39,283 bases of DNA, from positions 1 through 39,283 of the forward strand of contig NZ_JAQMSD010000183.1 of assembly GCF_028330525.1 (NCBI RefSeq), given 5' to 3'. Below, piece after piece: positions 1 to 39,283 of this stretch (the first letter of the stretch is position 1; every line of letters starts with the position of its first letter). The position numbers and the translations under genes are program-made. Below the pieces are notes generated by a model. It did not search any database, was not told the DNA's origin, and was given only the letters and a program-made list of their open reading frames with translations. The DNA comes from Spirulina sp. CS-785/01 (lineage in GTDB: Bacteria > Cyanobacteriota > Cyanobacteriia > Cyanobacteriales > Spirulinaceae).

Positions 1-78
1 GAGATGGGGGAGATGGGGGAGATGGGGAAAACAAAAAATATCTTATTCCCGATTCCCGACTCCCGATTCCCGATTCCC
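1..78. repeat. Short tandem repeats upstream of the methyltransferase
   Basis: Three perfect copies of the 9-mer gagatgggg fill 1-27. Four heptamers (gattccc, gactccc, gattccc, gattccc) run in register from 51 to 78, followed by ttccctgttccc. Heptameric tandem repeats between genes are typical of cyanobacteria. Related arrays recur at 2165, 3333, 3519, 9091 and 32066. Confidence 0.85.
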
Positions 79-136
79 TGTTCCGGAGTTCCCTGTTCCC
101 TTTTTCACAAAGAACAAATAACAAACAACCAAAAAA

Positions 137-964
137 ATGAACGACTTAGACTCACTTCTCAACATGGTCAATAGTAAAGACCTCAACGAGAAAAAAAGCT
201 GGTATTCCTCCGTAGCTCAAGCCTATCACTACGCGAGACCCCGCTATCCCCAAGACCTGCTTCAACACGCCCTCACCCTCGCTCAACTTCCCCCCCATGC
301 CCCTATTCTAGAAGTAGGATGCGGCCCCGGTACAGCCACCGCCACTTTAGCTAGTTTTGGCCTTCCCATTTTAGCCCTTGAACCGAGTTTAGAAGCCTGT
401 CAACTCGCCCAAGACAACTGCCACACCTATCCCAACGTAGAAATTATTAACACCACCTTTGAGGAATGGCAACCCCAAAACCGCCAATTTGCCGCCCTTA
501 TCGCCAGCACCTCCTTTCATTGGCTAGCCCCTGAAACCCGGTGTCAGAAAGCCGCCCAACTTCTGCAACCCGACGGTTCACTCATTTTACTTTGGAATAC
601 ACCCCCTCAACCTAGTCCAGAGGTTGCCCAAACCTTACAACCTCTTTACGACACCTATGCCCCGTCTCTCTCCCCTTACATCCCCCCAGAAACCCATGTC
701 AACTTTTTACAACAATTGGGGCAAACCGTCCTCGACTCCGGCCACTTTAAAAATCTTCAGTTCTACCAATGTCAGGGAACAATTACTTATCCTATTGACA
801 AATATCTCATCTTGTTAAGTACCTTATCCCCCTATATTGCTCTAGACCCAGACACCCGTGATATCCTCTTTCAGCAAATGCAAGCCACCTTAAAACAGCA
901 TTGGGGAAACTCCCTTTCTTTATCTAGTCTCATCGCTTTTCACGTTGCCCAAGTGCAGTCTTAA
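137..964 (+). CDS. Class I SAM-dependent methyltransferase
   Basis: The 275-residue protein has a Rossmann-type SAM-binding motif I at about residues 57-66 (ILEVGCGPGT). An acidic end of strand 2 (ALEPS) and a post-motif region (SFHWLAP, then LLQPDGSLILLWNTP) follow, as in the Methyltransf_11/25 families that modify small molecules. The N-terminal part (YHYARPRYP) resembles the UbiE/Tam-like group of soluble methyltransferases. The substrate cannot be told from sequence. The ATG at 137 follows an A-rich leader with no clear Shine-Dalgarno. The gene stands alone, 171 bp before por on the same strand. Confidence 0.85.
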   Translation: MNDLDSLLNMVNSKDLNEKKSWYSSVAQAYHYARPRYPQDLLQHALTLAQLPPHAPILEVGCGPGTATATLASFGLPILALEPSLEACQLAQDNCHTYPNVEIINTTFEEWQPQNRQFAALIASTSFHWLAPETRCQKAAQLLQPDGSLILLWNTPPQPSPEVAQTLQPLYDTYAPSLSPYIPPETHVNFLQQLGQTVLDSGHFKNLQFYQCQGTITYPIDKYLILLSTLSPYIALDPDTRDILFQQMQATLKQHWGNSLSLSSLIAFHVAQVQS

Positions 965-1129
965 TATTAACAATTATTCATACAAAAAATTCGATTTTGT
1001 GGTAGTCCAGAAAAGGACTGGAAACTCTATCATAGGGACGGTTGCGATCGCGTTGCCTTCCTCATATCCTTATACATTTAGGACATAAAAAAACCTTTAA
1101 AACCATTCATGGTAGCAAACGGAGTTTAA

Positions 1130-2095
<966 letters not shown>

Positions 2096-2114
2096 GTTAA
2101 CTGAACACTCAGAC

Positions 2115-2154
2115 AGAAGTCCTCGCCCCAGTGGATAGGGTGAGGACTTCTTTT
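2115..2154 (+). terminator. Rho-independent terminator of por
   Basis: A 14-bp stem (2115-2128 with 2138-2151, one G-U pair) built on agaagtcctc/gaggacttct has a short loop and is followed by TTTT. It sits 20 bp after the por stop codon. Confidence 0.9.
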
Positions 2155-2164
2155 ATGGTGTCAA

Positions 2165-2236
2165 GGGAGTCGGGAGTCGGGAGTCGGGAGATAGGGGAAA
2201 TGGGGGAGAACCAACTGTTCCCTGTTCCCTGTTCCC
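2165..2236. repeat. Heptameric tandem repeats between por and mntC
   Basis: Three copies of gggagtc run from 2165 to 2185, with a partial fourth. After a spacer, three copies of tgttccc run from 2216 to 2236. The second array ends in the same gttccc-ttttt-cac context as the sequence near 90-110. Confidence 0.85.
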
Positions 2237-2287
2237 TTTTTCACCATTTGTAACAAAACATGAAGCCCATGCCTGTCGCCACGCAAA

Positions 2288-2326
2288 AATTATGAGAGAA
2301 TTATGAAAAGTGAGAAAATTATGAAA
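2288..2326 (+). promoter_or_regulatory. Possible operator: three AATTATGA direct repeats before mntC
   Basis: The motif AATTATGA occurs at 2288, 2299 and 2317, just upstream of the mntC start at 2346. In cyanobacteria the mntCAB operon is repressed by the ManS-ManR two-component system. Direct repeats in this position could be a regulator site, but I cannot match them to a known consensus and the region is AT-rich, so chance is possible. Confidence 0.3.
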
Positions 2327-2345
2327 AACGCGAAACCCACTGCTC

Positions 2346-3338
2346 ATGAAACAAATGTTCTGCCCAAGAGGGATAGTTCTCGCCGCTAGTCTGGCACTCA
2401 GCCTTTGGTTGACCGGGTGTGCCACAACCGACGGAAACGCCCCTTCAGCGTCCTCAGACAGCGCGGAAACCACCGAAACCACCGAGACTCCCTCCACCGA
2501 CAGCGAAGGGAAAAAGAAAGTTTTAACCACCTTTACCGTAATTGCCGATATGGCTCAAAACGTGGCCGGGGATAAACTGGTTGTAGAGTCCATTACCCGT
2601 ATTGGTGCAGAAATTCATGGTTACGAACCCACCCCTAGCGATATTGCCAAAGCACAGGATGCTGATCTGATTCTCTATAACGGGATGGGGTTGGAGCGTT
2701 GGTTTAAGCAGTTTTTGGGCAATGTTGAGGATGTTCCCTCAGCGTTGCTTACAGAAGGCATTGAACCCATTCCCATTGCAGCAGGGCCTTACGAAGATAA
2801 ACCCAATCCCCATGCGTGGATGTCTCCTCAGAATGCCCTAATTTATGTGGAAAATATCCGTAAAGCCTTTGTAGAGCTTGATCCGGAGAATGCCGACACC
2901 TACAACGAAAATGCGGCGGCCTATAGCGAACAGCTAAAAGCGATTGATGAGGCATTAGAGACAGATTTAGAGAAAGTCCCCGAAGAACAACGCTATTTAG
3001 TCAGTTGTGAAGGTGCGTTCTCTTATTTAGCACGGGATTATGATATGGAAGAAATTTATATTTGGCCGATTAATGCCGAACGGCAATTTACCCCAAAACA
3101 GGTGCAGGGAGTGATTGAAGCGGTGAAACGCAATGATGTCCCGACTGTTTTTTGTGAAACCACGGTGAATGATGAGGGACAAAAACAAGTAGCTAAAACG
3201 ACGGGTGCGCGGTTTGGGGGCAATCTCTATGTGGATTCTCTCTCGACGGAAGGTGGGCCGGTGCCGACGTTTTTAGAGTTGCTTGAATATGATGCTCGCA
3301 CCATTACTAATGGTCTGTTGGCGGGGAGTAAACAGTAA
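2346..3338 (+). CDS. mntC: Manganese ABC transporter, substrate-binding lipoprotein
   Basis: This is the periplasmic Mn-binding component of the MntABC importer. The N-terminus is a lipoprotein signal with lipobox LTGC, giving lipidated Cys25, followed by a Ser/Thr/Glu-rich linker to about residue 57. The rest matches cyanobacterial MntC closely. Predicted metal ligands are His91, His156, Glu222 and Asp297, and Cys221 and Cys270 correspond to the MntC disulfide. All six sit at a constant +2 offset from the Synechocystis numbering I recall. The 330-residue length is normal. The last codon and the stop lie inside a CAGTAAT repeat array. The ATPase and permease follow. Confidence 0.95.
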   Translation: MKQMFCPRGIVLAASLALSLWLTGCATTDGNAPSASSDSAETTETTETPSTDSEGKKKVLTTFTVIADMAQNVAGDKLVVESITRIGAEIHGYEPTPSDIAKAQDADLILYNGMGLERWFKQFLGNVEDVPSALLTEGIEPIPIAAGPYEDKPNPHAWMSPQNALIYVENIRKAFVELDPENADTYNENAAAYSEQLKAIDEALETDLEKVPEEQRYLVSCEGAFSYLARDYDMEEIYIWPINAERQFTPKQVQGVIEAVKRNDVPTVFCETTVNDEGQKQVAKTTGARFGGNLYVDSLSTEGGPVPTFLELLEYDARTITNGLLAGSKQ

Positions 3339-3367
3339 TCAGTAATCAGTAATCAGTAATCAGTAAT
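3333..3367 (+). repeat. CAGTAAT heptamer array overlapping the mntC stop
   Basis: Five perfect CAGTAAT copies run from 3333 to 3367. The first copy supplies the final Gln codon (CAG) and the TAA stop of mntC, so the array begins inside the gene. Confidence 0.95.
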
Positions 3368-3518
3368 CAGCTTTCTGGCGATTCTCTTGTTGTTATTAAT
3401 CTCCCTGATGTGGGAAAGCTCACAATTTAAACCCTTAATACTCTTAACTCACTCATTAAGCTATCACCGACTTAAAATGGGTTTTTCCAAGTAAGCTAAA
3501 TTTCTCTAATTTCTTGCC

Positions 3519-3539
3519 TATTCCCTATTCCCTATTCCC
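3519..3539 (+). repeat. TATTCCC heptamer x3 upstream of mntA
   Basis: Three perfect copies of tattccc lie in the 250-bp gap between mntC and mntA. The gap contains two different heptamer arrays and no ORF that I can support. Confidence 0.9.
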
Positions 3540-3588
3540 GACAATCACGTCCCACTTTAAATGCACAACAACTTACTTTAAACCAATC

Positions 3589-4371
3589 ATGCAAACGACA
3601 ACTCAAGCTCTTGATATTACCGTTGATAATCTCAGCATTACCTACAGCAATGCTCGTCTTGCTCTTTATAACGCCTATTGTAGGGTGGAGTCCGGCACAA
3701 TTACGGGGTTGGTGGGGCCCAATGGTGGCGGGAAGTCCACGTTATTTAAGGCAATTATGGGCTTTTTACAGCCTAGCCAAGGCCGGATTCGTGTGGGGGA
3801 TTTCCCGGTGTTGAAGGCGCAGAAACGCCAGTTGATGGCTTATGTGCCGCAGTCGGATGAAGTGGACTGGAATTTTCCGGTGAGTGTGTTTGATGTGGTG
3901 ATGATGGGGCGGTATGGGTATATGAATTTTTTGCGGATTCCTAGTGCAAAGGATCGCCGTTTGGTGATGGAAAGTTTAGAGCGGGTGGGGATGAGTGAGT
4001 TTCGTCATCATCAGATTGGGGAGTTGTCGGGAGGACAGAAGAAACGGGCTTTTCTGGCGCGGGCGTTGGCGCAGGAGGGGAAGGTGATTTTGCTGGATGA
4101 GCCGTTTACGGGGGTGGATGTGAAGACGGAGAAGCGTATTATTGATCTGATGATGCAGTTGCGGGATGAGGGCCATACGATTTTGGTTTCGACTCATGAT
4201 TTGGCTTCGATTTCGACGTTTTGCGATCGCACCATTCTCCTTAACCGCACCATCCTTGCGTCTGGCACAACCGAGGAAACCTTTACAGAAGAAAATCTCA
4301 CCATGACGTTTGGCGGTTTACCTGTGATGAGTCTCCAGCAAATGTTTGCGAAGTCAGAGGTGGACGTATGA
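3589..4371 (+). CDS. mntA: Manganese ABC transporter, ATPase subunit
   Basis: This is the cytoplasmic ATPase that powers the Mn importer. Counting from the ATG at 3589 it has 260 residues, with Walker [10 protein letters not shown] (43-51), signature LSGGQ (146-150), Walker B VILLDE (166-171) and switch His203 in STHD. An earlier in-frame start at 3514 would add 25 residues translated from the repeat-bearing spacer, so the later ATG is preferred; it puts the conserved [13 protein letters not shown] strand near the N-terminus as usual. Its stop overlaps the mntB start by four bases (ATGA), so the two are translationally coupled. Confidence 0.95.
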
Positions 4372-5243
4372 TAGATTTGCTTGCAATCTGGAATTGGTTA
4401 GTTGAACCCTTACAATATGGCTTTCTCCGTCAGGCCATTTGGGTGAGTGCCTTTGTGGGGTTAATTTGTGCCGTCCTCTCCTGTTATATCACTCTCAAAG
4501 GCTGGTCGTTGATGGGGGATGCCATTTCCCATGCAGTTGTGCCGGGGGTGGTGGTGGCCTATGCGTTGGGCATTCCGTTTGCTATTGGGGCGTTTACGTT
4601 TGGCTTTGGGGCTACGGTAGCTATTGGTTATATTAAGTCCCAAACGCGCTTAAAAGAGGATGCGGTGATTGGCATTGTCTTTACAGGGTTTTTCGCGTTT
4701 GGGTTGGTGTTAGTCACGAAAATTCCCAGTAATATTGACCTATTTCATATTTTATTCGGCAATGTGTTGGGCATTTCGACCCAAGATATTATTCAGACGC
4801 TAATTGCCGGGTTTATTACCTTAATGGTGGTGTTGTTGCGACGTAAAGATTTACTGCTATTTTGTTTTGATCCCAACCATGCCAAGGCCATTGGTCTGAA
4901 TACTCAGGTGATGTATTATACGCTGCTTTCGACGATGGCGTTAACGATTGTGGCAGCGTTACAGACGGCGGGGATTATTCTGGTTATTTCTATGTTAGTC
5001 ACGCCGGGGTCTATTGGCTATTTATTGAGCGATCGCTTTGATCGAATGTTAGGCATCGCCATTTTTAGCAGTGTCTTATCCTGTGTCATGGGGACTTATT
5101 TGAGTTATCACTTGGATGTCTCCACCGGAGGGAGTATCGTGGTATTCTTGACGCTGCTCTTTATCCTAACCATGATTTTTGCCCCAAAATACGGGATTTT
5201 AAGGCAGCAATTAAGGCAGAACGAAATCATAGTTGATCGTTAA
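4368..5243 (+). CDS. mntB: Manganese ABC transporter, permease subunit
   Basis: This 291-residue inner-membrane permease of the ABC-3 (ZnuB/TroC/MntB) family has about eight hydrophobic segments. Family hallmarks are [18 protein letters not shown] near residues 44-61 and [14 protein letters not shown] in the C-terminal half. It overlaps mntA by four bases, and its order after mntC and mntA matches the cyanobacterial mntCAB operon. The alternative, a zinc permease, is less likely because the binding protein is clearly MntC-like. Confidence 0.95.
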
Positions 5244-5596
5244 TTATACAATTATACATTCAACGATTAAACATAGAAATCGGCTGGAATCCCTACAGGA
5301 AGACGAAGCAGCCCGTTTCTACACCACAATTAATCTAGGTTGATTCTTCATGCAATCTATCGAAAACTCAGGTTATAGGGAGCAACGACAGTAACACAAC
5401 CCGGCAAATGAGGAGTTGAGTTAAGTAGGCATTATCTAGTATAAAAAAAAATCATATTGTTAGACTGTTTCTATTTTTTAGGCTTATAGCTAAACTAAAA
5501 AAGAACACAGTCACGCTGAAACTTATCTGATCACATTGCCCAATCTCCTTGGGTTTATAAAGCAACGTCGTTCTCATCAACCCAGTTATTTCTCTT
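5244..5596. other. Intergenic region mntB-psiE, no gene seen
   Basis: The 353 bp hold no supported ORF. An imperfect inverted repeat (5275-5285 with 5310-5320: nine Watson-Crick pairs, one G-U and one mismatch) could fold at the RNA level but lacks a T-tract. The stretch 5440-5510 is AT-rich and may hold the promoter of the next gene. Confidence 0.5.
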
Positions 5597-6196
5597 ATGA
5601 AAACTCCTCAAACCCCCCCCCTTCCTTGGTATCGTTGGCTCAATAGCCACCATGTGGTAAGGTTGTTAGAAACAGTTCAGGATATGATTGTAATCGGCCT
5701 GTGTATTGGACTGTTTAGTTTTATGGTTTTGCAACTGCGGGAGATGGTGGTTTCACTGTTACCCCCCCTGCAATTTGAAACTGTTACCTCTGATATTCTT
5801 TTTCTCCTCATCTTAGTAGAACTCTTTCGCTTGCTCATTATCTACTTACAAGAACATCGTGTCTCTATCGGTGTTGCGGTAGAAGTTTCGATTGTATCTG
5901 TACTTCGAGAAATCATTGTACGGGGTGTCTTAGAAACGCCTTGGACACAGGTTTTGGTGGCGTGTATCTTTCTTTTAGTGTTAGGAGCGTTGCTGATCAT
6001 CAGAGTTTGGTTGCCACCTACGTTTGATGGAATTGATCCTGAGCAATTTGTCTCCAAGCGACACCGTTCACGACTCCATCCCAACGAACAAGAAAATCAT
6101 ACTAATCATAATTCAAGGTCAGAGGAGAGCAGTCATCCGAGAAACTTAACAAAACCTGTCTCAGATTTGCTAACAGATCAGGTAAAGGAGAGGTGA
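5597..6196 (+). CDS. PsiE-family membrane protein
   Basis: The 199-residue protein has about four hydrophobic segments in its first 145 residues (around 28-48, 65-84, 93-112 and 116-136). Between them lies a conserved-looking ELFRLLIIYLQEHRVS and VEVSIVSVLREIIVRG pattern, typical of the phosphate-starvation-inducible PsiE family. The C-terminal 50 residues are polar and rich in His, Asn and Ser. The function of the family is unknown. The 3' end runs 95 bp into the antisense tail of a decayed hsdR, so the last residues may come from junction DNA. Confidence 0.75.
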   Translation: MKTPQTPPLPWYRWLNSHHVVRLLETVQDMIVIGLCIGLFSFMVLQLREMVVSLLPPLQFETVTSDILFLLILVELFRLLIIYLQEHRVSIGVAVEVSIVSVLREIIVRGVLETPWTQVLVACIFLLVLGALLIIRVWLPPTFDGIDPEQFVSKRHRSRLHPNEQENHTNHNSRSEESSHPRNLTKPVSDLLTDQVKER

Positions 6197-6614
6197 GTAA
6201 AGGGACGTGATAATGAGCATTGGGAACGGCGAGAGAGTAGGCTTTGGATAGGGCGGTGACAGCATCTTGGAAACGGGTTTTGCGAGAGGGATGGGCGACG
6301 TAATCGGTGGCAGCTTTTAAGATATTGAGTTTTTCGCCAGTGGTGGCGGTAAAGTAATCTTGATAGTCGCAGTCAGCGAGGATTTGTTCCACGATTTCCA
6401 GCTTTGTCAGGAAGACACCGAGGGCTTGTTCTTGATCGACGGTGATTTCTCCTCTTCCCCCGCTTTGGGAGTAGAAGGAAAGGGCTTCTTTCAGTTCGTT
6501 GGCTAACCCCAAATAATCAACAATCAGACCCCCTGTTTTCTCGAAGTAAACCCGATTGATGCGCGCGATCGCCTGCATGAGATTATGACCTTTGAGGGGT
6601 TTGTCAATATACAT
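6102..6614 (-). pseudogene. hsdR: hsdR C-terminal fragment (type I restriction subunit)
   Basis: The frame begins with MYIDKPLKGHN-LMQAIARINR, the region of helicase motif VI in type I restriction R subunits, and continues through VDYLGLANELKEAL and AVTALSKAYSLAVP. An intact HsdR is several times longer. Everything between the N-terminal nuclease domain and motif VI is missing, and the C-terminus departs from the family after about position 6230 into sequence that overlaps the psiE 3' end. The frame is shifted by one base relative to the N-terminal piece upstream (6604-6891). No functional enzyme is expected. Confidence 0.88.
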
Positions 6615-6891
6615 GGTATTGATGGAAGATTTCGTTATTGTTGATGAGGTCAGGACTGGCGATGTTGAGGAGTTGTCGCTGTCCTTGTTGTTGAATGTCG
6701 GCGGGGAGATGGGGGTTTAGTTTCGCAATGGCGTTTTGCAGTCTCTCTTTGAGGATAACCTGACTAAAACTTTTCCGTTCGGGGTGTTGACCGTCGGGTT
6801 GGATGTCGTAACCGTTTTGATAGTCGTAATCGAGAGAGTCTAAGACTTGTAGCGTGTATTCTTCGATTTCGTCTTCGGTGAGAAATGCCAT
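6604..6891 (-). pseudogene. hsdR: hsdR N-terminal fragment
   Basis: The 95 residues match the HSDR_N start of type I restriction R proteins: a short helix (LTEDEIEEYTLQVLDSL), DIQPDGQHPERKSFSQVIL, then AIAKLNPHLP and SPDLINNNEIFHQY. Right after FHQ the sequence jumps to motif VI in another frame, so the central nuclease and helicase body is deleted with a join near 6604-6615. The start lies 11 bp after brnA, consistent with a former operon hsdM-brnT-brnA-hsdR. Confidence 0.88.
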
Positions 6892-6902
6892 TTTTGCTAG
6901 GA

Positions 6903-7145
6903 TTAGTGCTGGTTCATATAGGCGCGTAAGACCTGATTAATCAAGGTTTGATAATGGGGAGTTTGATGTTTTAGCCAGTTGAGGACATCTTGATCTAAGG
7001 GGATGGTAACGGTTTCTTGGGAGACGGGTTCAACTTTCCTCGCATTTTTCCAAAATTGTTCGTCCAGTTCGGGAATGTCGGAAGTGTCGATTTCTGAGTC
7101 GGGGAGATTTTGCAGTTGTTTAAGTCGTTCGGGCGAGATAGTCAT
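6903..7145 (-). CDS. brnA: BrnA-family antitoxin
   Basis: This 80-residue antitoxin has a conserved DIPELDEQFWKNAR segment and a C-terminal ribbon-helix-helix-like part (VTIPLDQDVLNWLKHQTPHYQTLINQVLRAYM). BrnA binds and neutralises BrnT and represses its own promoter. I start at the ATG at 7145 because AAAGGA lies about ten bases upstream; an upstream start at 7223 would translate the toxin gene in another frame. The gene overlaps brnT by 26 bp. It lies between decayed hsdM and hsdR pieces, in the place where hsdS would be expected. Confidence 0.88.
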   Translation of the reverse strand: MTISPERLKQLQNLPDSEIDTSDIPELDEQFWKNARKVEPVSQETVTIPLDQDVLNWLKHQTPHYQTLINQVLRAYMNQH

Positions 7146-7401
7146 AGTATTGTTTCCTTTCTTTTGGGGTTGCTTTTCGGGCTGAGATAATGCGAATGTT
7201 ACCGTTTCGTTCTGTGTGGGCAACAGTAATAATTACAACACCTTGAATTGCTCCAATGCTAATTTCACGGGTTTCTCCGTAGTCGTACCGTTCGTCAATC
7301 GCAGTAAATACAATTCCATTAAAAATCTCGGTGGCTTCTTCAAAGCTAATTTTATGTTTTTTGATGTTCTGTTGGTTTTTGTTTTCATCCCACTCAAACA
7401 T
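7120..7401 (-). CDS. brnT: BrnT-family ribonuclease toxin
   Basis: The 93-residue protein shows the BrnT pattern throughout: FEWDENKNQQNIKKHKISFEEA at the start, then YGETREISIG, VAHTERNGNIRIISARKAT and a C-terminal ERKQYYDYL. BrnT has a RelE-like fold and cleaves RNA until bound by BrnA. The order toxin-antitoxin with overlapping reading frames is usual for this family. No truncation or frameshift is seen, so the pair may still be active although the surrounding restriction genes are dead. Confidence 0.9.
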   Translation of the reverse strand: MFEWDENKNQQNIKKHKISFEEATEIFNGIVFTAIDERYDYGETREISIGAIQGVVIITVAHTERNGNIRIISARKATPKERKQYYDYLARTT

Positions 7402-7435
7402 TCTGATATTTCTATTTTAAGAAGAAAAATTTATT

Positions 7436-7840
7436 TTAGCAGTTTTGTCTGTGGGCTTCGATTTCCTCTGTTGTCAGCCTTTGCTGAGTGTTGGCTTTCC
7501 AAACGACAATAAATTGCTGATCCGTTAAGGTGGCTGACTTACAGAAGCCCTTAATATCCTCATAATCTCCATCTTTGCTCTTCCACTGATGATAAGTTCC
7601 TGCAATTTTGGCGATATCCTGATCAGCAAACGTGCGGTTGCGACGGTTCAGCATATAGCCCATTTCCGAAGCATCAATAAAGAGAACTTCTCCCGCGCGA
7701 TTCCGTTTCTTGTTCCCGTTTTTATGACGGCTCAGAAACCACAAACAGGCGGGAATCCCCGTATTGTAGAACAACTGAGTGGGCAACATGACAATACAAT
7801 CCACCAAGTCATCTTTAACCAGATTCTTCCGAATTTCTCC
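7436..7840 (-). pseudogene. hsdM: hsdM fragment (type I modification subunit)
   Basis: From GEIRKNLVKDDLVDCIVMLP (start of the block at 7840) through QLFYNTGIPACLWFLSR, GEVLFIDASEMGYM and DIKGFCKSATL this matches the C-terminal third of type I HsdM methyltransferases. The frame has an in-frame TAA at 7841-7843 and the catalytic NPPF part of HsdM is missing. A TTG at 7807 could start a 123-residue ORF, but there is no reason to think it is used. The last 25 residues (after KSATL) do not follow the family. The break coincides with the edge of a 15-bp repeat array. Confidence 0.85.
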
Positions 7841-7845
7841 TTAAA

Positions 7846-7930
7846 ACTAGAAACAAAAAAACTAGAAACAAAAAAACTAGAAACAAAAAAACTAGGAGCA
7901 AAAAAACTAGGAGCAAAAAAACTAGGAGCA
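7846..7930. repeat. 15-bp tandem repeat at the hsdM break
   Basis: Three perfect copies of actagaaacaaaaaa (7846, 7861, 7876) are followed by two of actaggagcaaaaaa (7891, 7906) and a 10-bp partial copy ending at 7930. The two versions differ at two positions and occur in separate blocks. All six frames stay open through parts of the array, which creates spurious ORFs. Confidence 0.95.
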
Positions 7931-8011
7931 ATTGTGAACTGCTCCTGTTGCAAAAAATAATTGAATGGAAACAAACTTGATGAAAACGAGTTTTAAAAAC
8001 CCGTCTCAAAA

Positions 8012-8083
8012 AGCGGGTAACGCGATTCGAACGCGCGACATTCACCTTGGCAAGGTGACGCTCTACCACTGAGCTATACCCGC
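8012..8083 (-). tRNA. trnG: tRNA-Gly (GCC)
   Basis: The minus strand reads GCGGGTATAGCTCAG at the 5' end, has anticodon GCC in the loop of a CACCT/AGGTG stem, a TTCGAAT T-loop, and a 3' acceptor strand that pairs with the 5' seven bases. The discriminator base is T. CCA is not encoded: Ts follow the acceptor stem, so it must be added by a nucleotidyltransferase such as the one encoded at 9150. The gene lies just downstream of ribH. Confidence 0.95.
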
Positions 8084-8126
8084 ATATTTACGACTTTTAC
8101 CAGTATTGCATAATTACCTAGACTTG

Positions 8127-8711
8127 TCAAGCCCAATTTTCAGATTGTGTTCCCTGCCCTTGGCTAGAGGGTAAAGCGGCGGAATTTCCCTCATTTCCCT
8201 CTACAAAATAGGAATTGGGAGAACCCACATTTTGCTGCACCTGACGCATTAAACTGGCCATTTCTAGCGCACTCATGCCATAACTCCAGCCCAAATTACT
8301 CTTAATTCCGGCCCGTTCTAAGGCTTGTTGTAGGGTATCTGTGGTTACTACCCCAAACACCACTGGAACTCCTGTCTGAAAACTGGCCGCGGCCACCCCT
8401 TTCGAGACTTCCGAGGCCACATAGTCAAAATGGGGAGTTTGGCCACGAATGACGGCCCCCAAGCAGACTACCGCATCATATTGACGAGACATAGCCACTT
8501 GGCGGGCAACCATGGCAATTTCAAAACTCCCCGGTACCCAAAAATAATCCACCTGTGTCCCGTGGGGGTTGGTATCTACCCCATGACGCTTGAGACAGTC
8601 TTGACACCCTGACAAGAGTTTACCAGTCACAAGGTCGTTAAAGCGTCCAATAACGATCGCAAAACGTTGGGACGCTATATCCTGATTAAATGTGCCTTCA
8701 AAAACTGCCAT
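8127..8711 (-). CDS. ribH: 6,7-dimethyl-8-ribityllumazine synthase
   Basis: The enzyme condenses 5-amino-6-ribitylamino-uracil with dihydroxybutanone phosphate, the penultimate step of riboflavin synthesis. Family motifs seen are [48 protein letters not shown] and [12 protein letters not shown]. With the ATG at 8711 (MAVFEGTF) it has 194 residues; a TTG four codons upstream is less likely. About 35 extra residues at the C-terminus after SLMRQVQ are polar and probably disordered, as in other cyanobacterial RibH. psbZ lies upstream on the same strand, a conserved cyanobacterial neighbour pair. Confidence 0.95.
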
Positions 8712-8796
8712 GAGTGTTGTCAAGTGAGATTTACAAGCGGGTTACGGCGGATAAGTCTGGGTTATCCTACTTTCTTTAGTTTAGGGGGTTTGGGAC

Positions 8797-8985
8797 TTAT
8801 ACCACAAAGAAGTTCAAGGCCCCTACGGCAATAACCAGTAACACCCACAACCCAGAACTGAGGAAAATCAGTCGTTTGGACTGTTCCCAGTTTTGTGGGG
8901 TAGCATAGGCGACAGGAACACCGATGACCATGACGAGGGATAGTAAGACTAAAGCTGCTAAAGCAATTTGAAACAAAATAGCCAT
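8797..8985 (-). CDS. psbZ: Photosystem II protein PsbZ (Ycf9)
   Basis: This 62-residue membrane protein has two transmembrane helices (about 3-26 and 38-60) around the loop [15 protein letters not shown] that is diagnostic for PsbZ. It is a peripheral subunit of the photosystem II core that helps hold the antenna and supercomplex together. A GGGAGA element lies eight bases before the ATG. The gene is 85 bp upstream of ribH on the same strand, an arrangement also present in Synechocystis. Confidence 0.96.
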
Positions 8986-9090
8986 TTTTCTAAATCTCCC
9001 AATAAGCTCGTTGAGTTTGTTATGTGACTCTCCTAATCTTTATACGCTACCAAAGATTGACTCCTTCTGGAAGTCAGTGAACAGTAATCA

Positions 9091-9118
9091 GTCACCCGTC
9101 ACCCGTCACCCGTCACCC
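9091..9118 (+). repeat. GTCACCC heptamer x4 upstream of the nucleotidyltransferase
   Basis: Four perfect gtcaccc copies are followed by degenerate variants (attacca, gtcaccc, attacca, attaccc) up to the start codon at 9150. The array therefore occupies the 5' leader of the next gene. Confidence 0.92.
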
Positions 9119-9149
9119 ATTACCAGTCACCCATTACCAATTACCCAAA

Positions 9150-11876
9150 ATGGAAGTAATTTTATGTCATCAAACCGCAGACTTTGACGCATTAGGGGCC
9201 GCAGTGGGGCTTTCCCGCTTATATACTGGCTCAAAAGTTGTGCTGACGGGTGGGGCCCATCCGGGGGTGAGTCGCTTTTTGCGGTTGTATCGGGATGAGT
9301 TGGCGTTGATGGAACGGCGGAGTGTTGACACGAAACAGTTACAGGGGATTATTGTGGTGGATACTCAGTATCGCAACCGTCTTGGTAAAGCCCAAGAATG
9401 GTTTGAGCTTCCCTATCTTCATCATATTACGCTCTATGACCACCATTTAGAGAGTCAGGGGGATATTCCGGCGACTCAGCAATATATTGCTGATGTGGGG
9501 GCTACGACTACGCTGGTGGTGGAAAAACTGCAAGAGGCGGCGGTGTCTCTAACTGTGCCAGAAGCGACTGTAATGGCGTTGGGTATCCATGTGGATACCA
9601 GTTCCCTTACGGTGTCTCAAAGTACCTCTAGGGACGCGCTAGCCCTCGCCTGGTTGATGATACAAGGGGCGAACCTTGACAGTCTGCGGGAGTATCTCAA
9701 CCCTCAACTCTCTCCTCAACTGCAACAACTGCTTTCCGATGCGTTGCAAAACTTGGAAACCCAAACCCAACACGGGTATCAGGTGGGGTGGGTGTTTTTG
9801 CCGACGGACCGGTTTATGCCAGGGTTGTCGAGTGTGGTGGAACATTTGCTGGAATTAACCCAACAGGATGCGCTGTTGTTGGTGTCTCCCTACTGGCATG
9901 GGGGAGGGGAGGGGAGTCAACGGATTACGGTTATTGCGCGATCGCGCATTCCCCATACCAATCTTAATCAATTATTATCCAACTATGGCGGCGGCGGTCA
10001 TGCCCAAGCAGCCTCAGCTACCCTAAAAGACATCGACCCCAAAACCGCTTTAAATCAACTCTTAGAGGACTTTATCGCCCAAATTCCCCATCCCCTCACG
10101 GCCAGAGATTTAATGTCCTCTCCCGTCCGTACCATTCGCCCTCAAGTCACCATCGGAGAAGCCCAGCGTATTTTACTCCGCTACGGCCATTCCGGCCTAT
10201 CCGTAGTCAATGAGGCAGATCATTTAGTCGGTATTATCTCCCGTCGTGACCTAGATATTGCCCTCCATCACGGGTTTAGTCATGCCCCCGTCAAAGGATA
10301 CATGAGTCGCAACCTACAAACCATCACCCCCGACACCCCCTTACCGGAAATAGAGTCGTTGATGGTGACGTATGATATTGGCAGATTGCCCGTATTAGAA
10401 GAAGACCGCTTACTGGGCATTGTCACCCGTACCGACATTTTACGCCAGCGTCAGTCCCAAACTTGGGGCATGGGAGAAACCAAAAGTGAAGGGAAACGGG
10501 ACTATTCACGCTGTCTCATCCCCCAACCCCAAAGTCTCATCCCGAGTCCTATTTGGCAATTAATGAACCATATTGCCCAAGAAGCGGAAAATCGCGGTTG
10601 GCATTTGTATGTTGTGGGGGGCGTGGTGCGTGATTTAATTTTACAAGCCTCTGGGCTGAGTCCTAATGCGACCGGGGAGAAAAAAATCCTCCAAGATATT
10701 GATTTAGTGGTCGATGGGTTTCATCGCACGGCACAAACCGGGGCCGGGGTAGAATTGGCCAAAGCGGTGCAGCAACAGTATCCGGAAGCTCGTTTAGAGG
10801 TGCATGGGGCGTTTCAGACTGCCGCGTTACTCTGGCATAAAGACCCGGAATTAGACTCTCTCGCTTTAGATATTGCCACGGCCCGCACCGAATTTTATCC
10901 CTATCCAGCAGCGAATCCAGAAGTCGAGGCCAGTTCTATTCGCCAAGACTTATATCGTCGGGATTTTACCATTAATGCCCTGGCTATTCGTCTCACTGCA
11001 CCGAGGGAGGGGGAATTACTGGACTTTTTTGGGGGGTTGTTAGATTTGCGATCGCGCTTAATCCGAGTCCTCCACCCCAACAGCTTCATCGAAGACCCCA
11101 CCCGCATTTACCGTGCCGTCCGCTTTGCCGTCCGCCTAGGCTTTCAAATCGAAGCGCAAACCCAAGACTACATCCATTATGCGATCGAAAGCGGCGTTTA
11201 TGACCGTTCCCTCGCCGAAAACAAAGCCCCCGCTTTAACCACCCGTTTAAAAACCGAACTCAAATACATTCTACAAGCCCAATACTGGAAACCCGCCCTG
11301 CAACTCCTCAACCAATTAGAAGCCTTACGCTGCTTACATCCCTCCCTCACCCTCAACCCCTCCCTCTGGTGGCAAATACTGCTTTTAGACCGTTGTTTAC
11401 GACGCTTTGACCCCACCCAACATCATTTCACCCATTGGCAAATGCGTCTAGAAGTCCTCCTCGCCACCTTACCCCCAGGCCAAGGTCAAAAAGTCGCCCA
11501 AAACCTGCAACTCACCGCAGAAAGTATCCAACGACTGCAAACCCTCCCCCAACTCCAACAAGAGATCACAGCGTCACTCTCCCACCCCTCCCCCCATCCC
11601 AGCACCGTCTATCATCATCTTAAACCCTATAAATTCCCCCTCCTCGTCCTCTTGGCCGTCCGCACCCCGCGACCCATCCGCCAACTCATCTGGCAATATT
11701 TAATCCACTGGTCACAAGTTTCCCCCCTCCTCAATGGCAATGATCTCAAACAATTAGGCTACAAACCCGGCCCCCAATACCGAGAAATGTTAGACCACCT
11801 GTTAAGTGCTACCCTAGACGGCACAATTACCACCCGCCAAGAAGCAGAGGCATTTCTAGCCCAGCATTACGGTTAA
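9150..11876 (+). CDS. DHH-CBS-tRNA nucleotidyltransferase fusion protein
   Basis: This 908-residue protein has three parts. Residues 1-310 are a DHH phosphoesterase-like region (ADFDALGA at 10-17, DHH at 97-99, and the DHHA1 glycine loop GGGGHAQAASAT). Residues about 315-435 hold two CBS motifs. From about 470 a class II nucleotidyltransferase follows with GGVVRD (490-495), catalytic DID (516-518), RRDFTINALA and the motif EDPTRIYRAVRFAVRLGF. The last part adds CCA, CC or A to tRNA 3' ends; which one cannot be told. In some bacteria the large fused type is the CC-adding partner of a separate A-adding enzyme (recalled, not checked here). CBS domains suggest adenosine-nucleotide sensing. Confidence 0.92.
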   Translation: MEVILCHQTADFDALGAAVGLSRLYTGSKVVLTGGAHPGVSRFLRLYRDELALMERRSVDTKQLQGIIVVDTQYRNRLGKAQEWFELPYLHHITLYDHHLESQGDIPATQQYIADVGATTTLVVEKLQEAAVSLTVPEATVMALGIHVDTSSLTVSQSTSRDALALAWLMIQGANLDSLREYLNPQLSPQLQQLLSDALQNLETQTQHGYQVGWVFLPTDRFMPGLSSVVEHLLELTQQDALLLVSPYWHGGGEGSQRITVIARSRIPHTNLNQLLSNYGGGGHAQAASATLKDIDPKTALNQLLEDFIAQIPHPLTARDLMSSPVRTIRPQVTIGEAQRILLRYGHSGLSVVNEADHLVGIISRRDLDIALHHGFSHAPVKGYMSRNLQTITPDTPLPEIESLMVTYDIGRLPVLEEDRLLGIVTRTDILRQRQSQTWGMGETKSEGKRDYSRCLIPQPQSLIPSPIWQLMNHIAQEAENRGWHLYVVGGVVRDLILQASGLSPNATGEKKILQDIDLVVDGFHRTAQTGAGVELAKAVQQQYPEARLEVHGAFQTAALLWHKDPELDSLALDIATARTEFYPYPAANPEVEASSIRQDLYRRDFTINALAIRLTAPREGELLDFFGGLLDLRSRLIRVLHPNSFIEDPTRIYRAVRFAVRLGFQIEAQTQDYIHYAIESGVYDRSLAENKAPALTTRLKTELKYILQAQYWKPALQLLNQLEALRCLHPSLTLNPSLWWQILLLDRCLRRFDPTQHHFTHWQMRLEVLLATLPPGQGQKVAQNLQLTAESIQRLQTLPQLQQEITASLSHPSPHPSTVYHHLKPYKFPLLVLLAVRTPRPIRQLIWQYLIHWSQVSPLLNGNDLKQLGYKPGPQYREMLDHLLSATLDGTITTRQEAEAFLAQHYG

Positions 11877-11906
11877 CTCAAACTCATTCACTGATTGCTC
11901 ATCCCC

Positions 11907-13364
11907 ATGTTAAATCCAACCACCAACCAAAGTACAAATCGTCCAACTCAGACTAACCCCAATAGTGATCTCGATTTTTTAAATCAAATCAAAACCCTAG
12001 ATGAAGCCTTAACGAATTATTTTGCTCACACTCTTACCGTTGATAACTGCTTAACCCGAAAACTGGTTAGTTTTCAAGCTAATAAGAATCGAAATTATTA
12101 TAGATGGTACAAATATAAAGAAGCCTTTTCTGCTGATTTAGTCGAATATTTAATAAAAAAATATCCTCTCAAAACAGGCAAAATCCTTGATCCATTTGCG
12201 GGAGCAGGAACAACACTATTTGCCTGCTCTGCACTGGGATATGATGCGGAAGGGATCGAAGTATTACCAGTAGGTCAAAAAATTATAGAAGCTAATATTC
12301 TTGCTAGAAGCGAGTATAAAGAAGAAATTATAACTGGTTTAGAACGCTGGTTAGGACAAAAACCTTGGAATACTGATGGAGAAACTAAAAAATTTGAAAT
12401 TTTGCGTATCACTAACGGTGCATATTCACAAGAAACTCACCAGAAAATACAACGATATCTTTATGAGATAGAGAACGAAAATAATGCGTTAAAAGAAATT
12501 CTCTTATTTGTACTATTATGCGTTCTAGAATCTATCAGTTATACCCGAAAAGATGGACAATATCTTCGTTGGGATTATCGTTCAGAACGAAAAGGTGTTA
12601 GAAGTACATTTGATAAAGGAAAAATTTTGTCTTTCGATGATGCAATAAATCAGAAAATAAAAGAACTCAAAAATGATATCCCATTACAGGATAAAAAACA
12701 AGATTTATTTTCGCTCCTAGAACCAGAAAAGAAAGCGGGTAAAGTAAATTTATTAAAAGGTTCTTGTTTGGAAATATCACCTAATTTAGATAGTAATCAC
12801 TACTCAGGAATTATCACCTCTCCACCCTACTGTAATCGCTATGATTATACTAGAACCTATGCTTTAGAACACGCTATTTTAGGAATTACAGAACCAGAAT
12901 TAATAGAATTACGTCAAGCAATGGTTAGTTGTACTGTTGAAAGTAAAGCAAAAAAAATTCTAGAGATTAATCCAACTTGGAAAACAGCCATTGAAAGTTG
13001 CAACCATCAAGAGTTATTACAAGCAATTACAAAATATTTGGATTATAAAAGGAATAAAAAAGAACTCAATAATAATGGAATTTATCGTATGGTCAAAAAC
13101 TACTTTTATGAAATGGCTTGTATCATCCAAGAATGTTATCGCGTTCTCAAAAAAGATGGTTTAATATTTATGGTGAACGATAATGTTAGATATGCAGGTG
13201 CGGTAATTTCCATAGACACGATTTTATCAAAAATTGCTGAAGATATAGGATTTAAGATAGAAAATATACTAATTTTACCTCAAGGTAAAGGAAATAGCTC
13301 TCAACAAATGGGCAAACATGGAAGACAAGTTGTTAGAAAATGTATTTATATTTGGAAAAAGTAA
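11907..13364 (+). CDS. Type II DNA methyltransferase, probably N4-cytosine (AvaI/BsoBI-like system)
   Basis: The 485-residue protein carries SAM-binding motif I as LDPFAGAGTTLFACSALGYDAEGIE near residues 91-115 and the catalytic motif IV as TSPPY about 200 residues later, in the order I then IV. TSPPY is usual for N4-cytosine methylases. The C-terminus has CYRVLKKDGLIFMVNDNVRYAG. I prefer the ATG at 11907 to a TTG at 11895. The gene is much more AT-rich than its upstream neighbour, suggesting transfer. It is three bases upstream of the endonuclease gene, so the pair is an operon that protects the host at the shared recognition site. Confidence 0.88.
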   Translation: MLNPTTNQSTNRPTQTNPNSDLDFLNQIKTLDEALTNYFAHTLTVDNCLTRKLVSFQANKNRNYYRWYKYKEAFSADLVEYLIKKYPLKTGKILDPFAGAGTTLFACSALGYDAEGIEVLPVGQKIIEANILARSEYKEEIITGLERWLGQKPWNTDGETKKFEILRITNGAYSQETHQKIQRYLYEIENENNALKEILLFVLLCVLESISYTRKDGQYLRWDYRSERKGVRSTFDKGKILSFDDAINQKIKELKNDIPLQDKKQDLFSLLEPEKKAGKVNLLKGSCLEISPNLDSNHYSGIITSPPYCNRYDYTRTYALEHAILGITEPELIELRQAMVSCTVESKAKKILEINPTWKTAIESCNHQELLQAITKYLDYKRNKKELNNNGIYRMVKNYFYEMACIIQECYRVLKKDGLIFMVNDNVRYAGAVISIDTILSKIAEDIGFKIENILILPQGKGNSSQQMGKHGRQVVRKCIYIWKK

Positions 13365-13367
13365 AAA

Positions 13368-14327
13368 ATGTCTTTTAAAAATCACTTATCCTCTCATCAG
13401 AGTCTCATTACCCCCTATGAAAAAGTTAGAGCAGTATTTATTGCTTTAGCCTTGGAAAAAAATAGAAAAGCGAGTCCATTCGTTGAAGAAGCTAAAGTCC
13501 TTAAAACCCTAGCAGCACTAGCACAAACTCCGCAAGAACTATTACAAATTAGCGAAATCCAAGATTCTTTACTAACGGCGGCTGGGGTTTCTAATAAAGC
13601 TAAAAAGTATTTACATGATGAAGATCGAAAAGAGGCCATTCAAGGACTAATTGATAATTTTTTAGAACCTTCGAGTCACTCTTTTGTCGATGAGTTAGTG
13701 TATCGGTTTTTATTAACCAGAGGGGATGCGCTTGGTGGTAGCATGAGAAATATTGCGGGTTTCCTCGGTGAATGGCGATTTACTAGAATTCTAATTTCTA
13801 CATTATCTGTTATGGGAATAGAGTTTCAATATCTTGACTCAAAAACTAAAAATTGGATGCAGGCTAGTCTTGAGCCAGATATCGAAAGGCAAATTAAAGG
13901 ATTACATTGGTTTTCGAGTGGACAAGAACGCACCCTGATTTATAATTTAACTGTACCCACTGTCAAGAAAAATGTAGATATTTGTCTCTTTAATTGTTTA
14001 CCGAGTGAAATAAATTTTGGAAAAAGTAAAGATTCAGCACATCATAACCCAGAAAAGTATCTTGCTTTGGGAGAACTGAAAGGGGGAATCGATCCGGCTG
14101 GAGCAGATGAGCATTGGAAAACCGCTAATTCAGCATTAGAGAGAATTAGAATAGCGTTTTCTAATAACAATTGTACTCCTTTTACCTTTTTTATTGGTGC
14201 AGCGATTGAAGCAGCAATGGCTCAAGAAATATATAAACAATTAGAAAATAATACTTTATCTAATGCGGCTAATTTAACCAATGAAGAACAGGTGGTATCA
14301 TTATGTAATTGGCTAATTCAGTTATGA
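13368..14327 (+). CDS. Type II restriction endonuclease, AvaI/BsoBI-like
   Basis: The 319 residues include a candidate catalytic centre: Asp204 in VDICLF, Glu236 and Lys238 in GELKGG, and His249 in ADEHWKTA. The Glu-Lys and Lys-His spacings (2 and 11) equal those of the catalytic Glu240, Lys242 and His253 I recall for BsoBI, and the lengths of this protein and its methylase match the AvaI pair. On that basis the site would be CYCGRG, but this rests on memory of the family. It starts three bases after the methylase stop. Codon use is AT-rich as in the methylase. No disruption is seen. Confidence 0.75.
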   Translation: MSFKNHLSSHQSLITPYEKVRAVFIALALEKNRKASPFVEEAKVLKTLAALAQTPQELLQISEIQDSLLTAAGVSNKAKKYLHDEDRKEAIQGLIDNFLEPSSHSFVDELVYRFLLTRGDALGGSMRNIAGFLGEWRFTRILISTLSVMGIEFQYLDSKTKNWMQASLEPDIERQIKGLHWFSSGQERTLIYNLTVPTVKKNVDICLFNCLPSEINFGKSKDSAHHNPEKYLALGELKGGIDPAGADEHWKTANSALERIRIAFSNNNCTPFTFFIGAAIEAAMAQEIYKQLENNTLSNAANLTNEEQVVSLCNWLIQL

Positions 14328-14331
14328 GAAG

Positions 14332-14439
14332 ATGACCAAACCCGAATGAACTATCCCTGATTTGAGGTCAGAAGCGGCCAACTTTGCCGAGATAGAAACA
14401 AAATATGATGAACCCACCCTCTATGGAGTGACAGACGGT
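14332..14439 (+). pseudogene. Broken third ORF of the restriction operon
   Basis: An ATG five bases after the endonuclease stop opens the frame MTKPE, then TGA, then TIPDLRSEAANFAEIETKYD and EPTLYGVTDG. The conserved look of the second part suggests the start of a real protein. The phrase resembles the N-terminus of a group of restriction-endonuclease-like proteins that I recall only vaguely, so no function is assigned. The frame is cut at about 14440, where an IS110 transposase fragment begins, and has an in-frame stop at 14347-14349. Confidence 0.55.
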
Positions 14440-14440
14440 A

Positions 14441-14527
14441 CTTTCTGTCCCCGGCATTGGCAAGGCCACTTGTGCTGTCTGTTTAGCTGATTTACCCGAA
14501 TTGGGAACCGTCAGTTTGTCTGCGTAA
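14441..14527 (+). mobile_element. IS110-family transposase fragment
   Basis: The frame reads LSVPGIGKATCAVCLADLPE then LGTVSLSA and stop. This is the start of the C-terminal Transposase_20 domain of IS110/IS116/IS902 transposases (helix-hairpin-helix PGIG, then LAxLPELG). Only about 28 codons remain, directly after the broken third ORF. Positions 14465-14488 recur exactly at 15206-15229. Confidence 0.75.
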
Positions 14528-15199
14528 GTTGTTAACCATTCTTAATGCTATTCTCAAACACCGTTGCCCTACAGAAACCGTCTAGGAGTCTGGCTTCTAC
14601 TGGTTGATGAACAGATACTTCACCTCTCCTCTGTCTTGGAGAATCCCACTCTTGTTTTAACCGAGTTTCTTTCTTGCTCTTGAGTAGGTCTCCTCTGTTG
14701 AGCCAGACTCTTTTACGGTTTTCTCGCAAACCACTCTCGGCAGCTTACTCCTAACCTCTTTTGAGATTGGCTCTTGGCCTTTCTCTCGATTTCGTGATGT
14801 TTTTTCCTTGATAGAACTCTGCCCTACTTGAGTTGAGTTCACCTTTTGTCTTGTCTCCTTTCCTGTTTCTTTTTCTTTTTACTCCCCTTGACATTCAAGA
14901 CAATCGCTACAATTCTTTTCTCTTTCAACCCCTTGACAAAATGCAGATTTTATGAAGCGAATTAGAGAGAGAACCCCCAATCTTTGTGTCCTGATCTTTG
15001 TGTCTTTGTGGTTGCCTCTCCCCGTTGCGTTTAGACCCTACTAACTGGCTTCTAAACTTTCCTCAACCGTCCCCTGATGGACAGTTTTGACCCACTTAAA
15101 CCCGTTAAAACGGGTTAATAGACCAACAAGATAGAAGCTCAGAGGACTTAGCTACAATAGGACAAGTTACTGTAGCACCATTGATGGTCTTTCTTACTT
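14528..15199. other. Gene-free stretch between two IS110 scraps
   Basis: No supported gene is seen. From about 14560 to 14930 the plus strand is strongly pyrimidine-rich, which leaves long but unconvincing purine-rich ORFs on the minus strand. A perfect 8-bp inverted repeat, aacccgtt/aacgggtt (15099-15106 with 15109-15116), resembles hairpins found at the ends of decayed insertion elements; a similar hairpin occurs at 30959-30984. Confidence 0.5.
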
Positions 15200-15262
15200 G
15201 AAAAAGCCACTTGTGCTGTCTGTTTAGCTAGTTGGGCGGAGTTGAGAAGGGTGAGAGCTTTT
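15200..15262 (+). mobile_element. Second IS110-like transposase scrap
   Basis: The frame reads EKATCAVCLASWAELRRVRA, a diverged copy of the fragment at 14441. The two share an exact 24-bp block (15206-15229 and 14465-14488), and the following residues keep the LAxxxEL pattern. Either a partial duplication or two insertions explains it. Confidence 0.5.
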
Positions 15263-15513
15263 ACACTTTACATTTTTCCAAAAATAGCCCTCACTTGAGA
15301 ATATATGTACTGTGTTGCTGTCTTTCTGGAGGAGATAAGATTTCTTCACTTCCCGACGGCCAGAGGACTGAGCAAGGAAAACTTCGGACTTCTTGCATCG
15401 TCAGACGGGATTTCCTCCTTAAAAAACATTGCCTTTGGGGTTCAGAAAATGTCAGGATAGGATCGAAACGTCTAGAGCGTCATGTAAACGTTTAGGGGAG
15501 AAACGTAGGGCTG

Positions 15514-17529
15514 GTGGACAAAGGAACACTGATTGAATTTAGACTCCAAGGGGAACGTCGTTTAGCTGTTGCAGAGCGTCCCGAAGGCAAGAAAAACTGG
15601 ATATTTGTGGATGAGAGGGGACAATCCCATAGTCTCAAACCGCAGCGCGTCGAATATGCCATTACAGGGGACTATGAACCTTCTGATCTCCCGAAATTCC
15701 GTGAGGCCCTTGACCCTTATCTCGATGCCTCAAACCTTGAAGTGGCTTGGGAATTATTGGTCGAAGACGGAGAAGCGGTCACACCGGAGAGTTTAGCCCA
15801 ACTCCTCTACTCCGATGAGAGTCCCTCGGTCTGTTATGCGGCCCATCTATTGCTGGTAGAAGATAAAATATATTTTAAGAAAAAAGGGGATAAGTACGAA
15901 CCTCGTCCCCAAAGCCAAGTGGAAGAAATCAAACACCAGTTGGCCGTCGAAGAACAACGGGAACAAGAAAAACAAGCCTTTTTTGAACGAGTTCAACAGG
16001 CTTTGGCTCAAGACTCTGTAGAATGGCAAGAAAGCGATCGCAGTCGTTTAGAATCTCTCGAACGACTGGTTCTCCAACCCGAAACCAATCACCGGGCCGC
16101 CCAAGAAATTCTCGAAGCCTTAAACCGTCCCCCTACGGCCCAGGCTGCTTTTGACCTTTTAGTCGAATTGGGGTGTTGGTCAAATCACGAAAATCTCTTT
16201 CTTCGGCGCAGTTCCTATCCCTTGCAGTTTCCCCAAAAGGTACTTGATGTGGCGCAGTCTCGTCTAAACACCCCCACTTCGGAGATCGAACAAGATATCC
16301 GCCTAGACCTCACCCATTTAAAGGTCTATACCGTTGATGATGAAAGTACCCAAGAAATAGACGACGGCCTCAGTGTAGAGTATCTCGACCATGGACGGGT
16401 GAAACTCTGGGTTCATATTGCAGACCCCACACGCTTACTTGATCTCGGAGATGAATTAGACCTAGAAGCCCGTCGCCGCAGTACCAGTTTATACCTCCCC
16501 ACGGGAATGATCCCCATGTTCCCCAAAGAACTGGCCACGGGCCCCATGAGTCTCATTCAAGGACAAGTCTGTTATGCCCTTAGTTTTGGCGTAGTCTTAG
16601 ATGAAACCGGGGCCATTGAAGATTACACCATCCAAGCCACCCAAATTAAACCCACCTACCGCCTCACCTACGATGATGTGGACGAAATGCTAGAGTTAGG
16701 CGTACAAGCCGAACCCGAACTGGCAGAACTCGCCCACGCCGCCCAACTCCGCAGTCAATGGCGCAAGTCTCAAGGGGCTATTAATATCCATATGCCCGAA
16801 GCACAAATTAAAGTTAAAAATGAGGAAGAAATCGCCATTGAACTCCTAGACGACTCCACCTCCCGTGAATTAGTCGCCGAAATGATGATCCTCTGTGGAG
16901 AAGTCACAGGCCGCTATGCCCAAGACCAAAATCTCCCCCTCCCCTTCCGCGGCCAACCCCAACCGGAACTCCCCCCCGAAGAAGAATTACTCCTCCTCCC
17001 CCCAGGGCCCGTTCGTTTTTGCGCCATGCGTCGCTGTATGCCCCGCAGTGAAATGAGTATCACCCCCGTTCGACACGCGGGGTTAGGGTTAGATGTCTAT
17101 ACCCAAGTCACCTCTCCCATTCGCCGCTATACCGACCTCTTAACCCATTTTCAAATTAAAGCCCATCTGCGGGGAGAAGAGTTACCCCTCAATGCCGATG
17201 AATTACAAGCAATCGTCTTTAGTGTCACCTCGGCCTCCCAAGAGGCCACCCTCGTAGAACGACAAACCAACCGCTACTGGGGCTTAGAATACCTGCGTCG
17301 CCATCCCAATGAGGTCTGGCAAGCCATTGTCCTGCGTTGGTTGCGAGAAGACGATAATCTCTGTTTAATTTTATTGGAGGAATTGGGGTTAGAACTGCCC
17401 CATCGTCTCAATCGGTCCGTGGAATTGGGCGATCGCATTGAAGTCCAAGTCAGCACCGCCGATCCTCGCAATGATGTGATCCGCTTCCGAGAATGCCTCA
17501 CCCCAGAAATCGAAGCGGCTACACCATAA
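15514..17529 (+). CDS. RNase II/RNase R-family exoribonuclease
   Basis: This 671-residue 3'-5' exoribonuclease has the RNB catalytic domain from about residue 255. The metal site is in TVDDESTQEIDDG: Asp275, Asp283 and Asp284 are kept, while the position of Asp207 in E. coli RNase II is Glu281, a variant I recall as usual for the cyanobacterial/plastid branch. Further hallmarks are WVHIADPTRLLD, LPTGMIPMFPKEL and TSPIRRYTDLLTHFQ. A short S1-like tail (GDRIEVQVSTADP) ends the protein. The start is GTG at 15514 with aggggag 13 bases upstream. The related cyanobacterial gene zam is an alternative name, but Zam is longer as I recall it. Confidence 0.9.
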   Translation: MDKGTLIEFRLQGERRLAVAERPEGKKNWIFVDERGQSHSLKPQRVEYAITGDYEPSDLPKFREALDPYLDASNLEVAWELLVEDGEAVTPESLAQLLYSDESPSVCYAAHLLLVEDKIYFKKKGDKYEPRPQSQVEEIKHQLAVEEQREQEKQAFFERVQQALAQDSVEWQESDRSRLESLERLVLQPETNHRAAQEILEALNRPPTAQAAFDLLVELGCWSNHENLFLRRSSYPLQFPQKVLDVAQSRLNTPTSEIEQDIRLDLTHLKVYTVDDESTQEIDDGLSVEYLDHGRVKLWVHIADPTRLLDLGDELDLEARRRSTSLYLPTGMIPMFPKELATGPMSLIQGQVCYALSFGVVLDETGAIEDYTIQATQIKPTYRLTYDDVDEMLELGVQAEPELAELAHAAQLRSQWRKSQGAINIHMPEAQIKVKNEEEIAIELLDDSTSRELVAEMMILCGEVTGRYAQDQNLPLPFRGQPQPELPPEEELLLLPPGPVRFCAMRRCMPRSEMSITPVRHAGLGLDVYTQVTSPIRRYTDLLTHFQIKAHLRGEELPLNADELQAIVFSVTSASQEATLVERQTNRYWGLEYLRRHPNEVWQAIVLRWLREDDNLCLILLEELGLELPHRLNRSVELGDRIEVQVSTADPRNDVIRFRECLTPEIEAATP

Positions 17530-17580
17530 TCTAATATTTGTCAAGGGGTTTCGGATGTTAATGGGTTAGGTGAACCGATC

Positions 17581-17928
17581 ATGAGTCAAAAACGCGCAGT
17601 CCCTTTTCAACCGCAACAAATAGTTTGTTTAGAATACAAACAGACCTATCTCTATGCCGAAGTCGTACAAGACATCCGTGAACGACAGATGTGTTGGGTG
17701 CGGCCTTTGTGCCTCAAAACCCCCGATCATCTCACGGACTTACGGGAAGGGGCCGATATTGTCTGGTATAGCGATGCCTTTCGCCCCGCTTTAGATACAG
17801 AAGTCCTCCCCCTCCTCACCGAACTCCCGACTAAGGCCGAACCTGTCCAGACTCCCGGAACGGTTTTAAATCAATTTATGCGGCAAGTCTGGCAGCAACA
17901 GCACGTTAAAACACCCCCCCATGACTGA
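17581..17928 (+). CDS. Conserved-looking hypothetical protein, 115 residues
   Basis: I do not recognise the family. The protein is soluble, with no signal or membrane segment. It begins [38 protein letters not shown], a likely beta-rich fold, and contains [21 protein letters not shown]; the C-terminal third looks helical ([14 protein letters not shown]). The gene lies 51 bp after the RNase gene and overlaps the chemoreceptor start by eight bases, so it is probably co-transcribed and coupled to the receptor. A role beside the receptor is only inferred from the overlap. Confidence 0.75.
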
Positions 17929-19627
17929 TTCGACTCCCAAGCCCAACACACACACGAAACGCTTACAAAACATCCTTCTCCTGTCGTCCAGCATCGGTAT
18001 TTTAGTGATTAGTGCCATCGTGGCTTTAGTTGCCGTTTGGCCCCTGTATCAAGAACTCCGCAAAGCCGAAGACCAAAGCCTGACTTTCTCTGCGAGTACC
18101 CGTAAATTAGTCGTTGAACAATATCTCTCCAAAGCCCAAGATGTCACCGAACAAGTGACCAGTCGCACCCGGGCCCGACAACAGTTAGAAGCCTTTAATC
18201 AGGGGGAGGTTGAGTTAGCCGAATTTGTACAAGTCAGTCAAGGGATTCTCCGAGATGCCTTAACCAAATCGGAAGCTATGGCCGGGATTACCCGCTTAGA
18301 CCGGAATCAACAACCGCGAGTGAATCTAGGAGTCGAAATTCCCCCTCGTGTTTTTCCTATCCCTGGGCCCAACCGCGAAACCGCCACCTCTCCCCAGTTT
18401 ATAACCCTAAATGGCAATGATTATATTGTTGTCGGTGCGCCTATTCTTAATCCCCAAAAGGACCGAGTGGGGACGGATATTGTCCTGTATAGTGTCGGAG
18501 AATTACAGGACATTGTGCAAGATTACAGGGAATTGGGGGACACCGGGGAAATGGTGTTGGCTGCTCAAACGGGTGGCACGATTGACGTATTATTTAACTT
18601 ACGGGGGGGAGGACTCAGCCCCAGTGAGGCGTTAGAACAGGCGTTAGAACAGGCTATTGCTGGGGAAAGCGGGTTATTGACCTTACCGGAGGCAGACCAG
18701 GTGATTGCTTTTACGCCCATTGAGAATAGTGATTGGGGGTTAGCGGTGGCTATGGATAAGCAAGAACTTTATCAACCCCTCCAACAGCAAATTTGGCAGT
18801 TAGTGGTCATTATTATTGGGTTAAGTGGGGTGGGAACTGTGATCATTTTCTTGGTTTTACGCCCATTAACCAGTCAAACGGTTGTCCAAAATGAACAACT
18901 GCAACAGGAAATGGAACAGAAGGCGGATTTGTTGGATAGTCAAAGTCGCGCTTTGCAACAGGAAACTCGTAAACGGGAGTTAATTCAATCGGTTTTTCAA
19001 CAACTGGAGGAGTTACGGGGAGGGGCCCGACAAGTGGCGGAGTTTTCTCAGTCTGCTACGGATATTTCCCAGGAGACTTTAAATTGGGTGGAGGAGGGTG
19101 TGGGTGCGATCGCGCAAACCCAAAAACAAATGCAGCAACTCGAAGGCACGGTGAGTCAAATTGCCGAACAAATGGAGCAACTCAACGATAATACTCGGCA
19201 AATCGGCACGATTACCGATCTCGTCAATGAATTAGCCAGCCAGACTAATATGTTAGCCTTAAACGCCGCAGTGGAAGCCGTGCGAGCCGGAGAACAAGGG
19301 AAAGGGTTTTCCGTGGTGGCGGCGGAAATTCGCAAATTGGCAGATCGGAGTCGAGAATCCGTTGAACAGATTAATCAACAATTGGGGACCATTCGAGAGG
19401 CCATTAAAGCCATGTTAGGCACAGCAGAAGGTGGCACAAAACGAGTTACGGCCAGTAACCGCATTGCCACCGAAACCCTAGACACCCTAGAACGAATGCG
19501 CCAATCGGTGGATGATGTCACCCGCAATTCCCAAGAAATCTCCCAAGCGACTCAACAGCAGGCTGCAACCATTGAACAAGTAGTGCAGAATATTGCTGAG
19601 ATTGAGGCGGTTAATGATTCCCTGTAG
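17921..19627 (+). CDS. Methyl-accepting chemotaxis protein
   Basis: The 568-residue transmembrane receptor has a first membrane helix at about 18-40, a periplasmic Cache-like sensor (about 45-285) with [20 protein letters not shown] and [20 protein letters not shown], a second helix at about 290-312, and a long cytoplasmic coiled coil. The signalling tip is [20 protein letters not shown] followed by [21 protein letters not shown], the site that binds CheA and CheW. No HAMP domain is recognisable after the second helix. No che genes lie nearby. Such receptors steer type IV pilus motility or phototaxis in cyanobacteria; the ligand here is unknown. Confidence 0.93.
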
Positions 19628-19724
19628 TGGGGTTTAGCGGGGTGGGACCCCCACAGCAATCTTCGGGAGGCCAGAAATTCGGTACAGTGAACAAAGAACC
19701 CTCTACAACAGTCGCGTTTATACA

Positions 19725-20927
19725 ATGCGTTGGTTTAAACTTATGCGAAAATTGGTAACTCATTTATTGGCTTTGGTGGTGGGGGTGATGCTGGCCTTTT
19801 CCAGTCTGCGGGTTTCCTCCTCTCAAGCGGTTGCCCTAACCACTCCCCCTCACGCTGAACCGTCTTTTCAACTCGCCCAAGATGGGAGTCCGAGACAGAG
19901 ACGGCAAAGTTTTGTCTCTAGCGCGATCGCGCGAACTGGGCCGGCGGTTGTCCGTATTGATACCGCCACCACCGTCTCCACCCAACTCCCCTCCATGTTA
20001 GAAGACCCCTTCTTTCGGGACTTTTTTGGCGATCGCTTTTTACAACGATTTCCCCAAGAACGCCGCGTCGAAGGACAAGGATCAGGGTTTATTATTGACC
20101 AAAATGGCCTCATCCTCACCAATGCCCATGTGGTCAGTCGGGCCGAAGAAGTCTCCGTCACCCTACCCGATGGACGGGAATACGACGCAACGGTATTAGG
20201 AACAGACCCCGTAACCGATTTAGCCGTGGTCAAAATTGCCGAGGCCGTGAGTAACTTACCCGTTGCCCCCCTCGGTAACTCCGATGCCTTAGAAGTGGGC
20301 GACTGGGCCATCGCCGTGGGGAGTCCTGGGGGTCTCAATAATACCGTCACCCTCGGCATTATCAGCACCCTCGACCGACCCTCCGCCCAAGTCGGCATCC
20401 CCGATAAACGCCTCAACTTCCTGCAAACCGATGCGGCCATTAACCCCGGTAACTCCGGCGGCCCCCTCTTAAATGACCGAGGAGAAGTCATCGGCATTAA
20501 TACCGCCATCCGTCGCAATGCCACCGGAATTGGCTTTGCTATCCCCATTAACAAGGCCAAAGACCTGAAAGACACCCTAGCCGCAGGCCGCGAAGTCCCT
20601 CACCCCTACGTCGGCATTGAAATGCGGGATTTAACCCCCGACATTGCCCGACGCAATAACCAAGACCCCAACTCCAGCATGAGAGTCCCCGAAGTTGAAG
20701 GGATTTTCGTCTGGCGAGTCCTCCCCAACACCCCCGCAGAAACCTCCGGACTCCGACGGGGGGATGTGATCCTCGAAATTAATGGACAGCGCGTGAAAAC
20801 CGGGGTTGAGATTCAAAATATTGTCGAACAAAGTGGCATCGGCAAGCGACTCAACTTCAAAGTCCGACGGGGGGAGAGAACCCTCACCGTCACCGTTACC
20901 ACCGCCCAACTCCGGGATAACGGCTAA
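19725..20927 (+). CDS. HtrA/Deg-type serine protease
   Basis: This exported or envelope-anchored protease acts in protein quality control. The N-terminal hydrophobic segment (residues 8-28) ends near the SSQAVA region and is a signal peptide or anchor. The trypsin-like domain has the triad His135 (LTNAHVV), Asp165 (TDLAVVKI) and Ser244 (NPGNSGGPL). A single PDZ domain follows at about 300-395 (GIFVWRVLPNTPAETSGLRRGDVIL split by the usual loop). The 400-residue length with one PDZ matches cyanobacterial HhoA/HhoB/HtrA; I cannot choose between them. The start at 19725 leaves a second Met at residue 7 as an alternative. Confidence 0.94.
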   Translation: MRWFKLMRKLVTHLLALVVGVMLAFSSLRVSSSQAVALTTPPHAEPSFQLAQDGSPRQRRQSFVSSAIARTGPAVVRIDTATTVSTQLPSMLEDPFFRDFFGDRFLQRFPQERRVEGQGSGFIIDQNGLILTNAHVVSRAEEVSVTLPDGREYDATVLGTDPVTDLAVVKIAEAVSNLPVAPLGNSDALEVGDWAIAVGSPGGLNNTVTLGIISTLDRPSAQVGIPDKRLNFLQTDAAINPGNSGGPLLNDRGEVIGINTAIRRNATGIGFAIPINKAKDLKDTLAAGREVPHPYVGIEMRDLTPDIARRNNQDPNSSMRVPEVEGIFVWRVLPNTPAETSGLRRGDVILEINGQRVKTGVEIQNIVEQSGIGKRLNFKVRRGERTLTVTVTTAQLRDNG

Positions 20928-20963
20928 AAAGTTAAGAAACCTTGAAAAAGTTTGGCCTAACGC

Positions 20964-20991
20964 TTGACAATGACCGATTTCGCGCTATGCT
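20964..20991 (+). promoter_or_regulatory. Sigma-70-type promoter of the candidate small RNA
   Basis: A perfect TTGACA (20964-20969) is followed, after 16 bp, by TATGCT (20986-20991). Transcription would start near 20998. It is the clearest promoter-like sequence in the window and lies 37 bp after the protease stop. Confidence 0.7.
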
Positions 20992-20997
20992 TTAGTC

Positions 20998-21066
20998 AGG
21001 TGTGAGGAAAGAGTGAGAAAAAGCACTTGGGGTCGAAACATGGCAAGACTCCCAAGTGCTTTTTCA
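20998..21066 (+). ncRNA. Candidate Yfr2-like small RNA with its own terminator
   Basis: From the predicted start near 20998 the transcript would be about 69 nt: a single-stranded purine-rich part (GGTGTGAGGAAAGAGTGAG), then a perfect 15-bp stem (21017-21031 with 21051-21065) whose 3' arm ends in TTTTT. The apical part has a small GTC/GAC stem closing the loop GAAACATGGCAA. Cyanobacterial Yfr2-family RNAs are short and have GGAAACA-type loop elements inside a GTC/GAC-closed hairpin, from memory. The alternative is that the hairpin is simply the terminator of the protease gene; the strong promoter in front argues against that. Confidence 0.6.
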
Positions 21067-21087
21067 ATGGAAATTTTTAATTAAATT

Positions 21088-21711
21088 ATGATTTGGCTTG
21101 CATCTTGGCCGCGTTCAGGAAATACGCTACTACGAACTCTCTTATTTTCCTGTTTTGGTCTCTACAGTGGTAGCGTTTATCCGCAAGATTTAGGCAATAA
21201 TAAAACCTTAGAACAACAGGTGGGACATATTGAATGGAATGGGGACGGAACGATTGATTTTCCGGAACAAGTCCCCCTCTTTAAAACCCATGAATATCCC
21301 CCCAACGAACAACCTGCCATTTACGTTGTTCGGGATGGACGAGTGGCCTGTGTTTCTATGTGGTTATTTTATAATCAATCAGCCCCATTAGAAGCCATTA
21401 TTGCGGGACAACATCGTTTTGGAACTTGGGGCAATCATGTTCAAGCCTGGTCGCCTTGGAATCGTCCCAATACGCTGTTATTAAGATATGAAGACCTTTC
21501 TACAGATTATACAACAGCGTTAGAGCCGTTGTCTAGTTTTTTGGGTGTTCCCCTTCAGTCCGAAGTATTACCCTCCCGTGAGGAAATTGCCCGCAAGGAT
21601 GGACGATGGGTGCGTAAAAAAAGTGATTGGCGGGACTATTGGACGGATGAGTTAGAGACATTATTTTTACAATATAATCAAGCAATGTTGGAGAAGATGG
21701 GGTATAGTTAG
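21088..21711 (+). CDS. Sulfotransferase-domain protein
   Basis: The 207-residue protein has the PAPS 5'-phosphosulfate loop WPRSGNTLL (residues 7-15) at its very start and a 3'-phosphate motif VVRDGRVACVSMW at about 79-91. LLRYEDLSTDY and the C-terminal WRDYWTDELETLF fit the Sulfotransfer_1 group. Such enzymes move sulfate from PAPS to a hydroxyl or amine; the acceptor is unknown. It is shorter than typical members (250-300) but looks complete at both ends. The start is 23 bp after the small RNA terminator, so it needs a promoter in that gap or readthrough. Confidence 0.85.
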   Translation: MIWLASWPRSGNTLLRTLLFSCFGLYSGSVYPQDLGNNKTLEQQVGHIEWNGDGTIDFPEQVPLFKTHEYPPNEQPAIYVVRDGRVACVSMWLFYNQSAPLEAIIAGQHRFGTWGNHVQAWSPWNRPNTLLLRYEDLSTDYTTALEPLSSFLGVPLQSEVLPSREEIARKDGRWVRKKSDWRDYWTDELETLFLQYNQAMLEKMGYS

Positions 21712-21763
21712 GGTTTGCTGAAAAAGTGTGTTAATTAATCAAAAAAAACGTAACCCTTAAAAA

Positions 21764-24700
21764 TTATTCTAAAATCTGCAAAATCTTATCATAGGCAAAA
21801 TTATTAACATAGCCTTTCAGTTGTTGTTTTAACTTCTCTTGGTTCGCTGGCATTTCTTCTAATAAATCTTCAATTGCAAAGGGATCTAAAGCTAAACAAG
21901 CCTCAGAAACTGCGTTTTTCCAGTCCGGGGACAGTTCTATAACTTGTGAACCTTCCTCCTCCTCAGCCCCCACATCTTCGTCGGGTTGAGTGTCTTCTGC
22001 TGCGTAACGATACCGAACTTTTAAATATTGCTCTAATTTATCTAAAATAATGGGAATGCGAAAAGGTTTACTGACAAAATCATGACACCCTGCATCTAAG
22101 GCAATATCTCGCTGATCATCAAAGGCACTAGCGGTTAACGCTAAGATGGGAGTGGGGGAGGTTTGTTGCTCTTTTTCCCGTGTCCGAATGGACTGGGTTG
22201 CCTCATATCCATCCATCACAGGCATTCGCATATCCATCCAGATTAAATGGGGTTGCCAACTTTCCCATAGGGTAACGGCCTCCTCTCCATTTTCTGCCTC
22301 TTTTGTGACAAACCCCAAGGGGTCTAAAATTTGTTTCAGGAGTTGACGATTCACGGTTTGATCATCGACAATTAATAAGCGGTATTCCGGTTGATCGGGA
22401 GCTAACCCCACCACCTCACGAGTGACCAATTCCTCCTCCTCTAGTTCAGTTTCTAAGGGGATGACCTGAATCTCAAATTGAAAACTTGTTCCTTTTCCCA
22501 CTTGCGAGTCAACGGTAATTGTTCCCCCTAAAAACTCTACATATCGCTGGGTAATGGCTAACCCTAACCCCGTTCCCTGTTTGGAGTGAATTCCGGCCTC
22601 GGTTTGGACAAAGGGATTAAATAAATCCTGTAATTCTTCTGGGGCAATACCGACTCCTGTATCTTTGACGATAAAGCCAATTCGCGCTTCTTGTTCGTTT
22701 TGAGAAAGCAAGTAACTCTCTAGGGTAATTTCCCCTTGGGGGGTAAACTTAATGGCATTACTGAGGAGATTAATGAGAATTTGCCGTAATTTCAAGCGAT
22801 CGCATTCTACAGAAATCGGCAAATCATCCCCAACCTGACAAATAAACCGTAAATCCTTCTCCTGCGCTTTCAAGCGATACATCTTCTCCACTTCCGTTAA
22901 CAGACGAGGCAAATTAAACACTTCCGGTACTAACGTCATCTGTCCGGCTTCAATTTTGGAGAGATCAAGAATATCATTAATCAGTCCTAACAAATGTTCC
23001 CCACTACTCTCAATAATATTCAAATTATCCTGTTGGGACGGGTTTAAATTCTCACTGCCCGATAACACCTGGGCAAACCCTAAAATGGCATTAAGGGGCG
23101 ATCGTAACTCATGACTCATATTCGCCAAAAAGGTACTTTTCGCCCGGTTGGCCGCCTCTGCCTCCTCCTTCGCTTGTTGCAGTTGCACTTCCGCTTCCTT
23201 GAGAGAGGTAATATCCAACACCACCCCATGCCAAATCATCTCCCCATTTTCCCGTTGCACAGGCCGCGCATTCCCCAACACCCAGACAAATTCCCCCGAT
23301 GGCCGCAGTTGTCGCCATTCATGGGAAAAGGGTTGTAAATAGTCAATAGACTGCTGCAAAGCCTCCCTATAATGGGGTTTATCTGCCTCATGAATACTCT
23401 CAATTAGCACCGAACTATCCTCATAGGCCGCTGCGGGGGAAACACCAAATAATCGCTCACATTCCTCACTAATATACTCAAAACGCCATTCTCCCGTAGG
23501 CAATAGCTTCATAGTATAAATGACCCCCGGAATATTCTCAGCCACCCCTTGCAGTCGCTCTTGAGTCTGTTTCAGAGAGGTAATATCCTGAATCTGAGAG
23601 ACAAAATAGAGAGGAGTCTCCTGTTCATCCCGTACCAAGGACACATTCAACAATCCCCAAATAATCCGCCCTGACTGGTGAACATAGCGTTTTAACCGTT
23701 GATAGGTGCGTAGGTCTCCCGCTAACATTTGCTCTAGTAAAGCAACATCCCCCTCTCGATCTTCAGCATAGGTAATTTCAGCAAAGGTTAAATTGAGTAA
23801 CTCCGCCTCACTATAGCCCAAGATTTCCAACATAGACTGGTTTACTTGTAATAACCGTCCCTCCGTGGACACTAAGGCCATCCCGGTGGCCGCATCATCA
23901 AAAGCGCGACGGAACCGTTCTTGACTCTCCCGTAACTGCATTTCCGTCCGTTTCAGTTCCGTAATATCCACCTCTAGGCCATCCCAAACCGTCCGTCCAT
24001 CGGGCAACCGACGGGGCATAGAGCGCACATGAGACCATTGTAAGTTCCCGCTTGGGGTGCGTTTGCGCATCTGCATTTGGTAGGGGGTTAAATGCCGCCA
24101 AGATTCTTCGGTGAGTTGCTCGTTTAACTGTCGATCTTCTTCGATGATTAAATTAAAGAGTCGGGTTGCATCCTCTAGTATGTCTTCTGGTTGCAAGCCC
24201 ACCAGTCGTTCAATTCCGGCACTAATATAGGAAAAATAATACTCTCCATTGGGGGCCCGGACCATTTGATAAATTAACCCTTTATCAATGTTATCTCCGA
24301 GGGTGCGGAGGCGTTCTTCTTGTTCTCGTAACTGTTCTTCGGCTTGTTTGCGTTCGGTGATGTTATGATTTACGCCGACGGTGGCGATCATTTTGCCTTG
24401 GACATCATAGAGGGGCAAAACGGAGGTGTCTGAAATGCCTTTTGTGCCGTCTTTACGAATAAAAATGAATTCCCCGGACCAATGGCCTTGTTGTTCGAGT
24501 CCCTCTCGTACTTTTTCGGTCATGAGTTTGGCCAGATGGGGTTCGTGGATGATTTCTGGGGTTTGGCCGAGGACTTCTGCTTTGCTGTAGCCAAACATTT
24601 TTTCGGCCCCTAAATTCCAGTCGGTGATTTTGCCCTCTAGGTCGGTGACAATGACTCCATCGTTCATACTATTAAAGATGAGGGCTTGTTGACGGAGTTC

Positions 24701-26557
24701 AAATTCGTCTCTTTTCCGTTGGGTGATATCCCGGATCATAAAGAGGACTTCTGTTTCGGAACTTTTGACGACGCGCACTTCTTCGTATTGCAGTTTGCCG
24801 TTAATTTCGTTTTGTTGTTCGTAGAGAACCATTTCTCCGGTTGCGAGGACTTTCTGAATGGCGTTGATGTGTCGTTGGTAGGTGTCGGGGGGGAGAAATT
24901 CCCGCAGATGTTGACCGATGGGGTTAAAGTCGGAGGGGAGGAGGTCGGTCATGGCGTTGGTGCGGATGTAGCCCATGTAGATGCCTTGGGCGTTGACGCG
25001 AAACATGAGGTCGGGGATGGCATTAAGGATGGCGTTATTGCGCTGTTCGCTGGCTTCTAGGGCGAGTTCGGCCCGTTTGCGTTGAGTGATATCTCGGATC
25101 ATAAACAGTGCTTCATCTTCTCCGCTTTGGACTACGCGCACTTCTTCATACTGGAGACTCCCGTTGATCTGTAGTTGTTGTTCATAACTGACCATTTCTC
25201 CGGTGTCTAGGACTTGTTGCAGGGCATTGAGTTGTTTTTGACAGACTTCGGGGTATTCAGGGAGAAATTCGCTGATATGCCGCCCCACTAGATTCATGTT
25301 GGGGGAAACCAGTTCGGTCATGGCGTTAGAATGGACGTAGCTGAGATAAAAGCCTTGGCGGTTGAGGCGAAACATGAGGTCGGGGATGGCGTTGAGGATG
25401 GCCCGGTTGCGCCGTTCGCTGGCTTCTAGGGCGAGTTCGGCCCGTTTGCGATCGCTGATATCCCGAACCATAAACAGCACTTCGTCTTCTCCACTTTGCA
25501 CTACGCGCACTTCTTCGTACTGGAAATAACTGTTGATGTCTAGTCGCTGTTCATAACTGACCATTTCTCCGGTGTCTAGGACTTGTTGCAGGGCATCGAG
25601 TTGTTTTTGACAGACTTCGGGATATTCGGGGAGAAATTCCCGCAGATGTCGCCCGATGGGGTTAAAATCTGGGGGGAATAGGTCGATCATGGTGTTGGTG
25701 CGGACGTAACCTAGATACCCCCCTTGGCGGTTGACGCGAAACATGAGGTCGGGGATGGAATTAAGGATGGCGTTATTGCGCCGTTCGCTGGCTTCTAGGG
25801 CGAGTTCGGCTCGTTTGCGTTGAGTGATATCTCGGACAATAAATAATACTTCTTGACTATCACAGGGAATCACTCGCACTTCTTCGTAATGGGTTTCCCC
25901 GTCAATGAGGATTTCCTGTCCATACACTTGAATTTCTTGGCTGGCTAAGGCGGTTCGGGTGGCTTCCATCCGTTTCTCGGCGAGGGGCTGCGGTAAGATG
26001 TCGTAGAGGTTAGAGCCTTGTTGCACTTGATCCGGTTTGTAGAGGGCAATGTTCCCACTGTGGACGATATCTCGATAAGTCCCGCTTGCATCCATGCGAA
26101 TGAGGAGGTCGGGAAAGCCTTGCAGCAGGGCGTTAAAGCGGGCATAGTTGTGTTGGAGGATGGAGTTATGATCGGGGGAGGGTTGCAGTTGTTTGAGGTA
26201 GGTGAGAATTTCTTCGGCGAAAAAGGGGGGGAGCAAGTAACCATTTCCTCCCACTTGAAAGAGTTTTTGACGGTTGAGGGAGTCTAGGGTGTCGGACAGA
26301 AATAAGACGGGGAGGGTTTGACTGTCGGGGTGGGTTTTGAGGCGTTGACAGAGGGTATAACTGTCCATGTCTTGGACCTGGGGGGAGAGAAAGATATAGT
26401 CGGGGTGGGTTGCTCCAGAGGTGAATTTTACCCAGTCCCAGACCGCTTGAGGGGTTTGAGCGAGGGTGACTTGGTATTGATGTTGGGTTAAGAGGCTGTA
26501 TAGAGACGGGGGACAGTCTCCACCGATTAGAATATGACCTATGGGAAAATCAGTCAT
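21764..26557 (-). CDS. Hybrid sensor histidine kinase with about eight PAS domains
   Basis: From the ATG at 26557 the protein has 1597 residues; an upstream GTG at 26635 is less likely. The order is: degenerate receiver (about 5-120), four PAS domains of one kind ending in RDIxxRKR, four more PAS/PAC units (the first with GVIVTDLEGKITDWN), coiled coil, HisKA with His1149 (MSHELRSP), HATPase_c with the N box QILINLLSNAIKFT and GTGLGLAI, then a receiver with Asp1442 (WMDMRMPVMDG) and a tail of about 110 residues. It is soluble, so it senses cytoplasmic signals. The N-terminal receiver lacks both key residues (FLSPQV for the Asp, LLPPF for the Lys). The gene is convergent with the sulfotransferase. 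Confidence 0.94.
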   Translation of the reverse strand: MTDFPIGHILIGGDCPPSLYSLLTQHQYQVTLAQTPQAVWDWVKFTSGATHPDYIFLSPQVQDMDSYTLCQRLKTHPDSQTLPVLFLSDTLDSLNRQKLFQVGGNGYLLPPFFAEEILTYLKQLQPSPDHNSILQHNYARFNALLQGFPDLLIRMDASGTYRDIVHSGNIALYKPDQVQQGSNLYDILPQPLAEKRMEATRTALASQEIQVYGQEILIDGETHYEEVRVIPCDSQEVLFIVRDITQRKRAELALEASERRNNAILNSIPDLMFRVNRQGGYLGYVRTNTMIDLFPPDFNPIGRHLREFLPEYPEVCQKQLDALQQVLDTGEMVSYEQRLDINSYFQYEEVRVVQSGEDEVLFMVRDISDRKRAELALEASERRNRAILNAIPDLMFRLNRQGFYLSYVHSNAMTELVSPNMNLVGRHISEFLPEYPEVCQKQLNALQQVLDTGEMVSYEQQLQINGSLQYEEVRVVQSGEDEALFMIRDITQRKRAELALEASEQRNNAILNAIPDLMFRVNAQGIYMGYIRTNAMTDLLPSDFNPIGQHLREFLPPDTYQRHINAIQKVLATGEMVLYEQQNEINGKLQYEEVRVVKSSETEVLFMIRDITQRKRDEFELRQQALIFNSMNDGVIVTDLEGKITDWNLGAEKMFGYSKAEVLGQTPEIIHEPHLAKLMTEKVREGLEQQGHWSGEFIFIRKDGTKGISDTSVLPLYDVQGKMIATVGVNHNITERKQAEEQLREQEERLRTLGDNIDKGLIYQMVRAPNGEYYFSYISAGIERLVGLQPEDILEDATRLFNLIIEEDRQLNEQLTEESWRHLTPYQMQMRKRTPSGNLQWSHVRSMPRRLPDGRTVWDGLEVDITELKRTEMQLRESQERFRRAFDDAATGMALVSTEGRLLQVNQSMLEILGYSEAELLNLTFAEITYAEDREGDVALLEQMLAGDLRTYQRLKRYVHQSGRIIWGLLNVSLVRDEQETPLYFVSQIQDITSLKQTQERLQGVAENIPGVIYTMKLLPTGEWRFEYISEECERLFGVSPAAAYEDSSVLIESIHEADKPHYREALQQSIDYLQPFSHEWRQLRPSGEFVWVLGNARPVQRENGEMIWHGVVLDITSLKEAEVQLQQAKEEAEAANRAKSTFLANMSHELRSPLNAILGFAQVLSGSENLNPSQQDNLNIIESSGEHLLGLINDILDLSKIEAGQMTLVPEVFNLPRLLTEVEKMYRLKAQEKDLRFICQVGDDLPISVECDRLKLRQILINLLSNAIKFTPQGEITLESYLLSQNEQEARIGFIVKDTGVGIAPEELQDLFNPFVQTEAGIHSKQGTGLGLAITQRYVEFLGGTITVDSQVGKGTSFQFEIQVIPLETELEEEELVTREVVGLAPDQPEYRLLIVDDQTVNRQLLKQILDPLGFVTKEAENGEEAVTLWESWQPHLIWMDMRMPVMDGYEATQSIRTREKEQQTSPTPILALTASAFDDQRDIALDAGCHDFVSKPFRIPIILDKLEQYLKVRYRYAAEDTQPDEDVGAEEEEGSQVIELSPDWKNAVSEACLALDPFAIEDLLEEMPANQEKLKQQLKGYVNNFAYDKILQILE
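24700..25810 (-). repeat. Three tandem PAS-coding units with a 369-bp period
   Basis: Within the kinase gene the block tggcttctag(ggcgagttcgg) recurs at 25051, 25420 and 25789, exactly 369 bp or 123 codons apart, and the encoded PAS units are nearly the same (RNNAILNSIPDLMFRVNRQG, RNRAILNAIPDLMFRLNRQG, RNNAILNAIPDLMFRVNAQG). This is a recent tandem expansion. Confidence 0.9.
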
Positions 26558-27592
26558 TGTGTGTTTGTCTGGACGGATGGGGTTATGGGTTAGTGTACTC
26601 GAAAATCTTTTCCTCTTAACAAGGAGGCTTATCACTATCCTAGGACAGATGAGGGAGAAATCTCCAACGGTTTAGGATACGCTGCAACCACTGGGGAGTC
26701 TTTGACGGTTAAGGGGGTTAATGTCAAGGATGCTGGGTGTCCTAAGTCTTTTCTTCCTAGAATTAAAAATGCTATTCTCTCGATGAGCCTTGCTATCTGT
26801 CTTCAAGGCGGTTATAACGGAGAAGATTGCTTGCGATCGCTGCCTATATTCCTAATTGATCAAGATTTCCAGTCAAACCCCTCGCCTTTAGCTAGGGGAC
26901 TGTCAACTCTTTCTAACCTGATGAAATGCTGATTTCAGCCCCTTTTCTCTCCTGATCTATTTTGAGGATGTATTTCGTTACACTACGCTACTCTATGTAT
27001 AACTGTATCATGATATAGTCCAAACTTTTACAAAGTTTCACATATTTTGACAGTATTTACAATTCAGTTATATTTTTTAAGCAAACATAAAGATTATGAA
27101 TAAAACATCAAGCCCAAAAAAGATAAAATTAAAATGGCAATGATTTTTGCATCACGCATTACTCTATTATACTTTCTCTATTTATTACAATTTGCTCTAT
27201 TACAATTTCTCTAATTTTTCTCTATTACAATTTGCTGTATAACAATTTGCTGTATAACAATTTGCTGTATAACGAATAACACCTTATACCTGACCAATAA
27301 CACTTTATCACGAAAAACAATCTTTGGTTAATACAAATTGGGCATACAAAGGGCATACCAAGAGCATACACAGTTACTAATTGACGAATCCCGTTCAGGA
27401 GGCTAGGCGAAAGGATAACACAAAACTCAAAACGAAGCTCAGGGGATATAATGATTGGCATATTTTATACGCTAAAACTACCTTTTTATATATTTTTTGT
27501 AGCCCCATTCTTTTTCACAAATCTTGATTAATCAACAAGCAGTCTAGTTATAAAAAAAATTCCCTTGTGTAAACCATTGAGGCTTAATAGTA
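26558..27592. other. Gene-poor AT-rich region between two kinase genes
   Basis: No gene is supported. The plus strand is open from 26594 to 26932 (reading AATTGESLTVKGVN and on) without recognisable similarity; it may be a relic of an IS200/IS605-type tnpB 3' end. An inverted repeat cccct/agggg around 26880-26900 (context CCCCTCGCCTTTAGCTAGGGG) looks like the hairpins at such element ends, which supports but does not prove this. From about 27000 the sequence is very AT-rich and probably holds the promoter of the next gene. Confidence 0.45.
27226..27270. repeat. 15-bp tandem repeat (aacaatttgctgtat)
   Basis: Copies begin at 27226 (one mismatch), 27241 and 27256. Degenerate versions (attacaatttgctct, attacaatttctcta) precede them from about 27180. 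The unit length equals that of the array at 7846 but the sequence is unrelated. Confidence 0.9.
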
Positions 27593-28852
27593 ATGATTAT
27601 CCAACCTACCAAACAGCGTAAATATAAAGGTCAAGTTATCGTCATTGATGACCTGCCAGAAAACTTGGATTATTTAGCCAGAATTTTACACAACCATGGT
27701 TATCAAGTCCATCTTATTTCTGATGCAGGATCTGCCTTACATACTGTCGAACAAATTTGTCCTGATCTAATTTTACTAGATATTAGAATGCCTCAACTTG
27801 ACGGTTTTACAATTTGTCAACAACTAAAAGCAAAACCAAACACCAGAGAAATTCCTGTTATTTTCTTGAGTGCGTTAGATGATCCCCTTGACAAAACAAC
27901 TGCCTTTCAAGTGGGAGGAGTAGATTATATAACCAAGCCATTTCAAGCCTTAGAAGTCATTCTCCGGTTAGAAAATCAACTAAAAATTAAAAAGCTGTAT
28001 CAAGAGTTACAAGAACAGAAAAAACAAGTCGAAGCTCAAAATAAAAAATTACAACTAGAAATTCAAGAAAGAAAAAAAGCCGAATCTATTGCCGCCACAG
28101 CATCTAAATCAAAAAGTGAGCTTTTAGCTTATATGAATCACGAAATTCGCAACTCTCTCACTGCCGTTATTGGATTAGCAAAAATCCTGATAACTGCCGA
28201 AAATCAGCAGAAAGTCATTGATCACAAAAAATATCTTAAAACTATTTATCGGAGTAGTGAAAGCCTCATCACCCTAATCAATAATGTGCTGCATTTATCC
28301 AAAATCGAAGCTGGTAAAATAAGCCTCAATCCGAGTCAAATCAAACTGACCGACTTAGTGCAAGCCTTACAAGATATTTTTTATATTAATGCAGAACAAA
28401 AAGGGATCGACCTAAAGTTTATCTTAGACCCCAATTTGCCCGCAGTCATCACCACCGATGCCGTCAAACTGCGACAAGTTTTAATTAACTTAATCGGCAA
28501 TGGGATCAAATTCACAGACCAAGGTTCAGTCACAGTCGCTATTCGCGGCGACCCCTTCCCGACCCCAGACCAGCAACAACGGTTATATTTTGAAGTAGAA
28601 GACACAGGCCCAGGCATTGCACCAGAAGAAATTGATTTATTATTTCAACCCTACGAACAAACCCAAAGTGGTCGGAATGCCGAACTGGGGACGGGGTTAG
28701 GACTCTCCATTAGTCGTCGTTTCGTGGAAATGATGGGCGGGAAAATCAATGTCACCAGTCAGGTGGGCCAAGGCAGTTGTTTTAGTTTTGATATTGTGGT
28801 GTCTTTGGGGTGTGATATTTCCCTTTCTTCTCCTGGCCCTACCTCCTCCTGA
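27593..28852 (+). CDS. Response regulator-histidine kinase hybrid
   Basis: The 419-residue soluble protein starts with a complete receiver (IDDLPEN, phospho-acceptor Asp63 in LILLDIRMP, Lys in YITKPF), continues with a coiled coil (about 133-170), a HisKA domain with His183 (MNHEIRNSL) and an HATPase domain (LRQVLINLIGNGIKFT, VEDTGPGIAPEE, GTGLGLSI). An N-terminal receiver on a kinase lets an upstream kinase tune its activity. The neighbouring multi-PAS kinase is divergent and about 1 kb away, and a link between the two is only possible, not shown. Confidence 0.93.
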   Translation: MIIQPTKQRKYKGQVIVIDDLPENLDYLARILHNHGYQVHLISDAGSALHTVEQICPDLILLDIRMPQLDGFTICQQLKAKPNTREIPVIFLSALDDPLDKTTAFQVGGVDYITKPFQALEVILRLENQLKIKKLYQELQEQKKQVEAQNKKLQLEIQERKKAESIAATASKSKSELLAYMNHEIRNSLTAVIGLAKILITAENQQKVIDHKKYLKTIYRSSESLITLINNVLHLSKIEAGKISLNPSQIKLTDLVQALQDIFYINAEQKGIDLKFILDPNLPAVITTDAVKLRQVLINLIGNGIKFTDQGSVTVAIRGDPFPTPDQQQRLYFEVEDTGPGIAPEEIDLLFQPYEQTQSGRNAELGTGLGLSISRRFVEMMGGKINVTSQVGQGSCFSFDIVVSLGCDISLSSPGPTSS

Positions 28853-28965
28853 GTCCAGAGAAAAAATTCCGCCTCTCCTGAGTGGAGAGACCGCAGATTG
28901 GCCCCCAATCCTCGGTACACTAGAGATATTCAACAACAACGCCAACGAACGATTAAAAACCCTTC

Positions 28966-29958
28966 ATGAGTGAGATCGAAGCGCGACTGACCGAACTGAA
29001 AACCCAAGCCGGCGATGCGATCGCATCTGCCCAAGACCTAGACACCCTAGAACAACTCCGAGTGCAATATCTCGGTAAAAAAGGGCAACTCTCGCAAATT
29101 CTCCGGGGGATGGGAAAACTCAGCGCCGAAGAAAGACCGCGAATTGGTGCGATCGCTAATCAAATCAAAGAAACCATCCAAACCCAACTCGACCAAAGCC
29201 GAGACAACCTCGAAACCGCCCAACTACAAGCCCAACTCGCCGCCGAAACCCTAGATGTCACCATGCCAGGGGTGAGTCGTCCCTTGGGTCATATCCACCC
29301 CCTCAACAGCATCATCGACCGTGTAACCGAAATCTTTATTGGCCTCGGCTACACCGTCGCCGAAGGGCCAGAAATGGAAAGCGACTACTACAACTTTGAA
29401 GCCCTCAACACCCCCCCCGACCATCCGGCCCGGGATATGCAAGACACCTTCTACCTCCCCGACGGCAACCTCCTGCGAACCCATACCTCCTCCGTACAAA
29501 TTCGCTACATGGAACAGCATGACCCCCCCATTCGAGTCATCGCCCCCGGTCGCGTCTATCGGCGAGATACCGTAGATTCCACCCACTCCGCCGTCTTCCA
29601 CCAAGTCGAACTCCTCGCCATCGACCAAGGATTAACCTTCACCGACTTAAAAGGGACCTTAAAAGAATTTGTGCGGCAAATGTTCGGAGAAGACCTCCCC
29701 ATGCGCTTCCGGGCCAGTTACTTCCCCTTCACCGAACCCTCCGCCGAAGTAGATGTGCAATGGCAAGGGAAATGGTTAGAAGTCCTAGGCTGTGGCATGG
29801 TGGACCCCAACGTCCTTAAAGCCGTCGGCTATGACCCAGAAACCTACACCGGATTTGCCGCCGGATTAGGCGTAGAACGCTTTGCCATGGTATTACACGA
29901 AATGGACGACATTCGCCGTCTTTATAACAGCGATGCCCGCTTTTTAAAGCAATTTTAG
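28966..29958 (+). CDS. pheS: Phenylalanyl-tRNA synthetase alpha subunit
   Basis: This 330-residue class II aminoacyl-tRNA synthetase subunit charges tRNA-Phe as part of an alpha2beta2 enzyme. The N-terminal coiled coil with [20 protein letters not shown] binds tRNA. The catalytic core has [30 protein letters not shown], motif 2 region ([20 protein letters not shown]) and motif 3 [11 protein letters not shown]. pheT is not adjacent, as is usual in cyanobacteria. It is convergent with ndk. Confidence 0.97.
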
Positions 29959-30020
29959 GGGCATTCATCGAAGCACATCCCCTCCTGAAAAGGGGTAGGC
30001 TTTCAACCTCGTTTCTCCGT

Positions 30021-30043
30021 CGGGGCGCAATGCTTGCGCCCCT
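30021..30043. repeat. GC-rich palindrome between convergent pheS and ndk
   Basis: A 9-bp perfect stem ggggcgcaa/ttgcgcccc with loop tgc lies at 30022-30042. The same core (gggcgcaa-tgc-ttgcgccc, 19 bp) occurs at 37649-37667 inside the CHAT gene. Between convergent genes it could end transcription from both sides, although no long T-tract follows. Confidence 0.85.
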
Positions 30044-30073
30044 ATATTATGGGAATCCTATCCAGCCATTCCC

Positions 30074-30523
30074 CTACTCATATAACCAAGGATGATTAAC
30101 CGCGTGCCAATCCACTAAATCTTCCTCATTAAACCAAAGGTGAATTTCACGCTGGGCAGTTTCAATGGCATCGGACCCATGAATCAAATTCCGTCCCATA
30201 GTCATCCCGTAATCCCCGCGAATCGTACCGGGATCAGCCGTACCGGGATCAGTCACCCCGATTAACTTCCGCGAGAAAGTGACAATATTTTCCCCTTCCC
30301 AAACCATAGCGATCACAGGTGCAGAGGTGATAAATTCAATTAACCCAGGAAAAAAGGAACGTTCTCTCAGGGCATCATAATGCTTCTCCGCTAGTTCTCG
30401 CGGGACTGACATCATTTTCATGCCGACCAATTTAAACCCTTTATGTTCAAAGCGTCGGATGATTTCACCGACTAAACCCCGGTTCACCCCGTCGGGCTTA
30501 ATCATAATAAAAGTCCGTTCCAA
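30074..30523 (-). CDS. ndk: Nucleoside diphosphate kinase
   Basis: The enzyme moves the gamma phosphate between nucleoside triphosphates and diphosphates through a phosphohistidine. From the proposed TTG start at 30523 it has 149 residues, the usual length; the sequence begins [20 protein letters not shown] and has active-site His115 in [12 protein letters not shown]. The TTG is chosen because AGGAGG lies six bases upstream and the preceding residues in the longer frame are not conserved. A small GTADPGT duplication ([17 protein letters not shown]) sits before the active site, as is common in this family. Confidence 0.96.
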
Positions 30524-31078
30524 AACAAGCCTCCTACAATTTGACAAAATAACTCACAAACATACAGATTAGCTTAGATTGGAGATTTTAGCTAGAAGTT
30601 GAGAAGCCCCACGGGAACTTTACGCTATAGCAGAGGACGAATCAGGTAAAACATAGAGTTCGACACCCTATTTTTACCCAAAAAATTGTCGATTCACTCA
30701 AGAACGACTTGGTGTTAAAATAATACTATCATTACCGTCCCAAACCCATTAATCTCAACCCATTTTGAAAAAAAATCAACGATTAATTTGGCGATCATCA
30801 CTTCAATATTTTTTATCTATATAAGTTCGTATTAACCCCTTTAGGGCTGACAATAAATTGATTTAATACAAATCAAGCGAATTGCATATAATTTCGCAAG
30901 CGAGCTTCTTTAACCCCTAAAAATGTAACGGCTAGACTTTTAAGTTTCTCATTAGTCTCTTAACCCGTTTTCGACGGGTTTAAGCTCTTAGCCTTGGATT
31001 AAAACCCAAAGGGCATTTTACCAACCGGATTCCAGATTACGCCTTGAGTTTTCACCCAAGGCATATTCAACAAAACCC
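30524..31078. other. Hairpin-rich intergenic region, possible element relic
   Basis: About 555 bp lack a gene. Three stems crowd near the 3' end of the reductase gene: ctt-aacccgt/acgggtt-aag with one bulge (30959-30984), a ccc/ggg stem flanked by A and T runs near 31003-31020, and gccttg/caaggc (31041-31062). The first resembles the hairpin at 15099-15116. Such clusters fit a decayed insertion-element end, but no transposase sequence is left. The rest is AT-rich. Confidence 0.5.
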
Positions 31079-32050
31079 CTAAGTCGTTTGAAAAATATTC
31101 TGCACCATTTTCGCCTCTAACTTAGTCGTAGATCGGTCTAATTCTTCCACCTCTCCCGCATCTAACCACCATCCTAACGCCCCTAAATTTTGTTTTGCTT
31201 GGTCTAAACTTTTTGCCCCCGGAATGGGACTCACCCCCTTACAAATACACCAATTCAGCGCGACTTGTGCCATAGTTTTCTCTCGACTTGCAGCGATCGC
31301 TTCTAACGTATTAAGAACAGGTTTGACCCTCGGTAATAAATAACGAAATAATAACCCCCGTATCCCTTGGGGAAATTTCCCCTTTTCCTGATATTTCCCC
31401 GTTAATAACCCTAAACAAAGGGGACTATAGGCAATTAATTGAATCCCCAATTCATCACAGACTTCTTTTATCCCTAACTCCGTCACCGGATACGTTGATA
31501 AGAGCGAATATTGGACTTGTAAGCTAGTAATGGGAATATTACGGTCTTGAAACTTCTGATAAATTTGCCTTAACCGCTTCGGCCCATAATTCGAGAGTCC
31601 CACCCCCCGCACTTCTCCCATCTCGTATAAGTCCCCCAACCCGTCCAACAGTCGCCATTCTTGCCAGGGGGCATAATTGGCCGTTGACCAGTGCATCTGG
31701 ACTAAATCTACATTTCGCCCCAACCGTTGGGCCGACTTGCGACCAGCAGACACCATGGCCCCCCGTGTCAGTCGCCAAGGATAGGCCGCCAATTTTGTCG
31801 CAATACAAATATTATCCTGATTTTCCCCTTGATACCCTTGGGCAAACTGTCCCAACAGTTGTTCACTGCGTCCATTAAGGCGGCCCGTCCCATAAGAGTC
31901 CCCGGTATCAAACAACGTTACCCCATTTTGGACACAGAGATTAAACACCGCTTGTAACTCCTCATCCATCTGGGGATCATACCCCCAAAGGAGTCGATTT
32001 CCCCAAGCCCATGTCCCACACCCCATCTGAGGCAAAGAAATTGTTGCCAT
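31079..32050 (-). CDS. Aldo/keto reductase
   Basis: The 323-residue NADPH-dependent oxidoreductase has the catalytic tetrad Asp48, Tyr53, Lys86 and His120 (FDTGDSYG, ATKLAAYPW, QMHW). Later motifs are GVGLSNYGPKRLRQI, VQYSLLSTYP, AYSPLCLGLLTGKY and the cofactor segment SPIPGAKSLDQAKQN. The substrate is unknown. I start at the second Met (32050, MATISLPQMGCG); the first is one codon upstream. The gene lies 40 bp after the ABC exporter on the same strand and is probably co-transcribed with it. Confidence 0.93.
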   Translation of the reverse strand: MATISLPQMGCGTWAWGNRLLWGYDPQMDEELQAVFNLCVQNGVTLFDTGDSYGTGRLNGRSEQLLGQFAQGYQGENQDNICIATKLAAYPWRLTRGAMVSAGRKSAQRLGRNVDLVQMHWSTANYAPWQEWRLLDGLGDLYEMGEVRGVGLSNYGPKRLRQIYQKFQDRNIPITSLQVQYSLLSTYPVTELGIKEVCDELGIQLIAYSPLCLGLLTGKYQEKGKFPQGIRGLLFRYLLPRVKPVLNTLEAIAASREKTMAQVALNWCICKGVSPIPGAKSLDQAKQNLGALGWWLDAGEVEELDRSTTKLEAKMVQNIFQTT

Positions 32051-32065
32051 CATACTGATTAATTA

Positions 32066-32100
32066 TCCATTCTCCATTGTCCATTCTCCATTATCCATCC
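32066..32100. repeat. TCCATTN heptamer array covering the ABC exporter stop
   Basis: Five heptamers in register (tccattc, tccattg, tccattc, tccatta, tccatcc) run from 32066 to 32100. On the minus strand they contain the last two codons (Asp-Gly) and the TAA stop of the exporter, and fill the gap before the reductase start. Confidence 0.9.
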
Positions 32101-33935
32101 TCCGTTCCCAACATCTGTAACTGGTAGAGACTGGCATAGAGTCCCTCTTGGGCTAAGAGTTCCTCATGACTCCCGGACTCCACTAACTCCCCTTGTTTCA
32201 AGACTAAAATGCGGTCAACATTGCGGATGGTGGAGAGACGGTGGGCGATAATAATGGCAGTGCGATCGGCTAATAGATGATCTAAGGCATCTTGGACTAA
32301 CCGTTCGGTTACTACGTCTAAACTGGCGGTTGCTTCGTCTAGGACTAAAATACGGGGGTCTCGAATGGCAACTCTGGCAAAGGCTAAGAGTTGTTTTTGG
32401 CCGCCGGATAAGTTGGTTCCCCGTTCCCGCAGTTGGGTGTCGTACCCTTGGGGGAGTTGGTTAATAAAGCCGTCAATATTGGTGGCTTTGGCGGCTTCTT
32501 GGACGGCTGCGACACTATAATCTTCACCGAGGGTGATGTTGCGCTTCACATCTCCGGCAAAGAGGAAACTCTCTTGGAGTATAACCCCGACATGACGACG
32601 GAGTTCCGCTTGGGGGAGGTCACGAATTTCTACTCCATCGACAAAAACTTTCCCTTCGCTGGGGTCGTAGAGACGACAGAGGAGGCGAATAATGGAACTT
32701 TTTCCGGCCCCGGTTGGTCCGACTAGGGCGATTTTTTCACCAGGTTTAATGTGGAAGTTGAGGTTTTTGAGGACATATTCATTGGGTTTATAGCCAAAGG
32801 AGACATTCTCAAAACGAATTTCTCCGGGTTGAGAGGTTGATTTTAGAGTAGCTTGGGCGAGACTTTCTTGGTGGCCTTCTTTGGAGGGGTCTTGAATGTC
32901 GATGGGTTCGTCGAGTAACTCGCTGATGCGTTCTACGGCGGTAAAGCCGGATTGGAACATGGTAAACTTCTCAGCGAAGCGGCGGAGGGGGTCAAAGAGT
33001 CGTTGGGCGTAGAGGATGAAGGAGGAGAGAACGCCAAAGGTGAGACTGTCGCGGAGGACGAGGAAGCCGCCTAACCAGAGTACCCCTGCGATCGCAATTA
33101 AGGCAATCCATTCTAAAGTCGCAGAGACCGCCGAATCGTGAAAAATGGTTTTATCGATCTCATCCCGATAGCGACCATTCACCTTGCGAAACATCTCTGC
33201 ATTAAATCCTTCCCGGCGAAACAGTTGCACAATGTTAATGCCGGAAATATTCTCGGCTAACATGGAGTTTAATTTAGACAGTTCCTCCCTCGCAGCATAG
33301 TTGGCTTTGCGATATTGCTGTTGAAAATAAATAATCAGTGCAGAAACGGGAATCAGCAGTAAGACTAACAGGGTGGCCAGTTGCCATTGCAAGCTGAAAA
33401 TCGTAACGATAATAACAATAATATAAACAACATCACTGAGAATCCCGATCGCGCCTGTAGCAAACACATCCCCCAACGCTTCCACATCGGAAGTAATGCG
33501 CGTCACCAACCGTCCCACGGGAGTCCGGTCAAAGAAGCGAGAAGACAGAGCTAAAACATGGTTAAATAAATCATCCCGAATCCCGGCAGTAATTTCTTGC
33601 CCCACACGCTGCACTAAGTACCCTTGGAGAGAGACAAAGAGTAAGCGCACCACAATAGTCCCCAAGAGAATTTTGATCAAGAGATTAATCCCTTCCCCCA
33701 AGGCTAACCCATCCAAAATCGCCCAAGTGGGTTCATTGCGAAACAGAGAAATGGCCTGTCCCACAATTAACGGTTGTACCACTCCAGCAATAGACACAGG
33801 CAGCAGTAACGCCAGAGAGAAGAAAAACAGCGTCCCATTGCGACGCGCATAGGGAACAAGTCGTAAAAAAAGTCGCCAATCACTGGTCGGAGTAATGTTT
33901 TTAGAGTCGGATGTCGAGGTGGAAGAAACGGCCAT
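32091..33935 (-). CDS. ABC exporter, fused membrane and ATPase domains
   Basis: The 614-residue half-transporter of the MsbA/LmrA type has six membrane helices in the first 330 residues, with the usual exporter segment RFFDRTPVGRLVTRITSDVE (coupling region), and an ATPase with Walker A GPTGAGKSS, LSGGQ, Walker B ILVLDEAT and IIAHRLSTI. It forms a homodimer or a heterodimer and pumps lipids, peptides or drugs outward; the substrate cannot be predicted. The aldo/keto reductase follows directly. The N-terminal 15 residues are Ser/Thr-rich and polar. Confidence 0.95.
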   Translation of the reverse strand: MAVSSTSTSDSKNITPTSDWRLFLRLVPYARRNGTLFFFSLALLLPVSIAGVVQPLIVGQAISLFRNEPTWAILDGLALGEGINLLIKILLGTIVVRLLFVSLQGYLVQRVGQEITAGIRDDLFNHVLALSSRFFDRTPVGRLVTRITSDVEALGDVFATGAIGILSDVVYIIVIIVTIFSLQWQLATLLVLLLIPVSALIIYFQQQYRKANYAAREELSKLNSMLAENISGINIVQLFRREGFNAEMFRKVNGRYRDEIDKTIFHDSAVSATLEWIALIAIAGVLWLGGFLVLRDSLTFGVLSSFILYAQRLFDPLRRFAEKFTMFQSGFTAVERISELLDEPIDIQDPSKEGHQESLAQATLKSTSQPGEIRFENVSFGYKPNEYVLKNLNFHIKPGEKIALVGPTGAGKSSIIRLLCRLYDPSEGKVFVDGVEIRDLPQAELRRHVGVILQESFLFAGDVKRNITLGEDYSVAAVQEAAKATNIDGFINQLPQGYDTQLRERGTNLSGGQKQLLAFARVAIRDPRILVLDEATASLDVVTERLVQDALDHLLADRTAIIIAHRLSTIRNVDRILVLKQGELVESGSHEELLAQEGLYASLYQLQMLGTEDG

Positions 33936-34127
33936 AGGTGTTTTGAGTTACAGTTGGCGATGGATTCGGCATAGTTTCCATATTAAGGGATTGTCTGAGC
34001 TTGGGTGATGGAGGTGGGCGACAAGTTTAGAATGCTCTATTTTAGCCTAGTCCCGCTAGTAGTGCAGGCATCCTGCCCGCTAAGACTGACGGTGACTTGG
34101 TGGGGGGATTCCGTGGTGTTGGGGAGT

Positions 34128-35489
34128 TCACAACTTTTTCAGCAATTTTTCTGCCAACCCCCAAGACCCCACCGCACAGATTACACTGAAGATTAAAGCC
34201 CAAGCTAAAGGATGTAAAGAAAGGCCGAATATTTCAGCTTTCTCTGTCTTAGGTTGAGTCATCAAACCCGAACTAGAAGCAACAATTGTCCCTGCTGTAA
34301 TGCCAATCCCCACTGCTTGGATATGATTTTGTAAGGCTTTTTCATTTTGAGCTTGTTCTACCTCTGCCGTTGCTCTAATGGTATTAATCAGATGGCTAAA
34401 CAAATCTTGTCCCGATTGTAAATAAGTTTGATGGGTTTTTAATTGGGTTAAATACTGGGGACATTTCTCTTCGGCAAACCTTGACCACAGTTCCAACTGA
34501 TTTCCTGAATCTAGTAATTTTTGTAAACAGGTTTGAAAGTTATTGTAATTAACCTCAATTGTGGTATAATGAGCCTGTAAGTCTCGTAAATTAACTTGAT
34601 ACTCCAACCAATCAAGAGGAATTTTTTTGAGGAGTGTATCAAGCTCAGACAGACGCTCTTGTGAATTGCGAAACGAGAGAGAATAGAATCTTTGAATTTC
34701 TTGCTCTAATTTACTGTAAATGCTTCTTGCAATGTAATAGCAATTACGCGCTTCTTGGTAATTAGAAATAATCTTTTTTTGAGTCCAGAATAACTCCCGC
34801 AACCAAGAATAATTATTATCAGCTTGTTCTAAATCCAATTGTTGCGGTTTTGCGAGAGAAATAAGAATTGTTAAATTATCAGCTTCAAACAGGAAAAAAG
34901 GACAATTAAATAAAACCAACTCCCCCATAAATTGGGAATTGGGACAGAACGTATTAACCCATTTTGCTGCTTCTGAGCGTTGTTGTGCCGTTTCCCCTTC
35001 CCACTCCCCATACACCATTAATATTTTCCCTAAATCTGCCTTAACTTGTTCAATTAAAGTGGACGGTTGAAAAGCTAAAAATTGATTAAGTGTAATCTCC
35101 AAATCAGGAATTTCAGGCTGTAGCGTAATGTCCACAAAATAGCTATCATGGAGACGAAAAGGTTGTATATTTCCCGCTAGTTTAAACCCGGCACGGGTGA
35201 GAAAGGGAGTTAATTCAATTGCATCCCCATCATGGGTTAACCATTCATTAAAGAGATTATTTTCGGGTTGGGGAGTATAAGTATAACTTTCCTGTTGGGA
35301 AGTATAAGAAATTAAATGAGCTTTGAGATTTTGGAATTCAGGGAAAGGGAGAGAGTTTCCCAGTTGGGTGATACTCTCCCAGAGTTGCTCTGCTTCTGGA
35401 CTGGCCTCCGTTGGGATATCTGCTAGGGTTTGTTGCAGGTGGAAAGCGTAGAGGGTTAGAGTTAGATTTCTCACGGTGGTAGTATCCAA
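34128..35489 (-). CDS. Unknown protein with C-terminal membrane segments
   Basis: I do not recognise this 453-residue protein. The first 220 residues look globular (HDGDAIELTPFLTRAGFKLAG, MGELVLFNCPFFLFEADNLTIL). Residues about 225-400 are helical and rich in Gln, Leu and Glu, probably coiled coil. Two hydrophobic stretches follow: AVGIGITAGTIVASSSGLM and LHPLAWALIFSVICAVGSWG, ending in a basic tail (AEKLLKKL). It would be a tail-anchored hairpin membrane protein with a large cytoplasmic part. It is 66 bp downstream of the PIN toxin and on the same strand as the CHAT block, so it may belong to that unit. The function is unknown. Confidence 0.8.
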   Translation of the reverse strand: MDTTTVRNLTLTLYAFHLQQTLADIPTEASPEAEQLWESITQLGNSLPFPEFQNLKAHLISYTSQQESYTYTPQPENNLFNEWLTHDGDAIELTPFLTRAGFKLAGNIQPFRLHDSYFVDITLQPEIPDLEITLNQFLAFQPSTLIEQVKADLGKILMVYGEWEGETAQQRSEAAKWVNTFCPNSQFMGELVLFNCPFFLFEADNLTILISLAKPQQLDLEQADNNYSWLRELFWTQKKIISNYQEARNCYYIARSIYSKLEQEIQRFYSLSFRNSQERLSELDTLLKKIPLDWLEYQVNLRDLQAHYTTIEVNYNNFQTCLQKLLDSGNQLELWSRFAEEKCPQYLTQLKTHQTYLQSGQDLFSHLINTIRATAEVEQAQNEKALQNHIQAVGIGITAGTIVASSSGLMTQPKTEKAEIFGLSLHPLAWALIFSVICAVGSWGLAEKLLKKL

Positions 35490-35555
35490 TCTAGGATTTA
35501 TTACAATTCTTCTAAAAGGGAAGGAATGTCTCTTGAAGCATGAATAATCATGTTT

Positions 35556-35948
35556 TTAAGGTTGCAGTAAAAGACTTTGAACTTCTGGATATTGAGCTAT
35601 TTTTTTATCAATACTGGCTAGATTAGCATGATATTCTAATGCAGTTGCCATGATCATACGGTCAAATGGATCTCTGTGAATAGGAGATAACTTGACTGCT
35701 TTAAAAGTAATTTCTGATGTTAAAGGAAGTAAGCAAATTCCAGCAGGGTCTAATGCTTGTTTAAACCATTCATTGGCAGCACAAGGTAATTCGAGTCGCC
35801 TTCGTTGATGAGCTAAGGCAATCTCATAACAAGACAAGGGAGAAACACCCACTGTTTGAGCAGTATCAATTTTTTCTCGCCAGTGATCGGGAAATCGCTC
35901 AAATTCTTGAGTCATCAACCAAAACCAAATATGCGTATCGAGTACCAT
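35556..35948 (-). CDS. PIN-domain ribonuclease toxin (VapC-like)
   Basis: The 130-residue PIN protein starts MVLDTHIWFWLM, giving the first acidic metal ligand (Asp4), and continues with SCYEIALAHQRRRLELP (acidic ligand in YEI), DPFDRMIMATAL (third) and LASIDKKI (fourth). VapC toxins cleave tRNA or rRNA. The ATG at 35948 overlaps the antitoxin stop in TAATG, so translation is coupled. Two earlier Met codons in the frame would run into the antitoxin gene and are not used here. Confidence 0.92.
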   Translation of the reverse strand: MVLDTHIWFWLMTQEFERFPDHWREKIDTAQTVGVSPLSCYEIALAHQRRRLELPCAANEWFKQALDPAGICLLPLTSEITFKAVKLSPIHRDPFDRMIMATALEYHANLASIDKKIAQYPEVQSLLLQP

Positions 35949-36187
35949 TATTTCAAGCATTCCCAATCCTCTTCGTCCACAATGGGACTCACTAAATCTC
36001 CTAATGTTTTTCCTTTACCTGCGATCGCGTCTGGTGCGATGCGATGTTTTGGGATGTACGGGTTATGCTGTTCATTTAAGCGGTTTTGCAGGATTTCTAT
36101 TAATAATTTTTGTTCCGAGTTTGATAACGTTTCTGTGAGTTCTAAAACTTGGTGAAATTGGGAGGAGGGTGGGGTAGATTGAGTCAT
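35948..36187 (-). CDS. Antitoxin partner of the PIN toxin
   Basis: The 79-residue protein has a helical core (FHQVLELTETLSNSEQKLLI then EILQNRLNEQ) and an acidic C-terminal tail (GDLVSPIVDEEDWECLK) that could wrap the toxin. I do not see a clear DNA-binding motif, and the family is not named with certainty. The stop overlaps the toxin start by one base. The first residues MTQSTPPS are the same as those of the 54-residue ORF upstream, because both lie in copies of a duplicated 93-bp segment. Confidence 0.8.
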   Translation of the reverse strand: MTQSTPPSSQFHQVLELTETLSNSEQKLLIEILQNRLNEQHNPYIPKHRIAPDAIAGKGKTLGDLVSPIVDEEDWECLK

Positions 36188-36524
36188 GGGTAGGTTGTAA
36201 GAGGGGATAACGGCAATATTTAGGATTGATTGGGGGTTTGTTGGTGAGAGGAGGGAGCTAGGGAGAATTACCTGAATGCTTACAATCAGTTTATTGCTCT
36301 AGGTCTGCCATTAATTTATCAACCGTAACTTTCTGCGTTTTTCCTTGTTTATATTCTTCATGAGCTTCTGCAATATGGGTAGCAATTTCTTTACGACGTT
36401 TTTCACTTTCTAAAAGATTATTGAAGTTAATGGAGGGTGGGGTGGATTGAGTCATGGATAGGTTGTAAGAGGGGATAACGGCAATGCTTAGGATTGATTG
36501 GGGTTTTGTTGGTGAGAGGAGGGG
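36164..36524 (-). repeat. 93-bp direct repeat with a 268-bp offset
   Basis: Positions 36164-36256 and 36432-36524 are close copies (about nine in ten bases the same). On the minus strand each copy runs from the last codons of the CHAT gene through an untranslated leader (gttatcccctcttacaacct) into an ATG followed by MTQSTPPS. The first copy lies before the antitoxin and the second before the 54-residue ORF. Confidence 0.9.
36291..36455 (-). CDS. 54-residue ORF, possible orphan antitoxin
   Basis: The frame reads MTQSTPPSINFNNLLESEKR, then RKEIATHIAEAHEEYKQGKT and QKVTVDKLMADLEQ, stop. It is almost wholly helical and highly charged, and the EEYKQGKT-x-K-x-TVDKLMADL tail resembles the C-termini of small antitoxins. 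It begins 33 bp after the CHAT stop and is followed, 103 bp on, by the antitoxin of the PIN pair, with which it shares its first eight residues and leader. There is no toxin of its own directly after it. The regular codon pattern and shared translation start support a real gene. Confidence 0.6.
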   Translation of the reverse strand: MTQSTPPSINFNNLLESEKRRKEIATHIAEAHEEYKQGKTQKVTVDKLMADLEQ

Positions 36525-39283
36525 GGAGGGGTGTTCTTTTTGCTGATGTTTTCGATTAATTCCGGTAGAGAAGGACTAGGGGTGTTGGGTTTAGCTTTAC
36601 TTCCCCCTATGCCTTTTTCTCCGGTTGCCCCCAGGAGGGGATTATCGGGGGATGCGGCGTTTAATTTCTCGTTGTAGGCTTGTTGGAGTAGGGAGCGTTC
36701 TTCTAGCCATTTTTCTAAGGCTGCCGCGTTTTTTTCGTCGTCGTCACCGAGTTGGCTTTGTAGGTCGTTTAAACTCTGCCAATGGTCTGCAAAGATATTA
36801 TCGGGGTTTTCTTGTATCAGGGTGATAAAGGCTTGGATTTTATCGGCATCACTAGCCATTTTTTGTTCTCCTTGTCCAACAATACAAAAGGCCGCCCAAT
36901 GGTAGGGGGACTGGTAGGGTTGGTTGTTCCATCCCTCTTGTTCATTGTCCCCCATCTGTTGAAAAAATGTTTGTAGTTGTTTGCGCCAATGGTCTGTGAG
37001 GAGGGGGGAAGTTTGCGACCATTGGTGAAACCCTGTGACAGTGGTTTCTCGTAGCCATGTTTGGGCAGCTTTGAGGGCAATGGCCAGTTTGCCGGGGTGT
37101 TGTTGCAGGAGTTCGTAGGTTTTAATCAGGAGGAGGGCAGTAGAAATTTGATTGACTGACCATTGGCTGACGAGGACGGAGGGACTGCCTGCGAGGATGA
37201 AGCCACTGGAGAGGCTGATATATTCATCGGTGTCATCAAGGGCGACTTGTCCGGTTTCGCAGGCGGAGAGGGTGACGAGGCTGCATTGGCTGAGGTTGAG
37301 GGAGGCGATGATGGTTTCTAGGGTGAGGATGTCATCGGCGAGGCGGAGGCCGGAGTCGAAGGGGGAGTCGGGGTTAAAGGCGGCGTGACAGGAGAAGTAG
37401 AGGTGGTGAGTTTGGGTGAAGTCTTTTTTGAGGAAGTTGGTTTTGGTAGCGTTGCCTTTTTGGAGGCTGCTGCGTTGGGGGAAAAGGGTGCGGATGTTTT
37501 CGATTTCGAGGTCTGCCCCGATGAGGTCATCGGTGGGGTTTTGGATGGCGAGTAGGTTTTTAAAGTCGGGATATTGACGTTTTTGGGCTTGTTGTAGGAG
37601 TTGGCAGTTGGGGGCATAACTCACCCCGTTTTCAAAGATATCCTGTAGGGGCGCAATGCTTGCGCCCTCTGGGGTTGGGGTATTCGGGGGAATTGGGCGG
37701 ATGCTATCCTCTACGGGTTGGACGGGGATGGGTAAGGCGTGGAGGGGGAAAAGGTGGAGGTAGCGGTGGGGGATGAGGATGAGTTTTTTGCAGGTGGGGA
37801 ATTGTTTAAAGAGGTTATCTAGGATTTCTGGGAGGTGGAGGAGTTGGGAGAGGGTTTCGAGGCGTTGGGGGAGGCAGTTTTGCCATTGGGTTTTGTCGGT
37901 GCGGTAGTCGCGGAGGTAGTCGTTTCCCCAGTCGATGAGTCGATCTAAATCTTCCTCGGAAGATGTCCAGTGTTTAAGGGCTTGACGGGTGAGGGTAAAC
38001 ACCAAGAACTTATCGGGCATAATGTACCATTCGAGGATGGCGGTTTCTTCATCGAGTAGGTCTTGCATTTGCTGAAACGGCAAGGGTTTATAGGGAGACT
38101 TGGCTTGGAATTCTTGCCGCAGTTGCTCAATGTGGCTGTAGTCGGGGTCAGGGTCTTGTTGGAGGCGACGGTTTTCTTGGTCAATTTCTTCACTGAGTTG
38201 TTGCAGACGTTGACGGATTTCGGGGGGGATTTCTCCTTGGGAGTAAGCGTCACGGGTGGCGATGAGTTCAACGAGGTTGCGGGCTTTGCTGCGGTCTGTG
38301 TATTCAATGGCGGCGGTGTAGTTTTGCAGTTCTAGGCAGACTTCTACCATCCCCCGATAGAGTCTGTTCCATTCTTCATTGAGTTTGCGTTTTACTTCGT
38401 CTCCAGAGGTGATTTCCCCTCGCAGGTATTCCACCACATCTAGGGCTTGTTCAAAGGTGTTGTAGGCGTTTTCTAGGGCGGTTTGTTTATTTTCGGGGTT
38501 GCTGGTGTAGTGTTGGGATTGGGCTTGGTAGGTAAAGCCTAAGTTATTGAGGGTTTCGGTGTGTTCTTGGGGAAAGGCGGTGCGGGTACGGATTTGGAGG
38601 GCTTCTTGATAGAGTTTGATCGCCTGTTCGAGGTTCTCGGCTCGCTCTCCCCGGATGCGGTATAGGTAGGCAGCCGCTAAGTTATTTTGCGTCGTTGCCC
38701 AATCTTGGGGAAAGGCGGTGCGGGTACGGACTTCTAAGGCGGCTTCGTAGGCAGCGATCGCCCGTTCGAGGTTCTCGGCACGCTCTCCCCGGATGCGCTC
38801 TCTGTAGGCAATGGCTAAGTTATTTTGCGTCATTGCCCATTGTTCGGGAAAGGCGGTGGGGGTATAGACTTCTAAGGCGGCTTCTAAGGCAGCGATCGCC
38901 TGTTCGAGGTTCTCGGCACGCTCTCCCCGGATGCGGTCAGAGTAGGCAATGGCTAAGTTATTTTGCGTCTCTGCCCATTGTTCGGGAAAGGCGGTGCGGG
39001 TACGGACTTCTAAAGCGGCATCGTAGGCAGCGATCGCCCGTTCGAGGTTCTCGGCACGCTCTCCCCGGATGCGGTTTCTGTAGGCATTGCCTAAGTTATT
39101 TTGCGTCATTGCCCATTGTTCGGGAAAGGCGGTGCGGGTACGGACTTCTAAGGCGGCATCGTAGGCAGCGATCGCCTGTTCGAGGTTCTCGGCTCGCTCT
39201 CCCCGGATGCGGTATAGGTAGGCATTGGCTAAGTTATTTTGCGTCTTTGCCCATTGTTCGGGAAAGGCGGTGCGGGTATAGAC
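36488..39283 (-). CDS. CHAT protease with tetratricopeptide-type repeats (5' end off the window)
   Basis: The reading frame is open to the right edge, so the N-terminus is missing; at least 930 residues are present. The upstream part is a run of 46-residue helical repeats (TQNNLGNAYRNRIRGERAEN, then LERAIAAYDAALEVRTRTAF). A helical linker follows, then a CHAT caspase-like domain with His in YFSCHAAFN (codon at 37385-37387) and Cys in LSACETGQVA (codon at 37259-37261). About 190 residues follow, ending in a Pro/Ser/Asn-rich tail. CHAT proteins are proteases of prokaryotic conflict and cell-death systems, with the repeats acting as sensor or scaffold. The last codons belong to a duplicated segment. 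Confidence 0.93.
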   Translation of the reverse strand, partial: VYTRTAFPEQWAKTQNNLANAYLYRIRGERAENLEQAIAAYDAALEVRTRTAFPEQWAMTQNNLGNAYRNRIRGERAENLERAIAAYDAALEVRTRTAFPEQWAETQNNLAIAYSDRIRGERAENLEQAIAALEAALEVYTPTAFPEQWAMTQNNLAIAYRERIRGERAENLERAIAAYEAALEVRTRTAFPQDWATTQNNLAAAYLYRIRGERAENLEQAIKLYQEALQIRTRTAFPQEHTETLNNLGFTYQAQSQHYTSNPENKQTALENAYNTFEQALDVVEYLRGEITSGDEVKRKLNEEWNRLYRGMVEVCLELQNYTAAIEYTDRSKARNLVELIATRDAYSQGEIPPEIRQRLQQLSEEIDQENRRLQQDPDPDYSHIEQLRQEFQAKSPYKPLPFQQMQDLLDEETAILEWYIMPDKFLVFTLTRQALKHWTSSEEDLDRLIDWGNDYLRDYRTDKTQWQNCLPQRLETLSQLLHLPEILDNLFKQFPTCKKLILIPHRYLHLFPLHALPIPVQPVEDSIRPIPPNTPTPEGASIAPLQDIFENGVSYAPNCQLLQQAQKRQYPDFKNLLAIQNPTDDLIGADLEIENIRTLFPQRSSLQKGNATKTNFLKKDFTQTHHLYFSCHAAFNPDSPFDSGLRLADDILTLETIIASLNLSQCSLVTLSACETGQVALDDTDEYISLSSGFILAGSPSVLVSQWSVNQISTALLLIKTYELLQQHPGKLAIALKAAQTWLRETTVTGFHQWSQTSPLLTDHWRKQLQTFFQQMGDNEQEGWNNQPYQSPYHWAAFCIVGQGEQKMASDADKIQAFITLIQENPDNIFADHWQSLNDLQSQLGDDDEKNAAALEKWLEERSLLQQAYNEKLNAASPDNPLLGATGEKGIGGSKAKPNTPSPSLPELIENISKKNTPPPSSHQQNPNQS
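37647..37668. repeat. Palindromic element inside the CHAT coding sequence
   Basis: The stem gggcgcaa/ttgcgccc (37649-37656 with 37660-37667) is the same as that in the pheS-ndk gap. Here it is translated in frame as EGASIAPL, between PPNTPTP and QDIFENG, in the region before the catalytic His. It is likely an inserted repeat. Confidence 0.85.
38600..39283 (-). repeat. 138-bp repeats coding for the CHAT sensor region
   Basis: The gctctccccggatgcg block recurs every 138 bp (46 codons; for example near 38645, 38783, 38921, 39059 and 39197). Four of the units carry the HIP1 core GCGATCGC at the same place (Ala-Ile-Ala). The repeats continue off the right edge. Confidence 0.92.

Follow-up and report, generated by a model that had tools for sequence, protein, structure and literature searches.

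A further Yfr2-family small RNA gene, predicted between an htrA-type protease gene and a sulfotransferase gene in Spirulina sp. CS-785/01

Analysis of a 39,283-nucleotide contig of Spirulina sp. CS-785/01 (NZ_JAQMSD010000183.1, whole stretch, hereafter the window) indicates that the unit at 20998-21067 is, judging from its sequence, an ordinary further copy of Yfr2, a well-known regulatory sRNA that nearly all cyanobacteria carry. Taken as a whole, the locus is very probably best explained as a free-standing Yfr2 (Cyano-1) sRNA gene, whose RNA of ~70 nt would pair with Yfr1, make contacts through its loop and be read through into the sulfotransferase gene. Gierga et al. 2009 is reportedly the paper on the Yfr2 family. 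The features discussed here are the following, with positions counted in the window.

19725-20927, + strand: gene for an HtrA-type serine protease with a PDZ domain, upstream (Pfam PF13365, PF13180)
20964-20991, + strand: promoter-like pair of the sigma-70 type, TTGACA-16-TATGCT (consensus match and shuffle control)
About 20998-21067, + strand: predicted Yfr2-family (Cyano-1, RF01701) sRNA gene (Rfam match at 20996-21067, start placed from the promoter spacing)
20999-21008, + strand: 5' motif GGTGTGAGGA, whose 10 nt are exactly complementary to part of the Yfr1 encoded in the same genome
21017-21065, + strand: hairpin of 18 bp, in which a single U bulges out at 21050, at -4 relative to the loop (fold, covariation)
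21035-21046, + strand: conserved 12-nt loop GAAACAUGGCAA (= GAAACATGGCAA), within 19 nt identical to the primer site of Synechocystis Yfr2a
21088-21711, + strand: gene for a sulfotransferase of 207 aa, downstream (Pfam PF00685, match from residue 2)

The family assignment is carried by the covariance-model search that an earlier, sequence-only reading of this DNA had suggested. The Rfam Cyano-1 model (RF01701) matches 20996-21067 over its full length (model positions 1-69 of 69); the score of 56.1 bits clears the cut-off of 41, with an E-value of 2.6e-7 in the window. This bears out the description of the unit as a Yfr2-like small RNA. The same reading had considered a diverged member or a new family, but the score lies 15 bits above the cut-off and the loop is the usual one; its view that the loop is not standard fails, since the loop lies within 19 nt identical to the Synechocystis Yfr2a primer site and recurs in the copy on contig C55 of the same genome. 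Relative to the RF01701 consensus, the 5' part reads GGAAA instead of GGAGU, nine bases are inserted before the stem and three bases are deleted in each stem arm. Cyano-2, which we take to be RF01702, had also been put forward and gave nothing at E up to 10 in 20800-21200, being absent from the 11 Rfam matches there as well as from the two gathering matches of the window. None of the other Rfam families matching at 20800-21200 up to E = 10 came close to its own cut-off. Elsewhere in the window, Rfam places a tRNA gene on the minus strand at 8012-8083. When the Cyano-1 model was run on 14 control genomes, a match was found in Synechococcus elongatus only.

Yfr2 RNAs are characterised by the Cyano-1 RNA motif (excerpts of PMC8400943), and the features described for them are a conserved unpaired 5' end, a 12-nt loop, a bulge at -4 and a long stem (excerpts of PMC2662882). 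All of these are present here, with an unpaired 5' end, the 12-nt loop at 21035-21046 and the bulged U at 21050. Two further marks of the family were also found: the genome carries more than one copy and the htrA neighbour is not shared by other copies, in line with the multiple, unconserved locations described for Yfr2 in excerpts of PMC6778093, and the motif has computed complementarity to Yfr1.

The proposed promoter withstood closer inspection: TTGACA-16-TATGCT occurs once in the window, where shuffled sequences average 0.02 matches, and it agrees with the consensus at 10 of 12 letters. In a scan of 20900-21120, promoter-like sites were found only 5' of the sRNA. About 7 bases past the pair, AGGTGTGAGGAAAGAGTGAG begins, and the hairpin follows. 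Among the family copies, exact TTGACA was the best -35 candidate in 20/30, and 8/30 reached 7 or 8 of 12 letters only, in a scan that keeps the highest score within 50 bases for each copy and lacks a null control.

The hairpin had been described as a perfect 15-bp stem plus a T-run. The fifteen outer pairs (21017-21031 with 21051-21065) are indeed perfect, but three more pairs, GUC/GAC, stand above the bulged U, giving a stem of 18 bp with one bulge, and the T-run sits within the 3' arm, where it is able to pair with an upstream A-run. The minimum free energy of 20996-21068 is -29.0 kcal/mol (z = -5.30), and none of 200 shuffled sequences folded as well. Because a GC-rich core stem is followed by TTTTT, the hairpin has the look of a terminator, and it probably doubles as an intrinsic one; a terminator scan of 20900-21120, with a loop limit of 8 against the 12 nt of this loop, found none. 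Between the end of the stem and the ATG at 21088 lie 22 nt, not the 23 previously counted.

Conservation within the family supports both the structure and the motifs. Cyano-1 was found in 13/13 genomes of the taxonomic family including this one (E up to 0.001), which holds three Cyano-1 genes and one Yfr1 gene; Yfr1 was likewise found in 13/13, in 12 of them over its cut-off. In a sample of the order searched under stricter filters, 118/120 genomes had Cyano-1 among the matches listed, 83/120 over the cut-off; of the remaining 37/120, two had no match at all among those listed. In other families of the order, the matches listed also include clusters of about 1 kb each, with four Cyano-1 copies at G030:C29:118871-119890 and three at G046:C48:46228-47001. 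Of the 34 matches in the taxonomic family, 30 are in alignment A1 and the other 4 came without a locus; five of the 34 are below the Rfam cut-off (38.8, 37.3, 35.5, 34.4 and 33.8 bits), and of these L033, L029 and L030 are in A1.

Over the 28 distinct rows of A1 (two duplicate others), 96.1% of 491 cells in the hairpin are paired, and 15 of the 18 pairs vary on both sides, values reached by 0/500 shuffles (1/500 for the number of pair types); the hairpin covaries. Sliding the partners by one column lowered pairing to 55.8%, a comparison in which the true register is somewhat favoured, since A1 was aligned by sequence and the structure taken from the window's own row. GTGTGAGGA and the loop pattern CGAAACANGGNNAGNC are both present in 30/30 aligned copies, a count that is partly by construction, as the ends of A1 were set by the 5' motif and the copy-finding model rewards the motif. 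The upper stem reads GAC/GTC instead of GTC/GAC in 8/30 copies with the same loop, a clean swap that marks a second Yfr2 type; these are L005:1501-1572, which is this genome's third copy (contig C10), and L025, L026, L027, L028, L029, L030 and L033. The C55 copy has its loop in common with the copy studied here.

Comparison with Synechocystis sp. PCC 6803 points in the same direction. Yfr2a is described as a strongly expressed short RNA of about 80 nt, and positions 21034-21052 here, loop plus upper stem, are identical to a published 19-nt Yfr2a primer; Yfr2a likewise has a 12-nt loop, a bulge at -4 and an unpaired 5' end (excerpts of PMC2662882). It also follows a protein gene that points the same way, trxA for Yfr2a and htrA here, and Yfr2a has a mapped start of its own (excerpts of PMC2662882). 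The promoter and start proposed here are consensus matches, and the sequence comparison with Yfr2a covers its primers. A Yfr2c probe primer contains 14 nt, CAGGTGTGAGGAAA, that stand at 20997 here. Three genomes of the sample (G040, G063, G113) have a copy at coordinates like the published Yfr2a position, but 0/9 published primers were found in them and the upper stem is swapped; the resemblance was therefore read as chance.

The Yfr2 motif is nearly complementary to Yfr1, and Yfr2 of Prochlorococcus was reported to bind Yfr1 and, with a GFP reporter in E. coli, to undo its repression of a target (excerpts of PMC6778093). Those experiments used Prochlorococcus RNAs, whereas the pairing considered here is computed. 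The computed dimer gain with Yfr1 is -23.0 kcal/mol, whereas 200 shuffled Yfr1 sequences averaged -10.0 (sd 2.8) and none was as good; 400 random 70-mers of the window gave a mean of -4.5 and a best of -18.3 with Yfr1, again none as good as the Yfr2 copy. The other two copies of the genome reach -19.3 and -20.8, and in either case none of 200 shuffles did as well. That the studied copy reads GGAAA and not GGAGU shortens the match to Yfr1 on that side, but an extra G on the 5' side keeps it at 10 nt. The conserved GUGUGAGGA at 21000-21008 is unpaired in the centroid fold; in the MFE fold including 20996-20997, three bases are paired across the 5' motif. Since the complementary motif does not vary among the 30 aligned copies, the Yfr1-Yfr2 pairing draws no support from covariation.

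By analogy with these systems, the most likely mechanism is that of an sRNA whose 5' GGUGUGAGGA would pair to Yfr1 and whose loop would act as a second contact site. The locus would yield an abundant transcript of about 70 nt, GGUGUGAGGA would pair with UCCUCACACC of Yfr1, and this pairing would relieve the repression of Yfr1 targets. The exposed 12-nt loop would be open to further partners, and transcription reading through the hairpin would cover the sulfotransferase gene just downstream.

Read-through into the sulfotransferase, which the sequence-only reading had suggested, is plausible, and expression of that gene from the sRNA promoter is likely, because the promoter-like sites found in 20900-21120 all lie before the sRNA. 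There is also a precedent in Synechocystis, where Yfr2b and Yfr2c have mapped start sites in common with the genes downstream, for which read-through has been proposed (excerpts of PMC2662882). Yfr2b and Yfr2c lie directly upstream of slr0199 and sll1477, whereas a sulfotransferase gene follows here and its co-transcription is predicted from the arrangement (excerpts of PMC2662882). A literature search found nothing joining Yfr2 with a sulfotransferase, and one for Yfr2 sRNA readthrough also found nothing, a weak result given that PMC2662882 spells the word 'read-through'. The further idea that in this lineage a Yfr2 copy moved in between htrA and a sulfotransferase specific to the lineage, and that Yfr1 binding at its 5' end alters the terminator hairpin or the stability of the RNA, is a long shot; the one RNA would then act in trans as a sponge and also switch the gene that follows.

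The short gap between stem and ATG, with no promoter-like site in it, would also suit a leader or attenuator that acts in cis and serves chiefly to control the sulfotransferase. This is quite improbable, as the RNA is present in 13/13 family genomes and the sulfotransferase is matched, weakly, in 2/12 others (32-34% identity), and in a crude scan 19/30 family copies lacked any frame of at least 80 codons that starts within 250 nt downstream on the same strand. In addition, the lack of synteny of Yfr2b and Yfr2c has been used as an argument that these two RNAs are not mere leaders and have a function beyond that (excerpts of PMC2662882).

With three copies in the genome, one could be redundant, and the studied copy might be silent or decayed. 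We consider this very unlikely, because it is the best scoring of the three (56.1, 53.0 and 41.6 bits) and its promoter-like pair, motif, bulge and loop are all intact. That the hairpin is nothing more than a terminator or 3' UTR of the htrA mRNA is scarcely credible. It does start 89 nt past the htrA stop codon, in the same orientation, and no other terminator-like site was reported in 20900-21120. However, it is preceded by a promoter-like pair and by the conserved 5' motif, no such RNA lies past the stop of the best htrA match in the 10 of 12 other family genomes covered (all but L166 and L167), and an htrA match is absent from the flanks (at most 1.5 kb) of 29/29 other family copies of the RNA.

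The sequence-only reading had itself named a hairpin that is only the 3' end of the protease mRNA as an outcome that would overturn it. A Yfr2-like pattern, even a loose one, was found at 0/99 other htrA-type loci (loci and not genomes, some being the same place twice, one a paralogue in the same genome and some ending near the gene), and therefore the hairpin is not the 3' end of htrA itself, though it may double as an htrA terminator too. Two Spirulina MAGs, with 72 and 74% identity, are among the top htrA matches that carry a name. A wider contig scan for the sulfotransferase, with six peptide patterns suited to close relatives and records of this or very near genomes perhaps left out, found no relatives, and a plasmid search gave no match. 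On the minus strand beyond the sulfotransferase gene, an open frame of 1623 codons at 21764-26635 resembles, by eye, a multi-PAS hybrid histidine kinase.

The predicted free-standing Yfr2 gene thus sits in a place that looks particular to its lineage, because no htrA match flanks the 29 other copies, no Yfr2-like pattern occurs at the 99 other htrA loci and the sulfotransferase matches are weak; this fits a family whose loci are reportedly not conserved. By itself the finding has little significance, as nearly all the cyanobacterial genomes searched already have this family and the locus contributes one more gene to it. It illustrates again that Yfr2 copies swap neighbours while structure and motifs stay constant, and it offers one more case of an sRNA promoter that may drive the next protein gene.
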